From IMG/VR virus record IMGVR_UViG_3300006162_000012, positions 1-64,000 of that record: a DNA stretch of 64,000 bases, one strand, 5' to 3'. Positions within the stretch are counted from its first letter, which is position 1; the number at the start of each line of letters is the position of its first letter. A program made the translations under genes and the position numbers. This DNA comes from a virus. The notes under the pieces are model-generated. The model ran no database searches. It was not told the origin of the DNA and saw nothing but the letters and a program-made list of their open reading frames with translations. Of this stretch, positions 1 to 64,000 are shown one piece after another.

Positions 1-33
1 CGCGCCCGCGTTGCGCTAGGGGAGGGATGAGGG

Positions 34-231
34 ATGAAACGAGAGACACTGAAAACTATCGCCAAAGAGACAGATATCGCGCTTTCAGTCTTGCACGACA
101 TGGTTAGCCGGTTGTCGATTTCGAGCGAACCAGGCAAATCGCTTTTGCTCATTATCGCGCTTCTAGAAGAACGCCAGTTTGCCCAAAAAGAGGCGTTGGA
201 CCTTACACGCGAGGACGGCGACGATGACTGA
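34..231 (+). CDS. Small hypothetical protein (65 aa)
   Basis: I do not recognise this family. The 65-residue product is mostly helical in character, with a Leu/Ile-rich patch near residues 35-45 and an acidic C-terminus ending in several Asp. The purine-rich GGAGGGATGAGGG just before the ATG gives a plausible Shine-Dalgarno. It opens a plus-strand run of tiny genes, and its stop overlaps the start of the next, interrupted, ORF at 224, a layout typical of translational coupling. Function unknown; probably a non-essential accessory gene. Confidence 0.5.
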   Translation: MKRETLKTIAKETDIALSVLHDMVSRLSISSEPGKSLLLIIALLEERQFAQKEALDLTREDGDDD

Positions 232-439
232 CAAATCATCCCTCGCCTAAATCAAGGCGCTGATTGTGGAGGCGCAGGCAACGCAAAGGAAAAAGCGGCT
301 GGCCGGTCGTGTATGGCGCCTCGAAGCCCTCCGCGAATGCGAGGCGATTGTGAGCGCGGAAGGGAAGCATGATCCTGTGTCTGAACAAAACAAAGCTGCG
401 GCACGATGGGCAAGCGTCGCCCCTGACGAAATTGGGTGA
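224..439 (+). pseudogene. Interrupted small ORF with an in-frame TAA
   Basis: An ATG at 224 overlaps the preceding stop and opens a frame that meets TAA at 248-250 after eight codons. The same frame then stays open to TGA at 437-439, giving a coherent Lys/Arg/Glu-rich, helix-like sequence of about 62 residues. Without the TAA the ORF would be 71 codons and would abut the next gene. It may be a nonsense-mutated gene, or translation may restart at the GTG at 266. Other genes here also end in TAA, so general stop recoding is unlikely. Confidence 0.45.
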
Positions 440-444
440 TAGGC

Positions 445-696
445 ATGAAGAAGCTGACTAAGGCGCAATCGTTGGCGCTCACCAAGCTTGTGCAACACGG
501 AGGCACCGGCGTCATGCTCAAAAACGGGTGCGTCCTCGCTGGCGGGGAAGTGCTTCGCGCGGGTGACGATCCCGGCGATGATGACCCTAAGGATAAATTT
601 CAGCGTTCGACATGGGTGGCGCTTGCTCTCGCAGGAGCGGTGACGATCTTCAGAGGGCGCGTGAATGTGAAGGAGCCCGACCATGAAAAAGCTTAG
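445..696 (+). CDS. Small hypothetical protein (83 aa)
   Basis: Unrecognised 83-residue protein. I chose the ATG at 445 over the GTG at 436 because GGTGAT lies at a suitable distance upstream of it. The N-terminal half (KLTKAQSLALTKLV then Gly-rich) looks like a small folded unit, followed by an acidic segment and a hydrophobic stretch (WVALALAGAVTIF, about residues 55-67) that could be a weak membrane segment. The C-terminus overlaps the next gene by 14 bp. No function is proposed. Confidence 0.5.
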   Translation: MKKLTKAQSLALTKLVQHGGTGVMLKNGCVLAGGEVLRAGDDPGDDDPKDKFQRSTWVALALAGAVTIFRGRVNVKEPDHEKA

Positions 697-1018
697 CGAT
701 AGGTTTGAGGTTGCATTGAAGTTGACACGCAGCGATGCTGAGAAAGCTATCATAGGCCTTGTTCAAAGTCATTTCATCGACATCCTCGCCGCACTCCGCG
801 CCCATGAAGCGGAGCCGACGTTGCTGGTCAATGACGAAATCGGGGTCATATCATTCCAGACCGAGGATTGCCCTATCGTCGCAAAGCCGCTGTTCCCCGG
901 CGTCCATCATTACATTGATAAACTGCGCGCGTTCGACGGGAGGCTTGTCGGGGTGCAGTTTTGGGCCAGATCAAAATCGCCTCCTGCCCGCCCCCTTCCC
1001 CCACCGCCAAAGGAGTGA
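683..1018 (+). CDS. Hypothetical protein with Pro-rich C-terminus (111 aa)
   Basis: Unrecognised soluble protein of 111 residues whose ATG overlaps the end of the preceding gene. The first 90 residues mix helix (residues 1-45) and beta-like sequence. The last 15 are a low-complexity proline tail (PPARPLPPPPKE). An overlapping alternative frame at 759-1025 looks like a shadow because its composition is irregular and it lacks a ribosome binding site. Function unknown. Confidence 0.5.
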   Translation: MKKLSDRFEVALKLTRSDAEKAIIGLVQSHFIDILAALRAHEAEPTLLVNDEIGVISFQTEDCPIVAKPLFPGVHHYIDKLRAFDGRLVGVQFWARSKSPPARPLPPPPKE

Positions 1019-1021
1019 GAC

Positions 1022-1219
1022 ATGAAAGCCTTACGCATCGCTTGGGCAGTTTTAACGACCGGGGGCTTCGCGCTCATCGTCCTTCGCGCTTGGATGTTTT
1101 ATTGCGATGATCGGCCTTTGCCACAGGATACTACATGGTTACTGTTTCTGTGGGCATTCGTTGGCAGCGGTCAATATGCGACGGATTGTTGGGATAAAGT
1201 TTTTGGAGACCCCCAATGA
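1022..1219 (+). CDS. Small membrane protein (65 aa)
   Basis: A 65-residue protein with two hydrophobic segments, about residues 5-26 (IAWAVLTTGGFALIVLRAWM) and 38-52 (TWLLFLWAFVGSG), consistent with a helical hairpin in the inner membrane. It starts three bases after the previous stop, with GGAGTGAG upstream as a possible Shine-Dalgarno. It could be an accessory membrane protein such as a superinfection-exclusion or holin-like factor, but nothing in the sequence decides this. Confidence 0.5.
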   Translation: MKALRIAWAVLTTGGFALIVLRAWMFYCDDRPLPQDTTWLLFLWAFVGSGQYATDCWDKVFGDPQ

Positions 1220-1232
1220 CAAGGAATGAGAC

Positions 1233-1463
1233 GTGAGAATCGAGCAAGAAATCTTGACCGTTCTCGCGTCCGATGGCGGACGCGGAATGACAGCGCACGA
1301 AGTGTGGGTCGAGCATGGCGTGGGTGCGCTGAGGTCCACCAAGGACTATCTTTTAAAACTTTCCCGCCAAGGCCGAGTGGATCGCAAATCATTCATGCGA
1401 CAAACCCAAGCCGGACTTGCTTCCGTCTACTTCCTGGAATCCGCCAATGACAAACAGACCTGA
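1233..1463 (+). CDS. Putative winged-helix protein (76 aa)
   Basis: I read this from GTG at 1233 with AAGGA seven bases upstream. The 76 residues follow the pattern of a small winged helix: helix (residues 1-13), a helix-turn-helix-like stretch (MTAHEVWVEHG then ALRSTKDYLLKLSRQGRV, about 19-49), then a beta wing (ASVYFLE). This suggests DNA binding and a regulatory role, but the assignment rests on pattern only. The 3' end overlaps the next ORF. Confidence 0.45.
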   Translation: MRIEQEILTVLASDGGRGMTAHEVWVEHGVGALRSTKDYLLKLSRQGRVDRKSFMRQTQAGLASVYFLESANDKQT

Positions 1464-1707
1464 ATACGACGCGCTGCGTGAAGAGTGTGCTCAGATAATT
1501 CTTCACGCTTTGGACCACGATCAATCGGCAGTTTGCGACGATAGCCCCGATGAAATGGCGGGAGCCATCCTCGCCCATGTCTACCGCACCTTGCAGACGG
1601 TGACGCCGGATATGAGAGAAGCAATTTTCTGCATCCGATATGCCGACAGCGACGATGTTTGGCTTGCGGGGCTCGCCGCCTCGCCGCTCAATCCTGGAAA
1701 AACGTGA
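1447..1707 (+). CDS. Hypothetical protein (86 aa)
   Basis: Unrecognised 86-residue acidic protein starting at ATG 1447 inside the end of the preceding gene. It is predicted mainly helical, with several Asp and Cys residues (Cys at about 14, 30 and 62) and no clear motif. The stop overlaps the next start (TGATG). Its placement in a chain of coupled small genes supports it being a real coding region, but no function can be given. Confidence 0.45.
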   Translation: MTNRPEYDALREECAQIILHALDHDQSAVCDDSPDEMAGAILAHVYRTLQTVTPDMREAIFCIRYADSDDVWLAGLAASPLNPGKT

Positions 1708-1967
1708 TGTCTGTTTTCTTCCTCGTGATGGGTTTCCTTTTAGCTGAGTCGACGTTTTGCGTCGCGATGTTTGTCGTGAGCCTTTTCAAGCTCGCTTTCG
1801 CGATAGCCCAATTCGCTTTTTGGGCCGGCGCAGCTGCATTGTTCTTCGCTGTGTGGTGGTCGGCGGAATTCATCCGCGGATTAGGTCTTTTTATTTGGTT
1901 CATATACCAAGAATGGAAAGCCCTCCGGGAAGATCTCCTGCGGCTTCCGCCGCCGGGCGCAAAATAG
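1707..1967 (+). CDS. Small membrane protein (86 aa)
   Basis: Starts at ATG 1707, overlapping the preceding TGA. The protein is very hydrophobic from residue 1 to about 62. I see two or three possible transmembrane helices (about 2-26, 31-49 and 53-66) rich in Phe, Ala and Val, then a short amphipathic helix and a Pro-rich basic tail. It is probably an inner-membrane protein of unknown role. It is the last gene before the phage-type promoter box at 1967. Confidence 0.5.
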   Translation: MSVFFLVMGFLLAESTFCVAMFVVSLFKLAFAIAQFAFWAGAAALFFAVWWSAEFIRGLGLFIWFIYQEWKALREDLLRLPPPGAK

Positions 1968-1996
1968 GGGGTTTACTTCCTTTTTATGGCTATGAT
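1967..1996 (+). promoter_or_regulatory. Candidate phage promoter (GGGGTTTAC box)
   Basis: GGGGGTTTACTT begins at 1967 and TATGAT follows at 1991-1996, giving 13 nt between TTTACT and the -10-like hexamer. The same box recurs upstream of five other plus-strand transcription units in this window. It lies 33 bp upstream of the ATG at 2029, which has AGAGGAGG as ribosome binding site. The spacing is too short for TTTACT to be an ordinary sigma-70 -35 hexamer. Confidence 0.55.
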
Positions 1997-2028
1997 AAAA
2001 AAAATACGCCTAAAGAGGAGGCCTTAAA

Positions 2029-2382
2029 ATGCAAACCGGTTCGTTCGTCAATTTGATCATGTCCGGCAACAAAAATTCTGAACTTCCCAAGGTCGGCGAC
2101 GGCGCGACGATCCTCCATTGGACGGATCGGACGGCGGGGACAGTCATTTCGGTCAGCGAAAAGGCGATCGAAGTCCAAGAAGACAAAGACGTTCGGACAG
2201 ATAAGAACGGGATGTCCGACTCGCAAGAGTATGAGTATTCCCCCAATTCTCAAGGATGCCGTTGGATCTTCAAGCGCGTCGCCCGCGGCAAGTACAAGGG
2301 TTTCTGGCGGGTGAACGGCCGGTCTGACGGAGAGGGTGTCCGCTTCGGCGAACGCGACAAATACTACGACTTCTCATTCTAA
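2029..2382 (+). CDS. Conserved-type hypothetical protein (117 aa)
   Basis: A 117-residue protein with a strong AGAGGAGG ribosome binding site. The pattern GDGATILHWTDRTAGTVI, then EYEYSPN and a C-terminal GERDKYYDFSF, resembles a small conserved protein of unknown function seen in phages and bacteria. The likely fold is a beta barrel with a phage-type surface, but I cannot name a reaction. It appears to be transcribed alone, between the promoter at 1967 and the terminator at 2392, so it is an independently controlled single-gene unit. Confidence 0.6.
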   Translation: MQTGSFVNLIMSGNKNSELPKVGDGATILHWTDRTAGTVISVSEKAIEVQEDKDVRTDKNGMSDSQEYEYSPNSQGCRWIFKRVARGKYKGFWRVNGRSDGEGVRFGERDKYYDFSF

Positions 2383-2391
2383 TCCACGATC

Positions 2392-2420
2392 CCCCGGGCT
2401 TCGGCCCGGGGTTTCCTTCT
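2392..2420 (+). terminator. Intrinsic terminator with UUCG loop
   Basis: An 8-bp GC-only stem (CCCCGGGC, 2392-2399, paired with 2404-2411) closes a TTCG tetraloop and is followed by TTTCCTTCTT. It sits 10 bp after the stop at 2382. The run is interrupted by C, so some read-through into the following mini-ORFs is possible. Confidence 0.75.
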
Positions 2421-2435
2421 TACGGAGAAATCGAA

Positions 2436-2540
2436 ATGTCTAAGCTTCAGCGTATTTATAGGGAGCTCCGCAAAACGCTCAATCGGGCTGACGCCCGTTA
2501 TGCCGCTCCCCGCCTCCTCTATTTCTGGAGAAACTTATGA
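2436..2540 (+). CDS. Mini-ORF (34 aa)
   Basis: ATG at 2436 with GGAGAAA upstream encodes a 34-residue basic peptide (rich in Arg and Tyr; begins MSKLQRIYRELRKTL), probably one amphipathic helix. It ends in ATGA, overlapping the start of the next mini-ORF. It is listed because the ribosome binding site and the stop/start coupling recur through four consecutive ORFs. Function unknown. Confidence 0.4.
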   Translation: MSKLQRIYRELRKTLNRADARYAAPRLLYFWRNL

Positions 2541-2680
2541 GCCAGCATGACGACGACCTCGACCTCCCGCTCACGAAGTTTGAAAAATTGATCTTCGTCA
2601 TCGTGGTCGGGAGCCTTTCGTCGATCGTCGGAGGCCTGGTCGGCTTCTATCTCGCGTGGGCTTCGGAGTGCTGGAAATGA
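2537..2680 (+). CDS. Small single-pass membrane protein (47 aa)
   Basis: Starts in ATGA overlap with the previous stop. Residues 1-17 are acidic and polar. Residues 18-43 (LIFVIVVGSLSSIVGGLVGF and on) form one clear transmembrane helix, so the orientation is likely N-out or N-in with a very short tail ending CWK. The gene ends in ATGA with the next start. It is a small membrane peptide of unknown role. Confidence 0.5.
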   Translation: MSQHDDDLDLPLTKFEKLIFVIVVGSLSSIVGGLVGFYLAWASECWK

Positions 2681-2826
2681 ACGCTATATTCTTAAGCCTC
2701 CGCTACCTCCCGAATTTTCATGCTCAAATGGAAGCAGACGGCGTCGTCGGAGTCGTCGGCGTCGTGTTCGGGGGATATTCTACCCGCGTTATATCCATCC
2801 TTTTCGTTTGGGACGGGACCTTTTAA
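2677..2826 (+). CDS. Mini-ORF (49 aa)
   Basis: ATG at 2677 overlaps the previous stop, and the stop at 2824-2826 overlaps the next start. The 49 residues contain a Val/Gly-rich hydrophobic stretch (DGVVGVVGVVFGG, about 21-33). Unrecognised; it may be a small membrane-associated peptide. It is supported only by its position in the coupled chain. Confidence 0.35.
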   Translation: MNAIFLSLRYLPNFHAQMEADGVVGVVGVVFGGYSTRVISILFVWDGTF

Positions 2827-2936
2827 TGGAAGATTTTTTCTTCCTCTCGATCGGAGCGCTGGCCGCCTTGGCGCTCCGAGATGTCGTCCTGGAAATCAGG
2901 ATCTTGTGGCGGATGTTGGACTACGATCCCTACTGA
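2826..2936 (+). CDS. Mini-ORF (36 aa)
   Basis: ATG at 2826 shares its A with the preceding TAA. The 36-residue product has a hydrophobic N-terminal half (DFFFLSIGALAALALRDVV) and a charged C-terminus, consistent with a signal-anchor-like peptide. It ends 12 bp before the next gene. Function unknown. Confidence 0.35.
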   Translation: MEDFFFLSIGALAALALRDVVLEIRILWRMLDYDPY

Positions 2937-2948
2937 GGAGATAAAGCA

Positions 2949-3137
2949 ATGAACACTGCAGTCCTAGAAAAATTCGTCGCCGGCGAATGGATGGTCGTCC
3001 GTTCGTTGGCGTGGGGGACGGAAAAAGAAGCCGAGGCCGCCGTCAAAGAGCTGAAAGCTCAAAAAGAAGCCTGGCGAACGAAATACGTCCCTATGCGGGA
3101 CGTCCAGATGCGAGTGTTGAAGGAGCAAATGAAATGA
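2949..3137 (+). CDS. Small basic hypothetical protein (62 aa)
   Basis: ATG at 2949 has TGAGGAG nine bases upstream. The 62 residues start with a short beta-like segment (VLEKFVAGEWMVVRSLAWG), followed by a long Lys/Glu-rich helix (residues 24-60). It ends in ATGA with the next gene. Unrecognised. Confidence 0.5.
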   Translation: MNTAVLEKFVAGEWMVVRSLAWGTEKEAEAAVKELKAQKEAWRTKYVPMRDVQMRVLKEQMK

Positions 3138-3553
3138 AGGATATCTTCGTCAGCCTTTCCGATGAACTCGGAAACGCCCACAAGTTGGCGGCCCAAGCCC
3201 TCAACGAAGCGCAAGACACCTCTGGCGAGGCGATCTCGGAGGCGGTGAGGGAATACACCCTCGCCGTTTCGAACATCAATATCAAGCGCGCAGAAGCGCT
3301 CGAAGCTGTCGAAGCGCAACGGAAGAAGGACTCATCCGCTGCGCTCGAACAACTCAACCAGAAGATTGCTTTAGCGATCTCCGCCGCGAAGAGCAAGACC
3401 TTTTCTCTCACGAATGAGCAGGTTTCTTCAGCGGCAGCGACGGTCGAAGCGGCCAGCGCTATCGGGACGAAGCGGATCGAGGATTTCAATGCGAAGTTCA
3501 ATCTTCTCGCCGGCGATCAACTACGCGCGTTGTTAGGCGAGCATCAAGCCTAA
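3134..3553 (+). CDS. Helical hypothetical protein (139 aa)
   Basis: I chose the ATG at 3134, overlapping the previous stop, rather than an upstream in-frame ATG that lies inside the preceding gene. The 139 residues are almost wholly helical, Ala/Glu/Lys-rich, with heptad-like spacing that suggests a coiled coil (about residues 30-125). It is the last plus-strand gene before the convergent terminators. Function unknown; a structural or DNA-associated role is possible. Confidence 0.5.
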   Translation: MKDIFVSLSDELGNAHKLAAQALNEAQDTSGEAISEAVREYTLAVSNINIKRAEALEAVEAQRKKDSSAALEQLNQKIALAISAAKSKTFSLTNEQVSSAAATVEAASAIGTKRIEDFNAKFNLLAGDQLRALLGEHQA

Positions 3554-3562
3554 AAAAACTGC

Positions 3563-3592
3563 AAAAAAATAGCCCCGCTTGACGGCGGGGCT
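3563..3592 (-). terminator. Intrinsic terminator of the late (minus) operon
   Basis: AGCCCCGC (3571-3578) pairs with GCGGGGCT (3585-3592) around a TTGACG loop. Read on the minus strand, the stem is followed by ATTTTTTTGC, a good U-run. It lies 130 bp beyond the end of the last minus-strand gene (3722) and would end the ~40 kb late transcript. Confidence 0.8.
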
Positions 3593-3660
3593 GTTGAAGT
3601 CTTGGTCTAAGGGCAGTGAGTCTAGGCGATAAAAAGGCAGGGACCTGTTTACCGGCGTGC

Positions 3661-3683
3661 AGATCCTACTATAGGATCTTTCC
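3661..3683 (+). terminator. Candidate terminator for the plus-strand small-gene unit
   Basis: AGATCCTA (3661-3668) and TAGGATCT (3672-3679) form a perfect 8-bp inverted repeat with a three-base loop, followed by TTTCC. It is weaker than the minus-strand terminator, but it is correctly placed to stop plus-strand transcription before it opposes the late operon. Confidence 0.5.
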
Positions 3684-3721
3684 GCAGGAAAAGAATACGC
3701 TTTTTCCCCTCAATTAGTAAA

Positions 3722-4081
3722 TCAAATTTTCCCTGTTATCTTCCCTTCGGAGCGCGCGCAATCAATGCGCCGCTGCGCGAAGAACGACGCCGTTTGCTCG
3801 ATGGCTATTCCGAGGAGAAGGATGATCACGAACGGCTTCGGCTTCGCATCCGCGGAGAAGGAGTCGAAGAAGACGAAGGCGGCGGCGCTCCCCTTGACGA
3901 CGACGCCTAATTGGGCCCAGCGCTTGAGCGCTGTTCCATCGTCCTTGTAGAGCCAATAGTTGAAGCGCTGCCATCCGACGGCGGCGAACACATAGGCTCC
4001 GAGGACCATCTCGATCCATGCCCAATCGTCAGCTGAAAGACGCTGCGTCATCCACCAGACAAATGAGTCGGAAAGGGTCAT
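3722..4081 (-). CDS. Membrane protein of the lysis region (119 aa)
   Basis: I place the start at ATG 4081, which overlaps the preceding stop (ATGA). The N-terminus has an amphipathic Trp-rich segment, then two or three hydrophobic helices (about residues 21-38, 60-75 and 83-102). It is the last gene of the late operon, next to a second multi-pass protein. It could be a holin, an antiholin or a superinfection-immunity protein; only the membrane topology can be seen. Confidence 0.5.
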   Translation of the reverse strand: MTLSDSFVWWMTQRLSADDWAWIEMVLGAYVFAAVGWQRFNYWLYKDDGTALKRWAQLGVVVKGSAAAFVFFDSFSADAKPKPFVIILLLGIAIEQTASFFAQRRIDCARSEGKITGKI

Positions 4082-4437
4082 GGCTTTTTGCTCCAAGGAA
4101 CAAGCCAACTAACGCCTTCAGTGTCGATCCGTTTCCAGACCGTGAGGATAATTTTCGTCCCCAAGATCGCCGCGACGAGCGCGGACATCGGCTTTGGGAA
4201 ACCTATGGACGAATTGATGTATGGCGCCGCCGTGACGCCGACCATCATGCCGAGAAACCAATGGACGATCATCGTGACGGCGGCGCGGTCGATTCCGATC
4301 GCCACGCCGCCCAATGATCCGCCGAACGCCATCGCCCAAATGGCTTTGTCGGGCTCGATTGAAGCCCCTAGGTTGATGATCGCCATGGCGACCGTGAGCA
4401 GACAGATTTTGATCCAAACGAGATAGTCGTCGCTCAC
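4078..4437 (-). CDS. Multi-pass membrane protein, holin candidate (119 aa)
   Basis: The 119 residues contain three or four hydrophobic helices (about 8-24, 32-50, 54-73 and 84-104) with short loops and a basic C-terminus (WSKKP). That size and layout match the broad holin-like class, which permeabilises the inner membrane so an endolysin without a signal sequence can reach the wall. The endolysin of this phage, about 1.4 kb upstream in the same operon, has no signal peptide and so needs such a partner. A different role cannot be excluded. Confidence 0.5.
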   Translation of the reverse strand: MSDDYLVWIKICLLTVAMAIINLGASIEPDKAIWAMAFGGSLGGVAIGIDRAAVTMIVHWFLGMMVGVTAAPYINSSIGFPKPMSALVAAILGTKIILTVWKRIDTEGVSWLVPWSKKP

Positions 4438-4480
4438 GGCGCTATTCCTTTCTCGCCGCTTTGAGTTGGCGGCTTTTAAT

Positions 4481-4783
4481 TTAAACGGAAGGCGCGGCGT
4501 CCTCTACTTGCGAAGCGCTGACGCTAGCGTTCCACGCGGCGGCGGCAGTCGCGGAAAGCGACTGGAGCGCCGAGAATTGATCCGCTGTCTTGTTCGGATT
4601 GTTGCTCAAGGCGTTGATGATCGCCTGAATGGCCGAGACGACGGCTGGAGCCGCGCCTTCGAGAAGCGGGACCGCCTTGGCGATCTGCGCGAGGACGTTG
4701 TCGATGGCCGCCGGCGCCATGGATTCGATTGTCGGCAGCAACGACATGAGCAAGTCGAGAATTACGGTGATGATCGGGGACAT
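4481..4783 (-). CDS. Ala-rich hypothetical protein of the lysis region (100 aa)
   Basis: An Ala/Leu/Ile-rich, entirely helical protein of 100 residues with a hydrophobic N-terminus (SPIITVILDLLMSLLP). It lacks a cleavable signal with a clear AXA site. It sits between a lipoprotein gene and holin-like genes. It might be a spanin-like or chaperone component, but no family is recognised. Confidence 0.4.
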   Translation of the reverse strand: MSPIITVILDLLMSLLPTIESMAPAAIDNVLAQIAKAVPLLEGAAPAVVSAIQAIINALSNNPNKTADQFSALQSLSATAAAAWNASVSASQVEDAAPSV

Positions 4784-4795
4784 GCGGGCGATTCC

Positions 4796-5176
4796 TTATT
4801 TCGCAGGGACGACGCTCTGGACCGACGCGATCGTCGCCTCCAGAACATTCAGCATCGAGACGGGCGCGGGAGCGCCGCCGTTGGCGGTCGAGTAGGAGAT
4901 CAGCGCGTTCAATTCGCTGTTACCTGCCGCGATCAGAGGAATGAGCTTCGCGGTGATCGCCGGGTCGCGGCAAAGCGGCGGCTTGTTCGTCGCCGAACAT
5001 TTTGCCTGATTGTTGTATGCCGTCGCGAGGCTTTCAGCGGCGACGAAGGCGTTGCCGGCGACGCTGATTTCAGTCGGCGTGACGGTGGTGCTGGTGACGG
5101 TTCCGATTGCGCCGAGTTGGGCGCAGCCCGATAAAAGCCCGAGCGCGAGAACGCCTGTCGTGATGATTTTGAGCAT
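4796..5176 (-). CDS. Predicted lipoprotein (126 aa)
   Basis: The N-terminus is a typical lipoprotein signal: basic residue, hydrophobic stretch, then a lipobox LLSGC with Cys at position 18. The mature protein of about 109 residues is Ala/Thr/Val-rich with two further Cys (about 60 and 69). Its location in the lysis region suggests an outer-membrane lipoprotein such as an o-spanin-like factor, but no inner-membrane spanin partner is obvious, so the role is open. Confidence 0.55.
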   Translation of the reverse strand: MLKIITTGVLALGLLSGCAQLGAIGTVTSTTVTPTEISVAGNAFVAAESLATAYNNQAKCSATNKPPLCRDPAITAKLIPLIAAGNSELNALISYSTANGGAPAPVSMLNVLEATIASVQSVVPAK

Positions 5177-5202
5177 GAGATTGTTCCTTTGAATGGGGTT
5201 GA

Positions 5203-5232
5203 CCGGCGAGCGGGGAGGCGACCGCTCGCCGG
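5203..5232 (-). promoter_or_regulatory. Strong intercistronic hairpin
   Basis: A perfect 10-bp stem (CCGGCGAGCG at 5203-5212 with its complement at 5223-5232) lies in the 107-bp gap between the holin-like gene ending at 5284 and the lipoprotein start at 5176. There is no U-run on either strand, so it is more likely an mRNA-processing or stability hairpin, or a partial terminator, than a full intrinsic terminator. Confidence 0.5.
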
Positions 5233-5283
5233 CAACTTCAAGAACGGGCGAGGTGAAGGGCGCGCCGTTTCGAGAAGCGGCGA

Positions 5284-5571
5284 TTACTTGAGCGGCGCGT
5301 TGACCTGCGGCGCGGGAGCAGATTCAGCGACGACCTTGACGCCGTTGTCAGCGGCGTTGACAGCGGCGATCTGAGCGGTCGGCGTGTGCTGCTGGAGCTT
5401 GTAAAAGCCGATGGCCGCTGCGACGCCGCCGCTGACGAGCAGTGTTATTTGGTTCGCCAAGGCGGTTTGATCGCCGCCGGGAATGACGCCCTTGTTGGCG
5501 GCATAGGTCGCGACGGCGGTCGCCGCGTAGCCGACTATCGTAGTCAGCAGGCTAAGAGTTTTGGGGTCCAT
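5284..5571 (-). CDS. Two-helix holin-like membrane protein (95 aa)
   Basis: The start at ATG 5571 gives MDPKTLSLLTTIVGYAATAV and onward. Residues about 6-26 and 38-56 are hydrophobic helices joined by a short loop (NKGVIPGGDQ), followed by an Ala/Gln-rich cytosolic tail. This is the usual size and topology of small holin-like proteins. It lies directly downstream of the endolysin in the operon. Upstream in-frame codons back to 5844 look non-coding. Confidence 0.55.
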   Translation of the reverse strand: MDPKTLSLLTTIVGYAATAVATYAANKGVIPGGDQTALANQITLLVSGGVAAAIGFYKLQQHTPTAQIAAVNAADNGVKVVAESAPAPQVNAPLK

Positions 5572-5840
5572 GGTGCGCTCCGAATGCTGGCGGGGGAATT
5601 CGGTTCGGCGAGCCAGCGTCGCCGAATGGTAGTTTTCTTTCAGCGTGGGCTGAGATATAAAAGCGACGCGAGGCGGCGTGGTAAGACACGCAGGCGCAAG
5701 GCGGTAATAGAGCCATGATCTGTTGTTACGGTAAAACGTTTCTTGACAGAGCCGAAGCCTTTGTCGTCGTGGGTAAACGACATTTGCAGGTAACTTTTTG
5801 ATCCTGAAAAGGATCAGACAGGCAATCCTGCCCTCGTGCA
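5572..5840 (-). other. Untranslated gap between endolysin and holin-like gene
   Basis: At 269 bp this is the longest gap within the late operon. It contains a perfect 8-bp hairpin (TTCGGCGA at 5604-5611 with 5619-5626), a second inverted repeat (TGATCC...GGATCA near 5788-5805) and a TTTACC-centred GTCGT/ACGAC repeat near 5770. I see no convincing ORF and no clear U-run. It probably carries translational or RNA-processing control of lysis timing. Confidence 0.4.
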
Positions 5841-6488
5841 TCACCCTCTCAAAGCCGCCTGCGTCGCGCGCCCCGCGATGCCGTCCGCGACCAAGCCGTG
5901 CGCCGCCTGGAACGCCTTGATCGCGGCGATCGTCTGCGGCCCGAGATCGCCGTCGACGTCGATCTTGGCGCCGTGAGTGTTAAGCGCGGCCTGAATTTCC
6001 TGGATCGACATCAAAGGGGCGCTAGGCGGGGCAGAGACAGGCGCCGGCTGGCTCGGATCGTCGGGGCGCAAGAATTGCGCGCGCTCGCCTTCGCGCCTGC
6101 TTTTAAGCACTGGCGGCTTCTCCCACATCAAAAACGCATCCGCGCAAGCCTGGACGTCGCCCGCGTTGAAAAAGTGAACCATGCTCGATCCGTCGAACCC
6201 GCCATCGCCGATGTTGAAGTCGACCGAGCAGAAGGCGTCGAACTGATTTTGCGTCATGGGGCGTTTGATGACGCTCTGGACGTTCGCTTCACTCTTGGCG
6301 ATGTCGAGCGCGAGAACGGCCAACACTTGATCGACCGTCCAGCCCTGTCCGACCCACACGGCGGGAGGGCCGCCCGTCGCCGCATGGCCGACGCCGTTCG
6401 TCGGGATGCCGCGCGTGTCGAGATAGCCGACCGTCTCGAAGCCCTCGCGGTGCATGATCGCTTGAAGGCCGGGGAGGGAGACTTTCAT
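5841..6488 (-). CDS. Endolysin: GH24 muramidase with peptidoglycan-binding domain
   Basis: The protein hydrolyses the glycan of peptidoglycan at the end of infection. Residues 1-140 match the T4-type lysozyme fold: the catalytic triad spacing Glu15-(8)-Asp24-(5)-Thr30 equals Glu11, Asp20 and Thr26 of T4 lysozyme, in the context HREGFETVGYLDTRGIPT and GVGHA. A Pro/Ala-rich linker (about 145-160) leads to a C-terminal peptidoglycan-binding domain with the DGDLGPQT and IAAIKAFQ pattern (about 165-215). There is no signal peptide or SAR helix, so release depends on a holin. It overlaps the preceding gene by four bases (ATGA). Confidence 0.9.
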   Translation of the reverse strand: MKVSLPGLQAIMHREGFETVGYLDTRGIPTNGVGHAATGGPPAVWVGQGWTVDQVLAVLALDIAKSEANVQSVIKRPMTQNQFDAFCSVDFNIGDGGFDGSSMVHFFNAGDVQACADAFLMWEKPPVLKSRREGERAQFLRPDDPSQPAPVSAPPSAPLMSIQEIQAALNTHGAKIDVDGDLGPQTIAAIKAFQAAHGLVADGIAGRATQAALRG

Positions 6489-6697
6489 TGCGGAAGGCCC
6501 TTGATCAGATGCCTGATCATGGATTCCGCTTGAGTCGCGTCGAGAAGATTGGTCCCGGTGGGAAACCGCTCGTATTGATGCTCGGTCCCCTTGTTCCCGA
6601 ACCGCTCAAACGAAATCCCGCCATCGGGCGAGAAGTTTTCAGGCAGCGGCCAAGCGAGAAAGCGGTCGACCATGCGTTCGATCTGTTCGTCTGTCAT
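6485..6697 (-). CDS. Hypothetical protein of the tail/lysis junction (70 aa)
   Basis: I choose ATG 6697, which overlaps the preceding stop (ATGA) and has GGGGA nine bases upstream; ATG 6706 is an alternative. The 70 residues (MTDEQIERMVDRFLAWPLPE and on, then FERFGNKGTEHQYERF and a helical C-terminus) resemble a small conserved phage protein of unknown function often found near endolysins. It is soluble with no obvious catalytic motif. Confidence 0.55.
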   Translation of the reverse strand: MTDEQIERMVDRFLAWPLPENFSPDGGISFERFGNKGTEHQYERFPTGTNLLDATQAESMIRHLIKGLPQ

Positions 6698-6960
6698 TTT
6701 GGGCATTCCCCATTGACCCCGCTTCCGCAGATCATCGACGGGATCGGACGCGGCGGTTGCGTAGGATGCGCCAGGACGGGCGAAGGCGTCGGGATAGGCA
6801 AAGGCACCCAGGACGGGAGAACAGGCGCAGGCGGGCCGTTTGCCGCAGTCGTAGGGGCCGCCAGGAGGGAATAGTAGGCCAGCATCGTCGCTTGCCCGAA
6901 AAGAAGGAGCAGAGCGCCGGTCAGGGCGTGGATCACAAATGAGAGCGCCGGGCCGCTCAA
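6694..6960 (-). CDS. Single-pass membrane protein with Pro-rich tail (88 aa)
   Basis: Read from TTG 6960, which overlaps the preceding stop (TTGA) and has GGGAAG eight bases upstream. Residues 5-35 form one long hydrophobic segment, followed by a Pro-rich extended stretch (residues 41-75) and a short tail with two Cys (CGSGVNGEC). One membrane helix plus a Pro-rich region reaching across the periplasm is the layout of an inner-membrane spanin, and the adjacent gene encodes a tiny lipoprotein, so an i-spanin/o-spanin pair is a reasonable but unproven reading. Confidence 0.45.
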   Translation of the reverse strand: MSGPALSFVIHALTGALLLLFGQATMLAYYSLLAAPTTAANGPPAPVLPSWVPLPIPTPSPVLAHPTQPPRPIPSMICGSGVNGECPK

Positions 6961-7088
6961 GGCGCTTGCTTCCCGACAACCTGACTGACGCCGCCCCAAT
7001 AGGCTGAGCCGCCGTTGTGGCCGAAATCGCCAAGGCCGCTGCATCCGGCGACCGTCAGCATGGCGATCATCAAAAGGATCGTGCGCAT
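6957..7088 (-). CDS. Very small lipoprotein, o-spanin candidate (43 aa)
   Basis: ATG 7088 overlaps the preceding TGA. The N-terminus MRTILLMIAMLTVAGC is a lipoprotein signal with lipobox VAGC and lipidated Cys at 16, leaving a mature peptide of 28 residues. Outer-membrane spanin subunits (Rz1-like) are of this size. The membrane/Pro-rich gene that overlaps its stop could be the partner. Confidence 0.5.
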   Translation of the reverse strand: MRTILLMIAMLTVAGCSGLGDFGHNGGSAYWGGVSQVVGKQAP

Positions 7089-7402
7089 CAAAACGACTCC
7101 GAAGGGGCGAAGAAACAATAAATCTGCGTATAGCTCCCGTCCGACCGGACCGCAAAGAACGCCCAATATTCTCCGTCCTGGCTCGGTGACGTTTCGCTGA
7201 ATGGAACCGGCTTCGGATAGCCGTCGATCACATAGCCGAGCGCCGTAACATGGACATGCTCCGCTTGCAGATGGTGAGCGTCGGCCTTGCCGCAGCAATC
7301 CGCCTTGACCCAATCTGGCACCGGCTCGCCATCCGCCCAAAAGTCGTGCGCGGCGGCGGGCGACGCGAGCAGCGCAAGAAGGGCGATGGAGACTCCGCGC
7401 AT
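7088..7402 (-). CDS. Secreted small protein with HDxW start (104 aa)
   Basis: From ATG 7402 the protein opens with a Sec signal (MRGVSIALLALLASPAAA) and probable cleavage before HDFW. The mature part has the pattern HDFWADGxPVPDWVKADCCG, several His (AHHLQAEHVHV), an SQDGEYWAF segment and a C-terminal YCFF. I recall similar small secreted proteins next to tail genes in alphaproteobacterial prophages; their function is not known. The paired Cys and His residues could bind metal or form disulfides in the periplasm. Confidence 0.6.
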   Translation of the reverse strand: MRGVSIALLALLASPAAAHDFWADGEPVPDWVKADCCGKADAHHLQAEHVHVTALGYVIDGYPKPVPFSETSPSQDGEYWAFFAVRSDGSYTQIYCFFAPSESF

Positions 7403-7404
7403 GG

Positions 7405-10400
7405 TCAAAACTCGATCGCAGAGCAATTGAAGTTGTTCAGCGTCGCCGTCCCTCCCGTCGCGGTCAGCCGTTCGTCGACCCAATACGTGACGCCGTTTGA
7501 AAGTCCAGTGACGACGCCACCGTTTGAAAATGGAACCTCGTTTGTCCCTTGCTCCGCAGAGACCGTGCCGAAGCCGGTTCCGGTGGGTGCAGCGCCGTTG
7601 GACGGTGCCGCTCCTGAACCATAATATGCTTGCGCCGTTGAGAAATTCGCCGTCGAATTGTAGAAATTACCATTCAAAAACAGAAGCATTCGTCCTGTTG
7701 TCTTCGGCGTGAATGTGCATGTTGCACCCAGGCCCATCATGACGCCACTTGTGCTGGTGGTCGGTGAAGGATTGCCAGGTGTCGTTTGCAGATAGGCACC
7801 TAAGCCGCCCATATAGGCATGCCCCGCGCTGACGGACGCGAGAAACGGCCCGGCTGATCCCGTTCCAGCGCTCGCGTTTTGGTTCGGGTTGATGAAGTAA
7901 TTGTCCGAACCAACAGACATGCTGATAGCGTTCTGGCCGTTCGATCCCCAATTCCACGACCATGTGCCGCCGATGAATGTATTGTTGATGATCGTGCCGG
8001 ACGAGGCCGTGATGCAGTTCTGGACGACTTCGCAGTCGGTCGCGTTAAAAACGTTGCCGTAATTGTAATCGGTCGAAAAGCCGAGGAAGACCTGCCCGTT
8101 CGACCCGCCAAGCTGCCAATTGCCGAAGGCGACTTTGCGGAATTGAAAGAGGTTGTTCCCGCCTTGCGTGCCAGCGCCCGAGGAGCAATTGAGGTGAAGG
8201 CCAGCGGGCGAATAAACGGCGTTAAACTGAAAGCAGATCGACGACGAGCCGGTGTTGAAGTTCTGGACGACTACGTTGAAGAAAAGCTGTTGGTTCATAT
8301 AGTCGCCGAAATTCGGACGACCGTCTTGAATGCAAGGTCCCGCGACGTTGCACAAAATGTGCATTCCGGCCATGCCGCCGTAGACGACGGAAACGGGCGA
8401 GCCGGGCGTGCCCGACGATCCTTCATACAAGATCGGCGGGTTGGCGGAGTTCGCCTGCATGTCGAGGATCGTTCCCGCTGTGTCTCCCCAGAGCATAATT
8501 CCGTTGTAGAGATTTGGGTTCTGGTCGACGACGATCTGCGCGCCGGACGCCTTCCACGTCCCCGAGGCGAGATAGCAGCTTCGGCCCTGTGAAATGCCTG
8601 CGACGATGCAGGAGTTGATCGCCGCAGAGACGTCAATTGAGTCCGTCCGGCTCAAGCCGTCGGCGATCTGCGAGGACGTCATGAAGTCCGTCGCATAGAG
8701 CGGACGCACGCTCTGCATCTGCCCCAGGTTCGTCGCGACTGCGCCGGTTCCGGTCTGGGTGAATGTCGAGAACGTCGCCGGGAGAGAGCTGATGACCGAC
8801 GCGACGCCCGCCGAACCGGAACCACCGTAAATCTGCGAAGTCGTGGCGGACGGGAGCACTGCTGATAAGGCGCTCGTCAAGACGATGTTGCCGGAGCCTG
8901 AAACTGAAACGCCTAACGCCGCCAAGACACCCGAGCCTGCGCCCGAAAGGTTGCTGACGGCGTAGCCTGTCGTGTTCGCTAGGTTGCCGCTCGAAGGCGT
9001 CCCGAGTGCGCCTGAGTAACCCACGACGCCGTTGTTGTTGTTGAGCGCGAAGCCCAAAGCGTTGGCTACTCCAGACCCTAAGCCGGACACGCCCGTTGAA
9101 ATCGGCAAGCCAGAGACATTGGTCAATGTGCCGCTCGAAGGAGTTCCGAGCGCGCCGCCGTTCTGGACTGCGCCAACGATGCGCGCGTCATTGCCTTGGG
9201 CGGCTGTATTCGAAGAAGCGCCATAAGTGACGGAGATTGCGCCGCTTGAATTGGTGATCGTCGTCCCATCAGGCTTCACGCCGCCCAACGTCGAACTCGT
9301 CGCGGCGGGGAGAGAATATGCCGACGCAAATGCCCCAGAGCCGAGCGAAGAATACGTTGCGAAGCCGCCCGCAGCTCCCGCTGTGTTGCCGAGCGCTGTT
9401 GCGACGCCAGAGCCCAAGCCAGAGATTCCGGAGATCGGGAGGCCAGTTGCGTTTGTAAGAGTTCCGCTCGACGGCGTGCCGAGAGCGCCGCCATTGACGA
9501 GGAAAGAGCCCGCCGATCCGGTGTTGTTGCTTAGCGCTGTCAAAACGCCCGTTCCGGTCGTGGTCCCGCCGACGACGGTTCCGGTTCCGGTGTAATAGGC
9601 GAGCTGTCCGCTCGTTCCGGAAGAGACTGTGCCGCTGCCGCTGCCCGTTCCGCAAGCGCCACCTGCGTCGGTGACGCCGCCAGATCCCCATTGCAAACAA
9701 TGGCCGACCGTGTAGCCGCCCGCCGCCAAGGGGATGCCGCCCGCCGCGTTGGCCGCCGTCGTCAGCGCCGTGCCGACGTTCGCGCCAAGGCCGGTCAGGC
9801 TCGCGACAGGAACGCCGGTGAGCCCTGATCCGGAGCCGTTGAAGCTGGCGCCATAAATCGCGCCGAGCGCGCCGATGCCGCCGTGAACGGTCAATGCACC
9901 AGTGCCGGTCGATGTCGAGGGCGTCGTCGAATCTAAAACCACGCTCTCTGTGGTCGGTGTTACTTGAATCGCATAGGCGCCAGCAATAAGATCATAAAGA
10001 TAAAAGTCGTTCGGATTTGGCCCGCCGAACTCGCCGCCTAAAGCCCAACGTTGCGTGCTTGCATAGCCAAAATTGACCTGCGCGGCGTCGTTGGACGTTT
10101 TCCCATACATATTGATTTGGCTCGTTCCGGACGACGGAGCGATGGTCGCTTGCCCGGTGGCGTTCAACGCCAATAATCCGGAAGGCGCGTTGACAGCGTT
10201 CGACATCGCGCTGATCACGCCTGCGCCGGTTGTCGCTCCGACGACGGTCGTTCCTGAAGAAAGATAATAGGCGATCTGCCCTGCGATGGAGGATGATACC
10301 GTTCCGCCGCCGCCGCCAATCGAACATGCGCCGCCTGCGTCGATCAAATTTCCGTGGCTGTCAAACTGGACGCAATGGCCGTTGGTCAGCGTCCCTATCG

Positions 10401-10683
10401 CGGTCGCATAGGTTGTCGTGTTGCCGGTTGGGACGCCAGTCGTGAACGGCCCGAGGCCATTGGCGAGGACAGGCCCTGTCCCAAATGACGTGCCTCCAGT
10501 TCCTCCGCTTGTTATGGGGAGGGCTGTTCCGTTGCCGAGGACGTCCTGCTTGGACGACCACATCGCGTTCCATTGCGCAGGCGTCGGTTGAAAGCCGTAA
10601 TACCAAGAAGGATTTGACTGCGCGAGCGCATGCCCTCCCAAAAGCAAGCAAGAGGCGATCAGCGCGCGGGCAATCATCTTCAT
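7405..10683 (-). CDS. Large tail fibre/spike with N-terminal signal-like sequence (1092 aa)
   Basis: Residues 1-22 (MKMIARALIASCLLLGGHAL then AQ) look like a cleavable Sec signal, which is surprising for a virion protein. The body is Gly/Ser/Thr-rich and built from repeated fibre modules: two copies of a GHC...DAGGAC-GTVSS unit (about 102-150 and 327-380) and three copies of a GALGTPSSGTLTN-type unit (about 399, 510 and 558), a repeat known from phage tail fibres. From about residue 675 a beta-helix, pectate-lyase-like domain begins (DSIDVSAAINSCI...). The C-terminal 150 residues form a separate beta-rich tip. It probably binds or degrades a surface polysaccharide. Confidence 0.75.
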   Translation of the reverse strand: MKMIARALIASCLLLGGHALAQSNPSWYYGFQPTPAQWNAMWSSKQDVLGNGTALPITSGGTGGTSFGTGPVLANGLGPFTTGVPTGNTTTYATAIGTLTNGHCVQFDSHGNLIDAGGACSIGGGGGTVSSSIAGQIAYYLSSGTTVVGATTGAGVISAMSNAVNAPSGLLALNATGQATIAPSSGTSQINMYGKTSNDAAQVNFGYASTQRWALGGEFGGPNPNDFYLYDLIAGAYAIQVTPTTESVVLDSTTPSTSTGTGALTVHGGIGALGAIYGASFNGSGSGLTGVPVASLTGLGANVGTALTTAANAAGGIPLAAGGYTVGHCLQWGSGGVTDAGGACGTGSGSGTVSSGTSGQLAYYTGTGTVVGGTTTGTGVLTALSNNTGSAGSFLVNGGALGTPSSGTLTNATGLPISGISGLGSGVATALGNTAGAAGGFATYSSLGSGAFASAYSLPAATSSTLGGVKPDGTTITNSSGAISVTYGASSNTAAQGNDARIVGAVQNGGALGTPSSGTLTNVSGLPISTGVSGLGSGVANALGFALNNNNGVVGYSGALGTPSSGNLANTTGYAVSNLSGAGSGVLAALGVSVSGSGNIVLTSALSAVLPSATTSQIYGGSGSAGVASVISSLPATFSTFTQTGTGAVATNLGQMQSVRPLYATDFMTSSQIADGLSRTDSIDVSAAINSCIVAGISQGRSCYLASGTWKASGAQIVVDQNPNLYNGIMLWGDTAGTILDMQANSANPPILYEGSSGTPGSPVSVVYGGMAGMHILCNVAGPCIQDGRPNFGDYMNQQLFFNVVVQNFNTGSSSICFQFNAVYSPAGLHLNCSSGAGTQGGNNLFQFRKVAFGNWQLGGSNGQVFLGFSTDYNYGNVFNATDCEVVQNCITASSGTIINNTFIGGTWSWNWGSNGQNAISMSVGSDNYFINPNQNASAGTGSAGPFLASVSAGHAYMGGLGAYLQTTPGNPSPTTSTSGVMMGLGATCTFTPKTTGRMLLFLNGNFYNSTANFSTAQAYYGSGAAPSNGAAPTGTGFGTVSAEQGTNEVPFSNGGVVTGLSNGVTYWVDERLTATGGTATLNNFNCSAIEF

Positions 10684-10705
10684 GGCGGTTTCCCGAATGG
10701 TCGTT

Positions 10706-11905
10706 TTAAGCGTAAAGGCCGCCCGTCGCGGTCGTTCCGGAGACGCTTCCCGGAAGATACGTCGCGCCGCCGCCGTTTGTTTGGATCAAGGAGTTCAAAT
10801 TCGAGACATAGCGCGTTCCGGTCGCAGAGCCTGCGAACGTGATGTTCGGGCAACGGATCGTCGCGGTTTCCTGACCGTATGCAAAAGTGGTGAATGCCGG
10901 CGTGCCGCTCACGGTGACTGTGATCGCTGTTCCGCTAAGGATCAATCCGCCGTCCGCGACAAGCCAATGATAGGTCGCACTGCCTGCGATCGTGTAGCTG
11001 TTCACCAATGAGACGATGCCGCCGTATTGCGCGGAAATGTGAGCGCTGGTCGTCGCTCCGAACGAAAGGCCTGAGCCGATTTCGGCGATGCCGCCGTATT
11101 GTCCCGTCATGGCGGACGCGGACGCGCCGGTCGAGATCAGCGTCATGTTCGAGAATTGCGCCGTCGCCCCGAAGATGACGTATGCGGTGTTGGTGGAAGA
11201 GGTGAGCGTCGTGCTGCCCGCGCCGGCGCCCGAAAAGATTATCGGGCTGGTGCCGATGTCGCGCTGGCCGGTCAATTTTCCGGAGCACGTCACGTTGGCG
11301 AACGTGCCTGCGCCAATCGAAATCGTGACGATGTAGCTGTTCAAATCTACATTGTTGAAAAGATAATTCCACGCGCCCTGCGGCGTCGCGAACGGATTTC
11401 CGACCGTGCCCGTCCCTGTCGTGTCGTTGCCAGACGTCGTGACATAATAGGTCGTGTTCGCCTGAATGCGCGTGCGCGCGAAAGCGAGATTGGAGAGTGA
11501 GATCGCCGACCAGTTCGCGCCGCTCGCGTCGGGATTTGACGTGTTGTTGTCTGCCGTCGAAAGCCAGTAAAGGCCCGCCGTGGTCGCGGAAGCGATTAAG
11601 GCCCCGTTTGGATAGCCGCCGATGGCGGTCGAGAATGTAGAATCATACTTGATGGGGCCGCCAGCCATATACCATTGTTCGGTCGCCGTCAGCTGATTGA
11701 GAATTCCGTTGAAGTCCTGACCGAACGGAGGCGTGCCGCCGCCGCCCACAGGCAAGAATGTGACGGGCGGAAAACCGTCCGTGAGCGACGCAGCGCCTGC
11801 CGTAATGCCGATCTGGGAGGCTGTCGGGATCGTCCGGATATAGCCGACGCCAGCGCTGGCGCCCCACGGAATGGAGAATTTTGCGGGGATCGATGATGCG
11901 AGCAT
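10706..11905 (-). CDS. Tail fibre with conserved N-terminal attachment domain (399 aa)
   Basis: The first 130 residues carry a pattern common in tail fibres of proteobacterial phages: FSIPWGASAGVGYIRTIP, LTDGFPPVTFLPVGGGGTPP and FGQDFNGILNQLT, then TAIGGYPNGA and DNNTSNPDASGANW. From about residue 150 a right-handed beta-helix-like region follows (YYVTTSGNDTTGTGTVGNPF and rung-like repeats). The N-terminal domain probably docks to the baseplate and the helix acts as receptor-binding or depolymerising shaft. It precedes the larger fibre gene in the operon. Confidence 0.75.
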   Translation of the reverse strand: MLASSIPAKFSIPWGASAGVGYIRTIPTASQIGITAGAASLTDGFPPVTFLPVGGGGTPPFGQDFNGILNQLTATEQWYMAGGPIKYDSTFSTAIGGYPNGALIASATTAGLYWLSTADNNTSNPDASGANWSAISLSNLAFARTRIQANTTYYVTTSGNDTTGTGTVGNPFATPQGAWNYLFNNVDLNSYIVTISIGAGTFANVTCSGKLTGQRDIGTSPIIFSGAGAGSTTLTSSTNTAYVIFGATAQFSNMTLISTGASASAMTGQYGGIAEIGSGLSFGATTSAHISAQYGGIVSLVNSYTIAGSATYHWLVADGGLILSGTAITVTVSGTPAFTTFAYGQETATIRCPNITFAGSATGTRYVSNLNSLIQTNGGGATYLPGSVSGTTATGGLYA

Positions 11906-11923
11906 GGGTTTGGTTCCGCCTGC

Positions 11924-12751
11924 CTAGAGAGTTACGATTGAAGTTGAAACGCCCGCAGGTCGCGGGAGGATGCCCGACTGCTGGACGATGGCCAGCTCGA
12001 CAGGCGTCAATTTGAACTTGAAGTTGTAAGTCATCGTCATAGATCCGAAAGCAGGGATCGATGTGGACGAAAACGGCTCTTGTCCGAACCCATACTCATT
12101 CCCGGCCTCTTGGAAACCGAAGAACAATGTGCTCACAGGAGCGTTGTTGAATTGAGCCTGGCCGAATGTGTAGGCGTTTCCGGACTCCTGAAATCCGAAA
12201 TAGCCGCCGAAGGCGTATCCATCTTGGACATAAGCATTTCCGCGACCTGGGAAGAGCGTGCGTAAGATCGTATTGATTGATTGCGATGAGTCGCTAGAAA
12301 TGTTCGCTGCCGCCTTCGCCAGGATCATGAAGCGGAACGGCGTGTCAGGGACTAAATACACAGTCGTCAGATTGACGCCCTGATAGAAGGTCCCATTGTT
12401 GAAGCCATTGGCGAGGAGGCCGGACTCCTGAAAGCCGAAGTAGCTTGTCGAAGGAACGTTGAGAGCGCGCGAAACGCCGACGATGCGGCCCCAAAGATCG
12501 AGCCCATATCCGAACGCCGTATTGACGTTCCAAATTGAATCATAAAAATTCGACCAAGTCGGCGTTGGATCGAACGCTGAGTCCCAAGACGTGATGATCG
12601 ACGTGAGGATCGGCGAATTTGCGTATTCGCTGAGGATCGTTGTCCAGACATTGAAGAATGCGACGTCCCCAATCGACATGATGCCGATCTGGCCTGTGCC
12701 GACAGAATTGCTTCCTGGGCTGGGCGGAGGCGGATAGGCCGGACCTGTCAT
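11924..12751 (-). CDS. DUF2612-like baseplate protein (275 aa)
   Basis: It resembles the DUF2612 family, which follows baseplate J in many myoviruses and is thought to connect the wedge to the fibres. Residues 25-100 contain the conserved DLWGRIVGVSR core. Three near-identical hairpin units, YFGFQESG (about 104 and 183) and FFGFQEAG (about 209), follow, each continued by a Gly/Phe-rich stretch. The C-terminal helix (LTPVELAIVQQSGILPRPAGV) is typical of the family. It overlaps baseplate J by four bases. Confidence 0.7.
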   Translation of the reverse strand: MTGPAYPPPPSPGSNSVGTGQIGIMSIGDVAFFNVWTTILSEYANSPILTSIITSWDSAFDPTPTWSNFYDSIWNVNTAFGYGLDLWGRIVGVSRALNVPSTSYFGFQESGLLANGFNNGTFYQGVNLTTVYLVPDTPFRFMILAKAAANISSDSSQSINTILRTLFPGRGNAYVQDGYAFGGYFGFQESGNAYTFGQAQFNNAPVSTLFFGFQEAGNEYGFGQEPFSSTSIPAFGSMTMTYNFKFKLTPVELAIVQQSGILPRPAGVSTSIVTL

Positions 12752-14181
12752 AGCGTCGAGACCGCAATATTGGCAGCAGAGATGACGGGGACCTGATTGA
12801 TATTGACGCTCACTTCAAACAAGTTCGCCGCAACGCAGGTGATCGTTTCGCTCGATACGCTCTGCGAATTGCTGATGGTGTACGTCCCCACGCCGCCCGT
12901 TGTTCCAGTCAACTGGTTGATGATCTGCGTTCCCGAGACGATCGCGCCGCCAGCATCGAAGAGAAATTGACCAGCAGCCACAGCGCCGGAAGAGGTCGAA
13001 GACACGGTCAATACTGAAGCAGCGATCGATCCATAGACAACAGCGCCCGGCGCGTTGGTCGAACCGACTTGAAGCGAAACAATCTGCGCCCAAGAGCCGA
13101 GCGCTGTGACGGTCGTGTAATAGCGCGAAGCGAAGAGGATCGTCCCGATCTTGGCGCGTGGAAGTCCGTCGCCGCCCGCGTAAGCGGAGATGATGGCGTT
13201 CTGGATCAGGGCAGCGGCGTTCGCCGGAACTTGCGGGCTCGCGGCGATTACGACCTTCATGGCCGTCTGCAAATTGCTAGGCGTTTGGAACGCGACGGAG
13301 TATGAAGGATAAGGCGCAACATAGCCAGCGCTGGTGTCTTGCACAGTCACATAGGTGTTGCCAGTATAGACGCAGCCTGGAGGCTTGCGCGTCCATATTG
13401 CATAAGCGATCGCCGAAGCTGCGCCGCCCAGGACGCAGACATAAACAGAATTGGCTGAGATGGAAACGCCGCCTGTAGTCACGGCGACATTGCTCGGGTT
13501 GTCGACCACGTAAGCGTCAAGCACGCCTGGAACGCTCAACACTGCTCCCTTAATCGCGCCTAAAGTTCCGAGTGCATTTTGCGCCACCGATTGCTGACGG
13601 CGAATTTCAAAAGCCGAGGACGTCTCTGTGTTGTTGCCGAGCACGCCAGCTGCGACATTCGTGATAGAGTTCCATCCTGGAATCGCTTGGTAAATGATCG
13701 ATAATGCGCCAGCGTTGCAGACCGTCGGTCCTGACAGGACCGCCGCAAAGGAAAGCGTGATGCTGCCGCCGCTCGGAATGGTTCCTGCCTGAGTGCAAAC
13801 ATACTGGTTCCCATTGATATCTTGCGCGAGCGCTCCGACAGGGATCACGACGCCTGCTGCGCCGGTGCAAAGCGCCTGGACGACTGTCGGCGCTGCGCCA
13901 ATGCGTTGAAGAAAATAAATGCGTCCGAGCGCGTCTTGCATCCGCCCGCTAGAAAAGGCCGGATCGACGAGATTGACGTATTGCAGGAAGTAGCTATTGA
14001 CGAGCCCAAGGAGCGCCGTCAGGCTAGTCGCGAGCTGGCCCTGGGGCGTCGCTGGGGAAGGGTTGAGCTGTCCGCCAAAAGCTGCATTGAGGTCAGCATT
14101 CACGCCCGCCAGCACAGCCGCCGACGAAGGCGCGACCGGGCCAGTCGCCGTGAAGGTTAGGGCGGGGACGTTTGTCGCCAT
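12748..14181 (-). CDS. Baseplate J-like wedge protein with inserted beta domain (477 aa)
   Basis: The N-terminal 100 residues (DLNAAFGGQLNPSPATPQGQ and the LQRIGA region) and the central ETSSAFEIRRQQSVAQNALGTLGAIKGAV segment match the baseplate J / gp47 family, which forms the wedge of contractile tails. Residues about 383-449 are an extra Gly/Ser/Thr-rich domain (GSIAASVLTVSS, then GTQIINQLTGTTGGVGTYTI) that also occurs in the sheath, neck and cement proteins of this phage. Start ATG 14181 shares a base with the end of the gp25-like gene. Confidence 0.85.
   Translation of the reverse strand: MATNVPALTFTATGPVAPSSAAVLAGVNADLNAAFGGQLNPSPATPQGQLATSLTALLGLVNSYFLQYVNLVDPAFSSGRMQDALGRIYFLQRIGAAPTVVQALCTGAAGVVIPVGALAQDINGNQYVCTQAGTIPSGGSITLSFAAVLSGPTVCNAGALSIIYQAIPGWNSITNVAAGVLGNNTETSSAFEIRRQQSVAQNALGTLGAIKGAVLSVPGVLDAYVVDNPSNVAVTTGGVSISANSVYVCVLGGAASAIAYAIWTRKPPGCVYTGNTYVTVQDTSAGYVAPYPSYSVAFQTPSNLQTAMKVVIAASPQVPANAAALIQNAIISAYAGGDGLPRAKIGTILFASRYYTTVTALGSWAQIVSLQVGSTNAPGAVVYGSIAASVLTVSSTSSGAVAAGQFLFDAGGAIVSGTQIINQLTGTTGGVGTYTISNSQSVSSETITCVAANLFEVSVNINQVPVISAANIAVSTL
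12835..13035 (-). repeat. Shared virion beta-domain, copy in baseplate J
   Basis: This encodes about 67 residues with the pattern VLTVSS...GQFLFDAGGAIVSGTQI then TGGVGTYTIS. It matches copies in the sheath, neck and cement genes of this phage. Confidence 0.6.
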
Positions 14182-14537
14182 CAGAAAGACGCCACGCTGG
14201 TCGTGCCGGTTTTATTGGTCACTTGAACTTGCCCCATCAAAACTCGGTTGACCCATGAAGTGAAATATACCGAAGCAGCGACTGCGCCCGGCGCGAGCAA
14301 GGCGGCGCGGATCATATAGGCGCGCACAAGGCTCAAGGGCGGATTGTGCCCGAGCACGCTCTGCCAATAAGGGACGCCGCGTCCAGTGTCGTAGTATGCC
14401 TCGCCGACGAACAACTTGATCTCGCACGCCGCATCTTGCGCAATGGCGTAGGGCGCGCTGGCTACGGCGATGTTGCCGCTGATGTCGAGCGCGATGTCCC
14501 ATGCGGCTGTGTCGAGAAGGAGGGATTGGCTGCTCAC
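14181..14537 (-). CDS. gp25/gp46-like baseplate wedge protein (118 aa)
   Basis: A 118-residue protein with the pattern LDISGNIAVASAPYAIAQDAACEIKLFVGEAYYDTGRGVPY, typical of the small lysozyme-fold wedge subunits (gp25/W/DUF2634-like) that sit between the spike and baseplate J genes. It should form part of the inner baseplate. Start ATG 14537 overlaps the spike gene stop. Confidence 0.7.
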   Translation of the reverse strand: MSSQSLLLDTAAWDIALDISGNIAVASAPYAIAQDAACEIKLFVGEAYYDTGRGVPYWQSVLGHNPPLSLVRAYMIRAALLAPGAVAASVYFTSWVNRVLMGQVQVTNKTGTTSVASF

Positions 14538-15169
14538 GCGTAACGCGCCTTGGTGTTGATTGAAGGCCCGGAGATTGTATTCACAAAATCATAGGATCCT
14601 GTCACGCCGTCACCGCCCAGGAAGATGAAATTTCCCGCCTTCGGCTTGATGTAGACCTTGTCAGATTGCATCCGGATGACATTTCCGTTTACGTCGTGGA
14701 TCTCGACGAAGTTAGAGCCGAATTGAATGTACTGAACCGGAGTCGCCGGATTGCTCATCGCGGCGTGATAGACGCCATCTGCGAGATCGTGGCGACGGAA
14801 GGAGCCTGCATTCGACTCTGCGCCGTTATTCGCCTTGAGGGCGGAAATGTCCCTGTCGCTGACGACGAGGTGACCGATGTCGCCGACGACTGGATCGTTG
14901 ATAATGGCGCTACCGCCGCCTTGGTTGCGGGCGACCGGGATGCCGAAGACGGTTCCGTGAGACGAGGCTGTCCCGGTTCCGTCCATCTGCTTAATCATCA
15001 CTTGAACGTCGACTGTCGGCGCAGCGCCGACGCCGCCGCCGTGAACGGCGATAATCTTGACAGGGACGCTCGTGCGCACATGCGAGAGCGCCTGCTGCAC
15101 CAAGAAGTTGATTTGGTGATAAAGGCTCGCGCTGTCCGTTAGTCCGAGCTGTCCGGCGACGCCGCTCAT
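14534..15169 (-). CDS. Baseplate central spike (Gp138/gpV-like, 211 aa)
   Basis: The N-terminal half carries an OB-fold-like pattern (VPVKIIAVHGG, VDVQVMIKQMDG, GIPVARNQGGGSAIINDPVVGDIGHLVVSDRDIS) seen in Gp138/gpV spike proteins. The C-terminal repeats (FVEIHDVNGNVIRMQSDKVYIKPKAGN) suggest a short triple-stranded beta helix. It would form the membrane-puncturing tip below the tube. It overlaps neighbours on both sides by four bases. Confidence 0.75.
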   Translation of the reverse strand: MSGVAGQLGLTDSASLYHQINFLVQQALSHVRTSVPVKIIAVHGGGVGAAPTVDVQVMIKQMDGTGTASSHGTVFGIPVARNQGGGSAIINDPVVGDIGHLVVSDRDISALKANNGAESNAGSFRRHDLADGVYHAAMSNPATPVQYIQFGSNFVEIHDVNGNVIRMQSDKVYIKPKAGNFIFLGGDGVTGSYDFVNTISGPSINTKARYA

Positions 15170-16044
15170 GCTGGGTCCTGATTTCCTTTGGCCAATGTCG
15201 CCTCCATCGTCTGAAACCAGCGTCCATGCGGCATCAGCGATTCAAGCTCATAAACAATCCGCGTCACCATCCAGGTCCCATTCGCCGGAGTCAGCGAGCT
15301 TTGCACCTGGATTGTTCCGTTGACTTTCACGGCAGGATTGAATTGCGACTTGACAATTATGCCAGCCTGACGGAAGGCCGGATAGCCCACCATCGGCGGC
15401 ATCGACGTCGGCGAGATCATCGGGGACGATCCATTGCGCGGCGTCCCAGCGGGACTGATCGCCAGAACGCCCTTGTCGACCACCATCTCGATGTTCGCGT
15501 GCTTAGCGATGCGGACCGCCTGTGTCCAGGGCGACCCTGGATAATAGGGATTGACAAGCTTGACGTTTACGCCATTGTTCTCCAGCGTGAGGCCCATTTG
15601 ACCCGCCAACTTTCCCATCATTCCGGCGACGTCTTGCGAGCCAGGCAGCGAGATCGGTGGAACCGGCTCAACAGCCCAATAGCCGCCGCCCGGAACTGCT
15701 GAAATGCGGAAGCACACTTGCGGCATCGCTTGGGCGTCCACGAAGGCATTATGGATCAACCCTTGGAACACCAACGTCTGTCCGCTTTGCGCGTCACCTG
15801 CTTGAACTGAGATCTTGTTCTTGTCTTGTTGATCCAACTGCGTGCCGACCGTGCTCATTTGATTCATGAGCGTGAGCGGGAGGCCGTAGATCGCGAGTTC
15901 CATATTCCCCGACGAAGCGCCGCCGACAGAAATGATCGTCGCCGACATGCGTAAATTGGCGATCGTCGTCGTGTTGCCGCCGCCCGAGAACTTCCCTGCG
16001 GCGAGATCGAGCGTGACCGTCAGAAGCTTATTCGTGAACGACAT
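15166..16044 (-). CDS. Baseplate hub protein (292 aa)
   Basis: By position, between the plug-like protein and the spike, and by pattern (IYGLPLTLMNQMSTVGTQLD, an internal VFQGLIHNAFVD, then MMGKLAGQMGLTLENNGV), this is a gp27-like hub protein joining tail tube and spike. There is no enzymatic motif. The N-terminal beta domain starts with TVTLDLAAGKFSGGGNTTT. Start ATG 16044. Confidence 0.65.
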   Translation of the reverse strand: MSFTNKLLTVTLDLAAGKFSGGGNTTTIANLRMSATIISVGGASSGNMELAIYGLPLTLMNQMSTVGTQLDQQDKNKISVQAGDAQSGQTLVFQGLIHNAFVDAQAMPQVCFRISAVPGGGYWAVEPVPPISLPGSQDVAGMMGKLAGQMGLTLENNGVNVKLVNPYYPGSPWTQAVRIAKHANIEMVVDKGVLAISPAGTPRNGSSPMISPTSMPPMVGYPAFRQAGIIVKSQFNPAVKVNGTIQVQSSLTPANGTWMVTRIVYELESLMPHGRWFQTMEATLAKGNQDPA

Positions 16045-16045
16045 A

Positions 16046-16366
16046 TTAAGTCGACGGGTAGTTGGCGGTGATGTCTGCAGGGGCGAGATACATCAGCGTG
16101 TACTGCGCTCCTAGGCCTGTGTAGTAAGGATCAGTGCTGGCGATGTTGTCGATGAACATCAAATCGCCTGAGAAGCCTAGATAAGGCGAGATCACGATGT
16201 ACCGCTTATTGAGCGCCAGGACGCCTGAAACGATGATGGAGTTGTTTACGTAAAGATCGACGAAAAGTCCCGACCATTTCTGATAGACGTTGATCTGGCA
16301 ATTTTGCGTGCCAAGCGTGACGAACACTGTCTGGTTTGCGACAGCTTGAAGCGGGACAGTTTGCAT
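16046..16366 (-). CDS. Baseplate plug protein, DUF6983-like (106 aa)
   Basis: A 106-residue beta-rich protein with QAVANQTVFVTLGTQNCQIN, YQKWSGLFVDLYVN and a C-terminal YYTGLGAQYTLMYL. This strongly resembles the small phage baseplate plug family. It lies between a baseplate protein and the hub, as in related myoviruses. Confidence 0.7.
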   Translation of the reverse strand: MQTVPLQAVANQTVFVTLGTQNCQINVYQKWSGLFVDLYVNNSIIVSGVLALNKRYIVISPYLGFSGDLMFIDNIASTDPYYTGLGAQYTLMYLAPADITANYPST

Positions 16367-16370
16367 CGCG

Positions 16371-17000
16371 TCACCATGGCCCAGTCGCGACGCCGTTGGA
16401 GGCGACCGTCACCTGGCTCGTCGAGGGCGTTCCAGGCTGCACAGCTCCGCCAGGAGCTGCAGCGGCGTCGTCAGGAGCGGCTGTCGTGGTGGCGGCGGTA
16501 GAAGAGCCATTCGGAGCGACTTGAAGGCACCAGACGTCCACTTGCAACAATCCTAGGCCGCTTCGAGCAGTGCGGCGGTAATCGTAATGCGTGATCGTCA
16601 CGCTCGTATAGACGACTTCAGGCGTCACAACGTCGAATAGTTGCGTTGTTCCCGCCACAGCAGCCAACGAATTCAACAGCGCGTCCCGAGAAGAGATCGA
16701 GCCTGCCGTGAACCGCACACGGACGTCGAATGGCAAGGCCACTTTGTCGTAGGTGGCGAAGGCCCCTTGTTCGACGGGATAGTCAGACAATGACCATTCC
16801 TGCTTATAATCCATTCCGACGACAGAGTCGGCGACGATGATCGGTGCACCGCCCTGGAAGATGCCCCACTGCGAGGAGAAGCCGAAATAGCCGCTGACGC
16901 TGTCAGAAGTAAGGAACGAAAGAGCTTGCGTGACTGCGCCCGTCGCAAAGGTGACTTGCGGAACACCAGGGACGTTCGGGACGTTGACGGGGAAGGTCAT
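16371..17000 (-). CDS. Baseplate/tail protein after tape measure (209 aa)
   Basis: Residues 1-160 form a beta-rich domain containing GYFGFSSQWGIFQGG and SLSDYPVEQGAFATYDKV, the pattern of the protein that follows the tape measure in DUF3383-type phages and links tube to hub. The last 45 residues are a low-complexity Ala/Thr/Pro tail. ATG 17000 overlaps the tape-measure stop. Confidence 0.6.
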   Translation of the reverse strand: MTFPVNVPNVPGVPQVTFATGAVTQALSFLTSDSVSGYFGFSSQWGIFQGGAPIIVADSVVGMDYKQEWSLSDYPVEQGAFATYDKVALPFDVRVRFTAGSISSRDALLNSLAAVAGTTQLFDVVTPEVVYTSVTITHYDYRRTARSGLGLLQVDVWCLQVAPNGSSTAATTTAAPDDAAAAPGGAVQPGTPSTSQVTVASNGVATGPW

Positions 17001-18946
17001 GCCTGACCGCTCTGCGCCATCATCGAAAAGGTCGAACGCGCGAGCGCGTCAGAGATCGCTCCGGCGATGCCATTGGCGTCCGTGGCCTGCGGCGCATTGA
17101 CGTCGAGGCGCGAGATGTTGATTGAGTTCGAAGAAGAGCTCGTCGTGACAGGATGTGCCATGCCCATCGTCGAAAGTGAAGCGCCGCCTTGCGGGATGCC
17201 GTTCGGCAAGTCCGATCCTGCCCACATCGATCCGCCATTTCCTCCCATGCTCGCTGGGAGCCCCGCCAAGTAACGCTGCCGTTCCTGGAGCGCCGCCATT
17301 GTGTTCGCAGGGCGTTCGTAATTGCTCACGAGAGCTCCGAGCATTTGCTCAGGGCGCATGCCGCTATTGAGAGCTGCCCAAGACTGAGCATAGTCCGGAT
17401 TTGTCTTCATCTCCCAAATGGCAGCGCGCGTTTGCTCCGCCACGGTCATGTCTGCAGGGTCTTTTCCGAATTGAGCCTTTATCGCAGCTGCACGGCCCGG
17501 GTGCCATTGCGCGATGCCTTGAGCTTGTCCGTTGTCGCCAGAGCGATCTGCTGGATTGGCCAGGGACTCACCAGAGAAATTCGCGGCGAGCGCGCGGGCG
17601 GCGTTGTCGCTCAATCCTTCCGAACGAGCAGTCTTGTAGACTTCGTTCTGATTTGCGCCCAAATCCCCCTTTGCAGCTTTTGCTCCGCCGCTGAACAACC
17701 CTGTCAAACCGCCGAAGATCCCGCCGCCACCGCTGCCATCCGACTTGCCGAATAGCCACTCCCACAAGCCGCCGCTCGACGTGCTCGGGTTGGCAGGCTC
17801 GACCACCATCGGGTGGGCGCGGGTGCCACGATCTTCCTGAGATCCAGAACTGCCGCCGCCGAACCAGCCCTTGATCGCGGGACCGATCTTGTCGGTCCCC
17901 CATTCCTTACCGATGTCAGCGCCGACCTTGTCTGCACCAGCAGAGAACTTGTTCAGGAAATTGACGAAGGCGTTGTCGCTGACAAACTTGACGATATCAG
18001 CGAGCGCCTGCGCGACCGCCACTAAGTCTTTCGCCAACTCCGCCGCGCCGTTGCCGACTGACACCCAATCGATCGTCGCCAGCCACTTGGAGAATTGCTC
18101 GACGTACTCATTGACCTTAGAGAGGATAAGTTCTCGGTTCGCCTGCAGCCATTTCGACATCTGTTCAAGAAGCGGGACAATGACCGGAGAAAGGTTCGAG
18201 ACGATCGCGTTCCCGAGCGAGATCGCGTTCTGCTGAAGAGTGACCCAAGCAGCAGAAAGGTCCTGCGCGGCCTTGATCGCGCCGTTCGATTGCGCGAGCT
18301 TTTTGGTCTCCTCGACGACCTTCCCGATGCCTGCGCCATACTTGAACATCAAGTTGGCAGTCGATTCATCAATGCCCATGCCTTGGGCGATGAAGTAGGC
18401 CCTCGTCGGATCGACGTCATAGAGCGCCTTCAGCGCCGCCGCCGTGTCGCTCAAAAACTTCGCCGCGCCGTGCTCTGTGTCAATCTTGAAATTCGTGGCC
18501 GCTTGCAGGCGATAGAATTCGTCCGGAAGGGCCTTGCCGTTCTGGTGAAGATCGTAGAGCGCCTTGGCGATTGTCTTGAATGATGCTTCAGCGTCTTTGC
18601 TCGATCCGCCGACGCGCTCGACTGCCATGCCCCAAGCGGCGATCGTCTGCGACGACTCACCCATGTTGTCGGCGAAGCGCCCGAGCTCCGCATTGGCGCC
18701 AGTGATGCCTGCGACAAACTCCTTGATGCCGCGAGCGCCCAATAGAATGGCGAAGAAGCCCAGAGCCTCGTTGCGCAGCTTGGTGAAGCTGTCGGCGAGC
18801 TTCTTGGTGCTTTCGTCGACGTCTTTCGTCGCCTTGACTGCCGCCTGCTTCGTTTTGTCGAAGGCGCTGATCGCAGCAGCTTTACCCTTGTTGAACTGGC
18901 TGTCGTCCAGCTTGAGCGTGACAACGAGTGAGTCGATGATGTTCAT
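16997..18946 (-). CDS. Tape measure protein with tail lysozyme-like domain (649 aa)
   Basis: The N-terminal 300 residues are helical with coiled-coil character (FDKTKQAAVKATKDVDESTKKLAD), and hydrophobic helices follow, as expected of a protein that sets tail length and leads DNA entry. Residues about 455-545 contain a lysozyme-like segment (NFSGESLANPADRSGDNGQAQGIAQWHPGRAA) resembling the phage tail lysozyme family, with Glu in NFSGES as probable catalytic acid. At 649 aa it would specify a tail of roughly 100 nm by the usual 1.5 angstrom per residue rule. The start follows the chaperone frameshift ORF. Confidence 0.8.
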   Translation of the reverse strand: MNIIDSLVVTLKLDDSQFNKGKAAAISAFDKTKQAAVKATKDVDESTKKLADSFTKLRNEALGFFAILLGARGIKEFVAGITGANAELGRFADNMGESSQTIAAWGMAVERVGGSSKDAEASFKTIAKALYDLHQNGKALPDEFYRLQAATNFKIDTEHGAAKFLSDTAAALKALYDVDPTRAYFIAQGMGIDESTANLMFKYGAGIGKVVEETKKLAQSNGAIKAAQDLSAAWVTLQQNAISLGNAIVSNLSPVIVPLLEQMSKWLQANRELILSKVNEYVEQFSKWLATIDWVSVGNGAAELAKDLVAVAQALADIVKFVSDNAFVNFLNKFSAGADKVGADIGKEWGTDKIGPAIKGWFGGGSSGSQEDRGTRAHPMVVEPANPSTSSGGLWEWLFGKSDGSGGGGIFGGLTGLFSGGAKAAKGDLGANQNEVYKTARSEGLSDNAARALAANFSGESLANPADRSGDNGQAQGIAQWHPGRAAAIKAQFGKDPADMTVAEQTRAAIWEMKTNPDYAQSWAALNSGMRPEQMLGALVSNYERPANTMAALQERQRYLAGLPASMGGNGGSMWAGSDLPNGIPQGGASLSTMGMAHPVTTSSSSNSINISRLDVNAPQATDANGIAGAISDALARSTFSMMAQSGQA

Positions 18947-18949
18947 GGA

Positions 18950-19572
18950 TCAGCGCTTCCGCTGATTGCGGCGACGGAGCACGCGCGCGTTGTGGGCGTC
19001 CACGGAGATCACCTCCAGGATGTCGTACAGATCAACGATTGAGAGGGTTGTGCCCAGCTCGCTCATCGTGGCCTTGCCACACGAAATTGCTGTTCCGATG
19101 GAGCGCGGGACATTGGGGTATTCGAGGAGTCCGTCGGTCGGGGCGACGTCGCTGACGTCGAATTCGATGAGCCGACGGGCGTAGAAAAATTTAGGTGGAT
19201 GTTTATCACCTCCATGCGGAGGGTCAAAAGAGTGCGCACTTCCTCGATGTCGTCTTCAATCAACGGGCGCGTGAGCGAGGGATTGCGAGGGTCCGGCTTG
19301 ACCGTCACGCATCGCAACATCTCCGCCATCAACGGCTCGATGTCTGAGTAGTTGGCCGACATCAGAGCCTTGATGCCAAGGACCGCCACAGCTTGCATCC
19401 CGGAACTGATGGCGCTGTCGTCGATATCTACGCCGCCGCGCGCCGCCGCTTGCAACGCCTTGACGGCCCAACGCTCCGCTTGGAGCGCCGACATCTCGGT
19501 GATGTGGAAGACCTTACCCTGATCACGGCCTTCGTCTGTGACCGTGAAATCAATCTCGCGCCTGCTGCCCAC
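18950..19572 (-). CDS. Tail assembly chaperone, -1 frameshift fusion product (about 207 aa)
   Basis: Ribosomes that slip -1 at AAATTTT (19192-19186) leave the frame ending at 19063 and continue to TGA at 18952-18950. The extra 78 residues form a coherent protein: FFYARRLIEFDVSDVAPTDG, then MSELGTTLSIVDLYDILEVI and SVDAHNARVLRRRNQRKR. Small helical domains of the VDLYDxxEVxxVDAHNxR type are known downstream parts of tail chaperones. The arrangement equals lambda G/GT: a short and a long chaperone encoded just before the tape measure. The downstream frame has no convincing independent ribosome binding site, although an ATG at MSELG exists. Confidence 0.7.
19063..19572 (-). CDS. Tail assembly chaperone, unshifted product (169 aa)
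   Basis: The zero-frame product begins MGSRREIDFTVTDEGRDQGK. It has a helical core up to about residue 129 (LQAERWAVKALQAAARGG; VINIHLN) and then a Ser/Thr/Pro-rich tail of 40 residues, which reads like out-of-frame sequence overlapping the -1 frame. It lies between the tube and tape-measure genes, the standard chaperone position. It is expected to be the abundant, G-like form. Confidence 0.7.
   Translation of the reverse strand: MGSRREIDFTVTDEGRDQGKVFHITEMSALQAERWAVKALQAAARGGVDIDDSAISSGMQAVAVLGIKALMSANYSDIEPLMAEMLRCVTVKPDPRNPSLTRPLIEDDIEEVRTLLTLRMEVINIHLNFSTPVGSSNSTSATSPRPTDSSNTPMSRAPSEQQFRVARPR
19186..19192 (-). promoter_or_regulatory. Programmed -1 ribosomal frameshift site AAATTTT
   Basis: On the minus strand the zero-frame codons read CTA AAT TTT TCT. 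The heptamer A AAT TTT fits the X XXY YYZ slippery rule exactly in this phase. The -1 frame then stays open for 78 codons up to the tape-measure start. Confidence 0.7.
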
Positions 19573-19602
19573 TCAATGCCTCCATGAGTGTGAGAAGAAA
19601 AC

Positions 19603-20049
19603 TTAGTGGCCGGTCGATGAGATCGGCGAGGGGACGATGCTCTCCCATGTGATTTCATAGATTCGGGGTTGCAAGACGCGCTTCGCGTTCGACGTCGAAG
19701 GGTAGGTGGTCAACAATCCGTTGTTCAGCGAATAGGTCTTGTTGACGGAAGGAAGCGTGACCGTGGCCGTGGCGAAGTAGACGTCGACAATTTGTTTTTG
19801 CGACTTCCACCACGTTTCAAAAATGAAGTTGCTGGGCGAGTCTGCCTGAAGCGCGATCTTCATCTTGACAGGAACGTAGATGAAGCCGCCCGAAAGCGTT
19901 CCGTCCACGCCCATCATCACCTCCGCCGCCTCCAGCGGATCGATGTCGAAGATGTCGTCGGCGGCGAAGCCCTGAAGCTGCTGAGGGACAGGGAAGATCG
20001 AGTTGACCCCCAGCATGAGAACGGCATTGGCTGAAGTGATCGAAGCCAT
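19603..20049 (-). CDS. Tail tube protein, DUF3277-like (148 aa)
   Basis: A 148-residue beta-rich protein directly downstream of the sheath gene. Features such as PQQLQGFAADDIFDIDPLEA and VMMGVDGTLSGGFIYVPVKM match the DUF3277 tail-tube family. It polymerises into the inner tube through which DNA passes. It is well separated from neighbours (about 27-30 bp gaps with ribosome binding sites), consistent with high expression. Confidence 0.85.
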   Translation of the reverse strand: MASITSANAVLMLGVNSIFPVPQQLQGFAADDIFDIDPLEAAEVMMGVDGTLSGGFIYVPVKMKIALQADSPSNFIFETWWKSQKQIVDVYFATATVTLPSVNKTYSLNNGLLTTYPSTSNAKRVLQPRIYEITWESIVPSPISSTGH

Positions 20050-20076
20050 TTGAGGAACCTCGTTGTTGTCTGGCTA

Positions 20077-22023
20077 TCAGACGAGTTCGATGGAATTGAG
20101 CGTGATCTGCTGGACGGACTGGCCGTCAACATACCAGAAGTTGAACGGAGGAGTTCCGCGCGCTTGGCGCACTTGCGGCGTGGCTGCGAGCACCTGAACA
20201 TACCACCCGCGCTGCGAGAGCACATCGTCAATGCGGTAACCCGCCGCCGTGTTGACTTGGATCGCCTGAGACGAAGAGAGCGGCACGCCTGCACGGATCG
20301 CACCGAAGGTGAGCGCCTGATTGATCGTCGTTAGAAGCGCTGCCTGCATGATCGCATAACCCGCCGCGTTGTAGGGGATTGAGTTGATGTTCTGCAACAT
20401 CAAGATCAATGCGAGCTGGAACTGGTTGTTGAGCCAGATTTGATTGATCAGCGAGTCCAACCACAGGAAATTTCCGGTCGCTTGGCCGTTGTAGAAGAAG
20501 ATCCAGCTTTGATTCGCCGTTGCGTAGGCGCCATAGAAGTTGTAGTTGTTCGCGATGAGGTTCGCGGCGACTTGCTGATTGGTGACCGTCGCCGGGAGGC
20601 CCGCTTGCGATCGGAAGGCGAAGGTGATGCGCCCATTGACAGCCGAAAAGTTGACCGAGGCGATCGAACCGGCGACGAAGGCCGCGATGCCGACATTGCT
20701 CGGATCATAGATCGGGCACACGCCATAATAGTTGAGGCCATTCGGCCCGCAGATGTAGCCCAAGCTCGCCGTCGCGGCGTTGGAGGCTGTCGGCGTGACG
20801 TCGGAGTCCCAAGCGATGTAGACATAGCGGTTGTTTTGCAAGCTCGTCCAAGCGGCGAACGCCTGCTTTTGGACGTTGCCGTTGCCGTCGTCCGGATCGA
20901 ACACTGTGAAGAAGCTCGCCCAGTTCTGCGTGACGGCGATCAGGCCCGTCATGAAGGTCGAGGGCGATTGCGCGATCGAGCCTTGGCTGAGGACTGCGCC
21001 GGTCGCAGACGTCAAGTTGAGCGACGCCGAAAGAGTGCCGGTCGCATAAGCGATCGTCGAAGCTGCGCCGGTGATGCCCGACGTGAAGAACAGCGAGCCG
21101 CTCACGGAATCATAAGTAACTGTGATGTTCGTCGCGGTGAAGGTCAGCGTCGTAGAAGAAGCAGTCTGTGTCGGCGAGACGTAATAAGTGCCTGTCAGGC
21201 CGACGCCAGTGCCGAGCTGAGTTACGACGGTGCCAGCGGTGACGCCGGTTCCGGTCACGGTCTGTCCGACAGAGACAGTTCCGGAAGTGACCGCCGAGAC
21301 CGTCAAGATGCCGCAGCTCCCGGAAATTGCCGTGGAGACGACTGCCTGGATGATCGAAACGGCGTAAGTTCCCGCTGCGCCAGCGACGCCCGAAAGCTGC
21401 GCCAGCACCTGCGTGCCTGCAGTCACGCCTGTGCCGGTGATGATCGTCCCGATGGCGAGCGTGCCCGTGACCGTGCCCGTGACAGTCATGACGTCTTCCG
21501 CGATCGACGCCGTGAAGCTCGACGTGACCGGGGCGATCGCGCCCGTCATCACAGCTTCCGTGGGCTCAGTGGTGTTGAGCGCAGTTTGGATCAGCGTCGC
21601 GGCGGCGGTGTAGCTCGTGGCCGAAGAAAGATTGACAGAAGCAGCGGTGCGAGGATAGCCATCAACAGTGATGTTGATCGAGCCCGTCAGCGCTTGGATC
21701 TGCGCAATCGACAAGCCCGAGATCGGGCCAGAGCGCAGCCAAGCAGCGACAGACGTTTGTGGGTACTGGGCGATCAACAACGAGCCGGGGAGCTGCGTCG
21801 ATCCGGTGAAGCCACCGAAATAGATCTGCGCCTTGAGGTATTCTTGCGAAGTCAGCCCGAAAAACGCGCCGACAGACGCAGCAGTGGCGAATGACTGCAC
21901 TGTGCCGATCGGCACGCGGTAGCTCTGGGTGAGCATGATGCCATTGAGAACGAGAGCGCTGCCGCCCGCCGAAATGACGTTCGGAAGGACTTGAACGATT
22001 GCTGAGGCAGGAATTGTGGCCAC
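20077..22023 (-). CDS. Tail sheath protein, DUF3383-like, with two inserted domains (648 aa)
   Basis: This is the contractile sheath subunit. The N-terminus (residues 1-165) and the C-terminal half (about 300-648: FFTVFDPDDGNGNVQKQAFAAW, GVCPIYDPSN, a long conserved LILMLQNINSIPYNAAGY region, RQARGTPPFNFWYVDG) match DUF3383 sheaths. Residues about 168-233 and 236-293 are two tandem Gly/Thr-rich beta domains (IITGTGVTAGTQV, GVAGAAGTYAVS; TVTGTGVTAGTVV, GLTGTYYVS). They are related to domains in the cement, neck and baseplate J proteins. They probably decorate the outer tail surface. Confidence 0.88.
   Translation of the reverse strand: MATIPASAIVQVLPNVISAGGSALVLNGIMLTQSYRVPIGTVQSFATAASVGAFFGLTSQEYLKAQIYFGGFTGSTQLPGSLLIAQYPQTSVAAWLRSGPISGLSIAQIQALTGSINITVDGYPRTAASVNLSSATSYTAAATLIQTALNTTEPTEAVMTGAIAPVTSSFTASIAEDVMTVTGTVTGTLAIGTIITGTGVTAGTQVLAQLSGVAGAAGTYAVSIIQAVVSTAISGSCGILTVSAVTSGTVSVGQTVTGTGVTAGTVVTQLGTGVGLTGTYYVSPTQTASSTTLTFTATNITVTYDSVSGSLFFTSGITGAASTIAYATGTLSASLNLTSATGAVLSQGSIAQSPSTFMTGLIAVTQNWASFFTVFDPDDGNGNVQKQAFAAWTSLQNNRYVYIAWDSDVTPTASNAATASLGYICGPNGLNYYGVCPIYDPSNVGIAAFVAGSIASVNFSAVNGRITFAFRSQAGLPATVTNQQVAANLIANNYNFYGAYATANQSWIFFYNGQATGNFLWLDSLINQIWLNNQFQLALILMLQNINSIPYNAAGYAIMQAALLTTINQALTFGAIRAGVPLSSSQAIQVNTAAGYRIDDVLSQRGWYVQVLAATPQVRQARGTPPFNFWYVDGQSVQQITLNSIELV
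21145..21525 (-). repeat. Shared virion beta-domain, two copies in tail sheath
   Basis: Two adjacent copies of about 60 residues each share the pattern GTGVTAGTxV and GTYxVS. The nearest relatives in the window are the copies in the cement, neck and baseplate J genes. Confidence 0.65.
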
Positions 22024-22053
22024 AGGATGACTCCAGGGTGAGAGGGCGGACCG

Positions 22054-22764
22054 CTAAACGGGCGGCGGGTAAATGGTGACGGAAGCAGCGCCCATAAACT
22101 GCATGGGCCAAGTTACGACTTGCGTCGTTTGCATGACGGCGTCGACCACCCAACGGCTCTCCCATTGCTGTTCAGCATTCTGGAAAGGCACTTGCCTGGG
22201 TTCGTCGGCGTAGAGCGGATCGAAGTTCAGCGAGACTGCCTCAAGGGCGTTCGTCCCGATCTCCGAGCGGAACAAAGTGCTGATCGTCGCGGCCATGTCA
22301 GCGGCGTCGGCGACGTTGGCGCTGTGGATGTCCAATTGCATGGTCACCTGGACAGGTTGCGCCAAGGTGATGTTCCCGGCTGCAAGTGTCTGGGGAGCCA
22401 AGCTCTGCGCCACGGAAACAACATAGGAGCCCACTCCGCCAGGCCCGCTGATGATCGTCGTCCCAGCGGCGACATTGATGCCCCAAAGCGTCGAACCGGG
22501 GAGGATCGTCCCGAACTGCATCGAGCTGACAGTCAACGTCGTGCCGGAGATCGAGCCGGTGAAGGCGACGTCAGCCCAAGCGACGAAATTTGTCTCAAGG
22601 CGTGATCGCAAGATCGGCGTCATGATGATGAAGTCAGTGGACGAAGGCTCGCTTACACGTGAATCCTGACCTTCGATCACCTCGACGCCAGCAGGGACGA
22701 CCGACAGCAAGAACGAGCGGAGCGCCGTCTGCAGGCTGGAATTGTTCGGGACCGGGACAGCCAT
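22054..22764 (-). CDS. Neck/tail terminator protein, LIC_12616-like (236 aa)
   Basis: The N-terminus matches the LIC_12616-type neck terminator pattern: ALRSFLLSVVPAGVEVIEGQ, then SRVSEPSSTDFIIMTP and RSRLETNF. The C-terminus (SRWVVDAVMQTTQVVTWPMQF) is also typical. Residues about 68-128 are another copy of the shared virion domain (GTTLTVSSMQFGTILPG, GVGSYVVS). The protein should cap the sheath/tube at the neck. It lies just upstream of the sheath gene. Confidence 0.75.
   Translation of the reverse strand: MAVPVPNNSSLQTALRSFLLSVVPAGVEVIEGQDSRVSEPSSTDFIIMTPILRSRLETNFVAWADVAFTGSISGTTLTVSSMQFGTILPGSTLWGINVAAGTTIISGPGGVGSYVVSVAQSLAPQTLAAGNITLAQPVQVTMQLDIHSANVADAADMAATISTLFRSEIGTNALEAVSLNFDPLYADEPRQVPFQNAEQQWESRWVVDAVMQTTQVVTWPMQFMGAASVTIYPPPV
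22381..22563 (-). repeat. Shared virion beta-domain, copy in neck protein
   Basis: This encodes about 61 residues with LTVSSMQFGTILPGSTLWG, AAGTTIISG and GVGSYVVSVAQ. It matches the domains in the sheath, cement and baseplate J proteins. Confidence 0.55.
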
Positions 22765-22765
22765 C

Positions 22766-23041
22766 TTACTTGTAGTAGGTGACGTTCAGAATTGCGCCAG
22801 CCGTCGCCTGAATGAACTGCAAATTGACAATGGTGCCGTAATAGAAGATCGGCGTGTCAGTGGTCGCTAGCAACATTCCGACAGTCGCTGTCGGGGCAGT
22901 TCCATCATCCCGCCAACGGACGCTCTGTGCTTCAGCCTTGAAAATTGCGAGCGTCGTGCCTGCCGGGACCGTTAGCGGCGTGGCGGAGGACATGCTCGTC
23001 AATTGCTGATAACCGAGCGGAATCCAGCGAGGGTCGATCAT
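22766..23041 (-). CDS. Small beta-rich virion protein (91 aa)
   Basis: A 91-residue protein with a jelly-roll-like strand pattern (PLTVPAGTTLAIFKAEAQSVRWRDDG, GMLLATTDTPIFYYG, FIQATAGAILNVTYY). It lies between head-closure and tail-terminator genes, so it is probably a minor head-tail or decoration protein. I recognise the general style of small phage beta proteins but no named family. Confidence 0.5.
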   Translation of the reverse strand: MIDPRWIPLGYQQLTSMSSATPLTVPAGTTLAIFKAEAQSVRWRDDGTAPTATVGMLLATTDTPIFYYGTIVNLQFIQATAGAILNVTYYK

Positions 23042-23044
23042 TGA

Positions 23045-23419
23045 TCAGCTTCCGTTTTGTTGGGTGATGACCGCCGAACACCAATCCGGCCATTGCTCTG
23101 CGACGAAGGCGACCTTCCAAACCGTCCCGTCAGGGAGCGTGACCAAGTCCCCGCCCTTGTCGGTCTGGCGGACGAGCCCATTGATCGCGCCGTTGATGTA
23201 GAGCTTGCGGCGAGTGCCTTGAATGTTCATGGCATCCGCTTGCATAATATCGGTATATTGCAGCGCCTGGACTTGCGCTGAGACGACCTGCGCGGCGAGG
23301 TAGGCGGGCGAACGCGAGCCGTCTCCGTTCGTCGTGTATCCATTGCTGACTTGAATGGAAACGCTGATGAATGGATTGATGGCCGCGATCGCGCCCGAGA
23401 CAACGCCGTGAAGGTTCAC
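23045..23419 (-). CDS. Head-closure (stopper-like) protein (124 aa)
   Basis: The pattern MNLHGVVSGAIAAINPFISV, then YTTNGDGSRSP, IQGTRRKLYINGAINGLVRQ and a C-terminal WPDWCSAVITQQNG matches the small head-closure proteins found in this position in DUF3383/LIC_12616-type phages. It would bind the connector and prevent DNA leakage before tail docking. Confidence 0.6.
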   Translation of the reverse strand: MNLHGVVSGAIAAINPFISVSIQVSNGYTTNGDGSRSPAYLAAQVVSAQVQALQYTDIMQADAMNIQGTRRKLYINGAINGLVRQTDKGGDLVTLPDGTVWKVAFVAEQWPDWCSAVITQQNGS

Positions 23420-23420
23420 G

Positions 23421-24029
23421 TCAGTTCATTCCATAGACTTCAGTCAAGAAGTGGACGATGTCGGTCGTCGTCGTGACGGCGTTGGCCGTAATGGCGATCC
23501 AGATATCGCTCGCTTCCGTGACAGTCACCACAGAGCAAGGCACAAGAGCCCCGATCTGCAAGCCAACTTGCGCAGTCTCGTGAATCAATGATTGCTGGTT
23601 GAGGACGCCAGTCTTAAAGACGTTTCCAGACAGCTGATAGGCCGTCGCTAAATTGGTCGTATAAGCGCCAGTGTCAGCGAGCAATGTTCCGCCTGAAACA
23701 AGCGAGCCGACGACTGGAGTAGTAGCGTTCCACCAAATCTTGATGCGCTTGGAGTTGGTGTTAGCGGCGACGTTTCCAGCGGCGACGATGTTCAGGCCGC
23801 GCCCAACTTGATCGAGCGATCCGCCAGGGATCTTGAAGACATCAACCACGTAGTCGCCGTTGATCGTGCTCGGGCTGACGCCGGGGTTTGGCGAATTGCG
23901 GTAGATGTTCCCCGCGTCGCGGGCTACAGCGGCAGTGGCGATCGGAGCGCCGCCGAAGCGCGTAGCGGTGTCCGGAGGCAGAGCATTGCTGGCAACATCG
24001 CCGAGATTGGTGAAAAAGTAAACTGCCAT
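23421..24029 (-). CDS. Virion protein, paralogue B of a tandem pair (202 aa)
   Basis: This 202-residue beta-rich protein is clearly related to the adjacent gene at 24031. Both share the order (Y/L)F..LGD....ALP.DTAT.FGGAP, then GDYVV.V, RG.NIVA.G.VA.NTNSKRIK, GS.VSGGTL..DTGAYTT and a C-terminal IAITANA...TDI. It may be a decoration, collar or fibre protein; no family name is recognised. The tandem arrangement points to gene duplication. Confidence 0.55.
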   Translation of the reverse strand: MAVYFFTNLGDVASNALPPDTATRFGGAPIATAAVARDAGNIYRNSPNPGVSPSTINGDYVVDVFKIPGGSLDQVGRGLNIVAAGNVAANTNSKRIKIWWNATTPVVGSLVSGGTLLADTGAYTTNLATAYQLSGNVFKTGVLNQQSLIHETAQVGLQIGALVPCSVVTVTEASDIWIAITANAVTTTTDIVHFLTEVYGMN

Positions 24030-24030
24030 G

Positions 24031-24642
24031 TCAATTGGCCCCGTTGATCAGCAATATATTATATATGATATCTGTCGCTGCCGTCGCCGCATTGGCAGTG
24101 ATGGCGATAATGATCGGAGCGTTTTCAGGAGCAGTCAAGGCCACAGGGACGATCAGGGAAGAAGCCGCCGCTCCAATCTGGCAATTGACTACGGCGGCTA
24201 GCTGCGTGTTCGATCCTGCAGCGCCATATTTGAGCACGTTGGTCTCGAGCGCCCATCCCGCTGCGCCAGTGGTGGTGTAGGCGCCAGTGTCGTTGATGAG
24301 CGTTCCGCCGGAGACAACGGAGCCGACCACAGCCGAGGTGCAGCCCCAAAACATCTTGATGCGCTTAGAATTAGTGTTGTTGGCCACGCTGCCTTGCGCG
24401 ACGATGTTGACACCGCGCCGGGCGATGTCGAAGCTGAGGGCGGGAAGCGTATAGACGCCGACGACGTAATCGCCTGCCGTGCCGCCAGGATTGCGTGAGG
24501 CGACAATTTCTCCATAGATCGTTCCGTCATTACGGATCGTCGCGGCGCTGGCGACGGGAGCTCCGCCGAAGACTGTCGCGGTATCTGACGGCAACGCCGT
24601 GCTATTGAGATCGCCGAGCTGGCTGAAAAGATACGTTCCCAT
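24031..24642 (-). CDS. Virion protein, paralogue A of a tandem pair (203 aa)
   Basis: This is the upstream copy of the duplicated gene pair, separated from the other copy by one base. It has the same conserved blocks as its neighbour but diverges in residues 42-60 and in the C-terminal third. The predicted fold is a beta sandwich. It lies after the head-tail connector gene, which suggests a neck or capsid-surface component, perhaps forming hetero-oligomers with its paralogue. Confidence 0.55.
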   Translation of the reverse strand: MGTYLFSQLGDLNSTALPSDTATVFGGAPVASAATIRNDGTIYGEIVASRNPGGTAGDYVVGVYTLPALSFDIARRGVNIVAQGSVANNTNSKRIKMFWGCTSAVVGSVVSGGTLINDTGAYTTTGAAGWALETNVLKYGAAGSNTQLAAVVNCQIGAAASSLIVPVALTAPENAPIIIAITANAATAATDIIYNILLINGAN

Positions 24643-24657
24643 AGAGGATTGTCCTTC

Positions 24658-25107
24658 TTATTCTTTGACAATGTGGCTGACAGAATTGCGCATCTGTCCG
24701 GTGTCGATGAGGGGCTTATCGAAGCCCTTCCTTGCGATGGTCGAGGGCGCGAGCGGAGGAGAGACCAACTTGTCGATCGAGTCTTGCAATTGACTTGCGA
24801 CGCCCTGCCCAACTTCTTCAAGCGTGGCGCGTGCGTCGAATTCATTCGCCTTCAAGCGATCGGCTATCGCTTTCGGCCAAGATGAGCTCTTCTCCGCGAT
24901 CATGCGCCGGAAGAACGGGCGCGGCGGCTGATTGCGCGAAGGCGCGCCGAACTCATTGATCGCCGCGACCATCGGGACGGAAGTGCCGTCCGGATAGGTT
25001 TGCCCTTCGAGGAAGCCGACTTGGACTTCGCTGGCATTGCCGAGCTTGCCAGAGATCGCGTCTAAGGCCCGCCCGAACTTGCCGCCGCCCGAGACTGAGG
25101 AAGCCAT
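24658..25107 (-). CDS. Head-tail connector protein, gp10/gpG-like (149 aa)
   Basis: Start ATG 25107 overlaps the preceding TGA. The protein has the neck-protein pattern SEVQVGFLEGQTYPDGTSV, PMVAAINEFGAP then NQPPRPFFRRMI, and a helical C-terminus ending KPLIDTGQMRNSVSHIV. The EFG...PxRPFF...IDTGxMRxS signature is characteristic of HK97-gp10-type connectors or tail-completion proteins. Confidence 0.75.
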   Translation of the reverse strand: MASSVSGGGKFGRALDAISGKLGNASEVQVGFLEGQTYPDGTSVPMVAAINEFGAPSRNQPPRPFFRRMIAEKSSSWPKAIADRLKANEFDARATLEEVGQGVASQLQDSIDKLVSPPLAPSTIARKGFDKPLIDTGQMRNSVSHIVKE

Positions 25108-25538
25108 CAATAGACTCCGAAGCGCCCACCCTGGACCACGGGAGATGGATTGGCGCGGTAACTGAAGCGCCGATAAAGGTTCGTCGCCGCCCAGTAGGCC
25201 GCGCCGTACTTGGTTTGGTTCCAGTACTGCGCTGTCCCGTCGGGGACTTTCATCTCAAATGAGCCATTCACAGAGCCCTCAGCCCCTGAAGCAAGACGGC
25301 CGACAACTTGCGTCGGGGCCTGCCCATTGACGCCGAAATTGAGCGCGACGATGTGCGCTGTCGCCATATTGAGCAGCTGGAGCTGGACGCCCGGATCATT
25401 GATCGGGCCAGTCCCATCGTTCGCATGGAACAGCGTCGCTTCATTGAAGCACAATTGGAGCGAGAGGGAGGCGACCGTCGAGAACTCCGGATAGCGCGCC
25501 AAGAAAGCCTGGCTGGAGAAAGCGGCGATCGCCCCCAT
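25107..25538 (-). CDS. Head-tail adaptor, DUF4054-like (143 aa)
   Basis: The pattern FLARYPEFSTV..LSLQLCFNEATLF, LLNMATAHIVALNFG and a C-terminal TKYGAAYWAATNLYRRFSY matches DUF4054-type adaptor proteins (gp6/connector class), which ring the portal. It follows the capsid genes as expected. Confidence 0.75.
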   Translation of the reverse strand: MGAIAAFSSQAFLARYPEFSTVASLSLQLCFNEATLFHANDGTGPINDPGVQLQLLNMATAHIVALNFGVNGQAPTQVVGRLASGAEGSVNGSFEMKVPDGTAQYWNQTKYGAAYWAATNLYRRFSYRANPSPVVQGGRFGVY

Positions 25539-25539
25539 A

Positions 25540-25977
25540 TCAAGCCGCCTTTTCGGTCACGCGGGAGACGTTCTTGGGCACGCGCGTGTCGCCTGAGGGC
25601 GAGAGCGGCTCAAGGCCTGTCTTCTGATCGCGGCCCGCCTTAGTTTGAGCCTTGATCTCCTTCATGTCGCCGTGGACGATGACGAGGCCATTCAGAACGA
25701 GGTCTGAATCAGCGTTGTCCTTCATCCATTGCGCGACGATGTCGGCGTCCACTCCGAAGGTCAAGGCGTAACCGTCGTTGTTCGGAGAAGCAGGATCGTC
25801 GCCGCCCGTGACGCCCCGGCGAGGCCCCTTGATCTCCACACGCTTGTTCGACGCTTGCCAGACTTTTTCGTCACGCATCCCGCCGCCCAAGACAGGGACT
25901 TGACGCGTGACGAATTGGCCCGCTCGCATGATGATGCCTGGCGGATATTTGCAGGCGACCGTCACTGTTGCAGCCAT
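25540..25977 (-). CDS. Virion-module hypothetical protein (145 aa)
   Basis: A 145-residue basic, partly disordered protein between the major capsid and adaptor genes. Features include KYPPGIIMRAGQFV, a Gly-rich segment and a C-terminal Lys/Arg-rich tail (TKAGRDQKTGLEPLSPSGDTR). A similar small gene often occurs here in DUF2184-capsid phages; its function is unknown. Confidence 0.5.
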   Translation of the reverse strand: MAATVTVACKYPPGIIMRAGQFVTRQVPVLGGGMRDEKVWQASNKRVEIKGPRRGVTGGDDPASPNNDGYALTFGVDADIVAQWMKDNADSDLVLNGLVIVHGDMKEIKAQTKAGRDQKTGLEPLSPSGDTRVPKNVSRVTEKAA

Positions 25978-26007
25978 AGTTTTGCGCTCCTCTTTTGAGT
26001 ACTTGGA

Positions 26008-27099
26008 TCAGACGCCGAGCATCGAGGCGATCGCCATGGGATAGCGAATGATCGCGCCCCAGGTGCCGCTCGTGATCTTGCGCTTGTAGCTGGAAGTCTT
26101 CACCTCCATCTTGTGGCCGCGCATCTTCTCGGTGAACGAGCAGAACACAGTGTCGTTGCCGTCGATCTTCTTCGCGATCAACTGCACCAAGTTGCCAGCG
26201 GCGAGGCCCTGCGGGTTCTGCGCGCTCGAAGCGCCATACTGCACAGCCGTCTCGACCTTCAGCTTTGGAAAGTTCTGCATCAACAGCTTGTAGACATCGA
26301 CGCCGAACGAGTTGGTCGCGGTCAGCGCCACCTTAACGATGGGCGCGAGGGCGAGGATCAATTCATCCTCCTCCTGCACAACGCCGCCGCTCTGGAGGAC
26401 GAGCTGATAGAACATCGCCTGGATGTCCGCGTAGATCTCGTTCGCGGTCGCGTTGATGGCCCCAGTCGAAAGGATCCAGCGGACGCCGCCCGCCGCCTTG
26501 GTCGAAGGCGTGAGCGAAGCGGGGAGGCTCGGGTCGTTCAACGCTCCGTAGTTCTGCAGGCCCTGGAGCCCGAAGAAGTAGGAGTAGTTGCCGAAGCGGG
26601 CCAAGTTCTCCGCCGAAGCGCGATTGACTTCGGACACGTAGTTGATCTTGGTCAGGCCAGCGCGCTCCAATTCGCGTTCACCGTATTCTTCGATGACCTG
26701 GAAATGGAACGATTGGCGCTGCGGGAAGTTCTGGTTGACGCCCGCGCGGCCATTCTCGACGAAGTCGCCGTAAGCCGACGTCTCGCCGGTGGCTTCCACG
26801 ACGGAGAACATCGCGGTGTCCATCAGCCAGTCGCCCATCTTGCGCTCGCCGAAGATCTTGGCGGCGGCGACGGGCGCGAAGGCGAAGCGCACGACTTCCG
26901 GATCGACGAAGGTCGTGAAGATCATCGGCAGCGCCGAATTGGGCGAAGAGCCGATGGCCGGCACGGCGTCCATCGCGATCCTGTAGTCACGCTTCATCTC
27001 AGGCGTGACGTAGCTCGTGACATCAGGGAAGACGATGCCGCGAGAAGCGAGGTGGGCGCGGTCAGCGGCCCACTGCGATTGTGCTTCAAACGTGTTCAT
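26008..27099 (-). CDS. Major capsid protein, DUF2184-like (363 aa)
   Basis: The length, the position after the protease and cement genes, and the pattern FTTFVDPEVVRFAFAPVAAA, RKMGDWLMDTAMF, NFPQRQSFHFQVIEEYGERE and C-terminal YKRKITSGTWGAIIRYPMAI fit the DUF2184 branch of HK97-fold capsid proteins. It builds the shell around the scaffold. No long N-terminal delta domain is fused, consistent with a separately encoded scaffold from the protease gene. Confidence 0.85.
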   Translation of the reverse strand: MNTFEAQSQWAADRAHLASRGIVFPDVTSYVTPEMKRDYRIAMDAVPAIGSSPNSALPMIFTTFVDPEVVRFAFAPVAAAKIFGERKMGDWLMDTAMFSVVEATGETSAYGDFVENGRAGVNQNFPQRQSFHFQVIEEYGERELERAGLTKINYVSEVNRASAENLARFGNYSYFFGLQGLQNYGALNDPSLPASLTPSTKAAGGVRWILSTGAINATANEIYADIQAMFYQLVLQSGGVVQEEDELILALAPIVKVALTATNSFGVDVYKLLMQNFPKLKVETAVQYGASSAQNPQGLAAGNLVQLIAKKIDGNDTVFCSFTEKMRGHKMEVKTSSYKRKITSGTWGAIIRYPMAIASMLGV

Positions 27100-27115
27100 G
27101 ATTCAATTACTCCGA

Positions 27116-28066
27116 TCAGCCGAGCGGCCATGAGGAAATTTTCACCAGTTCGCCGACGCCGCCAGACGACATCGCGAGGAACTTGGTGGCGACGTTCGTG
27201 GTCGCGGTGATCGTCGTCGAAGAGACAACGGTGTTGTTGTTCACGACGAGCGTGTTGCCGTTCGCGGTGCCGGAGCCAGCGATATAGGCGGTGATGGTCG
27301 TGCCAGCCACCACAGAGGTGCCCGAAATGACTGCGCCGAGGAGGAACTGGCCCGAAGGCGTCGCGCCAAGGGTGAGCGTGCCATAGGTGCCGGAGACCGT
27401 CGTGGAAGCGGCGTTCTGTTCAGCGATCGAGACCGAATAGGTGCCGATGCCGTTCGCCGTGCCGGACAGCTGCGAGACGACCTGGTTGCCGGTCGAGATG
27501 CCGGTGCCAGAGATCGTCGCGCCGGGATAGACCGAGCCCGAGCCGACGGCAGTGACCGTCATAACGTTGCCGATGACCGTCGCGGTGACCGAGAAGGTCG
27601 AGGCGGCCACAGCCGACGTAGCGGCGGTGACGGTGCCTGCAGCCGACAGGCCGGTGGCGAAGCTCGCCGCGCCCGAAGCCAAAGCGGCGTAGGCATATTG
27701 CCCAGCTTGGCAATAGGTCGCGCCCTCGTTCTTCACCCAGAAGTCGCCTTCCGAGAATAGCGGAACCATGAAGCCCGAAGGAATGAGCTGCGTTGAGTCC
27801 GAAAGAAACGTCGTGTTCAATCCCTGGAGCGCGCGGCCAACAAAGCCGCCGACCGCGCCAGCGCCGAACGAGTTGACGATGATCGGAGCATTGTCCGGAT
27901 CGATCAGCGACGAAAGCAACCAGCCGAAACGGCCAACCGTCACGCCTGCCGAACCGGCGATGAGTCCGCCAGGGCCAGCATTGACCGTGACGCGGGGATT
28001 GTGGCTCGCGAAGTCGCCCGCGACGGCGACGCCCGGAAGCGTGTTGACCAAAGTCTGGAAAGGCAT
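27116..28066 (-). CDS. Capsid cement/decoration protein with two shared domains (316 aa)
   Basis: The N-terminal 145 residues (GVAVAGDFASHNPRVTVNAG, LIAGSAGVTVGRFGW, PLFSEGDFWVKNEGAT) match phage structural cement proteins encoded next to the capsid gene. Residues about 160-226 and 228-288 are two copies of the shared virion beta domain (TISGTGISTGNQVVSQL, GIGTYSVS; VISGTSVVAGTTITAYI), followed by a return to the cement C-terminus. The insertions probably protrude from the capsid surface. Confidence 0.75.
   Translation of the reverse strand: MPFQTLVNTLPGVAVAGDFASHNPRVTVNAGPGGLIAGSAGVTVGRFGWLLSSLIDPDNAPIIVNSFGAGAVGGFVGRALQGLNTTFLSDSTQLIPSGFMVPLFSEGDFWVKNEGATYCQAGQYAYAALASGAASFATGLSAAGTVTAATSAVAASTFSVTATVIGNVMTVTAVGSGSVYPGATISGTGISTGNQVVSQLSGTANGIGTYSVSIAEQNAASTTVSGTYGTLTLGATPSGQFLLGAVISGTSVVAGTTITAYIAGSGTANGNTLVVNNNTVVSSTTITATTNVATKFLAMSSGGVGELVKISSWPLG
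27203..27589 (-). repeat. Shared virion beta-domain, two copies in cement protein
   Basis: Two tandem copies of about 60 residues sit inside a loop of the cement protein. They share the pattern ISGTGxxxGNQV and GIGTYSVS with the copies in the sheath, neck and baseplate J genes. Confidence 0.65.
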
Positions 28067-28090
28067 GATGAAGTGTCCTTTTGTGAGATG

Positions 28091-28918
28091 TTACGCGACG
28101 CCGATGCGGGCGGCATCGGGGAAGCGCGTCAGGAAGTCATCCGACGGAGCGGCGTCAGCCGCCAGCGTCGCGTTGTCGCGCTTGCGGGCGGAAATGGTCG
28201 GGTGCATCGAGATGAGCGTCGTGAGGGCGCTGGCATGGACCTTTTCAGCGTTCTTGACGCCAAGGATCTTCAACGCGGCGCGGTGGACCTGTTCGGCGCT
28301 GTCGCAAGCGATGGCGATCTCACCGACGTAGGGAGCGACGAATCGTTCAGCCTCGCGCAGCTCGCGCTGCTCCTTGCGGACGTTCGCGATGGCCGCGTCC
28401 ATGGCGCCCTTCGTGATGCTCTCGCCCTTCTCGCCACCGCCCTTGGAGTCTTTGTCGTCCTCTTCGGCGTCCTTGGCGGCTTTGTCCTTAGCTGCCTTGT
28501 CTTTGGCGCGCTTGTCGGCCTTGACGGCTGATTGCTTCTTCTTTTCCGCTTCCTTTTCTCCAGCGGAGGCCTTCTCGTCGTCGAGGTCTTCCTCAGCGGC
28601 GTCTTCGGCGTCGTCTTCGTCCTTCTTCTTTTTGTCGTTGTCGTCGTCCCAGTCGTCTTCCGCCGTGTCGTCATCTTCCATGGCGTCGAGCGACTTGGTC
28701 AGATCATCAATCTTGGCGTCTTTCGCCAGCTTGCCGTCGAGCTCCTTGCGGAGTTCGGCGAAGACACTGACCTTCGATTCCTTGAAATTCTTGAAATCGA
28801 GCTTCGAGACGATCGGATCGAGATCGATGGAGGCATCTGCGGCCATCTTAGGACGCAGGTAGGCCAAGAGCGCGCCCTTGGAAACGGCGGCCTTGCGGCT
28901 CAGCACGATGCTGGACAT
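28091..28918 (-). CDS. Probable scaffold protein from an internal start (275 aa)
   Basis: Within the protease gene, ATG 28918 (MSSIVLSRKAAVS...) is preceded by AAGGAG nine bases upstream, the best ribosome binding site in the area and located exactly where the protease domain ends. The in-frame product would be the acidic, coiled scaffold domain only, as with lambda C/Nu3. This is inference from the Shine-Dalgarno and the domain border. Confidence 0.6.
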   Translation of the reverse strand: MSSIVLSRKAAVSKGALLAYLRPKMAADASIDLDPIVSKLDFKNFKESKVSVFAELRKELDGKLAKDAKIDDLTKSLDAMEDDDTAEDDWDDDNDKKKKDEDDAEDAAEEDLDDEKASAGEKEAEKKKQSAVKADKRAKDKAAKDKAAKDAEEDDKDSKGGGEKGESITKGAMDAAIANVRKEQRELREAERFVAPYVGEIAIACDSAEQVHRAALKILGVKNAEKVHASALTTLISMHPTISARKRDNATLAADAAPSDDFLTRFPDAARIGVA

Positions 28919-29617
28919 TCGGTTTTTCTCCTTTTGAACACTTGTGGGTTTCAATGCTTCATCTCCGACCATCGCCCCGATGACGCGTCCTTGCGACACG
29001 AGGGCGACGTGGTTGGCTTCAATTTCCGTCATGCGCCCGTCATAGCGCACGCCGTTGTAGGTTCCCGCTTCCATCACAGGCACATAGCGATAGCCTGCTG
29101 AAAGGTCTTTCTGCTCGCCCGACTCGATGGCTGCGATCGCCTTTGCGTCCCAGATGGTCAACTCCGCCTTGACGTTCGGGTTGTCCCATTCGGGATTATT
29201 GACCGATCCGACGACGATCGACTTATCATGATCGCCCGCGACCTGTGGCCGATGGACGATCAACAGCGGCTTGCCGTGGAAGGTCTTGGCGGCCTTCTCC
29301 AGCTCGACCGGATCGCGCAGCAATGCATAACGCTGCTCCGGGGCGAGACCGAGCCTTTCATAGTCGGGGATCTCCCGGCCTAGATAATCGTTGACTTGGG
29401 CTGCAGAGATGATTGACGACGCGATGTGCATGTGCCCATCTGAGTCAACCGTTCGCAGTGATCCACGATCAAAGGCCAGAACGTCCCCGCCATAGCCGTT
29501 GGCGTAAGCGGCTTGGGCCTGCTTTTCGGCGTCGGCGCGGGAGGCGTAGCACTTGCCGGAGTCGCCCCACTGCCAGCCTTGGCCGCCTGATGGTAGGGTG
29601 CACTCTTTGATCGGCAT
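28091..29617 (-). CDS. Prohead protease-scaffold fusion, DUF2213-like (508 aa)
   Basis: Residues about 45-230 form a DUF2213-type prohead protease (HMHIASSIISAAQVNDYLGR; GKPLLIVHRP with catalytic His candidate; NHVALVSQGRVIG). This enzyme would cut the scaffold and its own C-terminus during capsid maturation. The N-terminal 40 residues are a short cap (GWQWGDSGKCYASRADAEKQ). Residues 234-508 are scaffold-like: helical, very acidic (runs of Asp/Glu, about 315-345), then Lys-rich (350-400) and helical again. An internal start at 28918 would make the scaffold alone. Confidence 0.8.
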   Translation of the reverse strand: MPIKECTLPSGGQGWQWGDSGKCYASRADAEKQAQAAYANGYGGDVLAFDRGSLRTVDSDGHMHIASSIISAAQVNDYLGREIPDYERLGLAPEQRYALLRDPVELEKAAKTFHGKPLLIVHRPQVAGDHDKSIVVGSVNNPEWDNPNVKAELTIWDAKAIAAIESGEQKDLSAGYRYVPVMEAGTYNGVRYDGRMTEIEANHVALVSQGRVIGAMVGDEALKPTSVQKEKNRMSSIVLSRKAAVSKGALLAYLRPKMAADASIDLDPIVSKLDFKNFKESKVSVFAELRKELDGKLAKDAKIDDLTKSLDAMEDDDTAEDDWDDDNDKKKKDEDDAEDAAEEDLDDEKASAGEKEAEKKKQSAVKADKRAKDKAAKDKAAKDAEEDDKDSKGGGEKGESITKGAMDAAIANVRKEQRELREAERFVAPYVGEIAIACDSAEQVHRAALKILGVKNAEKVHASALTTLISMHPTISARKRDNATLAADAAPSDDFLTRFPDAARIGVA

Positions 29618-29639
29618 CGCCTGTCACCTCTTCGCATGG

Positions 29640-29918
29640 CTAGAATTGAGCTTGGTTCACGAGAAATAAATCCACGACCGTGACTTGAACGGCACCCGTC
29701 CCAATCCACTCATATTGATGGACCCCGACTTGCACTGCTGAAAACAAGGCGCTGTAGTTTCCCGTCGTTCCAGGAACGATCGTTCCTGAGAGATCAGTGA
29801 TGACGTAATCCGGCGTTTGAACGCGCAAGGTGACAGTCGTGGGAGCCATCGGGACGCCCGCATTATTCGTGAACGCCACAGAGAGCGTCAAGAGATCGCC
29901 CGCTGTGTAGGTGTTCAT
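29640..29918 (-). CDS. Small Ig-like virion protein (92 aa)
   Basis: A 92-residue beta-sandwich-like protein (TAGDLLTLSVAFTNNAGVPM, VTLRVQTPD, GNYSALFSAVQVGVHQYEWI). The alternating hydrophobic pattern resembles Ig-like domains used for capsid decoration. It overlaps the repeat-protein gene by four bases (ATGA), so the two are probably made together. Confidence 0.5.
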   Translation of the reverse strand: MNTYTAGDLLTLSVAFTNNAGVPMAPTTVTLRVQTPDYVITDLSGTIVPGTTGNYSALFSAVQVGVHQYEWIGTGAVQVTVVDLFLVNQAQF

Positions 29919-31717
29919 TGCGCATTGCTCACTTTGGCTGTCCAGGTCAAGACGTTATTGGCGATGGCGATGAAGTTCGCCGAGTTCCCTGCCCGAGCGA
30001 AGCCCGGAGTGGGCGTCGAGAGCGGCAACAGCAGCAATCCGCTTTGCGTCGCGCGCGTCCAAATCTGCACGCTGTAATCGCCGGGGTTGTCCCTACGGAT
30101 CAGCGCGACGAACGGGACCGGCGCGCCCAACGAGGCGACCAGCGGCTTGTTGAGGCCGACGGGCGCGCCGGTCCAAAGCGTCTCCGGCGTCAGGCCCGAA
30201 AGCCAGAACTTCGGGGCGAACGGCGTCCGCGTAATCAGCGGAAGGTTCGTCCCGAACGCGGGGGACCACGTAGGATCGGCAGCGACGTCCTGCCGCCACA
30301 ACCGCCCAGGGACCGGCGAGATCGCCGCCAGAAGGGCGTTTGCGCCAATCGTCGGGCGCCAGAACGCGGCGTCATCCGGCGTGACGATGAAACGCGATGT
30401 CGGCGTCGCCAGCGGCTTGCCGCCGCCCGTCAAGATCGGAATGACCAACGAGCCCGAAGGCGTCCCCAACCAAACCGGGTCAGGAGTGTGGTCCGCGCGC
30501 ATCCAGTTTTGCTGGAAGGGCGTAGGAACGCCTAGCGTGGCCAGGAGCGCCCGATTCACGACCGGCGAGGCGGTGAACCAGGCCGGATCAGGGACGACGT
30601 CCCCGCGCCAGAAGCGCGGGTTAGGCTGACCGCCCGTCGCCAGCTTGAGGATCAGGTTGGCCGAAAGCGGAGAGCCAGACCAATTCGGATCAGGCGTATG
30701 ATCGAGCTTCCATGTCGGCATGCGCGACGTTGGCGAGAACGACAACATCGCGAGCGAACGCGCCGCCGAAGGCCCGCTGTGCCAATCCGGCTCCGGTGAA
30801 AAATCAACACGGCGCATCGGAGCGAAGAATGGATTGACCGACGCAGCGGCGTGAAGCATCGCCGGAGACGCAAACGAAGCGCCAGACCAGAAATCCGCCT
30901 CTACGCCACGCGGCGCATAGAAAGTCGCGCCGGGGATCGTTTGCGCCGTTTGCGAACTGTTTAGAATCGCCAGCGACGCGCTCGACTGACCGCGCCAATA
31001 CGGATCGTCGTTGAACGCCGCTAGGGCGTTCCAGTTCGGAGCCTGATACGCATAGAGAGCCGAAACATATTGCAACGCATTGAACGACGAGGTCGGCGCG
31101 GCATACCAAGGATCGACGTCAAAACCTCGCGGCGTGTAGAATGGCGCGCGCGGCGTCGATTGCGCCGGAGCGGACATGATCGCCGCAGAGGGCGCGCCGG
31201 TCCAAACCGAATCGTCGGCGGCGCGCACAAAGGCGAATGCTGGTTTGAACGGCGCTTGCGTTCCCGGCGCGAGCAACGCGGAATTGCGCGAAGCGACGCC
31301 GGACCATGTCGCATCGACTTGAGCGTCGATGCTCCATTTGCGCGGCGTAAAGGGATTTCCGCCGACCACAAGCTGCCTCAACGTTCCGGCGTTGACCGGA
31401 GCGCCCTGCCAATCTGGGTCAGGCGCGTAATTGTTGCGCCAGAATTTCGGAACGAACGGCGAAGCGCTGAGCAGCGCGAGCGTCCGAGCGCCAGCGACCG
31501 TGTTCGACCACGCGATTTCTTCTACGCCGCGTGGCGCATAAAAATTGGACGTCAGTTGATTCGCCGGAGTTAAGGTCGCGCCCAACGCGACAGACATCGC
31601 GATTGACGAACCATTCCAGCCGATTTCGTCCGTCCCGCGCGGCGCATAGAACGGAGCGCGAGCCCCGGTGCTGTATGTGCCGGGGAGATTGACGTTTTGC
31701 AGAAGGGCTAGAAGCAT
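29915..31717 (-). CDS. Tryptophan-rich tandem-repeat protein (600 aa)
   Basis: Nearly the whole 600-residue protein is built from about 15-16 repeats of roughly 35 residues. Each repeat has an aromatic start (FYAPRG, FWR, NW), a DPxW or DEIxW core such as PDPDWQGAP or PDPVWLGTP, then a short Leu/Ala segment ending in Pro. I do not recognise the repeat family. The repeated DPxW core suggests a beta-propeller, solenoid or multivalent carbohydrate-binding array. It lies in the surface-protein block of the head module, so it is probably a capsid-attached or tail-attached fibre. Confidence 0.6.
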   Translation of the reverse strand: MLLALLQNVNLPGTYSTGARAPFYAPRGTDEIGWNGSSIAMSVALGATLTPANQLTSNFYAPRGVEEIAWSNTVAGARTLALLSASPFVPKFWRNNYAPDPDWQGAPVNAGTLRQLVVGGNPFTPRKWSIDAQVDATWSGVASRNSALLAPGTQAPFKPAFAFVRAADDSVWTGAPSAAIMSAPAQSTPRAPFYTPRGFDVDPWYAAPTSSFNALQYVSALYAYQAPNWNALAAFNDDPYWRGQSSASLAILNSSQTAQTIPGATFYAPRGVEADFWSGASFASPAMLHAAASVNPFFAPMRRVDFSPEPDWHSGPSAARSLAMLSFSPTSRMPTWKLDHTPDPNWSGSPLSANLILKLATGGQPNPRFWRGDVVPDPAWFTASPVVNRALLATLGVPTPFQQNWMRADHTPDPVWLGTPSGSLVIPILTGGGKPLATPTSRFIVTPDDAAFWRPTIGANALLAAISPVPGRLWRQDVAADPTWSPAFGTNLPLITRTPFAPKFWLSGLTPETLWTGAPVGLNKPLVASLGAPVPFVALIRRDNPGDYSVQIWTRATQSGLLLLPLSTPTPGFARAGNSANFIAIANNVLTWTAKVSNAQ

Positions 31718-31741
31718 CGCCCTAGCCCTTCGTTATGAGCA

Positions 31742-32377
31742 TCAGAGCGGCAATTCAGCCCACAGAAGGCCAAGCTGGATGACGCCGGTTGTCGCGGTGT
31801 TCGCGAACGATACGGCGGCCCAGGAATTCGGAAGCACGACCATCGCGCCGCCGATGTCGATCCAGCCCGCGAGAGCCTGCGCGACGGTGATCGCGCCGGT
31901 GCCGTAAGGCCCGAGCGGGGCGAAGCGGTTGCCCGCGTTGGTCACAGTGCCGACGTTGTAGACGTTCATCGAAGGGGCGGGGCCGCCGATCAGCATGTTG
32001 CCGGAAGCGGTGATCGCGGTCGTCGAGGTCGGCGCTGCGGTCTGGCCGATGTTGCCGGTCAAGCCGATGGACGTCGCGACGGTGTTCGCCGTCGTCACGC
32101 CGCCGACCATCACGGAAAGCAAGTGAGCTTTCTTGTTGGACGTGCCGTTCCAGAGAAGCGGCCCGCCAGTGCCCGCCGCCGTCGAGTAAATCACGCCCGA
32201 CGTGATCGTGGCGAACGCCGACATGAGGACGCCGCCTTCCGCCATGTGGGCGTAGCGACCGAGCAATTCCGAAACAAGCTGCTCCGAAAATTGGCCGCCC
32301 GCCACGTTGGGATTGCCCGCTGTCGCGCGAGGCGGGAACGAACCGGCTGCGACGGCCTGACTTTGCGCAGTAGCCAT
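31742..32377 (-). CDS. Virion surface protein (211 aa)
   Basis: A 211-residue protein with a short helical N-terminus (FSEQLVSELLGRYAHMAEGG), then a beta-rich Gly/Thr-rich body (LSVMVGGVTTANTVATSIGL, GPYGTGAITVAQALAGWIDIGG). It looks like a trimeric decoration or fibre head domain but matches no family I can name. It is located in the 29.6-38.9 kb surface-protein block. Confidence 0.45.
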   Translation of the reverse strand: MATAQSQAVAAGSFPPRATAGNPNVAGGQFSEQLVSELLGRYAHMAEGGVLMSAFATITSGVIYSTAAGTGGPLLWNGTSNKKAHLLSVMVGGVTTANTVATSIGLTGNIGQTAAPTSTTAITASGNMLIGGPAPSMNVYNVGTVTNAGNRFAPLGPYGTGAITVAQALAGWIDIGGAMVVLPNSWAAVSFANTATTGVIQLGLLWAELPL

Positions 32378-32392
32378 AGGGTTGAGCCTTTC

Positions 32393-33640
32393 TTAAATGT
32401 AAGCGTAATTGACCGCGATGGACGGAGACGTCAGCGCGGTCGTGTCGCCGGACGCAATCGCGCCGGAAACGGTGTAGGCGATGCCAGAGCTGAAATATAA
32501 TCCGCCCTCTGGCAGGAAGACCGGGATGCTCGCGCCCGCCGTCGCCGGGATGGCGATTGTCAGGACCGAAGCAGTCGACGTCGTCGCGGCGGAATTGTTC
32601 TGCATGTGCAGATAGCCGACGTTCGCCGCGCCGTTGGAAACGTAAAGCATCGTCAAGCGGCCAGCCGACGCCTTGACTTGAGTTACCGCCGCCGTTGTGG
32701 CGGTGATGATCGTCTGGCCGATGGTCTGGCCGTTGGTTGTGGCGTTCGATCCGAGAACCACGCCGCCGCTCGACGTATCCGTCAGGATGCGGCGGGTGTT
32801 CGTTCCGTCCCATGCCAGCGGGACGGGATTCAACGTCGGAGCGGAGCCGACAGCAATGTTGCCGCCGACGGAGAGCGTGCCAGCGACGCCCGCCGTGACG
32901 ATCGCCGTGCCATTCCAGGAGGCGACGTTGTTCGTCGCGGTCGCGGTCGGCACCGACGTCGTGTAAGTGCCCGGCCAAGGCTGCGCGCGGAGATAGGCGA
33001 CCGCCGTCCCCGCCGCCGTGACCGTGATGCGGAAATAGCGCGCGAGGCAGGGGAACGAATAGCCCAAGTTCGCGGCCACCGCCGTCACATACGCGCCCAA
33101 GACGAGCGGAACGCCCGTCAGCGCCGACCACGTCACGCCGTCATTCGAACAAGTGATATTGCCGGCTAGCGCCTGCGTCGTGATGTTGATCGACTCATAT
33201 CCGGTCGTGTCGATCACGATGAATTGGTTGAGAGCGCCATAGATATTGATCGGCGCGGGCGCGTCGCTCAGAATCGTCGCGTTTTGCGCGTCACGCTTTT
33301 CCGGATTGAAAATGCGGACGTTGAGCGCCTCGCCCGTCCCCGAATCCATCACCGCTTCGAGGATGTTTACGCCAGCATACGGCCCGCTCGGATCGCCGAC
33401 GATCGACATCGCGCCGGGCGCGTCGTTGGTCAGCGGCGGCGGGACGGGGAACGGGTTGTTGTTGGCGTCGTAAAGCTCGACCGAAAGCGGGTTGGTCGGG
33501 CTTGTGTCGCCGCCGTCGACATCGACGTTTCCGGTGACGATCTTCACGCGCTGGACGTCGAAGCCGCGCGGCGACAGCGTCTCGGTGTCGACGACCTTTC
33601 CGCCTGAGCCTACGTTTAGCGGTACGCCGCTGTCTGCCAT
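32393..33640 (-). CDS. Virion surface protein (415 aa)
   Basis: A 415-residue beta-rich protein. Residues 1-60 contain a conserved-looking VKIVTGNVDVDGGDTSPTNP motif, and the middle resembles a discoidin/jelly-roll-like binding domain (QFIVIDTTGYESINITTQAL, SNDGVTWSALTGVPL, ARYFRITVTAAGTAVAYLRA). The C-terminus is a second beta domain (RLTMLYVSNGAANVGYLHMQ). It may bind host glycans; this is inferred from pattern only. Confidence 0.5.
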   Translation of the reverse strand: MADSGVPLNVGSGGKVVDTETLSPRGFDVQRVKIVTGNVDVDGGDTSPTNPLSVELYDANNNPFPVPPPLTNDAPGAMSIVGDPSGPYAGVNILEAVMDSGTGEALNVRIFNPEKRDAQNATILSDAPAPINIYGALNQFIVIDTTGYESINITTQALAGNITCSNDGVTWSALTGVPLVLGAYVTAVAANLGYSFPCLARYFRITVTAAGTAVAYLRAQPWPGTYTTSVPTATATNNVASWNGTAIVTAGVAGTLSVGGNIAVGSAPTLNPVPLAWDGTNTRRILTDTSSGGVVLGSNATTNGQTIGQTIITATTAAVTQVKASAGRLTMLYVSNGAANVGYLHMQNNSAATTSTASVLTIAIPATAGASIPVFLPEGGLYFSSGIAYTVSGAIASGDTTALTSPSIAVNYAYI

Positions 33641-33660
33641 GATGCTTCCTTATGCTCCGA

Positions 33661-35049
33661 TCACATCATGATGCGCGTTTGCACGGAGAGAATTTGCGGG
33701 ACGATCGCCGCTTGGGGGATCCACGCACCGACGCTCACGTTCGTAAGATAGGACCATTCAGCGCCGTTCGTGCTTGACCCGCTCAGGCTCACCGAGCCGG
33801 TGGCGGTGGAGTGCGTCGCCCATGCTTGATTTTGGCCCGCGCTATAAGAGATCGGGCCGTCCGCCGCCAGATTGGTCCATGAGACGGCAGACGATACAGG
33901 ATAAGCGCCGGAATTGTTTTCCGAAAAGAAGCCAGCCAACGCCAGCCCGTTGGCGGGGATGGCGAGCGAAATGCTGATCGGATTGACGCCCTGTTGATTG
34001 AGAGTGCTGGCGGTGACGACAGGTCCTCCCGTCGCCGCACCGGTCAGAAACCAGCACTCCAGGCCCCAATCTGGAATGTTGTATGATCCCCAATAGACGA
34101 CCAGTGTGTCCGTCGTCGCCGACGCAAGATCGGCATACCACAATTCCGATCTCTGGACGCCCGAACCGCTGTTGAGCGAGCCGGTGGCCTTAGTCATCGT
34201 CACACCGCCGATGGTCGGCGGTGCGGTGATTTCGACACCCGCGCCGATGAATAGCACGAACGTCGTTCCGGCGGGAATGCTCGGGCTTCCCGCAAGGGCG
34301 CTGCCGAGCAGATTGGTATATGTGTAGCTCGTCGCGCCGCTATAGCCAGGGTTGAGCGCGCCAGGGCTTCCAGGGCACCACGTCGAGATCACTTGAGCGG
34401 CGACCGTCGCCGGATAATAGGCGATATAACCCATGACGCCGTAGTCAAGAGCATCAGGAGAAATGGACGCTGAAACTGCGCCCGACGTTGTCACTTGGGA
34501 TGAGCCGCCCCAGATTTGACCTACGTAGCCGCTTTGTTGGTCTCCGGAGCTGTTCGTGGTGCCCGTCCACGTCGCAGTTTGACTCGCGGACGTCGTTGCG
34601 TATTGCGCCGACGCCAGCACGGCGGCTGACCCCCCGATCGGGACCGGAATTGGTTTTACAAGCGGTTGTGAATGAATGATCTGACCGCCATGCGCGGTCG
34701 CAAAAGCGCCCTGAATGACGGAATAACCGACAAGCACGATAACGCCGACTAGATCGGTCGATCCGTTTCCAACAACGATGTTGCCGCTTGTGCCGGTCGG
34801 GACGAGGGCTTCCCACCAACTATATCCGTTGACGGCGGTCCCGCCAATTATTGTGCCAAAACGCAGCGTTGCCGGCACGCCGCCGATGGTGACCTGAGTA
34901 ACCCCAGCAGAACCACCGCCGCTCATGCTCATGCCAACGACGATCAAACGCGACGGATCAGCGGTTCCGAAATTGAACGCTGAAAATGTGATGGACGACG
35001 CGAGGGGGAAGGCGCTCACCGCGCCGAGCGCCGTCATCGAATAGGCCAT
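33661..35049 (-). CDS. Two-module adhesin-like virion protein (462 aa)
   Basis: The protein has two related beta modules of about 200 residues. Each has an N-terminal strand, a (V/M)T(Q/M)xTIGGVxxT-type turn, a tryptophan-bearing centre and a long Gly/Ser/Ala-rich second half. The second module (from about residue 245: IPAGTTFVLFIGAG, TIGGVTMTKA, ELWYADLASATTDTLVVYW, LECWFLTGAATGGP) is clearly homologous to the protein encoded at 37293-38003. Both genes end in a basic Met-rich tail (RIMM, KRMVMM). It is probably a receptor-binding or decoration protein. Confidence 0.55.
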   Translation of the reverse strand: MAYSMTALGAVSAFPLASSITFSAFNFGTADPSRLIVVGMSMSGGGSAGVTQVTIGGVPATLRFGTIIGGTAVNGYSWWEALVPTGTSGNIVVGNGSTDLVGVIVLVGYSVIQGAFATAHGGQIIHSQPLVKPIPVPIGGSAAVLASAQYATTSASQTATWTGTTNSSGDQQSGYVGQIWGGSSQVTTSGAVSASISPDALDYGVMGYIAYYPATVAAQVISTWCPGSPGALNPGYSGATSYTYTNLLGSALAGSPSIPAGTTFVLFIGAGVEITAPPTIGGVTMTKATGSLNSGSGVQRSELWYADLASATTDTLVVYWGSYNIPDWGLECWFLTGAATGGPVVTASTLNQQGVNPISISLAIPANGLALAGFFSENNSGAYPVSSAVSWTNLAADGPISYSAGQNQAWATHSTATGSVSLSGSSTNGAEWSYLTNVSVGAWIPQAAIVPQILSVQTRIMM

Positions 35050-35052
35050 CGA

Positions 35053-37293
35053 TCAATACCCCGACGCTTGGCCGTAACGGATCAAGCTCGATCCGCCGAA
35101 GCTGACGACCCATTCTTGATAGACGTTCAAGTTTCCCGTCGCATCATTCATGAGGTCGAGCCGACCGGCAGGGAATGTTCCGAGAGTGAACCATGTCGCG
35201 CAATAATCGTCCGATTCCCAAATGCCGTAGACGCCGTTGATCCATCCGAACATGATGATCGCTGGATAGCTTTGCCCGACAGCCGCCTTGCCGAAGCCAT
35301 AGGCGTTCGGTCCAAGGATCGTATAGCTGCCGTTGCTGACGTCGTTCCACGTCGCGCCGCCATCGGTCGAGCGCAGCAATTTCGCCGACGTCGACGGCTG
35401 CGTGGTCGGGTTCATCAAGATCGGGCCGGGGATATAGAACAGGTTTCCGGCGTGCCCAGGCACGGCCTTGATCACGTCGTTGAAGCCGAAATTCGGGTTG
35501 AATGGCCCGGTGCCCGAGAGCATCAACGTCCATGTCGACCCGGCGTCCGTCGAGCGATAAACTCCGTTGCCGCTGAGAAGATAGAACGTGCCGGTGTTGA
35601 CGTGATCGGCGGTCGCCCAACGCGCATGCACCGATTGCGCATAGGCGGGAGTGAACGCGCTACCCGTCGGCAGCGTCGCGGGCGTGAACCAGGTATTTCC
35701 GCCGTCCTGGGTCACATACGCTTTTTGGTCGGCGTAGCTGATCACCACCCAATTGAGCGGCGTCGAGACGGCGATTGAGCCATTGCAGAACGCGGAGCTT
35801 GGCGACGGTTGCACCGGCGCAAGCGTCCAGGTGTTGGACACGCCGCCATCGGTCGCTGTCCAAAGCGTGAGCGGGCCGCCGTCGCCGGTCCCGCCCGCGA
35901 GCGCGACGACGAAATTGGGCGACGACTTCGCATAGTCGTTGCCCATGCCCAGGCGCAGATCATACTGATAATTCGGCCCGTAGCCTTGGGGATAAGTGTT
36001 CGGACTGCTCAAGCACCAGATCGCGCGATCTTCGCACGAGAGCAGCGGATAATATCCTGGCGGCCATGTCACATGCGAGCCGACGAGATTCTCGATGCCG
36101 CCTGTCTGGTCGTAGAACGGCTGATTGATCGTCACGGCTGTGATGCTGTTCGTATACATCACGCCGCAGCCCCAGAAAATCCAGACGCGGCCTGATACGT
36201 TGGGATCGAAGAACGAGTCTCCGTGCGAATAATACCAAGCGCCGCCCGCCAAATGGTAGGCGACGGAAACGTTGTGGTACCACGGCACGCCGGTTGAATT
36301 GTAATCGGTGGTGGACCCGTAATAGCCGTAGTTGCCGCCCCAGGTCGGCGTGCCAGAATTCGCGTTCGTGGATTCGTCGAACAACGTGCCGCCAAGCTCG
36401 ACAACCATATGGCCGGCATTGTTCGGATCGCACGCGATGCCCGCGAGCCCGACGTTGCCGTTCGCCGAGGTGCGGATCGTCGTCCACACGCCCGCAGGCG
36501 AAAGGCGATAGACATTCGGGCCACCGTCGATGGCGTAATAATAGCCATCCGACGCCATCTTGCCTTTTGTGATGGCGGTCGGCGCGCCGCTCGACGCGGC
36601 CCAGGTCGATCCCGCATTCGTCGAGATATAGACGCCGACATTGAAAACCGGGATGATGATGCGATTGGTCTTGCCGCCCGTCGTGCCGCTGGTCTGGTCA
36701 AATGCAATGCCCGGCGCGCCATGCGCGCTCGCGCTCGACGGGATCGTCGAGGGGTTGAGCTTTGTGCACGTCGTCCCGCCGTCGGTCGTGACGTAGATGT
36801 TGCCGTCCGAATCGGAGAAATAGACGACGTTCGCATTGGCCGGATCGACCGCCATCTTCTGGCCTTCGGTCCGGTTCGGGCCGTTGGGGTCAGCGTTAAA
36901 AAGCGTCAAGCACGGACAGATCGCCCATGTGTTGCACTTGTCGGTCGTCTTGATCAGATAGGCGGTGTTAGATTGACCGCCGAAAATCGCGTAGATGATG
37001 CTCGAATTGCTCGGCGCGATGCGCGCTTCCCAACACCCCGACCCATAGAACGGATTGCCGGTGATCGTCGACGGCAGACCGGCTGCATTCCATGCGTTCA
37101 CCCAAGGCGCGCCAAGCGTGACGTTGCCGATGTAGAGCGAATTGACGTCGACGCGGGTGATCATCGTCCCATCGGGGTGCATGTCCCCGCCAGTGCAATA
37201 GCCGCCGCCGCCGATCTTGACCGGATACCAGCCGATCGGATTCGAGCCGGACGAGCCGCCTGACCCATACAGCGCTCGCGTGATGAATCCCAT
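35053..37293 (-). CDS. BNR/Asp-box beta-propeller virion protein (746 aa)
   Basis: Start ATG 37293 overlaps the preceding TAA; upstream in-frame residues belong to the previous gene. The protein has at least five Asp-box motifs (TTDGGTTC, STNAGSTW, TQDGGNTW, STDAGSTW, STDGGATW) spread over 700 residues. This is the hallmark of BNR propellers in sialidases and GH74-type glucanases. Two seven-bladed propellers would fit the length. I cannot identify catalytic residues, so it may be a glycan-binding or depolymerising enzyme. Its location within the head gene module is unusual for a tailspike. Confidence 0.65.
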   Translation of the reverse strand: MGFITRALYGSGGSSGSNPIGWYPVKIGGGGYCTGGDMHPDGTMITRVDVNSLYIGNVTLGAPWVNAWNAAGLPSTITGNPFYGSGCWEARIAPSNSSIIYAIFGGQSNTAYLIKTTDKCNTWAICPCLTLFNADPNGPNRTEGQKMAVDPANANVVYFSDSDGNIYVTTDGGTTCTKLNPSTIPSSASAHGAPGIAFDQTSGTTGGKTNRIIIPVFNVGVYISTNAGSTWAASSGAPTAITKGKMASDGYYYAIDGGPNVYRLSPAGVWTTIRTSANGNVGLAGIACDPNNAGHMVVELGGTLFDESTNANSGTPTWGGNYGYYGSTTDYNSTGVPWYHNVSVAYHLAGGAWYYSHGDSFFDPNVSGRVWIFWGCGVMYTNSITAVTINQPFYDQTGGIENLVGSHVTWPPGYYPLLSCEDRAIWCLSSPNTYPQGYGPNYQYDLRLGMGNDYAKSSPNFVVALAGGTGDGGPLTLWTATDGGVSNTWTLAPVQPSPSSAFCNGSIAVSTPLNWVVISYADQKAYVTQDGGNTWFTPATLPTGSAFTPAYAQSVHARWATADHVNTGTFYLLSGNGVYRSTDAGSTWTLMLSGTGPFNPNFGFNDVIKAVPGHAGNLFYIPGPILMNPTTQPSTSAKLLRSTDGGATWNDVSNGSYTILGPNAYGFGKAAVGQSYPAIIMFGWINGVYGIWESDDYCATWFTLGTFPAGRLDLMNDATGNLNVYQEWVVSFGGSSLIRYGQASGY

Positions 37294-38003
37294 TACATCA
37301 TCACCATGCGCTTGGGCATGAGCAGCGGACTCGAAACGGCAGCCCAAGCCGCCGCGCCATTCGACGAATTATATTGCCAACTCGCCGAAGAACTTGTCCC
37401 GGTGATCGTCGTCGATCCAGTCGTCGTCGAGTGGGCCGCCCAAACCTGGCATACGCCTCCGGACGCCGTGCTTCCATCCTGCGCCGTGCTGCCGCTGAAC
37501 GTCGCCGCAGGGCTTAAAGGAACGGTTCCTGCGAAGGTATAAAATCCCGCGACAGCGACGCCGTTTGTTGGAATTGACAGCGTGACCGTCGGCCCTGCGC
37601 CGCCGATGCCGCTTGCGAAACTTCCCGTCGCGCTCGGACCGCCCGTCGCCGCGCCCGTCAAATACCAGCATTCGATGCCGATATAATTTATCGTCGATGC
37701 CGTGACATGCAAGACAAGCGTGTCGGTGACGGAAGCGCCGCCGATGTCGGCATAATACATGCCCTCGGAAATGTGGCCGTAACCGCCAAAGTCGCTGAAC
37801 AATTTTGTGAGGGTGACGCCGCCAATCGTGATCGGTGAAGGGTCGGAAATCCCGTCGCCATTGCCAAGATAAAGAACGAACGTCGTGTTGGCCGGAATAT
37901 TCACTCCGCCATTGACGTTCGCGAACGTCAATGTCGCGCCGTTCGCGCCGCCATATGATTGGAGCGTCGGGCTTCCCGAGCAATAATTCGAAGAAGCCGC
38001 CAC
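37293..38003 (-). CDS. Adhesin-like module, paralogue of the 33661-35049 protein (236 aa)
   Basis: Read from GTG 38003, immediately after the preceding TAA. Its 236 residues align with the second half of the 462-aa protein: IPANTTFVLYLGNG, TIGGVTLTKLF, MYYADIGGASVTDTLVL, IECWYLTGAATGGP and a closing Ser/Thr-rich segment. The two copies flank the beta-propeller gene, which suggests duplication around that gene or a shared docking function. Confidence 0.55.
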   Translation of the reverse strand: MAASSNYCSGSPTLQSYGGANGATLTFANVNGGVNIPANTTFVLYLGNGDGISDPSPITIGGVTLTKLFSDFGGYGHISEGMYYADIGGASVTDTLVLHVTASTINYIGIECWYLTGAATGGPSATGSFASGIGGAGPTVTLSIPTNGVAVAGFYTFAGTVPLSPAATFSGSTAQDGSTASGGVCQVWAAHSTTTGSTTITGTSSSASWQYNSSNGAAAWAAVSSPLLMPKRMVMM

Positions 38004-38360
38004 TTACTTCGCGTCCTCGACCAACTTCCTCAGCAGCGGATTCGGGATCTCATTCGGGTCTTGCGCGGGGACGACTTGACCGTTGACGTAATATCCCGCC
38101 CCGATCGCGCCGTGCCAGCAATTGTCGCAGCACGCGATCTCCGAGCCATTGTCGGCCATCATCAAGCGCGTGCGGATTTGGCCGCGCTCATGGATCGAGC
38201 GCGGCGTCTCTTCGAAGATCGGCTCCAGGCACCAACGGCAAAAGCGCCGGTCGCTCGGATCGTTGATCTGCGGCGGAAAACGGAACCTCGCCTTGGGAGC
38301 TTCATGCTCCTTGCGAAAGAACGTGTCCGCGTTGCTGAACGGCTTCAAGGGCTCGGTCAA
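38004..38360 (-). CDS. Putative zinc-ribbon protein in head module (118 aa)
   Basis: Read from TTG 38360 with GGAGG upstream. It contains two Cys pairs, FCRWC (about residue 41-45) and CCDNC (about 77-81), about 35 residues apart, consistent with a four-Cys zinc site. The rest is polar with a helical C-terminus (IPNPLLRKLVEDAK). I recognise no family. A DNA-, RNA- or protein-binding zinc module placed among virion genes is odd. Confidence 0.45.
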   Translation of the reverse strand: MTEPLKPFSNADTFFRKEHEAPKARFRFPPQINDPSDRRFCRWCLEPIFEETPRSIHERGQIRTRLMMADNGSEIACCDNCWHGAIGAGYYVNGQVVPAQDPNEIPNPLLRKLVEDAK

Positions 38361-38389
38361 AGTCGCCTCCGTCTTTGATTGCGAGCGCC

Positions 38390-38905
38390 TTATTGCGACT
38401 CATATTCCATGTGCGCACCGATGGCGCCGACCGTGCCGCCCGTGAAGGCGGACAGCGAGATTTCGCCGAACGAGGCGGTGTTGCCGAGGACGGAGATCGT
38501 CTCCTCGACCCTGTTGGCGCGCCAGAAGTAGACGCCGCCGAAGGCGTTGAGCGAGCAATTCTCCAAGTGCAAGGTCGAGGACCGCTGCGGCTTGGTGGTG
38601 GCGTTGGAATTGCCGGTGACGGGCGGAGCGGCGAGCGCGACGGTCGCGGGGTCTTTCGAGGCGTCCGTCTGGCCCGCGCCGAGCGTGTTCGTGCCCGACG
38701 CGACGGTCGAATCGCGCGCAAGGATCATGAACGTCGGCGAGGACGACGAAGCGGCCTGGCCAGAGATCGAGATTTCCCAGATGCGGTTCAACTGCGTGGC
38801 CGATCCGCCTTGCAACAGGAAGGGATAGGTCGCGTCGACCAAGTTGGTCGTGTCCGCCGTGGCGGTCGGGGTCATCGTGGTGACGGAAGTAATGCGACGT
38901 GCCAT
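38390..38905 (-). CDS. Virion protein of the surface block (171 aa)
   Basis: A 171-residue beta-rich protein (AQ-type start MARRITSVTTMTPTATADTT, IWEISISGQAASSSSPTFMI, RVEETISVLGNTASFGEISL). It resembles small decoration proteins found near phage portals. The strand pattern and lack of helices suggest a jelly roll or Ig fold. Exact family unknown. Confidence 0.45.
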   Translation of the reverse strand: MARRITSVTTMTPTATADTTNLVDATYPFLLQGGSATQLNRIWEISISGQAASSSSPTFMILARDSTVASGTNTLGAGQTDASKDPATVALAAPPVTGNSNATTKPQRSSTLHLENCSLNAFGGVYFWRANRVEETISVLGNTASFGEISLSAFTGGTVGAIGAHMEYESQ

Positions 38906-38906
38906 T

Positions 38907-39257
38907 TCATTTTCTCCTGAGGAGTTGATCGGGCACTACGCCCGTTGCCAAAAACTGGTCCTGCAATTTCGCGAACGGAACGCAGGTCCCGGTCATCTTC
39001 ATCTCTGCGCCGCATCCATCGCAGATGTCGTGATCGCAATTCGAGCAATACGCCCGCGCCCTCAAGCGGTCGGGATTCTTCACCACGACCTTCTGGCAAT
39101 GCGAACAGGTGTATGTCGCGCCCTCGAACAATTGACCCGGACCGATGTGCCCGGCCAGCTTTGTGCGGCCAGCCTTGATGAGGTCAGCACCGGTCAAGCC
39201 AGGGCTTTCCCGATGGTCGATCATCAGATAGCCTTCGCGTTCTGACTTTCTGAACAT
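38907..39257 (-). CDS. Zinc-finger-like protein (116 aa)
   Basis: ATG 39257 overlaps the preceding TGA. The centre holds CSHC (about 51-54), CSNC (about 71-74) and CDGC (about 79-82), plus one more Cys, arranged like a zinc ribbon or treble clef (YTCSHCQKVVVKNPDR). It may bind nucleic acid or act as a host-shutoff factor. It is translated with the head genes, which is unusual. No catalytic residues are visible. Confidence 0.5.
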   Translation of the reverse strand: MFRKSEREGYLMIDHRESPGLTGADLIKAGRTKLAGHIGPGQLFEGATYTCSHCQKVVVKNPDRLRARAYCSNCDHDICDGCGAEMKMTGTCVPFAKLQDQFLATGVVPDQLLRRK

Positions 39258-39487
39258 CAGCTCGGTCCATTCGGCGCAAGGACCGCCATCGCGGCCTTCT
39301 CGATTTCAATTTTGTACAAATCGACGTCGTCGATGAAGCCGTTCTCGTCTGCCAATCGGGCGGAGACTTCCTCGATGACGCCGTGCATCTGCATGTCGAC
39401 CTGCGCGCAATAGAGCGCTAGGCCTGCCTTCTGCTCCCGCGTCAGGCGGCGGTGATCGAACCAACGGCCCTTGAGGATAACGACCAT
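39257..39487 (-). CDS. Small helical protein (76 aa)
   Basis: Read from ATG 39487, adjacent to the MuF stop, with AGGA nine bases upstream; a GTG at 39490 is an alternative. The 76 residues form helices (TREQKAGLALYCAQVDMQMH, GVIEEVSARLADENG, DLYKIEIEKAAMAVLA). Unrecognised; perhaps an accessory head-assembly factor. Confidence 0.45.
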   Translation of the reverse strand: MVVILKGRWFDHRRLTREQKAGLALYCAQVDMQMHGVIEEVSARLADENGFIDDVDLYKIEIEKAAMAVLAPNGPS

Positions 39488-40305
39488 CACTCAAATCCTG
39501 GAATAATCGGCTTCGCCCGGCAACGGCAATTGATCAATTCGCCGGGGTAAATGTTGCGTCCTTCATCTGGATCGAACCAGCCCTTCTTGACGTCGTAGCG
39601 GACCTTGTCTCGTCCTGCCTTGAGGTGAGAAGGGCGCGGAACTTTACCGGCGCTGGAGTGCATCCACTGGGCTTCTTTGATTCCTGCTTCAATCTGGCGC
39701 GCCCGCGTGATCGCCGCTGTGGCCTTGTTGTTCTGGTCACGAGCGATCAACGCCGCACGCTTCTTGGTCACGCCGTAGGTGTGTTGGAGCTCCTTGGCCA
39801 ATGGCCCGAGGTCTCCGCCCCGCATGACCGCGCGCATCACCGCGCCTTCGACCGCTTGGAGGTAACGCTGCGGAATGGACTTGATGAGTCCAACGCTCTC
39901 GCCACGCGTCGCGGTCACCACGTCCCGCACAAACGGCGAGACCTTGAATTCGACGGTGAAGCCTCCATCGCGCAAGATCTTCTTCAGCGCGTCCGTCGAT
40001 CGCCGGTCCACCGATTGGGCGAACCACTTGCCCAAATTCTCGGACAAGTCATCGAAGCGTCCGAACCATCTGTCCTGGAGCTTCTTCATCGTGCGCCTCA
40101 AGAAGGCCGCAGGCGTCTCGTCTTGGGCCAATAGGGATGGATTCTGGTTATTCGCCGCCCTCACCCAATAGAGCACCGAGGCATGCATCTCGTTGAGCAA
40201 GCGGAGCACCCGCCGTTGATACTCCGCCGCTATCCCCGCGTTCGGGTTCACCGGGCGCAAGACTCTCGCCTTGCGCAGCTCGGACTTTGTTTTGCGGGGC
40301 TCCAT
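39487..40305 (-). CDS. MuF-like minor capsid/head morphogenesis protein (272 aa)
   Basis: It matches the Mu F/SPP1 gp7 family, minor head proteins bound to the portal that may be ejected with DNA. The conserved C-terminal region is clear: KKRAALIARDQNNKATAAIT, RARQIEAGIKEAQWMHS, RPSHLKAGRDKVRYD and the closing PGELINCRCRAKPI. The N-terminal half is helical. Start ATG 40305 has AGGAG six bases upstream. Confidence 0.85.
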   Translation of the reverse strand: MEPRKTKSELRKARVLRPVNPNAGIAAEYQRRVLRLLNEMHASVLYWVRAANNQNPSLLAQDETPAAFLRRTMKKLQDRWFGRFDDLSENLGKWFAQSVDRRSTDALKKILRDGGFTVEFKVSPFVRDVVTATRGESVGLIKSIPQRYLQAVEGAVMRAVMRGGDLGPLAKELQHTYGVTKKRAALIARDQNNKATAAITRARQIEAGIKEAQWMHSSAGKVPRPSHLKAGRDKVRYDVKKGWFDPDEGRNIYPGELINCRCRAKPIIPGFE

Positions 40306-40383
40306 GCGCGCTCCTCGCGAAGACGAATTGTTCCTGGACGCTGAGGTGGTCTTCGAGCGGGATGTCGAAGAGGGAGAGGGAGA

Positions 40384-42000
40384 TCATGAAGCTTTGCGCT
40401 CAGCAAACAGTTTGTCAATCGAGTTATCCGCCCCGCCAGCCTTCGCGCTCGTGCCATGGACCACAAGCCCCTCATCTTCCTCTTCGGAGAGATCGGGTAC
40501 GTCCTCAGGATCAAGGCCGTCGTAGATCGAGTTGGGATCGCTCGCCAGCCGCTTGCGCGAATCTTCAGGAGAGAGCACGCCAGCGTCGATCAGGATGACG
40601 TCTGTGTTCGCCTCCTTGTTGCGGCGTTCGGCGCGCTCCAATTCGCTTTCCTCTTCGAGCGGGCGGAACTCGAATGTGATGGACTCGTCGATCTCATTGA
40701 ACAACGAGAGCTGGACCATGCACAAAACGCGGTGCAGCGGATCGCGGAACAAATGCTCTTGGCGGGCGTGGATGAAATCATAAAAGACTTGGATCTCGCC
40801 CTCGGACGAAGCGTTCAATCCGGACGGCGAAATGCCCGTCAGCTTCACGAGCGGGATCTTGGAGACGCTCGACATGTGCTCTTGCGATTGGGCCTGCAGC
40901 TCGTGGAGCCCGCCCAATGGCGTCGAGACATTGACGAAGTCTTCGCTAGCCATGTCCAACATCAACAGTCCACGATTGGACCGGACATTGTTCATCATGT
41001 CAGCGCGCGAGGACAACGAGTTGTAAGACGAGAAGTCGCCGCCCTGCAGGGCCGCTTGCATATCCGTCTTTACCACCGACACAGAGAAGTTGAAGATCAG
41101 GTCAGCGACAGACTGCTTGGTCTTGAGCCAGATGTCGACGTAGCTCTTGGCGAGCTGCGAGAGCGATAAGCCGCCGAAGTTGTAGACCGGCTTCAACAAG
41201 TCCGGCACCTCCCGCCCGACCACCGTCAGCAGGCGCGTCGCCGAGACCGGCTTGCCCATCACATACCACAGGCGCGGTTTGTACCAATGCTTGGACAGCG
41301 GATTGGAGCTGTCATAGTCCGACGGATAGCACCAGATCGGCTCGACGTTGCGCAAAGCCGTCAGCGGATTGGTCTTTCCGATCTTGACCTTTGAAGTGTC
41401 GTCGCGTCCGTCGCCGATCGGCTTCATAAGCTCGTCGTCACTGACCTTGTCTTCATCGCCCAAACAGACGAAGATGTGGCCGCAACCGAACTGGCCGTCG
41501 TGGATAGCGCTTTGATAGAAAGCCTTCTGCACCTTCAGCCGATCGAACTCCAACTCGATCTTCTTGATCTTTTCGGCGACCGCTTCGTCGTCTTTTGAAT
41601 TGGACTTGATCTCGATCCACTTGCGGGTCATCTCTTCCGCGATGGTCTCGTAGATCATTCGGTATTCTGGACGCTGCGCAAGCTCGGAAAGGTAAGGGTA
41701 GCCCAGGAACTGCGTTCCAGCGACGCCCCACGAGGCGAACTGGCTCGATGCCCAGGACATATCGTCCATGGCGAACTTTGGCTTCACCCCTTCAGGCAGC
41801 ACGCCGGGCGGCGGAGTGTAGGGCTTGAACACCTGGGCTGCGTTGCTCGCCTTACCGCCCAAAGCGGCGGCTGCACTCTCACGGATGTCCATGCCGAGGC
41901 GCTTAGGGGCCACACCCGCTGGCTCCGGCGCGCGGGCCGGGGAAACGGTGCCGTTGAAGAGCGCCAGCCACTCTAGCCCACGCGTGAGCCATGAGCTCAC
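40384..42000 (-). CDS. Portal protein, DUF1073-like (538 aa)
   Basis: I place the start at GTG 42000, which overlaps the terminase stop (GTGA) and has GGGAG eight bases upstream; the ORF upstream of it overlaps terminase. Landmarks fit the DUF1073/HI1409 portal family: EYRMIYETIAEEMTRKWIEI, LGDED, VEPIWCYPSDYDSSNPLSKH, MASEDFVNVSTPLGGLHELQ, KIPLVKLTGISPSGLNASSE and a helical C-terminus. It forms the dodecameric ring for DNA packaging and tail attachment. Confidence 0.88.
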   Translation of the reverse strand: MSSWLTRGLEWLALFNGTVSPARAPEPAGVAPKRLGMDIRESAAAALGGKASNAAQVFKPYTPPPGVLPEGVKPKFAMDDMSWASSQFASWGVAGTQFLGYPYLSELAQRPEYRMIYETIAEEMTRKWIEIKSNSKDDEAVAEKIKKIELEFDRLKVQKAFYQSAIHDGQFGCGHIFVCLGDEDKVSDDELMKPIGDGRDDTSKVKIGKTNPLTALRNVEPIWCYPSDYDSSNPLSKHWYKPRLWYVMGKPVSATRLLTVVGREVPDLLKPVYNFGGLSLSQLAKSYVDIWLKTKQSVADLIFNFSVSVVKTDMQAALQGGDFSSYNSLSSRADMMNNVRSNRGLLMLDMASEDFVNVSTPLGGLHELQAQSQEHMSSVSKIPLVKLTGISPSGLNASSEGEIQVFYDFIHARQEHLFRDPLHRVLCMVQLSLFNEIDESITFEFRPLEEESELERAERRNKEANTDVILIDAGVLSPEDSRKRLASDPNSIYDGLDPEDVPDLSEEEDEGLVVHGTSAKAGGADNSIDKLFAERKAS

Positions 42001-43274
42001 TGAAACATCTCCCGACGAAGACGCGAGCCGCCATTGATGAACACAGCCGCCGCCTCTCGATTGATGAGCATGGGTTTCTTCGCTCGGGTCAAATGGTGAT
42101 TGGCCTGCGCCAACGCGCAAACGCAATCGTCGTGAGCGCCCTCCGGCGCTGAGTACCGCGCGCCAGTGCGGGTGTACTCATATTCAAACTGCTTCAGCTC
42201 GATCACGATCGGTCCGTCGGGATAGCCGACCTTTCGGTTCTGGATGGAGACCGCAAGGCCCTCCATGATCTGTTGCTTGGATTGAGAGCTGTACTTGAAG
42301 CCCTCGAAATTGGAGCCCAGCTCCTTCTGCAGGAGCTCAACGACAGGGTCACCCACGCCGGTGGAATCGACCAGAGCCGGAACACGGCCTGTCATGGACT
42401 TGATGATGCGGATTGTCTCGTCCCAAGGCTTCTGAAAGCGCTGGAACTCGCAGACATCGCCGTTCTCATCGAGGCCGACGCCAACAGTCCAATCGACCGC
42501 CTTCGCCAAGTCCCAGCCCCAAGCTTTCGGCGGCTTGCGCGACATCGGCTTGACGCATGCAGCAATTTGCGCATCGGTGCCGAACGGATTGCCGCCGTCG
42601 TCGTTCGGTTCGGCGAGGTAGAGCTCTTTGAACACCCCAGCAGGCAAATCGCGCTGGGCGCTTTCGACTTCGTCCTTCGTCAGGACGCCTGCCTTGACGG
42701 CGTCGTATGCCACCATGCGGTGGTAGCTCAATCCCGGCGAACCTTTCTCTGCACGGCGGCAAAGATCATAGAACCAATTCTTACGGCCCTTCACGTTCCC
42801 GATCGCCCGCAACGGGCCTTGGGTCGCGGTCAAGGTCGAGCGCACGGCGTGCCAGGCTTCCGCCCTCGCGCGGCTGGCCTCGTCCATCACAGCCGCCCAA
42901 ACGTCTTCACCATAAAGGTTGTCCGGCTTCTCGCCAGACTTGAACCAGATCGACGAGCCATTGATCAGCGTCAGGCGTTGGTCGCCGTCGTGCGACGAAT
43001 AAATGCGCTGCGGCATGCCGCGCTTCATGCGGGAATAGGCGATCCGCGCTTGAGGGTAAACCGGGGCCACCCACCAATAGTTTCGGCCTTTCACCGACGC
43101 TTGGTAAGCTTGTTCGAACAACCAAGTGATGCAGGAAACTGTCTTCCCGGTCTTTGTGCTCGCCTCGACGAACGACATGCGCGCTGGTTTCCCGTCGCAG
43201 TCGAACGGGTTGAAGATGGCCTCAAGCTGCTTCGGATACATCCAAGGACGCGTATACTTATACTCTTGCGTCAC
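41997..43274 (-). CDS. Terminase large subunit (425 aa)
   Basis: This is the ATP-driven packaging motor and nuclease. The Walker A variant is EASTKTGKTVS (about residues 38-48). Walker B is AAVMDEAS. The C-terminal RNase H-fold nuclease has acidic residues in GWDLAKAVDW, VDSTGVGD and GAHDDCVCALA. At 425 aa it is compact but complete. Start ATG 43274 overlaps the small-subunit stop. The stop overlaps the portal GTG. Confidence 0.92.
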   Translation of the reverse strand: MTQEYKYTRPWMYPKQLEAIFNPFDCDGKPARMSFVEASTKTGKTVSCITWLFEQAYQASVKGRNYWWVAPVYPQARIAYSRMKRGMPQRIYSSHDGDQRLTLINGSSIWFKSGEKPDNLYGEDVWAAVMDEASRARAEAWHAVRSTLTATQGPLRAIGNVKGRKNWFYDLCRRAEKGSPGLSYHRMVAYDAVKAGVLTKDEVESAQRDLPAGVFKELYLAEPNDDGGNPFGTDAQIAACVKPMSRKPPKAWGWDLAKAVDWTVGVGLDENGDVCEFQRFQKPWDETIRIIKSMTGRVPALVDSTGVGDPVVELLQKELGSNFEGFKYSSQSKQQIMEGLAVSIQNRKVGYPDGPIVIELKQFEYEYTRTGARYSAPEGAHDDCVCALAQANHHLTRAKKPMLINREAAAVFINGGSRLRREMFQ

Positions 43275-43849
43275 TCGTCGTCGCCCATCGGGCTAAAATC
43301 TAAGACTTCGCCTTCGATCATCTTGTCGGCGGGGGTGGCGTTTTGCGTCGCCTTCAGTTCGATCTGCTGCTTATTCGCGCCGTCGATCGTCATCGTGAAT
43401 TCGAACGCGTTGCCGCTAGTCCCAGTTTCTGGCGCAGCTGGCGCTTTGTCGCCGTACTTCTTCGGGAGGATCCGGGACATGATCCATTTACGAGTGTCTA
43501 CGCGCAAACGAGACCGCGCTAAATATTCTCCGTTTTCCCGCCAACCGACGATAGCGCCTGATTCATCGCGCTTCGCCATATAATCATTCGTTCCATCGTC
43601 TGAAATATCGACGATTTCGTCAGCGAACGTTTCGGCTTGAATTTCTCTTGCCCGCGCATATTGAGCGTAAAAACCTTCACGGTCTTCGATCGCCCAGCGT
43701 CGGATCGTATGATGGCCAGGAAGTCGCTCATCACGGCAAATCTGCCGCAAAGATTCTCCCGCAGCTAAGCGATCGCAAACTTCTTTAGCAATCTTTTTTG
43801 AAAAAGAAGATGGCCGCCCAGGAAGCCCTTTAACTTCCTTCCGAGCCAT
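43271..43849 (-). CDS. Terminase small subunit (192 aa)
   Basis: It lies immediately upstream of the large subunit. The N-terminal 70 residues carry a helix-turn-helix-like DNA-recognition domain (KEVCDRLAAGESLRQICRDE, then LPGHHTIRRWAIEDREGFYA), typical of Sf6-type small terminases. The centre (LRVDTRKWIMSRILPKKYGD) is also characteristic. The C-terminal 50 residues are flexible and acidic. It recognises the packaging site and recruits the motor. It is the first gene of the late operon. Confidence 0.8.
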   Translation of the reverse strand: MARKEVKGLPGRPSSFSKKIAKEVCDRLAAGESLRQICRDERLPGHHTIRRWAIEDREGFYAQYARAREIQAETFADEIVDISDDGTNDYMAKRDESGAIVGWRENGEYLARSRLRVDTRKWIMSRILPKKYGDKAPAAPETGTSGNAFEFTMTIDGANKQQIELKATQNATPADKMIEGEVLDFSPMGDDE

Positions 43850-43935
43850 AGTGCATCTCCATCAGCAAAAACGTTTCACGCCTCCCACCAATTTTGGATG
43901 GGTCCAGCCCCCCCATGGGCAGGACGGAGCCGCGG

Positions 43936-44448
43936 CTAATGGACTGCCGGGACGCCCGAAAACGCGCTTGACTTGATACGCATTTCCCTCGTCGATCCGA
44001 AGACCTGAGCGAGGACATACAACTCATTCTTTTTGACGCGGGAAACCACCGCGCCCATACCATCGAGGAAAGATCCTTCGATATGAAGGACACCTTTATC
44101 CCCCACGCGGGGACCTACGCTAGGCGGCAAAGGCCTCACCCCATCTGCGCCGACGAGCGAACGCACAAACGCCATGACCTTTTCGGAGATGGCCACGGGC
44201 TCGCCGTCGAACGACACAGGGGTGATGAAATCGCTTACAGGATGGTAAAGCCGATCCGGGATGTCGGCGAAGAGATATCCTGGGAACAACGCCCGGACCT
44301 CTTTGCAGAGTTCGAACTTATTCCCCCTCACCCGCACACGGCGCATCGCTTCAGTTTGGGGGAAGAAAACTGGCACGGAAAACCGCTTAAGCTCGCGTAA
44401 AGCAAGCTCTTGCCTTGTCGATGTGACATAAGCGGCGAACCACGTCAT
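43936..44448 (-). CDS. NusG/RfaH-like transcription elongation factor (170 aa)
   Basis: I choose ATG 44448, where the NGN domain begins (MTWFAAYVTSTRQELALREL); a GTG at 44526 would add 26 unlike residues. Residues 1-105 match the NGN fold, which binds the RNA-polymerase clamp (FFPQTEAMRR, ALFPGYLFADI). Residues about 118-170 form a KOW domain (VGDKGVLHIEGSFLDGMGAV, then VLAQVFGS). NusG paralogues such as RfaH and LoaP make polymerase processive through long operons. This gene lies just upstream of the 40-kb late operon, with only an 86-bp gap before the terminase gene. Confidence 0.85.
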   Translation of the reverse strand: MTWFAAYVTSTRQELALRELKRFSVPVFFPQTEAMRRVRVRGNKFELCKEVRALFPGYLFADIPDRLYHPVSDFITPVSFDGEPVAISEKVMAFVRSLVGADGVRPLPPSVGPRVGDKGVLHIEGSFLDGMGAVVSRVKKNELYVLAQVFGSTREMRIKSSAFSGVPAVH

Positions 44449-44804
44449 AGCATCCGCGTATACCACGGTAAAATCATATTGTAAACGTAAAAGCCTTTTC
44501 CAGCAGGCCAAGAGGGCCTTTTTCACCTCATGCTATACGAACTATTCGATACTTCGAGAGAGTCGTGCATAGTGTGTAATATATATATAATGTAAGGACG
44601 GCTTTTTATAAAATAATACACTATATAAAAAGGTTGTATAGTTTGTATAGTCCGTATTTTTCCTAACGATTACAATGGCCCTCCCTATCCGACCTTTACG
44701 GCCTTCTCCGCCGCTATTCGGTCTTTTTCCGTTCATTAAAAGTAGTCTACCATTTTGGTATAATTAAATTTTTCTCTTACAATACGGGCTTTTGGCCCTT
44801 TTCA
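44449..44804 (-). promoter_or_regulatory. AT-rich repeat region upstream of the NusG-like gene
   Basis: In a GC-rich genome this stretch is strikingly AT-rich, especially 44569-44665. It holds a tandem 9-bp repeat TTGTATAGT (44634-44642 and 44643-44651), an inverted repeat ATAGTGT/ACACTAT (44569-44575 and 44618-44624) and an alternating TATATATATA run at 44579-44589. Several minus-strand -35/-10-like pairs are possible, for example TTGTAA with TATACC. It probably carries the promoter of the NusG-late transcript, and perhaps a replication origin beside the primase gene. I see no credible gene in it. Confidence 0.5.
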
Positions 44805-46955
44805 CTATTCGGCCTTCCCCTTTTTAGGCCCTTTTTCACCTGGAAGATTGGCCCGGTATTTATCCCCTTTTTGTAACGGCCAAGGACGGGCGAAACCGCG
44901 CCTATTATTGAAGACTAACGGTTTCCACCCGTTTGTTTGCATCGCCCGGTTGCACCGGTAAGCGACGCCCGGCCGCCAGTGGGACGCGTCGATCTCTAAG
45001 GTTAGCCGAAGATCTTCCGTCGAAATGAACCACCGGCCTCTTTCTTCCTGGATAACACCGATCTTCCCGAACGGCGCTCCTTCTAAAGGAGGGGAGAACC
45101 CGCCGATTTGCTCTTCCCACGGATCCGATTGCCGCTTAGACTCCTGCTTCTCCCGGGCTAACGATTCGAGGTCCCTCGGTAAATAAAGATCCGGGTCGGC
45201 CTTTTCTTCTTCCATCGCTTCGGCGAATAATTGGTCCCTAATTTCGAGGATCGAATCTGTGTCGATTTCTTCCTGTATTTCGTGGGGCCAAAAGCGCCGG
45301 TTGCCAGTCGACCCCTGGAGATAATCCCCGACGTTATTCGTCGTTCCCCACACGACGAAGCTACGGGGTTTGTTCATATTATAAGTGCCCATTTCGCCGA
45401 AAGCGTCCCGCCCTCCGTCCTCTTCACGGGTGATGAACGATTTGACGTCCTCGACGTCCGAAGCGTGGAACCCGGCCAATTCGGCGATTTCAAGCACCCA
45501 CTTCCCTTGGAGGGCTTCTTTGATAAGCTTCCCTCCCTCTTTCATCAATTTATGGACCGGCTCCCGGCTGACGTATCTAGCGTCGTTGAAGTTCCCGCTT
45601 GTGAGGACGTTAAGGAGGGAAGATTTGCGCAATCCTTCCCCTCCTTCCGATATTGGCACATAATCCCATTTGCATCCGGGGCGGAAGATGCGGCGGACCA
45701 TCGCGAGGAGGACAAGGCGGCCTGTCTCCCGATTGAGCGGCGTGTCCTCGACATTGCAATGGTCGACGAACCAATCCTTAAGCCTTTTCTTCCTATCCCA
45801 CTTCAAAGCGTTCAAATAATCTTTCACCGGGTGGAACGTGTTCCATTTCGCCGCCCGGACTAATCCGTCTAAGGCGTGCTGCCGGCCGGGATCGAAGCCG
45901 AACGTGGAATGGCACCAAAGCCTGAAGCTAAGCGTCAATTCTTTCACGTTGTTCTTCGCCATCCCTCCTTCGTCGTAAATGATAAGCCCCGCGAATTCGT
46001 CGAAACGGAGGTTGTAGCTTGACCGCCTCGCCGCCACGACGGCGTTCGGGAAAGTCGGCCGTGGCGTTCCGTCTTTAGAAAGATCAAGGAAAAGGAGCCC
46101 TTCGTCTTCGACGCCCTTATTGACCTCGGCGACGCTTTCTCCAAGTATGTCGTAGACGCTATCGGGGTTTACGCCCGTAAGCTCGATGAGCCTTGGGAGG
46201 CCGACGGCTTTTTCTTCGTCCTCGATCCTTTCATATGTCGTCTCGACCGTCCGGCGGACTTTCTTCACATTATCGCCGACTACGCCCGCCAACGCTTCGA
46301 TGGCTTCCACGGCTGTTTCTAATTCGACGCCCCTACGCGTCAACGCGCCTGCGAGGGCGAGCGTCGCGTCGTTGCGCACGCCTGCGGGCGCCCAATGCCT
46401 AGAAAAGAAAGCCATCAACGCAGTGAGCCGAGCTCCTTCGACCAACGCCGATCCGTCCACTTCAGGCGGCGGGCCTTTGTCCCAGGCTGGAGAAAACTTA
46501 TAAATGTCCCCCGACGGATGGCCGCTTTCGGGAAAAGCAGAGCAGCAATTTTGGATGCGCACTTCAAGAAGAACATTGTCCTTTTCGATTTCCTTATCGA
46601 CTATTTTAATGACCGTTTCGTCGTCCCGCGCGGAGAGCTTCGTTCGGTAAAGAAAATGCGAAGCAGGATTTTCTGAACGTCCCCAGATGAACGTCGTCTT
46701 CGGGAGGAAAATAGAAGCGAACGGCTTGACCTCTTCGCAATCAAGGTCTATGTCGGTCGCGCCTCCCACGCCCATTTGCACGGCGACGTTCTTGTTTTCG
46801 AACGTGATGTCAGCGTATTCTTTTTCGGTCCATTCCTTAGACGTCGGACCACGTTTGCCTTTTTCCACTGGAATAGGTTTAAGGCCGAGAGACCTGGCGA
46901 GGGCTGCGCTTCGCTTTCCTGCTGCAGGGACGAACGGGATAGGATCTTTGCTCAT
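44805..46955 (-). CDS. PrimPol-VapE type primase/helicase (716 aa)
   Basis: The N-terminal 190 residues fit the bifunctional primase-polymerase (PrimPol) domain: GLKPIPVEKGKRGP, NVAVQMG and the metal-binding pair in ATDIDLDCEEV. The C-terminal half matches VapE/P4-type SF3-like helicases: FDEFAGLIIYDE, DYLNALKWDRKKRLKDWFVD, a P-loop GGEGLRKSSLLNVL, then WVLEIAELAGF, VKSFITREEDGGRDAFG and RSFVVWGTTNNVGDYLQGST with arginine finger GNRRFWP. It would prime and unwind phage DNA. It is transcribed leftward from its own promoter region. Confidence 0.87.
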   Translation of the reverse strand: MSKDPIPFVPAAGKRSAALARSLGLKPIPVEKGKRGPTSKEWTEKEYADITFENKNVAVQMGVGGATDIDLDCEEVKPFASIFLPKTTFIWGRSENPASHFLYRTKLSARDDETVIKIVDKEIEKDNVLLEVRIQNCCSAFPESGHPSGDIYKFSPAWDKGPPPEVDGSALVEGARLTALMAFFSRHWAPAGVRNDATLALAGALTRRGVELETAVEAIEALAGVVGDNVKKVRRTVETTYERIEDEEKAVGLPRLIELTGVNPDSVYDILGESVAEVNKGVEDEGLLFLDLSKDGTPRPTFPNAVVAARRSSYNLRFDEFAGLIIYDEGGMAKNNVKELTLSFRLWCHSTFGFDPGRQHALDGLVRAAKWNTFHPVKDYLNALKWDRKKRLKDWFVDHCNVEDTPLNRETGRLVLLAMVRRIFRPGCKWDYVPISEGGEGLRKSSLLNVLTSGNFNDARYVSREPVHKLMKEGGKLIKEALQGKWVLEIAELAGFHASDVEDVKSFITREEDGGRDAFGEMGTYNMNKPRSFVVWGTTNNVGDYLQGSTGNRRFWPHEIQEEIDTDSILEIRDQLFAEAMEEEKADPDLYLPRDLESLAREKQESKRQSDPWEEQIGGFSPPLEGAPFGKIGVIQEERGRWFISTEDLRLTLEIDASHWRPGVAYRCNRAMQTNGWKPLVFNNRRGFARPWPLQKGDKYRANLPGEKGPKKGKAE

Positions 46956-46995
46956 TGCGTTCGATCCTGAGCTTGCTGCCTCCTTGTTGTTTTTC

Positions 46996-47024
46996 TATTT
47001 ACGCCATGGCCTAAAAGGGATAAA
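46996..47024 (-). promoter_or_regulatory. Candidate promoter for the primase gene
   Basis: On the minus strand TTTATC (47024-47019) is separated by 17 nt from TAAATA (47001-46996). The stretch just before the -10, CATGGCGTAA, also occurs at the plus-strand promoter near 62332. AGGAGG follows at 46984-46979 and an AGGA lies nine bases before ATG 46955. Confidence 0.4.
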
Positions 47025-47069
47025 TAAAACATTGGCCCAATCTTTCCGAGTATTGGCGCTATTACCTGA

Positions 47070-47107
47070 AAGCCCGGCCGCCGCCCCGCAGCCGGGCTTT
47101 CTTTTTG
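47070..47107 (+). terminator. Plus-strand terminator in the divergent intergenic region
   Basis: AAGCCCGGC (47070-47078) pairs with GCCGGGCTT (47091-47099) around a GC-rich 12-nt loop, followed by TTTCTTTTTG on the plus strand. It lies between diverging transcription units, where no annotated plus gene ends. It may insulate the early operon or end a short transcript. Confidence 0.65.
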
Positions 47108-47128
47108 CGCTAGAACGCCGCTTATAAT
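47105..47128 (+). promoter_or_regulatory. Possible promoter of the plus-strand early operon
   Basis: TATAAT at 47123-47128 is a consensus -10, but the candidate -35 17 nt upstream (TCTTTT region) is weak and overlaps the terminator tail. It is the best sigma-70-like element before the gene at 47217. The rest of 47129-47216 shows no other clear signal. Confidence 0.35.
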
Positions 47129-47216
47129 CCACTAAAAAATTTTTGGTATCCCCCTATTTACTACATGAGCCCTGCAGGCCTAGCGATGGAAGCTCCAAAA
47201 AAGGGGTCAGGCCGCC

Positions 47217-47480
47217 ATGCGCATCAACGTTTATTCTCAGGAGCTTACGGACGAAACTTCCATCGTCGAAAAGAAGTCTGACACAGGCGTGGTCTATTCC
47301 GGCGTCCGGCTTATGCTTAGGAGTTCTGAATTCCTGCATGATTATCCTTTCGACGACGACCGCTCGGCCGTGACGTTCTGGCTTCCTAAGACAGTTGCGC
47401 GGCGGGAAGAAATCGCCAAGGCCTTCGAAGAAATGGCTGCGCTTACGCGGTCGGCGAAAGCTGAAACAGGAATGGACTGA
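47217..47480 (+). CDS. Hypothetical early protein (87 aa)
   Basis: First gene of the plus-strand early region. The 87 residues start with a beta-rich segment (MRINVYSQELTDETSIVEKK, VYSGVRLMLRSSEFLHDYPF), then VTFWLPKTVARREEIAKAFE and a C-terminal helix. The pattern resembles a small conserved phage protein of unknown function. Being first in the operon suggests early expression and possibly a host-takeover role. Confidence 0.55.
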   Translation: MRINVYSQELTDETSIVEKKSDTGVVYSGVRLMLRSSEFLHDYPFDDDRSAVTFWLPKTVARREEIAKAFEEMAALTRSAKAETGMD

Positions 47481-47481
47481 G

Positions 47482-47649
47482 ATGAAAAAAGAAGAACTCC
47501 CCTCTTTTTACAAATTGACGCCGGCGCAGGTCCGCGAGATCCGCCGACGGGAAGACGTAAGCGTGGCGCATTTCGCAGAGAAATTCAGCGTCTCGAAGAT
47601 GACCGTGAGCAAAGTCCGCCGTGGACTTACATACCGGAGCGTGCAATGA
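47482..47649 (+). CDS. Small helix-turn-helix protein (55 aa)
   Basis: ATG 47482 starts one base after the previous stop, with GGACTGAG upstream. The 55-residue protein is essentially one HTH: KLTPAQVREIRRREDVSVAH then FAEKFSVSKMTVSKVRRGLT. This matches short resolvase/Cro-like DNA-binding modules. It is probably a transcriptional regulator of the early region. The stop overlaps the ParB-like start. Confidence 0.65.
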   Translation: MKKEELPSFYKLTPAQVREIRRREDVSVAHFAEKFSVSKMTVSKVRRGLTYRSVQ

Positions 47650-48344
47650 CTAAGCCGAAAGATTACGAACTCCACGAATTCTGCGCCGCCTTCCCCGAGC
47701 TCGAAGCGAAAGATTTGCAAGACCTCGCCGACGACATCTACGCCAACGGCCTTCGCCATCCGATCATCCTCTTTGAAGACAAGATCCTTGACGGGCGGAA
47801 CCGTTACCTCGCGTGCAAGATCCATGGCGTCGAACCGGAATTCGAAGAATTCCAAGGACCGCGGACAAAAGCGCTTGACTTCGTTGTCTCCGAGAACCTC
47901 GCCCGCCGGCACTTAAGCACGGCCGAAAAAGCTTTCGCCGCCGCCCGTCTATCCGACCTCCGCGGAACGAAAGCCCAAGATGAAGCCGAGCACCTTAAGG
48001 TCTCGTCGTCGTCCGCCCGCCGCGCGGAGAAGATCATCGATAAAGCCATTCCCGCTATCCAAGAAGCAGCGGAGAAAGGCGACATCACGCTCTTCGACGC
48101 GGCGAAGCTCGCGGACAAGCCGGCGGAAGTCCAAGAAAAAGTCGCCCGTTCTAAAGACAAAGACGCGGCTGCGAAAAAGGCGGTGAGCCCGCCGGTCCAG
48201 CCGCTCAAGACGATTATGACAAAGGACGACAAGAAGGTCTTGGCGGAGATCGTGGACATCTGGAACATGGACCTTGCCGATATGTGGAAGCAGCTCGGCG
48301 ACGTGGCGAAGGGGAAATTCATTTCTGATGTCCTGGAGTATTGA
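47646..48344 (+). CDS. ParB/Spo0J-like nuclease-domain protein (232 aa)
   Basis: Residues 10-90 match the ParB N-terminal domain: LQDLADDIYANGLRHPIILF then KILDGRNRYLACKIHGVEPE, the ParB/sulfiredoxin fold with its DGRNRxxA nucleotide-binding box. An HTH-like region follows (LSTAEKAFAAARLSDLRGTK, VSSSSARRAEKIIDKAIPAI). Phages use such proteins as regulators or adapters rather than for chromosome partition. The C-terminal part (about 190-232) is a separate helical segment. It is coupled to the small HTH gene by an ATGA overlap. Confidence 0.75.
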   Translation: MTKPKDYELHEFCAAFPELEAKDLQDLADDIYANGLRHPIILFEDKILDGRNRYLACKIHGVEPEFEEFQGPRTKALDFVVSENLARRHLSTAEKAFAAARLSDLRGTKAQDEAEHLKVSSSSARRAEKIIDKAIPAIQEAAEKGDITLFDAAKLADKPAEVQEKVARSKDKDAAAKKAVSPPVQPLKTIMTKDDKKVLAEIVDIWNMDLADMWKQLGDVAKGKFISDVLEY

Positions 48345-48358
48345 AAAAGGATTGAAAT

Positions 48359-48790
48359 ATGCCGCAGCCTCTTATCGATTATGGAGCGTATTGGCGCGCT
48401 AGGCCCTCTGTCTACGAGAAGGCGCGGCGGGAAGCGACACCGTGGATAGCTCCGTTTATGGAAGGGGTGAAAGGTGAGACGCAACTCCGTAGCGTCTGCA
48501 TCCATAGCGGCGTCACTAGCCTCGATCATTTGCAGGAATTTGAAGATGAGTTTTATACGCTTCCTTCTGCTGGAAAAAAGTTGACGAAGATCGTCGCCGA
48601 CCGATTTTGGAAGAAAGGCGTCGTTTGGCTCCCTAAAATCCTGCCGACTAAACGCTACGATCCTTTCAAGGAAGAGATATTCGAACAAGCTTTCTTCAGG
48701 CGGTTAAAAGTCGTAGGGAACGACCCTATTTACGAAATCAGGAAACAAGCTGCCCAAGAAGCGCTCAGGCAAATGAGGACCATCGATTGA
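48359..48790 (+). CDS. Hypothetical protein (143 aa)
   Basis: A 143-residue protein preceded by AAAAGGA. It is rich in aromatic and basic residues (AYWRARPSVYEKARREATPW, FWKKGVVWLPKILPTKRYDP) and probably helical. Cys and His are sparse. No family is recognised. It may be a nucleic-acid-associated early protein. Confidence 0.5.
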   Translation: MPQPLIDYGAYWRARPSVYEKARREATPWIAPFMEGVKGETQLRSVCIHSGVTSLDHLQEFEDEFYTLPSAGKKLTKIVADRFWKKGVVWLPKILPTKRYDPFKEEIFEQAFFRRLKVVGNDPIYEIRKQAAQEALRQMRTID

Positions 48791-49143
48791 TGGTCTCGTT
48801 CACCTACGCTTCGTGTGGGACAAGCCTCTACATAAATTATATGAGTGCTGACTCAGGAACCACTATTACCTTAACCGGGACTGGTAATCATTGCCCGCAT
48901 TGCGGCTATTCGCTGTCGAATCACCCTTACGAATATCCGGCATTTTCAGGAGCTGTCTCGCAAGCATTCAATGATCTAGACTGGCGTTCAGATTTCCCTG
49001 CGCGGGTCGCTTGGTTCCTTTGGGGCAAGCCACCGCCGTTCCGCCCGAACGCTTACGCGGCCTTCATCCGGCCCGCGAAGCAAGCCGCAAGGCCGCGCTG
49101 CCGATCGCCGCCTTGTGGATTTCTCCGGGGGGAATTTCAATAG
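48790..49143 (+). CDS. Zinc-ribbon hypothetical protein (117 aa)
   Basis: Read from ATG 48790, overlapping the preceding TGA. Residues about 35-39 contain CPHCG, and a second Cys (YASCGTSLYI, residue about 9) could complete a metal site, although only three clear Cys lie together. The last 30 residues are Pro/Arg-rich and look poorly conserved, so the true C-terminus may be uncertain. Function unknown. Confidence 0.4.
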   Translation: MVSFTYASCGTSLYINYMSADSGTTITLTGTGNHCPHCGYSLSNHPYEYPAFSGAVSQAFNDLDWRSDFPARVAWFLWGKPPPFRPNAYAAFIRPAKQAARPRCRSPPCGFLRGEFQ

Positions 49144-49154
49144 GGAGAAAAGGA

Positions 49155-49217
49155 ATGAACGCAGAAGCGGCAATCGAGAAATTAGGCTACAAACTTCAGC
49201 CAGGATTTAAACCATGA
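49155..49217 (+). CDS. 20-residue micro-ORF
   Basis: ATG 49155 follows GGGAGAAAAGGA closely and encodes a 20-residue peptide (MNAEAAIEKLGYKLQPGFKP), which ends in ATGA with the next gene. It may be a leader peptide that couples translation of the downstream ORF rather than a functional protein. Confidence 0.3.
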   Translation: MNAEAAIEKLGYKLQPGFKP

Positions 49218-49522
49218 AGATCGTTTGGACCCATTGGCGCAGGCCGAAAGAAATCGCGGCGATGAAGGCTGCGGGGACGCTCCCGACGGAAGAATTCGAA
49301 GTTGTCGACCATATCGCTTCTTATCTTGCTAGCACTAAATACGGCGGGAGGCAAATCGTGGAATTCATCGTTCAATCAGCTCGGGATAAAAACGAGGACG
49401 CGTTCCGCGACGGAGGAAAGATCGTCATCCTCGAGCCAGAAGCGTTCGCTGACGCCTATGAAATATCCGTCAGTTGGAAACCGACGTTCTTCATCATGCC
49501 GAGTTCCGCGTTACGGCCCTGA
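49214..49522 (+). CDS. Hypothetical protein (102 aa)
   Basis: The start overlaps the micro-ORF stop. The protein has mixed alpha/beta character (MKIVWTHWRRPKEIAAMKAA, EEFEVVDHIASYLASTKYGG, RDGGKIVILEPEAFADAYEI). Its last four codons overlap the convergent VRR-NUC gene by 12 bp. No family is recognised. Confidence 0.45.
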   Translation: MKIVWTHWRRPKEIAAMKAAGTLPTEEFEVVDHIASYLASTKYGGRQIVEFIVQSARDKNEDAFRDGGKIVILEPEAFADAYEISVSWKPTFFIMPSSALRP

Positions 49523-49858
49523 CAAAATTTTCTGGATCGTCGGCCAATCGTATGGACCGGCGTAGATAGGAACTTCCATTTCAATGTCTCTGCCTTCGTA
49601 TATCGCCGTGGCAAATTGGTCGCCCTCGACGATGAAGCATCGGCCTCCTAAAGAGGACCGTCGTTGGAGCCAGCCCTTTTGGCCTGGGCGGAGCGGTTTC
49701 CCTTTGCGCTTGAATTCGATCCATACGTCGATCCCGCCGTGGAAGAGGACATGGCAATCTGGGACGCCCCAAGACACATATGACTCGATCGGCGTGAATT
49801 GGCGCCGCTTCAAGTTTTTCTGGAACTTAGCTCGAAGGCCGGCGTCGGCTTTCCCCAT
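49511..49858 (-). CDS. VRR-NUC domain nuclease (115 aa)
   Basis: A stand-alone VRR-NUC protein of the PD-(D/E)XK superfamily. The motifs are in order: N-terminal Glu in FTPIESYVSWGVPDCHVL with catalytic Asp, then WIEFKRKGKPLRPGQKGWL with Glu-x-Lys and the typical Gln. Such phage nucleases probably cut structured DNA in recombination or host-DNA processing. It is the only minus-strand gene in the 47-64 kb region. Its ATG lies one base from the GGGTTTAC box of the rightward promoter at 49860, so the two transcripts diverge. Confidence 0.82.
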   Translation of the reverse strand: MGKADAGLRAKFQKNLKRRQFTPIESYVSWGVPDCHVLFHGGIDVWIEFKRKGKPLRPGQKGWLQRRSSLGGRCFIVEGDQFATAIYEGRDIEMEVPIYAGPYDWPTIQKILSGP

Positions 49859-49859
49859 A

Positions 49860-49886
49860 GGGTTTACTTTCAGGTTAGTTTAGCTT
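49860..49886 (+). promoter_or_regulatory. Candidate phage promoter (GGGTTTAC box)
   Basis: GGGTTTACTTT at 49860-49870 is followed after 12 nt by TAGCTT (49881-49886), a poor -10. It lies 32 bp before ATG 49899, in the gap between divergent genes. It belongs to the recurring GGGGTTTAC set. Confidence 0.45.
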
Positions 49887-49898
49887 AAAGGAGCGGAT

Positions 49899-50174
49899 AT
49901 GGACACGGATCAAATACTCAAAGAACGCCAGACGACCCATGGAGACTTCCCCGATGTGGCGGAAGTGAACATAGCGTTAGAGCGCGCCGCCTATTCTGGC
50001 GTAAATTGGGACAAATTGCCACCCGTCGCCAAAATCGCCATCAAGATGATCCTCCACAAAATCGCCCGAGTCGTCAGCGGGAATTGGTCGTTCGACGACC
50101 ACTGGGCAGACATTATGGGTTATGCGGGGTTGGTCCGCAAGTATATCGCAGGAGGGTTTAATGCTAAAAGATAA
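49899..50174 (+). CDS. DUF6378-like hypothetical protein (91 aa)
   Basis: The pattern ILKERQTTHGDFPDVAEVN, VAKIAIKMILHKIARVVSGN and DHWADIMGYAGLV matches a small helical phage family (DUF6378-like) of unknown function. The conserved His/Asp residues and all-helical layout recall MazG-like folds, but a metal site is not evident. AAAGGAGCGG precedes the ATG. It opens the second early transcription unit. Confidence 0.65.
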   Translation: MDTDQILKERQTTHGDFPDVAEVNIALERAAYSGVNWDKLPPVAKIAIKMILHKIARVVSGNWSFDDHWADIMGYAGLVRKYIAGGFNAKR

Positions 50175-50313
50175 GCGTAGCGACGGGTGGTCTGACGAGC
50201 ACCGCAAGAATATGTCTTCAGCGATGAAGGCCGCGTGGGAGCGGAAAAGAAAAATCAAGGAACAAAAAAAGAGCGCGGTGAAGCCCGTGAAGACCCATCG
50301 GGGAGCGAAATAA
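50161..50313 (+). CDS. NUMOD3-like small DNA-binding protein (50 aa)
   Basis: The 50-residue basic protein contains SDEHRKNMSSAMKAAWERKR, the NUMOD3-type helix-turn motif usually found beside homing-endonuclease catalytic domains. Here it is free-standing, followed by a Lys-rich tail. It may be a small DNA-binding accessory protein. It overlaps the DUF6378 gene by 14 bp and its TAA overlaps the next ATG. Confidence 0.55.
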   Translation: MLKDKRSDGWSDEHRKNMSSAMKAAWERKRKIKEQKKSAVKPVKTHRGAK

Positions 50314-51563
50314 TGTGCGGCTTCGCGATGTCCCTCCTCCCCGACGATCCGTGGCTTATGAAGGCTGCCGCGGCGATCTCCCACCGCGGGACTCTCCCGC
50401 CCCGTGTCACTCGGCATTCAGCGTTCGCGAGGTTGCCGATCGTCGGGAGCTTCGAGCAACCGATCACGATCTTCGACGAGGAATTCTGTTTCGTCGGCGA
50501 ATTGCTTAATTTTAGAGATTTCACGGATGAGCTCGGCGACACGATGCTCGCGTTTAGGACCCTCCGCGACTTCGGCGTCCGCGGGTTCCAAGGGTTCGAC
50601 GGATTTTGGTCAGTCGCCTACCACCGGCACGGCCGCATCACGCTGATCGCCGACTACCTCGCCCAGAAGCCGATCTTCTACACGCATTCTCGGGCGTGCA
50701 GCGAGCTATGGCCTTTGGTCGAAGAAGGAGAAGATTTCGACGAGGTTTTTCTTTCTGACGTGATGAAATGGGGCTATTGCCCGGACCAAAGCCGCACGCC
50801 GTTCACGAGGATTAAGAAAGTCCTTCCGGGCCATTCCGTGTCGTTGCCCGAACGCCAGATGGAGCATGCGGATCCAGTTTTCATCGCCGACGACTATTCT
50901 CCCGAAGCCCTCAAATACGCTTTTGAAGAAGCTGTCCGCCTCCGCGTCCAATCGTCAGACGTCCCCGTCGCCTGCCTCCTTTCCGGCGGATATGACTCGT
51001 CTTTGGTCTATCGGACTGCGCGGGAATACGGCGACATCGTCCCTTACCACATCGGCCTCACCGGAGAGCTTGGCGTCGCCCAATCTATCGCAGGTCCGTC
51101 TCTCCGCGTCGTGCCGACGGCCGCCCCGCCGACGGATCTTGAGATCCTCCTCTGGATGCAAGAACCTGTCGACCTTGGATCGGTGGAAGCCCAAATCCTC
51201 ATGGCGGAAGCCGTGAAAGAAAACGTCTGCCTCGGCGGCGACGGCGCCGATGAATTCTTCGGCGGCTACGGACGGGCTGCACGATATGACAGCCGTTATT
51301 CGGACGTGTTCCACGAGCTTGTCTGTTACCACCTTCCGCGGCTCGATCGGGTGATGATGCGGAAGGCCGTCGAATACCGGTCTCCCTTCCTTAGCCGAAG
51401 GATGGCCCAGCTGGCTTTAGCCGCCCCTTACGCGCCTAACAAAAAGATCCTTAGGGATATATGGCCCAACGACGTCGAGAAGAAGCCCTTGCGCCCGGCT
51501 GGCTTCGACCGCGAGGCCCATAGCATCCGGCTGGTCAAGCTTTTCCGGGAGATCTGGCTATGA
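50313..51563 (+). CDS. AsnB-like class II glutamine amidotransferase/ATP-PPase (416 aa)
   Basis: Cys2 follows the start Met, as required for an N-terminal nucleophile amidotransferase (MCGFAM), with HRG (about 24-26) and VGELLN (about 61-66) as Gln-site motifs. The C-terminal half is an asparagine-synthetase-type PP-loop domain: CLLSGGYDSSLVYR, LGGDGADEFFGGYGRA and DRVMMRKAVEYRSPFLSRRM. It should activate a carboxylate with ATP and transfer ammonia from glutamine. At 416 aa it is shorter than AsnB (about 550). Lying in an operon with DNA methyltransferase homologues, it may amidate a DNA base or nucleotide modification rather than make asparagine; this is hypothesis. Confidence 0.8.
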   Translation: MCGFAMSLLPDDPWLMKAAAAISHRGTLPPRVTRHSAFARLPIVGSFEQPITIFDEEFCFVGELLNFRDFTDELGDTMLAFRTLRDFGVRGFQGFDGFWSVAYHRHGRITLIADYLAQKPIFYTHSRACSELWPLVEEGEDFDEVFLSDVMKWGYCPDQSRTPFTRIKKVLPGHSVSLPERQMEHADPVFIADDYSPEALKYAFEEAVRLRVQSSDVPVACLLSGGYDSSLVYRTAREYGDIVPYHIGLTGELGVAQSIAGPSLRVVPTAAPPTDLEILLWMQEPVDLGSVEAQILMAEAVKENVCLGGDGADEFFGGYGRAARYDSRYSDVFHELVCYHLPRLDRVMMRKAVEYRSPFLSRRMAQLALAAPYAPNKKILRDIWPNDVEKKPLRPAGFDREAHSIRLVKLFREIWL

Positions 51564-51796
51564 GCGTCATTAATCGGATGAATATCTCGATTTCGTCTAT
51601 AGATAAACCTTCGACGATCGACGGTGAAGTCGTCCATTTCTCGTTCCACGGCGATCATTTCGCCATATGGTTTGTCCCATATAGGCCACGGCGCCAAGTG
51701 AAGATCGTCGGCACGGGGGAAACTTATAAAGGGCGCCATTTAATCAGCGTTTCATTTGGAGACGCCGCTTGGCATTTAATTGAGGTGCAGGAATGA
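51560..51796 (+). CDS. Hypothetical protein (78 aa)
   Basis: A 78-residue beta-rich protein (DGEVVHFSFHGDHFAIWFVP, RRQVKIVGTGETYKGRHLIS) coupled by ATGA to both the amidotransferase and the methyltransferase-like gene. No family is recognised. Its position suggests a partner of one of these enzymes. Confidence 0.5.
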   Translation: MSVINRMNISISSIDKPSTIDGEVVHFSFHGDHFAIWFVPYRPRRQVKIVGTGETYKGRHLISVSFGDAAWHLIEVQE

Positions 51797-53208
51797 AAAA
51801 GAAAGTTGAAGTCCCGCAGCTCACCGCCGTCGGTGTGACGTCTGGCATAGGGTCGATGCTCCATGGGGCGGCGAAGGCTGGGTTCAAGACGCTCGGGAAC
51901 ATCGAATGGCGGAAGTATTACCACGCCCGCGACGAACGCGGCCGCAACACGTTCACGGAGAATTTTCCCGGCGCCGTCTTCAAGCACAAATGGTCTGACC
52001 TTACGCCGGAAGAGGTCGAACGGCTGATGAACCCGACGCTTGCCCTCATGCATTGCGAATGCGGGAATTTTTCGAAATTGAACGGCGCGAACGCCGACCG
52101 CCTGGAGGACTTGACTGATCCTGGCGACATTCCGATCACGTTCGAGGTCGTGGCGAAGCTCCAACCGAGGTTCTTCGCTGCGGACAATCTTGCTCCTTCT
52201 TTCCAAGCGTTCTCGATGCGGGATTACGTCGACGCCCTGCCGGATTACGATATTTTTCCTGAAGCGGTTTCGAATTGGGGTTACGGGAATGTGCAGAAAA
52301 AACGCGATCGGATGTTCGTTCTTGGCGCGAAGAAAGAAGAGGGCTTCACCTTCCGGCCTGACGAGCACGCCCATTCTGGCACTGTTCGGTCAGTCCTCGA
52401 AGGTTTAGGCGAGCCAGGGAAATCTAATTACCCTAACCATGATCCCCACGCTCTTGACGTCATTTCTCCCCGCTCGACGAACATATTGCGCTTAGGAAAA
52501 TCGGAGAATTGGCGCGTCGTCCGCGATTGGTTCGCCGCCCGGCCTCCAGGGACGATAATGGAATATCTGAATAAAGATGGAGAGCTGAAAAAGCGCATCG
52601 GTTTCCTCAAAGCTAAATGGGACGGCCCGTGCAACGTCCTCACCGGCGGCAACGCGACGATCCACCCGATCCGCAATGTCCCCTTCACGATCCGCGAACG
52701 CGCCCGCATCCAAGGTTTCGACGACGATTTCGTTTTCTACGGGACTAAGCTCGACGAGAAAGGGCAGTGGGTCCACGAAAACAATATGCACATGGTGAAG
52801 ATGACGGGAAAGGCGATGCCGATCCAGTTCAATGAATACTTCGCCCGGCAGGTCGCTGCCCATGTCCTTCGGCAGCCTTTCAAAGCGGCAGGGACGCGGC
52901 TCCTCAAAAACGACCCGTTCATCGATGAAGCCAAGACTTGGTTTTGCGACAACGTGGGTTATTCGAAGCAGGAAGCGGCCTGCGGAGCGTGCTGGTTGGC
53001 TGAGGAGTGCGAAGTCAGGCGGAGGCGGTTCGGTTATACCCCTCCTCCTGAAGCGGCCGTCCGCAAGGTTCCTAAGGCCCCTGCCGTGAAAGCCGAAAAG
53101 GTTCCGAACGCGCCAAAAGCGCCAAAAGCGCCCCGCGCCGTAAAGGCGCCTAAAGAAACGATCGCGCCTGCCGGCGCGACGGCTACTACGATGTTGAAAT
53201 TTGACTGA
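51793..53208 (+). CDS. Divergent C5-cytosine methyltransferase homologue (471 aa)
   Basis: C5-MTase motifs appear in order: I (TSGIGSMLHGAAKAGF, about 16-31), IV (MHCECGNFS, 87-94 region), VI (FFAADNLAPS), VIII (VQKKRDRMFVLG) and IX-X (FTIRERARIQGFDDDF then TGKAMPIQFNEYFARQV). The normally invariant PC of motif IV is EC (Cys90 would be the nucleophile), and ENV of motif VI is DNL, so specificity or chemistry may differ. After the MTase fold there is a four-Cys cluster (WFCDNVGY, CGACWLAEEC) and a low-complexity Lys-Ala-Pro tail. It may modify or bind already modified cytosine. Confidence 0.78.
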   Translation: MKKKVEVPQLTAVGVTSGIGSMLHGAAKAGFKTLGNIEWRKYYHARDERGRNTFTENFPGAVFKHKWSDLTPEEVERLMNPTLALMHCECGNFSKLNGANADRLEDLTDPGDIPITFEVVAKLQPRFFAADNLAPSFQAFSMRDYVDALPDYDIFPEAVSNWGYGNVQKKRDRMFVLGAKKEEGFTFRPDEHAHSGTVRSVLEGLGEPGKSNYPNHDPHALDVISPRSTNILRLGKSENWRVVRDWFAARPPGTIMEYLNKDGELKKRIGFLKAKWDGPCNVLTGGNATIHPIRNVPFTIRERARIQGFDDDFVFYGTKLDEKGQWVHENNMHMVKMTGKAMPIQFNEYFARQVAAHVLRQPFKAAGTRLLKNDPFIDEAKTWFCDNVGYSKQEAACGACWLAEECEVRRRRFGYTPPPEAAVRKVPKAPAVKAEKVPNAPKAPKAPRAVKAPKETIAPAGATATTMLKFD

Positions 53209-53222
53209 AGGGAGAAGAAAAT

Positions 53223-54119
53223 ATGTCTATGGGCGATAAAGTTGAGGTTAGGGACGGCGACATACCGGGCGATTATCATTGCGCATGCGCATGGTGCTCG
53301 AAAGCCATCGGAGAGCTCCGTCCTTTGGACGGCTCATACTACAGTCGACTTGAGCGGCGGGCTTATTATTCCCCGACGGAAAAAGGCAAAGGCGGGCACA
53401 TCGCGAAAACGCCGTTGCATATCGCCCGTTGGGCGATCCAAGCTTATTCGAAGAAAGGAGACTGGGTCCTGGATCCGACGATCGGCGCCGGGACGACGGC
53501 CGTCGAGTCGTTGACTCAAGGGCGAAGCGTCGCGGGGATGGAGCTTGAATTCGGGCAAATCCTTTCCGATAATATCAAGAAAGCTCTCTCCACGATCCCG
53601 AAAGGATCGGCAGAAGCGAAAGTCGCCCAAGGCGACGCGAGGAACATCGGCGATTTCTTGAAAAAGGTCGACCAGAAGTTCAAGCTGGTCGTCAACAATC
53701 CCCCCTATAGCGGCGACAAATCGGTCGGCACGCTCATCAAGGGAGGACCGCCGCAAATCCTCTACGCTTACGACAAAAAGCTCCCGAACCTGGCTTTCCT
53801 AAATGAAGGTCCCGTCTATATCGAAACGATGACGGACATCTACAAAGCTTGCGTTTCAGCCCTCCAGCCAGGCGGGCATTTCGTCGTCGGCGTTAAAGAC
53901 ATGATGCGGAAACGCGAACCCTTCCTCCTTCACCAAATCTATTGCAGGATCCTCGAAGACCTAGGGATGGAATATGTCGGCGCCGCTTTCTTGAAGCATT
54001 ATCCGGGCACATTGTTCCTGAACACATATTTCACGGCCCGCGGCGTCCACCCGCCTTATTACCAGACGATCGTCGTGTTCAAAAAACCTGGCGGCCGGGC
54101 GGCGAAAAAACTTTCCTGA
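53223..54119 (+). CDS. Amino-methyltransferase (N6A/N4C type, 298 aa)
   Basis: The SAM-binding motif DPTIGAGTT (about 84-92) follows a motif X-like KTPLHIARWAIQAY, and the catalytic NPPY is at 159-162 (VVNNPPYSG). The order X-I-IV indicates an exocyclic amino-group DNA methyltransferase, probably N6-adenine. The N-terminus has three close Cys (CACAWC) that may bind zinc. There is no obvious large target-recognition domain, so recognition may be short. GGGAG precedes the ATG. The transcript probably ends at the hairpin at 54132. Confidence 0.78.
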   Translation: MSMGDKVEVRDGDIPGDYHCACAWCSKAIGELRPLDGSYYSRLERRAYYSPTEKGKGGHIAKTPLHIARWAIQAYSKKGDWVLDPTIGAGTTAVESLTQGRSVAGMELEFGQILSDNIKKALSTIPKGSAEAKVAQGDARNIGDFLKKVDQKFKLVVNNPPYSGDKSVGTLIKGGPPQILYAYDKKLPNLAFLNEGPVYIETMTDIYKACVSALQPGGHFVVGVKDMMRKREPFLLHQIYCRILEDLGMEYVGAAFLKHYPGTLFLNTYFTARGVHPPYYQTIVVFKKPGGRAAKKLS

Positions 54120-54131
54120 AAATACAGCAGT

Positions 54132-54158
54132 AAGCGGCGTTAGTCCGCCGCTTGTTTC
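54132..54158 (+). terminator. Terminator after the amino-methyltransferase gene
   Basis: AAGCGGCG (54132-54139) and CGCCGCTT (54146-54153) form an 8-bp stem with a TTAGTC loop, followed by GTTTCCT. It separates the amidotransferase/methyltransferase unit from the dCMP-metabolism unit. Confidence 0.65.
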
Positions 54159-54162
54159 CTCC

Positions 54163-54193
54163 GGGGTTTACTTTAAGAGATTAAAGGGTTTAC
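54163..54193 (+). promoter_or_regulatory. Tandem candidate phage promoter boxes
   Basis: GGGGTTTAC occurs at 54163-54171 and a second GGGTTTAC at 54186-54193, 22-23 nt apart, just upstream of ATG 54215. The -10-like element is not obvious for either box. It probably drives the dCMP-hydroxymethylase unit. Confidence 0.5.
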
Positions 54194-54214
54194 AAAGATA
54201 TTCCTGGAGGAAAA

Positions 54215-54715
54215 ATGGTTGAGCTTAAAAAATTGCCTTTAGCGGAAAGCGCCACGGCGCGGACGATCGAAATAATTAAGACTCTTCCGTCGGGAAGCGT
54301 CTTCACAAGCACGACCATCAAAGACATCGCCGCGGACGGCGGATGGTCCCTCGACGTAAGCCATATATCTGCAGCGCTTTACCGATGGCGCGGCAAGAAA
54401 ATGTTCCGATGCATCGGCCATTCGTCCAACAACCGCAAACGCCTAGTTTACGTCATGGAGGATCCTTCCGTCGTCTTTAAGCTTAACCGCCGGCCGGAGC
54501 ATGTAGTTGTCCGTCCAAGGCTCGGCGGTTACCATAAGCATTCAGACGCTCCGAATGTCCTCATCGGAGAATTCGGCTCCTCGAGGATAAACGAGCTTCC
54601 TAAGCAAGAAGTTACCGTGGTTCCGCCTGTCATTCTTGAAGACACACCGTCGTCGATCCTTGACGATTTCCTCCAGCTCCTCGTGCGGTTAGAAAAATTA
54701 TTGAAGAAGGATTGA
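54215..54715 (+). CDS. Putative winged-helix protein (166 aa)
   Basis: Residues 13-80 have a winged-helix pattern (TARTIEIIKTLPSGSVFTST, IKDIAADGGWSLDVSHISAA, LYRWRGKKMFRCIG, RLVYVMED), suggesting DNA binding. The rest is a polar linker and a C-terminal helix (SILDDFLQLLVRLEKLLKKD) that could dimerise. A regulatory role for the modification unit is possible. GGAGG precedes the ATG. Confidence 0.5.
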   Translation: MVELKKLPLAESATARTIEIIKTLPSGSVFTSTTIKDIAADGGWSLDVSHISAALYRWRGKKMFRCIGHSSNNRKRLVYVMEDPSVVFKLNRRPEHVVVRPRLGGYHKHSDAPNVLIGEFGSSRINELPKQEVTVVPPVILEDTPSSILDDFLQLLVRLEKLLKKD

Positions 54716-54717
54716 CG

Positions 54718-55503
54718 ATGTTCAAGAACCAAATCACAGCTTTCCGCGGAGCTCTCCTCGAAGCCCCAATCGTTAAGACAGAAAAATGGCAGGGCGTCGA
54801 AGCGAACCTTTCGACGAAGGAGATGACAAACCAGTTCTTTATCGTCGATCTTAAGGGTGAGGAACGACTCAATGCCTATGCTGACGACATCAAGCCGAAC
54901 CTTCCGTTCGCGGATAAAGCTTTTGAAGAGCGCGTCGGCGGGGAGCCTTTGAACCCTGGGACCGCGTGGCTTAGTTGGCCGTGGTCCCGATCGGCGGAAA
55001 AATTCAAGCCCTCAGTGTTCGACCATTCCTACGCAGAGCGTTATTGGCCTAAATTCGCGAACCGAAGCGAAGGAGGGAAATTGCCGGTTTCCTATCCTGA
55101 ACGCATCCGACGTTACCCGGCGAAAGATCCCCGGCCTCGGTGGGGAGCCCGCGGGCCATACGGCGACCTTGAGGATCTTGTGAACCTCCTTGACGACCAG
55201 CCCTTCACCCGGCAAGCTTACTTGCCGATCTTCTACCCAGAAGATCTCGGCGGCTTGCCGCGGAAGCCTTGCACACTCGGCTATCATTTCCTCCAACGGG
55301 ATGGGAAGTTCAATGTTTTCTACCTAATGAGGAGTTGCGATTTCACAAGGCATTTCCGCGACGACTGCTACCTCACTATCCGTCTTCTTCTCTGGGTGCT
55401 CGACCAGCTCCGGATAAGGGACTCGTTTTGGCTCGGCGTCGTTCCTGGCGATTTTTCCATGTGGATCGGAAGCCTCCACGTTTTTGAAAAGGACCCCCTA
55501 TGA
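54718..55503 (+). CDS. Putative dCMP hydroxymethylase (thymidylate-synthase fold, 261 aa)
   Basis: ATG 54718 is chosen for its GAAGAAGGA; a TTG lies at 54712. The C-terminal half matches the thymidylate synthase/hydroxymethylase family: catalytic Cys185 (RKPCTLGYHFLQRDGKFNVF), phosphate-binding RSCD (205-208) and PGDFSMWIGSLHVFEKD. The residue that aligns with the uracil-selecting Asn of thymidylate synthase is Asp216 (HFRDDCY), as in T4 dCMP hydroxymethylase (FRNDY), and GSLHVF equals GSLHVY of T4. It should convert dCMP to 5-hydroxymethyl-dCMP with methylenetetrahydrofolate. The N-terminal 100 residues are divergent. It overlaps the MazG-like gene by four bases. Confidence 0.8.
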   Translation: MFKNQITAFRGALLEAPIVKTEKWQGVEANLSTKEMTNQFFIVDLKGEERLNAYADDIKPNLPFADKAFEERVGGEPLNPGTAWLSWPWSRSAEKFKPSVFDHSYAERYWPKFANRSEGGKLPVSYPERIRRYPAKDPRPRWGARGPYGDLEDLVNLLDDQPFTRQAYLPIFYPEDLGGLPRKPCTLGYHFLQRDGKFNVFYLMRSCDFTRHFRDDCYLTIRLLLWVLDQLRIRDSFWLGVVPGDFSMWIGSLHVFEKDPL

Positions 55504-55871
55504 GCTATTTTCTTGATGTCCGAGATTTCCATCGAAAATTCGGCCTTCCTTCCGACGGGCCGGCGCGCCGGCTCGACGACGTCGAGCGGATTTTCCGCGA
55601 AAAATTCATGGAAGAAGAACTCAAAGAATACAAAGAAGCCGACACGAAAGCCGACCAGCTTGACGCCCTCGTGGACCTTTGCTATGTCGCGATCGGGACT
55701 GCCGTGATGCAAGGCTTCGACTTCGATGAAGCTTGGCGGCGGGTCCACGAAGCGAACATGAAGAAAGTCCGTGTATCGTCCGCTAGCCAAAGCAAGAGAG
55801 GGTCGACCCTCGACGTCGTGAAGCCGCCGGGCTGGACGCCTCCAGATCATTCCGACCTTGTAGGAGAATGA
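55500..55871 (+). CDS. MazG-like NTP pyrophosphohydrolase, dCTPase candidate (123 aa)
   Basis: An all-alpha NTP-PPase with the metal-binding pattern FMEEELKEYKEADTKADQLD, then DLCYVAIGTAV, i.e. EExxE followed by DxxD. The N-terminal residues FHRKFGLP and the C-terminal tail are typical of phage MazG-like proteins. In the setting of a dCMP hydroxymethylase and a dCMP deaminase, hydrolysis of dCTP to dCMP (the role of T4 gp56) is the natural guess. The family cannot be assigned a nucleotide from sequence alone. Confidence 0.75.
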   Translation: MSYFLDVRDFHRKFGLPSDGPARRLDDVERIFREKFMEEELKEYKEADTKADQLDALVDLCYVAIGTAVMQGFDFDEAWRRVHEANMKKVRVSSASQSKRGSTLDVVKPPGWTPPDHSDLVGE

Positions 55872-55872
55872 C

Positions 55873-56301
55873 ATGACTGATTGGATTGTCCGATGGTTCG
55901 AGCTGGCTGAGCACATTTCGACCTGGAGCAAAGATCCTAGGACGAAAGTCGGCGCAGTCCTCGTCGGCGCTGACCGACGGGAGATCGCCGTTGGGTTCAA
56001 TGGGTTCCCCCGCGGTGTCGAAGACACTGAAGAACGCTTGAACAATAGGTCGGTGAAGAACGCCCTCACGCAACATGCAGAGAGGAACGTCCTCGACAAC
56101 GCCCGCTTCGACGCGAAAGGCGGAACGCTTGTCGTGACTTTCGCTCCTTGCCATGAATGCGCGAAGTCGATCATCGCCAAAGGCGTCGCCCGCGTGATCT
56201 GCCCTCCTAGCAGCCAGGATCCGAAGTGGCTGGAGAGCTTCGCCCTATCTTCAGAACTTTTCGATGAGGCCGGCGTCGAATTGCTAATTTTTTCAAAATA
56301 A
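55873..56301 (+). CDS. dCMP deaminase (142 aa)
   Basis: A zinc-dependent deoxycytidylate deaminase. Zinc ligands and the proton shuttle are His68-Ala-Glu70 (QHAERNVLDNA) and Pro92-Cys93-x-x-Cys96 (APCHECAKSI). The N-terminus (WSKDPRTKVGAVLV) and GFNGFPRGVED are diagnostic of dCMP deaminases. It makes dUMP from dCMP, feeding thymidylate and lowering normal dCMP. It starts one base after the MazG-like stop, and its TAA runs into the next promoter box. Confidence 0.92.
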   Translation: MTDWIVRWFELAEHISTWSKDPRTKVGAVLVGADRREIAVGFNGFPRGVEDTEERLNNRSVKNALTQHAERNVLDNARFDAKGGTLVVTFAPCHECAKSIIAKGVARVICPPSSQDPKWLESFALSSELFDEAGVELLIFSK

Positions 56302-56337
56302 GGGGTTTACAGCTCCCTAGGAAGTATGGCATAGGAT
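56302..56337 (+). promoter_or_regulatory. Candidate phage promoter (GGGGTTTAC box)
   Basis: GGGGTTTACA starts at 56302, and TATGGC (56325) or TAGGAT (56332-56337) could be the -10. The ATGGC just before the second hexamer is shared with promoters at 1986 and 62333. It lies 57 bp upstream of ATG 56394. Confidence 0.5.
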
Positions 56338-56393
56338 CCTGTGTAACAAGACAGAAAAACGGAAAACCAGAAAACATTAAGCAGGAGAACATC

Positions 56394-57056
56394 ATGCATC
56401 CGAAGCCAGACTTTTCAAAGATGAACGGACAGCAGCTTTTGGACACGTACAATATGTACGCTCCGAAGTCTCGGTCGGCGAAGTTCCAGGATAAACAGGA
56501 AGGCGTCGCTCGTTGCGAGGCCGAATGGGTGAAATGGGACAAGGCCAACCCGAACCACCCAGACCGCGCCAAGAGCTTGGCGCTTACGACGACTACGACC
56601 CCGGCCGCGTCGGCCCCGGTCGGACCCAAAGTGGAGGACAAAAACATGGCGAAGACTGCGACTGCCGCGGCTAAGGCCGCCCCGAAGACGGAAACCAAGA
56701 AGACGGCTGCGAAGGCTCCTTCCAAGCCCAAGACTGCACCGGCCTCGAACAAGGCCAAGGCGAAGGCGGAAAAGCAGAAGGACCGCCCCGAGCGTCGGAA
56801 GCCGGAGTCGCTCCAGGGCCGCAATCGCCGGAGCTACGACATCATCCAGCGCAAGGCGAAGGTCAATCCCCGCCGAGAGGGTTCCCTGTCGCACGACTTC
56901 TTCGAGGAAATGGTCGACGGCCGCACCGTCGGCGAATACCTCGACCAGTTCGACGACTCGGAACGCCGCAACGCTTCGCAGTGGCTCTCGAATTCGATCG
57001 CGGAAGGCCACATCACGATCAAATACGGCGAGCCGCCGGCTGAGTCGGCGAAGTGA
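56394..57056 (+). CDS. Lys/Ala-rich protein with C-terminal domain (220 aa)
   Basis: Residues 1-62 form a small helical domain (KMNGQQLLDTYNMYAPKSRS, EAEWVKWDKANPNHP). Residues about 65-138 are a low-complexity Thr/Ala/Lys/Pro linker resembling histone H1 tails. Residues about 142-212 form a conserved-looking domain (RSYDIIQRKAKVNPRREGSL, FFEEMVDGRTVGEYLDQF, ASQWLSNSIAEGHITIKY), perhaps winged-helix. It is likely a DNA-binding protein. An internal start at 56646 has a strong ribosome binding site. The stop overlaps the polymerase GTG. Confidence 0.6.
   Translation: MHPKPDFSKMNGQQLLDTYNMYAPKSRSAKFQDKQEGVARCEAEWVKWDKANPNHPDRAKSLALTTTTTPAASAPVGPKVEDKNMAKTATAAAKAAPKTETKKTAAKAPSKPKTAPASNKAKAKAEKQKDRPERRKPESLQGRNRRSYDIIQRKAKVNPRREGSLSHDFFEEMVDGRTVGEYLDQFDDSERRNASQWLSNSIAEGHITIKYGEPPAESAK
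56646..57056 (+). CDS. Shorter product from an internal start (136 aa)
   Basis: ATG 56646 (MAKTATAAAKAAPK...) is preceded by GTGGAGGA with eight bases between GGAGG and ATG. This is a better Shine-Dalgarno than most gene starts here. The product would lack the N-terminal domain and keep the basic linker and C-terminal domain. Inference only. Confidence 0.45.
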   Translation: MAKTATAAAKAAPKTETKKTAAKAPSKPKTAPASNKAKAKAEKQKDRPERRKPESLQGRNRRSYDIIQRKAKVNPRREGSLSHDFFEEMVDGRTVGEYLDQFDDSERRNASQWLSNSIAEGHITIKYGEPPAESAK

Positions 57057-58891
57057 AAAAAAAGGCAAGGCTCCACAGCCCCGCCTTCCCCTCGCTTCAA
57101 GGCCAAGGCTATATCGGGATAGACCTTGAGACGAAGGATCCTGACCTCAAGAAATTGGGGCCAGGATATTTCCGCGAGGGCTCTTATGTCGCCGGTGTCG
57201 CTGTAGGGACGGAGGCGGGGTTTAGGGAGTATTACCCTATCGGCCACGAAGAAGGCCCAAATTTGCCTAAAGGGCAGGTTGCTGAATGGCTCCGGCGGGA
57301 GCTTAGCACAGACGTCCCGAAGGTCGGGGCGAATATCATTTACGACCTCGGGTTCCTCCGTTTCATGGGTGTTGAGCCAAAAGGTCCTTTTTACGACATT
57401 CAAGTCGCTGAACCGTTGATCGACGAAAACCGCCTTTCTTATAGCCTTGAGGCCTTGTCGCAAAAATACCTTGGTGCGGGAAAATTCGACGAAGAGCTTA
57501 ACGCTTACCTTATCGCGAAATACGGGCGGAAAAATCCGAAATCGAACATCTGGCGCGCGCCTTCGCATATCGTCAAACCTTACGCGGTCGGCGACGTCGA
57601 GCAAACTCTTTACGTGTTCCGAAAGCAAATTCCGATCCTTAAAGCGGAAGCCTTGTGGGATTTGTTCGAGATGGAATGCAGCCTCATCCCGATGCTCCTC
57701 GACATGCGGGTCCGCGGCGTCCATATCGACGTCCCCGCCGCGAAGAAGATGCATGCTGAACTTACGGAAAGGCAAGAAAAGCTCCAGAAGAAAATCGGCG
57801 ATGCGTCTGTCTGGGCGGCTGCAGAAATCGCGCTGTTATTCGACAGGCACGGCATGGAATATCCCCGCACTCCGAAGACTAAAGCTCCGTCGATCACGGC
57901 GGACTTTCTTAAGGCGTGCCCGCACCCATTGGCGAAAAGCATCCTTGAGGTGCGGCAGCTGGACAAACTCCGCGGGACTTTCCTAGAAGGCGTGATTTTC
58001 GACATGCTTTACGAAGGATCGATCCACACGTCTTTCAACCAACTCCGGAGCGACGACACTGGCGCGGTCTCTGGCCGGTTTAGCTCATCCCTTCCGAACC
58101 TCCAATTCATTCCGTCCAGGACAGAAGACGGCAAGCGTATCCGCTCGCTTTTTGTCCCCGATAAGGGGTGCGATTGGGGGAAATTAGATTTTAGCCAAGT
58201 CGAATTTCGGCTGGCTGTGAATGACGCCATAGATTGTAAGCTAGGAAAAGCCCACGCAATCGCAGAAGCTTACCAGAGGGATCCAAACCTCGACTATCAT
58301 CAAGTCGTCGCCGATATGTGCGGCGTCACTCGGACGCAAGCTAAGACGATCAATTTCGGCATCCTTTACGGAGAAGGCGCCGCGAAGCTTTCTTCGCAGC
58401 TTGGCTTAGATGAACAAGGCGGTCGAAAGCTGTTGAGGAAATATCATCTGCGAGTCCCGTTCGCTAAGCCTCTTTCCGAGCGATTTTCTAGCATCGCCAA
58501 AAAGCAGGGTTACGTCGTCACCCTTTACGGCCGGCGCCGCCGGTTTGAAAAATTTTCTGTGGGAGGGAAAGATGGTTTCCAGATTGTCCCAGAAGGGACG
58601 ATCGGCGCAAGGCGGGCTTTCGTCCACAAAGCCCTCAACGCGCGGATCCAGGGAAGCGCGGCAGACGTGATGAAATTGTCGATGCTTGCAGTCTATAAAT
58701 CTGGCGTGACGAAAGTCCTCGGCGTTCCGCACCTCACCGTGCATGACGAGCTCGACTATTCGATCCCCCGGACGAAGGAAGGCCGCGAGGCTTTCGCGGA
58801 AGCGAAACATCTTATGGAGACGTGCGTCGAATTGAATTTGCCTTTGAAGGTCGACAGCGGCGTCGGCCCCAATTGGGGGAAAGTAGCATGA
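57053..58891 (+). CDS. DNA polymerase, family A (612 aa)
   Basis: Starts at GTG 57053 (GTGA overlap). The N-terminal 3'-5' proofreading domain has GIDLETKD (Asp24, Glu26), NIIYD (Asp98) and YAVGD (Asp181). The polymerase domain has motif A KLDFSQVEFR (Asp379), motif B RTQAKTINFGILYG (Arg427, Lys431, Tyr439) and motif C VHDELD (565-566). The residue four after the motif B Lys is Phe, as in E. coli Pol I Phe762. It is the replicative polymerase of the phage. No 5' nuclease domain is present. Confidence 0.95.
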   Translation: MKKKARLHSPAFPSLQGQGYIGIDLETKDPDLKKLGPGYFREGSYVAGVAVGTEAGFREYYPIGHEEGPNLPKGQVAEWLRRELSTDVPKVGANIIYDLGFLRFMGVEPKGPFYDIQVAEPLIDENRLSYSLEALSQKYLGAGKFDEELNAYLIAKYGRKNPKSNIWRAPSHIVKPYAVGDVEQTLYVFRKQIPILKAEALWDLFEMECSLIPMLLDMRVRGVHIDVPAAKKMHAELTERQEKLQKKIGDASVWAAAEIALLFDRHGMEYPRTPKTKAPSITADFLKACPHPLAKSILEVRQLDKLRGTFLEGVIFDMLYEGSIHTSFNQLRSDDTGAVSGRFSSSLPNLQFIPSRTEDGKRIRSLFVPDKGCDWGKLDFSQVEFRLAVNDAIDCKLGKAHAIAEAYQRDPNLDYHQVVADMCGVTRTQAKTINFGILYGEGAAKLSSQLGLDEQGGRKLLRKYHLRVPFAKPLSERFSSIAKKQGYVVTLYGRRRRFEKFSVGGKDGFQIVPEGTIGARRAFVHKALNARIQGSAADVMKLSMLAVYKSGVTKVLGVPHLTVHDELDYSIPRTKEGREAFAEAKHLMETCVELNLPLKVDSGVGPNWGKVA

Positions 58892-59925
58892 TCATCAAAG
58901 AAGCTTTAGACGCTTACGCCAAGTCGATCGACCGGCCGTTTTTTTCGGATCGGACGAAGACCGTCGGCGCGTCAGAAGTCGGCCAGTGCGCGAGGAAAAC
59001 GGCGTTCGTGAAGCAAGCCCATTTGCCGGACGCTGACTCTACCGAGCGTTATGGCGCGAAACTCCGCGGCGTGTTGATCGAGAATTATTTCTGGGTGCCG
59101 GCCCTTCGGGCGAAATATGGGGACGACCTCCTTTACGCTGGGGACGTCGGCCAAAACACGCTGATGCGCGGTTACCTCTCCGCGACGCCTGACGCTCTAG
59201 TCGTGAACCAAAAGCCGAGCGCCTTGAAGGAATATGGCGTCCCGAAGATCGCGGGCGGGTGCTTCATCGCGGAAGCTAAGTCGATCGATCCGCGGAGCCC
59301 GATCGCCAAGGCGAAGGAGCAGCATATTTACCAAGTCCAAGTCCAAATGGGCCTAATGCGGGAGAAGACTAAGCACAAACCGAACCACGCCCTCATCAGC
59401 TATGTCGACGCGTCTTTCTTGCATGAAATTTCAGAATTCGTCGTCGCGTTCGATCCTAAGATCTACGCGAACGCCCACAAACGGGCGGAAACGATCATGA
59501 CCGCGAAGGATCCAAAAGACATTCCCCCCGAAGGCCTCATAGCTGGCGGCGGGGAATGCGCATATTGCGGGTTTACTACAAGATGCAAAGCGGTCAAAAA
59601 GGAGGACCTCGCTTACGCCGAGCCTACCGATTTGCCTGCGGCGTTCGTGGAGAAAGTGGAGAAGCTATGCAAAGAAGCTAAGCAGTTGAAAGAGACATCA
59701 GAAACAGATATGGTCAAATACCGGACGCTTCAAGAAGAAATCAAGGACTTGCTCCGTAGCCAGAAAATCCGCAAAGTCCCTGGCGTCGTCACTTGGAGCT
59801 TCGTGAAAGGACGAACCTCTTACGATATGAAAGGACTTCGAGAAGCGGCGGCAGAAGCCGGCGTCGACGTCGAAAGCTTCCAGACCGTAGGAGAAATATC
59901 AGACCAGTTAACAATCAGACTCTAA
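58888..59925 (+). CDS. Cas4-like PD-(D/E)XK exonuclease with Fe-S-type Cys cluster (345 aa)
   Basis: The ATG 58888 start overlaps the polymerase stop. The motifs are an N-terminal Cys in VGASEVGQCARKT (Cys34), LRGVLIENYFW, catalytic Asp in LSATPDALV, Glu-x-Lys in FIAEAKSID, then HIYQVQVQMGLM and the C-terminal triple Cys CAYCGFTTRC. One plus three Cys is the 4Fe-4S layout of Cas4/AddB-type nucleases. It probably resects DNA ends during phage recombination or degrades host DNA. No CRISPR array accompanies it. Confidence 0.85.
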   Translation: MIIKEALDAYAKSIDRPFFSDRTKTVGASEVGQCARKTAFVKQAHLPDADSTERYGAKLRGVLIENYFWVPALRAKYGDDLLYAGDVGQNTLMRGYLSATPDALVVNQKPSALKEYGVPKIAGGCFIAEAKSIDPRSPIAKAKEQHIYQVQVQMGLMREKTKHKPNHALISYVDASFLHEISEFVVAFDPKIYANAHKRAETIMTAKDPKDIPPEGLIAGGGECAYCGFTTRCKAVKKEDLAYAEPTDLPAAFVEKVEKLCKEAKQLKETSETDMVKYRTLQEEIKDLLRSQKIRKVPGVVTWSFVKGRTSYDMKGLREAAAEAGVDVESFQTVGEISDQLTIRL

Positions 59926-59954
59926 GCAGGAAACAGGAAAAAGGAAAACAGAAA

Positions 59955-60680
59955 ATGGCTAATCTTGTCAAAGCAAGCGACCAAGAATATATCAACCAAG
60001 TGGCGAACGCTTTCGACGCCTTCGGCGACACGACAGCTTCGTCGAACATCGTCGGCACCCTCCTCAAATTCAACAAGGGCGACTGGCTCCTCGGCCGCGA
60101 CCAGGAAGAAGTCGAGGAAGGGACGAAATTCGTCGTCCTCATGGACGATATGCAAGTCGGCTGGCAAAAATGGATGGACAGCAAGCCGACTGAGCAGAGG
60201 TTCCAAAAGATCACTGACCCGTCCTTCCAGCATGTCTCCCGGAAGGACCTTGACGCTCAAGACGAGTCGGAATGGGAGATCGGCGACGACGGCAAGCCGC
60301 GCGATCCGTGGTCGGCGACGTCGTTGGTGTTCCTCAAGAACGTCGGCGATTACGGTGAAGAAGCTACGCTCTACACCCTCCCGGCGAATTCCAAAGGCCT
60401 CCTGAAGGCAGTCGGCGAATTGTCGAAGATCTACGCGGCTAAAGTCCGCCAGGATCCTTCTGTCAACCCGATCGTCGAGGTCGGCAGCGACTCGTATATG
60501 CATCCGAACAAAGCCTATGGTCGGATCAAGACGCCGACGCTGAAAGTGGTCGATTGGGAGCCGAAGGAAAGCGAAGTGACGACGAAGAAAGTGTCCGCCC
60601 CAGTGAAGAAGGCCGAACCGGCGAAAAAGCAATTGGCTCCGCCGGCGAAGAAGGCCCCGGCGCCCGCTAAACGGCGCTAG
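59955..60680 (+). CDS. Replication-module protein of unknown function, possible ssDNA-binding analogue (241 aa)
   Basis: Residues 1-185 form a folded domain (NKGDWLLGRDQEEVEEGTKF, VVLMDDMQVGWQKWMDSKPT, WSATSLVFLKNVGDYGEEAT, AVGELSKIYAAKV). Residues 195-241 are a Lys/Ala/Pro-rich tail. I have seen this kind of protein between polymerase and helicase genes in phages without an assigned function. An OB-fold-like strand pattern and the abundant basic tail would suit single-strand DNA binding, but the tail is basic rather than acidic as in bacterial SSB. Confidence 0.55.
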   Translation: MANLVKASDQEYINQVANAFDAFGDTTASSNIVGTLLKFNKGDWLLGRDQEEVEEGTKFVVLMDDMQVGWQKWMDSKPTEQRFQKITDPSFQHVSRKDLDAQDESEWEIGDDGKPRDPWSATSLVFLKNVGDYGEEATLYTLPANSKGLLKAVGELSKIYAAKVRQDPSVNPIVEVGSDSYMHPNKAYGRIKTPTLKVVDWEPKESEVTTKKVSAPVKKAEPAKKQLAPPAKKAPAPAKRR

Positions 60681-60694
60681 AACTACGGAACCGA

Positions 60695-60722
60695 CCCGCT
60701 GGCGGCCAAAATCGCCAGCGGG
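60695..60722 (+). promoter_or_regulatory. Hairpin overlapping the helicase ribosome binding site
   Basis: CCCGCTGGCG (60695-60704) pairs perfectly with CGCCAGCGGG (60713-60722) around GCCAAAAT. The Shine-Dalgarno GGGAGG of the next gene is at 60720-60725, so the 3' arm hides its first bases. It could repress translation of the helicase or act as a partial terminator. Confidence 0.6.
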
Positions 60723-60730
60723 AGGCCAAT

Positions 60731-62314
60731 ATGCCCTACCTCTCCCTTCGGCCGCCCCGCGTCAAGCAGCGTGAAGCCCTCGAATGGCTCAAGGGGCGCC
60801 GGGCTGGCGCGTTGCTTATGGCGATGCGGACGGGAAAAACGAAAGTCGTCGTAGACGATTGGGGCCGCCTCGTCGATCAGGGATTAGTCCGGTCTCTCCT
60901 TGTCATCGCGCCGGCCGGCGTCTATAAAACTTGGGAGAAAGCGATCCGGGACGACGCCCCGCCAGATTTCCTCAAGAACGCCACGATCGGCCTCTGGGTG
61001 AGCGGAAAAGAACCTCCTGAATTCAAACGCGGCCCGCGCGTCCTCCTGATGAACAGCGAAGCCATCAGCATGACGAAAAAAGCCCGTGAATACGTCCTGT
61101 CGTTCCTCCGCGCTGACGTCGGCTATAACATGGTCGCTGTGGACGAGTCCGTCATTATCAAGAATAAAGACTCAGTCGTCGGGAAATTTATGGTCGAAAA
61201 GGTCGAACCTTTCGCGTCTTATAAACGGATTTTGACGGGCCTTCTGTCTCCCCGTTCGCCGGTCGACGTCTATAACCAATTCAAATTCCTCGACCGCAAG
61301 ATCTTTCCTGAGCCTTTCGGGATGTTCCAACACCGTTATTGCAAGATGAAGCATATCGTCCGGATCGCCGATCCTTTAGTTGATATGTATTTCAGGCGGA
61401 TGTTCGCGAACAAGAAAAACGAGGCTGCCGTCCTTAAGCTCCTCGGGACGAAAGCGCCGACGGTGAAAGAGGCGATGTCGTGGATGACCCGAGATGAGAA
61501 AATCGGGCATGTCTTCAGGCTTGGCGGGTGGATGCCAAATGTCCCCGTCACGGAAGGCTTCCAGAACCTCGACGAATTGCATAAACGGATCGCTCCGCAT
61601 TCTTTCCGCGTCGCTTTAGAGGACTGCGCCGACTTGCCGGCGATCGATTATTCTTTCCGCGACGTGGCGATGACGAAAGACCAAAAATTCTACTATCAAA
61701 AAATGAAAAAAGAAGCTTACGCGGAGCTCGAAAGCTTAGGAAGCAGCGTGACTGCGACGCAGGTCATCGTCCAAATCCTCCGCCTTCATCAAATCCTCTG
61801 CGGATTTATGACTACAGACGACGGGGATATTTTTCCGATCGTCGAGGATCGGACGGACGAAATCTTGTCAATCCTGGAAGATTACGAAGGGAAAGCCCTC
61901 ATTTGGTGCGCTTACGACTACGTCGTCCAGCGCGTGTCGAAAGCAGTGGTCCAGCGCTTTGGCGAGAAAAGCCTCGCCCGTTTTTGGGGCGGGAACCTTA
62001 AGACACGCGAAGCTGAAGAGCTTTCTTTCCGAACGGATCCTGCTGTGCGTTTCCTTGTCGCGACGCCTGACGCTGGCGGAAAAGGCCGGACGTGGGACGT
62101 GGCTGACCTGGCGATCTACCATTCTTGCCGCAATAACCTTGACCACCGTTTGCAATCGGAGGAACGGATCAGGTCGCTGGACAAGACCCGGCAGCTCGCC
62201 ATCGTCGACCTTCGGTGCCCTGGGACCGTCGAAGAACCGATGATCGAGGCGCTTCGAGCGAAGCAGGACATGGCGAATCTGATTGTCGGAAAAGAATGGA
62301 AAAAGTGGCTTTAA
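60731..62314 (+). CDS. SNF2-like DEAD/DEAH-box helicase (527 aa)
   Basis: A superfamily 2 ATPase. Walker A is MAMRTGKTKV (about 31-40). Motif II is VAVDES (a DEAH variant). Motif III region is ILTGLLSPRSPVDVYNQFKF with the SNF2-like LTGxxxxxxxxxxxxxFxFL. Motifs V and VI are in GGKGRTWDVADLAIYHS and QSEERIRSLDKTRQ. Phage enzymes of this type remodel replication forks or take part in recombination. It lies downstream of the polymerase and nuclease genes. Confidence 0.87.
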   Translation: MPYLSLRPPRVKQREALEWLKGRRAGALLMAMRTGKTKVVVDDWGRLVDQGLVRSLLVIAPAGVYKTWEKAIRDDAPPDFLKNATIGLWVSGKEPPEFKRGPRVLLMNSEAISMTKKAREYVLSFLRADVGYNMVAVDESVIIKNKDSVVGKFMVEKVEPFASYKRILTGLLSPRSPVDVYNQFKFLDRKIFPEPFGMFQHRYCKMKHIVRIADPLVDMYFRRMFANKKNEAAVLKLLGTKAPTVKEAMSWMTRDEKIGHVFRLGGWMPNVPVTEGFQNLDELHKRIAPHSFRVALEDCADLPAIDYSFRDVAMTKDQKFYYQKMKKEAYAELESLGSSVTATQVIVQILRLHQILCGFMTTDDGDIFPIVEDRTDEILSILEDYEGKALIWCAYDYVVQRVSKAVVQRFGEKSLARFWGGNLKTREAEELSFRTDPAVRFLVATPDAGGKGRTWDVADLAIYHSCRNNLDHRLQSEERIRSLDKTRQLAIVDLRCPGTVEEPMIEALRAKQDMANLIVGKEWKKWL

Positions 62315-62345
62315 GGGGTTTACTTTCTCTTCATGGCGTAATAAT
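62315..62345 (+). promoter_or_regulatory. Candidate phage promoter (GGGGTTTAC box)
   Basis: GGGGTTTACTTTC starts at 62315, directly after the helicase stop, with ATGGC at 62333-62337 and a TAATAA/AATAAT element at 62339-62345. It aligns closely with the element at 1967 (TTTACTTn..ATGGC then the -10). ATG 62372 follows. Confidence 0.55.
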
Positions 62346-62371
62346 GGAAAAGAACGCTCAGGAGAAATCAA

Positions 62372-62605
62372 ATGGCCCATACCTTAACCTGGAAAGAAAT
62401 TTACCGAGCTTCCAATGAGGCTGGTTTTTTCCACGGTGTTATGGGCGCTGAAGAAAACGCCAGCGACACTATCTACGTCGACAAAGCCGCCGCCCCGGAA
62501 GATTTCGACAAAATCGCCCTCGCCTCGCTGGAAGGCTATTTGGCCGAAGGGACGCTCGATAAAAAAGAGCATGACTTCTTCGTTGCTTTGGGGGTCCGTT
62601 TTTAA
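62372..62605 (+). CDS. Small acidic hypothetical protein (77 aa)
   Basis: A 77-residue acidic protein with AGGAG upstream. It has HTLTWKEIYRASNEAGFFHG, then DFDKIALASLEGYLAEG and EHDFFVALGVRF. Unrecognised. It is expressed from its own candidate promoter together with the next mini-gene, so it is probably a short regulatory or host-interaction protein. Confidence 0.5.
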   Translation: MAHTLTWKEIYRASNEAGFFHGVMGAEENASDTIYVDKAAAPEDFDKIALASLEGYLAEGTLDKKEHDFFVALGVRF

Positions 62606-62619
62606 CAAGGAGAAAACAG

Positions 62620-62763
62620 ATGTTCAAGATCTATTACGGCATCATTCTCGTTCATTCTTTCAAATCTACTTCCCTTAAAAAGGCGCTTATCCGCGCCCAA
62701 CAATTCCGGGTCATGAAGACCCACTTGATCACTCCCGGGGGGAAAGAAATTTCCCTCCTTTAA
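62620..62763 (+). CDS. Small basic hypothetical protein (47 aa)
   Basis: ATG 62620 has AACAAGGAG upstream. The 47-residue product (MFKIYYGIILVHSFKSTSLK and on) has a hydrophobic beta-like start and a basic helix with several Lys and Arg. It ends eight bases before the GGGGGTTTAC box at 62771. Unrecognised. Confidence 0.45.
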   Translation: MFKIYYGIILVHSFKSTSLKKALIRAQQFRVMKTHLITPGGKEISLL

Positions 62764-62770
62764 TCCCTAA

Positions 62771-62799
62771 GGGGGTTTACTTCAAAATAAAGATATGAC
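62771..62799 (+). promoter_or_regulatory. Candidate phage promoter (GGGGTTTAC box)
   Basis: GGGGGTTTACTTC at 62771 is followed by TATGAC at 62794-62799 (12 nt after TTTACT). It lies 47 bp upstream of the UvrD-like start at 62846. A TTGGAG ribosome binding site follows. Confidence 0.55.
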
Positions 62800-62845
62800 A
62801 ATAAGAAGGGGAGGAAAATTCTTCCCTTTCTTTTTGGAGCTCGTT

Positions 62846-64000
62846 ATGAACCTCTCGATCCAACAACAGGCCATCGTCGACTGGACCAAGAACGGAAAAG
62901 GTTCGGCCTTCGTCGAAGCCGTCGCCGGCGCCGGGAAGACCACGACCCTCCTCGAGCTCCTCTCGGCTACGAAGGGTCCGGTCGCCTTCGCCGCCTACAA
63001 CAAGGCGATCGCCACGGAAATCAAGGAAAAGGTCGCTAAACTCGGCCTTGGCCCGCGGGTGAACGTCGGGACGTTCCATTCTTTCGGCTTCAACGCCTGG
63101 CGGAAAATCCACCCCGACGTGAAGGTGGACGCCCGGGAAAAGGAAAAAAGGACTACGGAGTTCCTCCGTCAATCCAACGCGGCGAACCTTGACGGGTTCG
63201 TGAGGAAATTGGCTTCTCTCGCCAAGCAACGAGCCCTTGGCGTCTTCGGATCGACGGCGGACCTTTCTAAGTGGTTCGAGATCGTCGACCATTTCGACCT
63301 CGCCTTCGAGATCGAAGACGAAGCCCAAATCGAGCGGGGCGTCAACCTCGCCATCCGCGTCCTCGAGCTCCACGTCCAATGGGCGGATAAGCTCATTGAC
63401 TTCGACGATATGATCTATATGCCGCTCGTCAGCGGCTGCAAGATGTGGGAAAACGACTGGGTCCTGGTCGACGAGGCCCAGGACACAAACCCGGCCCGCC
63501 GGGCGTTGGCCCGTAAAATGCTCCGCCAAGGCGGCCGGGGGGTCTTCGTCGGCGACCGGCATCAGTCCATCTACGGTTTCAGCGGCGCGGACTCGAACGC
63601 GATCGACCTCATCGTCAAAGATTTTTCCTGCAAAATCCTCCCGATGACGACGACCTACCGTTGTCCGAAGGCGGTGGTCTCTGCCGCCCAGGCTTTCGTC
63701 TCGCACATCGTCGCTGCGGATAGCGCCCCAGAAGGCGTGGTCCGGACGATCCACGCCAACGATTTGCCTACCGAATCTTTGACTGCCGCCGACGCCGTCC
63801 TCTGCCGCAACACGAAGCCCCTAGTGGAAATGGCCTATACGTTGATCCGCAAGGGCGTCGCCTGCCACGTGGAAGGCCGGGACATCGGCGCCGGCCTCCT
63901 CAAGCTGGTCGATCGGTTCAAGGCTAATTCCCTCCCGAACCTCATCGGAAAGTTGGAAGACTTCGCCGAACGCGAGTCGGAGAAATTGATCGCGAAGGGG
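62846..64000 (+). CDS. UvrD/PcrA-like superfamily 1 helicase, 3' truncated by window
   Basis: The reading frame is open from ATG 62846 to the last base (385 codons) and continues beyond the window. The SF1A motifs in order are: Q-motif (LSIQQQAIVDW), Walker A EAVAGAGKTTTLL (about 25-37), NVGTFHSFGF, Walker B LVDEAQDTNP, motif III GDRHQSIYGFSGAD and motif IV TTYRCPKAVV. It unwinds DNA 3'-5' in replication or repair. It has its own candidate promoter at 62771. Confidence 0.92.
   Translation, partial: MNLSIQQQAIVDWTKNGKGSAFVEAVAGAGKTTTLLELLSATKGPVAFAAYNKAIATEIKEKVAKLGLGPRVNVGTFHSFGFNAWRKIHPDVKVDAREKEKRTTEFLRQSNAANLDGFVRKLASLAKQRALGVFGSTADLSKWFEIVDHFDLAFEIEDEAQIERGVNLAIRVLELHVQWADKLIDFDDMIYMPLVSGCKMWENDWVLVDEAQDTNPARRALARKMLRQGGRGVFVGDRHQSIYGFSGADSNAIDLIVKDFSCKILPMTTTYRCPKAVVSAAQAFVSHIVAADSAPEGVVRTIHANDLPTESLTAADAVLCRNTKPLVEMAYTLIRKGVACHVEGRDIGAGLLKLVDRFKANSLPNLIGKLEDFAERESEKLIAKG

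Follow-up and report, generated by a model that had tools for sequence, protein, structure and literature searches.

What does a phage protein with the fold of a DNA cytosine C5-methyltransferase do when the motifs that would hold the target base have been replaced? The question is raised by an open reading frame at 51793-53208 (+) in a window of 64,000 nucleotides, positions 1 to 64,000 of IMG/VR virus record IMGVR_UViG_3300006162_000012, which is 67,227 bases long. The window is from a tailed phage, based on matches to portal, baseplate, tail tape measure, and terminase proteins; its baseplate proteins resemble those of myovirus E217. Previously, from the sequence alone, the reading frame was described as a C5-methyltransferase homologue with EC for PC at motif IV and DNL for ENV at motif VI, perhaps acting on a base already substituted at its 5-position. 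That original prediction is partly supported here; it did not include a lysine in motif X, a partner AsnB-like ligase, or the precedent of the enzyme CmoX.

The protein, its active site, and its family

The 471-residue protein, referred to here as a Lys-type enzyme, matches PF00145 (Pfam, E 4.9e-11) and phrog_116 (E 2.8e-21). Its AF2 model, built from 37 natural sequences (pLDDT 88.8, pTM 0.86), has the DNA C5-methyltransferase fold, with Z values of 26.1 to 3g7u, 25.6 to HaeIII, 24.9 to CmoX (8YF3), and 24.3 to HhaI, in agreement with the homology first proposed. Scans of IMG/VR identified 25 and then 50 related loci, giving 46 distinct family proteins for the signature counts and 45 distinct contigs for the neighbourhood counts; L016, which is split by a frame break, was left out of the alignment. 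The 46 proteins have a median pairwise identity of 40 %, and close pairs show dN/dS of about 0.04-0.10, which is purifying selection. The database matches, the fold, the related loci, and this selection together confirm that the reading frame is real, and the altered motifs are as observed:

51898..51921, + strand: motif II, N-I-E-W-R-K-Y-Y; Arg40 (HhaI D42) invariant, 46/46
52051..52074, + strand: motif IV, H-C-E-C-G-N-F-S, residues 87-94; His87 and Gly91 invariant in the family
52183..52191, + strand: motif VI, D-N-L (ENV in ordinary enzymes), residues 131-133; Asp131 invariant, 46/46
52804..52821, + strand: motif X, T-G-K-A-M-P; Lys340 (52810-52812) invariant, 46/46
52945..53010, + strand: four-Cys cluster, C-x11-C-x2-C-x5-C, residues 385-406; in 39/46 family proteins
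53065..53157, + strand: Lys/Ala/Pro-rich tail, residues 425-455; aligns poorly within the family

Motifs IV and VI are as first described, and the catalytic cysteine itself, Cys90 (52060-52062; HhaI C81), is kept in 46/46 proteins. In the classical Pro-Cys-Gln (PCQ), the proline has become Glu, Asp, or Lys and the glutamine Gly; the family consensus is HPECGNFS at motif IV and D(D/N)L at motif VI. Whether EC and DNL are conserved in homologues had been posed as a question: in the family the Cys and the motif VI Asp are invariant, and position 89 (HhaI 80) is Glu in 37, Asp in 6, and Lys in 3 of the 46 proteins. No characterised EC/DNL homologue was found.

Motifs I and X had been regarded as well kept, which does not hold. 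In motif I, D16 is replaced by Gly in 45 of the 46 proteins and F18 by Thr in 34, and G23 is Ser. In motif X, GK(A/F/C)M takes the place of GN(S/A)V across the family, with Lys340 at the position of HhaI N304, MpeI N374, and CmoX R350. The second IMG/VR scan used the pattern GK[ACF]MP, which includes this lysine; loci of the first scan were found via peptides that do not contain it, and all those aligned still have it. D60 is not conserved, its column differing between two alignments. Within the SAM site, Glu40, which binds the ribose, is retained, as usually is Trp41, and the QxRxR arginines are strictly conserved. At HhaI-equivalent positions, H78, C81, G82, S85, D119, L121, R163, R165, K304, M306, and R42 are invariant in the 46 proteins, with G78H, Q82G, E119D, D42R, and N304K being invariant changes from HhaI. 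Numbering follows HhaI, E. coli TS, and AsnB reference sequences, and the registers of motifs IV and X agree with the PDB alignment.

As judged from these alignments, the active site of the family is constrained as well as altered, and Lys340 of motif X is the key and most informative change. Q82 and N304 are within motifs common to all C5-methyltransferases, and shortening both residues widens the pocket for bulky groups (PMC10666283); in this family both positions are naturally altered, to Gly and Lys. Decay as a cause of the active-site changes was ruled out by the family-wide invariance and the dN/dS values. An ordinary m5C methyltransferase protecting phage DNA at one sequence would account for the fold, the catalytic Cys, the QxRxR, and the target-recognition region, but is highly improbable given that every member has altered motifs IV, VI, and X and altered SAM residues, that PCQ, ENV, and Asn304 are retained in all four of the ordinary phage methyltransferases compared (PfAC20, Dfl-JY23, and two of NatCom_9287), and that the linkage to a hydroxymethylase and a ligase, described below, is conserved. 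The closest viral fold match, Bacillus phage G gp301 (L162:7752-9032), is an unusual C5-methyltransferase homologue in which PC, with the catalytic Cys, is kept, but motif VI is ENA and motif X has Gln304.

The C-terminal four-Cys cluster of the original prediction recurs across most of the family and is a probable zinc site. The Lys-Ala-Pro tail is likewise present, although it is poorly conserved and largely of low pLDDT, with residues 438-471 of the AF2 model below 50.

In 84,980 prokaryote species genomes there is one locus, on a MAG contig that matches IMG/VR contig L017 in length and range. Among 50,697 phage records there is no close relative of the enzyme and no cultured phage carrying the family; annotated phage matches are limited to five records (four phages) at <27 % identity, none with the Lys-type signature. 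No description of the family was found in the full text of open papers. The published CmoX survey required both SPPC and R350 (PMC12783734), therefore this family would have fallen outside it. Within the family, L012:6490-9266 and L013:4389-6826 each hold two tandem C5-methyltransferase-like paralogues with motif X Lys in both copies, which perhaps differ in sequence preference.

The conserved neighbourhood

The genes around the Lys-type enzyme in the window are:

50313..51563, + strand: AsnB-like amide ligase with N-terminal glutaminase domain (MCG start), PF00733
51560..51796, + strand: small open reading frame, 78 aa, overlapping both neighbours; weak DUF7352 match
53223..54119, + strand: N6/N4-methyltransferase-like protein (DPTIGAGT then NPPY; N-terminal CxCxxC); in 19/45 contigs
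54712..55503, + strand: TS-family cytosine hydroxymethylase-like enzyme, Asp at TS position 177
55500..55871, + strand: MazG/PRA-PH-like nucleotide pyrophosphohydrolase, PF01503, phrog_671
55873..56301, + strand: dCMP deaminase, phrog_174, E 3.6e-41

The suggestion that the 5-position may be occupied is supported by the cytosine-type hydroxymethylase homologue, which is 1.5 kb downstream in the window and present in nearly all relatives. This TS homologue is linked in 43/45 contigs, at a median gap of 0.3 kb from the C5-methyltransferase-like frame, and the two misses, L010 and L020, are both cut by the contig end. Asp177 and Cys146 are each found in 44/44 homologues, and His147 is replaced by Ser or Thr; Asp177 with a replaced His147 is the pattern of contigs with modified cytosine (PMC8670742). 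The best PDB match of the window homologue is MilA, a CMP hydroxymethylase. Asp177 indicates no more than a preference for cytosine, and the product could be 5-methyl-dCMP rather than hydroxymethyl-dCMP. Cultured phages commonly carry the TS homologue; in the three such loci inspected, the C5-methyltransferase-like gene is not nearby. The dCMP deaminase is present in 34/45 contigs, within the fetched flanks, and an all-alpha NTPase of the dUTPase_2 type in 24/45; the MazG/PRA-PH-like protein is a possible dCTPase.

The AsnB-like ligase is linked in 41/45 distinct contigs, at a median gap of about 0.5 kb. Its model has a fold Z of 38 to AsnB 1ct9, and Cys1 and the PP-loop are intact in all full-length copies; against annotated phages there is one weak match. 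Although these ligases keep Cys1, 30/42 have Val in place of N74, the oxyanion residue of the glutaminase, so they may receive ammonia differently or use a different amine. L066, L071, and L072 form a sub-clade with HPKC at motif IV, in which the TS homologue and NTPase are present and no AsnB-like ligase is visible in the records. Neither L071 (17.8 kb) nor L066 (50.7 kb) is a short contig, and all family records may be incomplete; in some such members the pathway may end with the first step or rely on a different enzyme.

The N6/N4-methyltransferase-like protein may have as its target either the same base or an adjacent one, given its 3′ adjacency in the contigs noted above and the fusion of its relatives to the C5-methyltransferase-like protein at L018:7992-10256 and L046:5962-8271. 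No glycosyl-, glucosyl-, or carbamoyltransferase was among the Pfam matches of the window, and 47646-48344, considered for a ParB domain of the kind seen near CmoX, had no Pfam match. At 57053-58891 there is a PolA-type DNA polymerase, for which the best-scoring NCBIfam model is that of the aminoadenine polymerase DpoZ, under the model cut-off (E 3e-88, 297 of 500 bits).

That the gene belongs to a cytosine hypermodification pathway and operon is well supported. The near-constant linkage to hydroxymethylcytosine and amide-building genes suggests that the Lys-type enzyme probably goes beyond plain methylation, converting cytosines of the phage DNA to a new base that carries extensive decoration. 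Of the activities originally considered, another substrate or the extension of a 5-substituent is the best reading, in keeping with the conserved changes and the hydroxymethylase linkage. The non-catalytic reader also considered is not supported, given the strict conservation under purifying selection of the QxRxR arginines, the catalytic Cys, and other active-site residues; a reader of 5-hydroxymethylcytosine (hmC) has no need for an invariant Cys and arginines. An hmC eraser (dehydroxymethylase) would fit the likely hmC supply and the ability of M.MpeI to release formaldehyde from hmC (PMC11347137), yet leaves the ligase and Lys340 unexplained; reader and eraser together are the least probable of the readings considered. 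Formation of a SAM-dependent methyl ether on the hmC hydroxyl oxygen, with the ligase acting elsewhere, is also improbable, if slightly less so: the retained SAM fold and Glu40, the pocket widened at 82 and 119, and the hydroxymethylase linkage all agree with it, but the invariant Cys would not be needed, and Lys340 and the ligase again have no part.

Proposed chemistry and the carboxy-SAM alternative

The reading that is favoured, tentatively and at somewhat short of an even chance, is of a hypermodification enzyme acting on hmC in DNA through a Cys-C6 adduct, by which a carboxylate-bearing group is added that the ligase then amidates. The TS-family enzyme would make hydroxymethyl-dCMP, from which hmC would be put into the phage DNA. 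The Lys-type enzyme would flip out the hmC and Cys90 would attack C6; loss of the 5-hydroxyl, assisted by Asp131 and by the acidic residue 89, would give an exocyclic-methylene intermediate. A carboxylate-bearing nucleophile, such as an amino acid, held partly by Lys340, would add to this intermediate, with the smaller Gly91 and Asp131 leaving space for the 5-substituent. The AsnB-like ligase would then use ATP to activate the carboxylate and would form the amide from another amine or from ammonia released from glutamine. Ligases of this family, which includes AsnB, beta-lactam synthetase, and CmoY, activate carboxylates, which is why the base is expected to carry a carboxylate after the C5-methyltransferase-like step. 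Exchange of the hydroxyl via the Cys-C6 adduct would be the simplest chemistry, as hmC is the likely substrate and there is no CmoA. The substrate, donor, and product of the Lys-type enzyme are predicted, as are hmC in DNA as that substrate, the carboxylate on the added group, the methylene intermediate, and the order of the steps.

Precedents exist for parts of this scheme. M.SssI couples cysteamine to hmC in DNA, and exchange of the hmC hydroxyl with thiols is an in vitro activity of ordinary C5-methyltransferases (PMC7176277). M.MpeI forms covalent complexes with hmC DNA (PMC11347137), and the reaction of T4 dCMP hydroxymethylase, in which Asp179 is positioned at the base, passes through an exocyclic methylene (PMC6400193).

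The main competing source of a carboxylate is carboxy-SAM. CmoX, of Synechococcus phage S-B43, is a phage DNA carboxymethyltransferase (Nat Commun Dec 2025; PMC12783734) in the structure of which R350 contacts the carboxylate of carboxy-SAM, and engineered M.MpeI N374K gains the use of carboxy-SAM and so becomes a carboxymethyltransferase (PMC12783734). The Lys-type enzyme might likewise carboxymethylate cytosine C5, or the hmC oxygen, before amidation by the ligase. Its lysine is at the N374K position, an AsnB-like ligase is present as in CmoX/CmoY operons, and E. coli CmoA sufficed to feed CmoX (PMC12783734). The kept Glu40 and, usually, Trp41 hint at a nucleoside cofactor, and a host CmoA could supply the carboxy-SAM; both are points against hydroxyl exchange, and host-supplied carboxy-SAM is a real rival because these residues fit such a cofactor. 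Against this rival, plain dC is expected to be scarce if the hydroxymethylase replaces it, and the loci differ. CmoA was found in 0/50 Lys-type records, being detected in the S-B43 control, whereas SpCmoX-like control loci have CmoA in 63/80, an AsnB-like ligase in 48/80, and neither the TS homologue nor the deaminase (0/80 each), in a narrow sample with 86-97 % identity to SpCmoX. The Fisher p values between the two sets are 1.5e-31 (TS) and 3e-20 (CmoA), in which independence is overstated since the loci are related. CmoA also adjoins CmoX in each of the divergent CmoX phages PaBG, TurkishDelight, Mcat8, and S-CRM01, which have Arg at 304, SPPC, ENV, F18, and D60; in Melnitz-3, residue 304 is Leu and the fetched region shows no CmoA match. 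SPPC and ENV are lost in the Lys-type family, and the cofactor-adenine residues D60 and F18, conserved in CmoX, are not (F18 usually not). In the tree, the CmoX clade has support of 1.0 and the Lys-type family is a separate clade outside it (0.77). On balance, a carboxy-SAM-dependent Lys-type enzyme is unlikely.

Given the reciprocal presence of CmoA and the TS homologue, the two sets of loci look like alternative modules, one with a carboxy-SAM maker, an Arg-type enzyme, and a ligase, the other with a cytosine hydroxymethylase, a Lys-type enzyme, and a ligase. The fuller form of the exchange reading is that a C5-methyltransferase-fold enzyme no longer uses SAM and swaps the hmC hydroxyl for a carboxylate-bearing nucleophile that the AsnB-like ligase amidates, a second, independent route to an amide-decorated cytosine and an undescribed base; as a whole this is less likely than not. 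To our knowledge, hmC exchange has so far been seen only in vitro, as a side reaction of methyltransferases; if the exchange chemistry is true, this would be a natural enzyme for the reaction, useful for hmC labelling. The Lys-type proteins are an uncharacterised phage enzyme family and point to a DNA base not yet described, with one operon joining two known strategies, the hydroxymethyl handle and the carboxylate handle with an amide ligase.

Comparison with known systems

The Lys-type enzyme shares its fold, catalytic Cys, QxRxR, and an RERARxQG-like motif IX with the classical C5-methyltransferases (M.HhaI, M.HaeIII; PF00145), from which it differs in having ECG for PCQ, D(D/N)L for ENV, GK for GN, and the loss of D16, F18, and D60 in the family. 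It resembles the CmoX/CmoY/CmoA system in its phage C5-methyltransferase fold, a basic residue at 304, and an adjoining AsnB-like ligase. In contrast to CmoX, with which identity is about 18 % and which forms a separate clade, the residue is Lys and not Arg, with HPEC and not SPPC, and D(D/N)L and not ENV, and the loci have a cytosine-type TS homologue and a dCMP deaminase in place of CmoA. M.MpeI N374K has Lys at the same motif X position, but as a single engineered substitution in an enzyme that is normal elsewhere, whereas the Lys-type family has several more invariant changes. The T4 dCMP hydroxymethylase pathway follows the same logic of hydroxymethylase, deaminase, and nucleotide pyrophosphatase, but T4 adds glucose. 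In the MetaGPA hmC-carbamoyltransferase phages (eLife 2021; PMC8670742), an Asp177 TS, a dCMP deaminase, and a pyrophosphohydrolase likewise feed the tailoring of the base, which is by an O-carbamoyltransferase in those phages and by a C5-methyltransferase-fold protein with an AsnB-like ligase here.

Follow-up and report, generated by a model that had tools for sequence, protein, structure and literature searches.

The locus described here lies on IMG/VR virus record IMGVR_UViG_3300006162_000012, of which we analysed a window of 64,000 nucleotides (positions 1 to 64,000). The relevant genes are as follows:

49899-50174, plus strand: DUF6378 protein, 91 aa (PF19905, E = 6e-7)
50313-51563, plus strand: compact AsnB-like glutamine amidotransferase/ATP-PPase, 416 aa (PF00733, E = 3e-22)
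51560-51796, plus strand: 78-aa ORF between the AsnB-like and C5-MTase-like genes, overlapping both
51793-53208, plus strand: diverged C5-cytosine DNA methyltransferase (C5-MTase)-like protein, 471 aa (PF00145, E = 4.9e-11)
53223-54119, plus strand: CcrM-like N6/N4 DNA methyltransferase, NPPY (PF01555, E = 1.3e-15; NF050803, E = 1.4e-4)
54215-54715, plus strand: 166-aa ORF directly 5' of the TS-like gene, with no Pfam or PHROG match
54718-55503, plus strand: putative dCMP-modifying enzyme of the thymidylate synthase (TS) fold, 261 aa, ATG start (PF00303, E = 8.5e-6; phrog_160, E = 2.4e-25)
55500-55871, plus strand: MazG-like/PRA-PH NTP pyrophosphohydrolase, 123 aa, candidate dCTPase (PF01503, E = 5.9e-13; phrog_671, E = 7e-27)
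55873-56301, plus strand: dCMP deaminase, 142 aa, Zn site HAE...PCxxC (PF00383, E = 3.5e-18; phrog_174, E = 3.6e-41)
57053-58891, plus strand: DNA polymerase family A (PF00476, E = 1.8e-66)

The cassette of TS-fold, MazG-like and dCMP deaminase genes had been picked out in the original prediction, and the Pfam and PHROG matches confirm that it is real. The TS-like ORF ends at 55503 and its likeliest start is the ATG at 54718, with AAGAAGGA upstream (a TTG at 54712 is also open); its stop codon and the start codon of the MazG-like gene share the ATGA at 55500-55503, in keeping with the coupling proposed between them. The 166-aa ORF at 54215-54715, included in the stretch first given, is separate from the enzyme, and is unrelated to the TS-fold paralogue found at this place in other phages. 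The true beginning of the operon lies about 4 kb further upstream, and we read the putative cytosine-modification operon of this phage as spanning roughly 50.3-56.3 kb on the plus strand.

Some of the neighbours recur elsewhere. The family A DNA polymerase is the downstream neighbour in 70 of the 92 scanned relative loci, the DUF6378 protein is also encoded at some other loci with the C5-MTase/AsnB-like pair (cluster k32), and the CcrM-like methyltransferase belongs to the module in some relatives, in one of which (L039) it is fused to the C5-MTase-like protein. As originally stated for the window, and in a departure from the T4 system, no dNMP kinase or glucosyltransferase was found: thymidylate kinase and dNK families are absent from the whole 67.2-kb record, and neither glycosyltransferase nor kinase families appear among the Pfam assignments of its ORFs (all but 6 of 31 families covered). 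A tRNA scan found none.

The observation stands well clear of chance, with 281 IMG/VR relatives and 138 phage records. In the MetaGPA study, TS proteins with Asp177 (PF00303) were associated, together with PF01503 and PF00383, with cytosine-modified phage contigs (PMC8670742). Because this same gene set is present here, the phage DNA likely carries modified cytosine, of a kind already known. The second-step enzyme of the MetaGPA network is a 5hmC carbamoyltransferase (PMC8670742), whereas the window has the C5-MTase-like and AsnB-like pair in addition to the common genes.

Turning to the TS-fold enzyme, its nucleophile is C185, with R182 at position -3, and the other aligned site residues are S206, D216, H254, F256, H103-x-Y105 and N61, the last at the Glu58/60 site. 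The dCMP-specific Asp that had been read in HFRDDCY is indeed there: the second Asp of the motif, D216, aligns with E. coli Asn177 and T4 Asp179, and is invariant in 88 of 88 relatives; a second clade of TS proteins, with linkage to this C5-MTase too, also has Asp there in 7 of 7 members. The T4 likeness claimed for GSLHVF does not hold, because T4 gp42 has GSLHVY (NC_000866); the window family has Phe at the position of T4 Tyr218 in all 88 members. The N-terminal third is divergent, as had been noted, with the Pfam match restricted to residues ~109-212. The suggestion of a new subfamily holds up, as the window family is a supported clade apart from both T4 gp42 and AfhB, the 5-hydroxy-dCMP synthase of Mosigvirus. 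Following HxF, the family has a median of 12 residues and the window enzyme 5, and the C-terminal tail that seals the folate site in thymidylate synthase is absent from the latter. This short C-terminus resembles those of T4 gp42 and AfhB, and was counted for the dCMP-modifying reading.

The original prediction assigned the enzyme to the T4 type, that is, a methylene-THF-dependent dCMP hydroxymethylase that would give virions 5-hydroxymethyl-dC or a derivative of it, with other residues, such as E71, replacing Glu60 and Asp145. We regard this as possible but rather unlikely. Like T4 gp42 (1b49, 1b5e, 6a9b), the window enzyme has the TS fold, the catalytic Cys followed by Thr/Ser, equivalents of Asp179 and Ser167, the His and a short C-terminus, and it would act at the dCMP level. 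In addition, the CMP 5-hydroxymethylase MilA (5b6d), which has Asp186 for cytosine and the Cys in common with it, comes first both in the Foldseek search with the AlphaFold2 (AF2) model (pLDDT 75.9), where AfhB follows, and in the PDB sequence profile search. However, identity to gp42 is only ~17-25%, and the published hydroxymethylase signature combines S/T-x-Y with an Asp or Glu three residues before the Cys, which activates water (PMC6400193). Neither part of this signature is found in the window enzyme or in its 88 relatives: position -3 is Arg in 88 of 88, where MilA, the two phage dUMP-hydroxymethylase references and 27 of 27 T4 relatives have Asp, and the residue two before the active-site Tyr is His in 88 of 88 (HxY), where all 27 T4 relatives have Ser (SxY). 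The T4 enzyme itself is inactive as D145N (PMC6400193). MilA likewise differs from the window enzyme, having Asp at -3, Tyr and Ala176 (ribose) in place of Arg, Phe and Ser206 (deoxyribose type).

Relative to gp42, Asp145 is replaced by Arg, Ser94 by His and Tyr218 by Phe, and Glu60 aligns with Asn. The Glu60 column reads N in 73, D in 10, S in 3 and F in 1 of 87 relatives, although the N-terminal alignment behind it is the weakest part of the residue comparison and the model, built on 12 sequences, is poor at residues 70-150 and does not place the Glu/Asn geometry. For the Glu58 column we used the larger alignment together with a count of E-x-x-W, an earlier alignment having placed T4 Glu58 differently. 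E71 is invariant in the family and could take over the Glu role. Since the family lacks the active-site Tyr of T4 gp42 and its Asp/Ser pair for water activation, and apparently the folate-activating Glu as well, the C5 group cannot be called hydroxymethyl from the sequence.

The two larger upstream genes are best considered together. The C5-MTase-like protein has in common with M.HaeIII/M.HhaI-type enzymes the PF00145 fold, motif I (here GVTSGIGS), the catalytic Cys, RxR and GKxxP. It differs from them at the catalytic and base-recognition sites, where PPCQ and ENV of ordinary C5-MTases have become PECG and DDL(P) in its close homologues, in a C-terminal Cys4 (C-x11-C-x2-C-x5-C), and in its obligate linkage to TS. 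Canonical PCQ and ENV motifs are absent from the window protein, which deviates even from its own subfamily: motif IV, PPCQxFS in the ordinary enzymes, is HPECGxFS in the family and HCECGNFS here, and motif VI, ordinarily ENVP, is MDDLP in the family and ADNLA here. The SAM motif I is retained, as is the E-W of motif II, and the protein could therefore still be transferring methyl groups in the ordinary way. C5-MTases are known to couple thiols to 5hmC in vitro (PMC7176277).

The AsnB-like protein starts with MCGF at 50313 (the ORF is open from a GTG at 50235) and contains the PP-loop SGGYDSS; with the MCG glutaminase start and SGGxDSS both present, its catalytic motifs look intact. It matches TIGR01536 with E = 3e-32 and 112 bits, below the curated cut-off of 267, and at 416 aa is shorter than asparagine synthetase B (553 aa), whose structure 1ct9 is the closest solved. 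A glutamine-dependent amidotransferase that finishes a phage base has a precedent in Gat-QueC of the dG+ pathway, which likewise combines glutamine amidotransferase and ATP-PPase in a phage DNA-base pathway (PMC6884629). Gat-QueC differs in acting on 7-deazaguanine, and no QueD/E, FolE or DpdA was noticed in the window phage.

It is unlikely, in our view, that the C5-MTase-like, AsnB-like and CcrM-like genes are unconnected with the cassette, as an anti-restriction methyltransferase pair and a metabolic asparagine synthetase that merely lie nearby. Methyltransferases and metabolic genes are frequent in phages, and the retained SAM and AsnB-like motifs would suit this explanation. Against it, beyond the altered catalytic and base-recognition motifs, stands the distribution of the genes. 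The C5-MTase-like and AsnB-like genes are found together in 10 of 10 distinct TS loci (Fisher p = 1.9e-12), while most relatives carry the TS-fold paralogue in their place; the pair (10 loci) and the paralogue (47 loci) never overlap among 72 distinct loci (p = 6e-6). The paralogue is absent from 11 whole records of the pair type and from the window's own record, and both genes of the pair are absent from 19 whole records of the paralogue type, in searches that detected the positive controls. The paralogue is assigned by structure (AF2 pLDDT 90, Foldseek match to the TS fold); profile-profile comparison by HHalign found no sequence-level link to the TS family, and a PDB profile search no match.

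The same linkage is seen from the side of the methyltransferase. A TS gene lies within 8 kb of 25 of the 29 close C5-MTase homologues, and elsewhere on the record of a 26th; the contigs of the remaining three end early, which makes it all 26 assessable records. By comparison, 17 of the 18 other C5-MTases from the same scan (L139-L156) lack TS, the exception (L148) carrying a TS of the second clade. Neither gene of the pair was found in cultured phages outside the module, and among genome contigs only a single genuine member of this C5-MTase subfamily was found, its phage contig being one that is also an IMG/VR record. One locus (L133) has no AsnB-like gene within 8 kb, so the AsnB-like protein is not strictly required.

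AfhB (9iqc, 9iqu), for which our facts come from PDB titles and PMC13390438, offers another model: a FAD/flavin-dependent dCMP hydroxylase yielding 5-hydroxy-dCMP, which would be decorated later. Its structures are among the best structural matches, it has the TS fold, Asp179 and short tail in common with the window enzyme as well as H-x-F, which T4 lacks, and the profile match is stronger to AfhB (E = 1.6e-10) than to T4 (1.7e-8). Nevertheless we consider this type improbable, as AfhB keeps Glu58 within E-x-x-W, Glu at -3 and Thr-x-Tyr, all of which are missing from the family; the clades are separate, and no flavin or sugar genes were noticed nearby.

A dCMP methylase of the XP12 type, giving 5-methyl-dCMP and DNA with plain 5mC, is more doubtful again. 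XP12 DNA is fully 5mC, with which restriction data for AXL1 agree (PMC9206674), and phage DLP4 of this lineage, which stood in for XP12 in our comparison, has the same neighbours (pyrophosphohydrolase and dCMP deaminase) around a TS with Asp177. The DLP4 enzyme, however, has a full-length TS C-tail, the canonical Glu and Pro after the Cys, falls near ThyA in the tree, and is accompanied in its operon by DHFR, a gene not seen in the window phage. Finally, ordinary metabolism, in which a diverged dUMP thymidylate synthase (the Pfam name of the enzyme) with the usual dCMP deaminase and MazG helpers raises dTMP, draws on genes commonly used by phages for dTMP supply, yet is very improbable given Asp rather than Asn at 177 in every relative, the absent C-tail, and the relative Triscuit, in which a normal ThyA adjoins the D177-type enzyme.

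The reading that we prefer, with a probability of about 0.55 as a whole, is a cytosine-modification operon with a second, hypermodifying step. There is a strong case that the TS-fold enzyme attacks C6 of dCMP through C185, selects cytosine by D216 and adds a group to C5 while the base is still in a mononucleotide. The MazG-like enzyme would hydrolyse dCTP, keeping unmodified C out and supplying dCMP, of which the deaminase would divert the surplus to dUMP. This much of the T4-style minimal logic originally proposed fits cytosine replacement; what it missed is the linked C5-MTase-like, AsnB-like and CcrM-like genes. The C5-MTase-like protein may act, via a Cys-C6 adduct, on the TS-modified base in DNA rather than on plain cytosine, with the AsnB-like amidotransferase perhaps supplying ammonia or an amide-activated group, and the product may be a hypermodified cytosine that guards phage DNA from host nucleases. 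Outside such phages the C5-MTase-like and AsnB-like genes are hardly ever found together, and this suggests a route of DNA modification not described before. That a TS-fold enzyme unlike that of T4, a repurposed C5-MTase homologue and an AsnB-like protein together make an amino- or amide-bearing cytosine is a tentative proposal, to which we give less than even odds.

Phages that modify cytosine are a known kind; what this module points to is a second step with a chemistry that is so far undescribed. If our reading is true, taking Asp177 to mean hydroxymethylase over-reads that residue, since at least three TS-fold dCMP chemistries (hydroxymethyl, hydroxy and methyl) have it. PECG/DDLP, an AsnB-like gene and an Asp177 TS together form a clear sequence signature for choosing phages for LC-MS. 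The C5-MTase fold appears here to have left plain methylation and to have become tied to a glutamine amidotransferase, which, if true, would bring in a DNA base of a new class and show a classic enzyme fold put to a new use.

The original prediction described a dCMP-hydroxymethylase cassette at 54215-56301, including MazG-like and dCMP deaminase genes. The genes it reported are present where it placed them, but 54215-54715 is a separate ORF. Genes recognised in the window and the rest of its record:

43939-44526, minus strand, NusG-like protein (PF02357, E=5e-7, pooled scan), a possible phage antiterminator
47646-48341, ParB-like in appearance (by eye)
50313-51563, AsnB-like (amidotransferase-like) gene
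51793-53208, diverged C5-cytosine DNA methyltransferase-like (C5-MTase-like) gene
53223-54119, CcrM-like MTase
54215-54715, 166-aa ORF without Pfam or PHROG match
54718-55503, thymidylate-synthase (TS)-fold ORF, most likely start ATG 54718
MazG-like gene, start overlapping the TS stop (ATGA)
dCMP deaminase, directly after the MazG-like gene
L014:496-2040 (record bases about 62795-64339), UvrD-type helicase spanning the window end
L014:2655-3029 (record bases about 64954-65328), DUF4406 protein beyond the window end
Position in record not resolved (pooled scan), GcrA-type regulator (PF07750)

The 67,227-base viral record has recognisable ORFs for parts of a contractile tail (tail sheath, baseplate), and the encoded GcrA homologue and CcrM-like MTase suggest an alphaproteobacterial host.

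We consider it likely, at about 0.75, that this phage modifies cytosine. Homologues of the TS-like enzyme occur in 138 phage records by tblastn (Gordonia, Serratia, Pseudomonas, Brevundimonas, Streptomyces, and others; 37-49% identity among the matches listed), and a profile scan found 281 IMG/VR relatives. Asp at the Asn177/Asp179 site and the TS active-site Cys and His are each kept in 88/88 aligned relatives (the window family), with the active-site Arg and Ser invariant or nearly so; this conservation supports dCMP as the substrate. Asn177-to-Asp is the established cytosine switch and was among the two top residues tied to cytosine-modified contigs by MetaGPA; PF00303 occurred with PF01503 and PF00383 in such contigs (PMC8670742), exactly the gene set of this cassette. 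In Microbacterium phage Triscuit (L028:4923-6628) a canonical ThyA adjoins the TS-like enzyme, and the two therefore have distinct roles. Two relatives of the module (L116:11006-12478 and L148:5665-7611) have a TS-like gene interrupted by a large insert that keeps the reading frame and resembles an intein or homing endonuclease.

The enzyme had also been named a dCMP hydroxymethylase with a "T4-like" GSLHVF motif. The T4 motif is GSLHVY, and the window family lacks the hydroxymethylation signature named in the paper on the T4 ternary complex: Asp (or Glu) at position -3 from the Cys plus Ser/Thr at -2 from the Tyr, the T4 D145N enzyme being dead (PMC6400193). At the first position, all 27 T4 relatives have Asp, as do the dUMP-hydroxymethylase references from phage SP8 and Ackermannviridae; all 15 AfhB sequences (FAD-dependent dCMP hydroxylases) have Glu. 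Arg stands there in the window family (88/88) and in a further TS group, the second clade (7/7). The second reads S-x-Y (27/27 T4), T-x-Y (15/15 AfhB), and H-x-Y (88/88 window family). Tyr218 is Phe in 88/88, a change also seen in AfhB and in most second-clade enzymes. Glu58/60 activates methylene-THF; the site is Glu in 80/80 T4 relatives, motif-matching AfhB sequences, ThyA, DLP4, SP8, and Ackermannviridae enzymes, and in the window family it aligns with Asn (73), Asp (10), Ser (3), or Phe (1), this being the least reliable stretch of the alignment. In a quick-method tree with long branches, the window family groups with the second clade with support, while T4 gp42 and AfhB each form a clade of their own elsewhere; Foldseek matched the predicted structure best to MilA (CMP hydroxymethylase) and AfhB. 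On these residue patterns a T4-type identity is not established, and T4-type 5hmC seems an unlikely product.

Neighbourhood clustering over 72 distinct loci, all drawn from TS scans so that counts apply to TS-bearing loci and not to natural rates, gave two sub-types. In 47/72, and thus in most relatives, a ~270-aa protein is encoded directly upstream of the TS-like gene (for example L045:5135-5968; phrog_34294/phrog_13667, without Pfam). Its AF2 model (pLDDT 90) is a TS-fold with AfhB as best match, and its sequence shows one Cys that never varies together with the motif R-[ST]-x-E...AD; this paralogue may pair with the TS-like enzyme as a heterodimer or catalyse a second step. Ten loci, including the window, lack it and carry the C5-MTase-like and AsnB-like genes, always as a pair (p=1.9e-12); the paralogue and this pair exclude each other (p=6e-6, 72 distinct loci). 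Whole-record searches found the paralogue in 0/11 sub-type-two records and not in the window's own record, and C5-MTase plus AsnB-like in 0/19 sub-type-one records (controls positive). Sub-type-two members are scattered over several places in the TS tree, so a single frozen ancestry is improbable, although the forks in that part of the tree are not firm.

In the reciprocal direction, the C5-MTase profile matched 29 close homologues in IMG/VR, 25 with TS within 8 kb; one (L130, the contig also fetched as L009) has TS elsewhere, and three are on incomplete contigs. AsnB-like is missing in 4/29, three on contigs ending near the gene. Among other C5-MTases of that scan (L139-L156), 17/18 lack TS; the exception, L148, and an intermediate, L138, have a second-clade TS. 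The pair quite probably works in the same pathway as TS. The C5-MTase subfamily was absent from cultured phages in the collection searched, where the sole phage match of AsnB-like was a 3.3-kb Listeria record. Cellular genomes yielded a single close match to the C5-MTase (L253, RPRB01000006.1), a 75,335-base phage contig in a Myxococcaceae MAG bin, apparently the same contig as one IMG/VR record.

Close homologues mostly have HPECGxFS, MDDLP, and a C-terminal C-x(10-11)-C-x2-C-x5-C, whereas ordinary C5-MTases have PPCQxFS and ENVP without the Cys4; the copy in the window departs somewhat from the pattern of its close homologues (HCECG, ADNLA). A CcrM-like MTase is a separate gene or piece in 12/29 of these loci, and in L039/L123 a CcrM-like N6/N4 MTase is fused to the C5-MTase-like protein (L039:5290-7596, one 768-aa ORF).

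Gene content, residue patterns, and co-occurrence were observed directly; from these we infer a pathway in which dCMP would be modified at C5 ahead of incorporation, dCTP removed, and surplus dCMP converted to dUMP. Because a fold that forms Cys-C6 adducts is paired here with a glutamine amidotransferase, the modified base may undergo a second step. Thiol coupling to 5hmC by C5-MTases is documented in vitro (PMC7176277), and the phage protein Gat-QueC finishes a 7-deazaguanine in DNA by means of a glutamine amidotransferase (PMC6884629). The C5-MTase-like protein may instead simply methylate, since its SAM-binding motifs are retained. New hypermodification chemistry by the pair is a tentative prospect.
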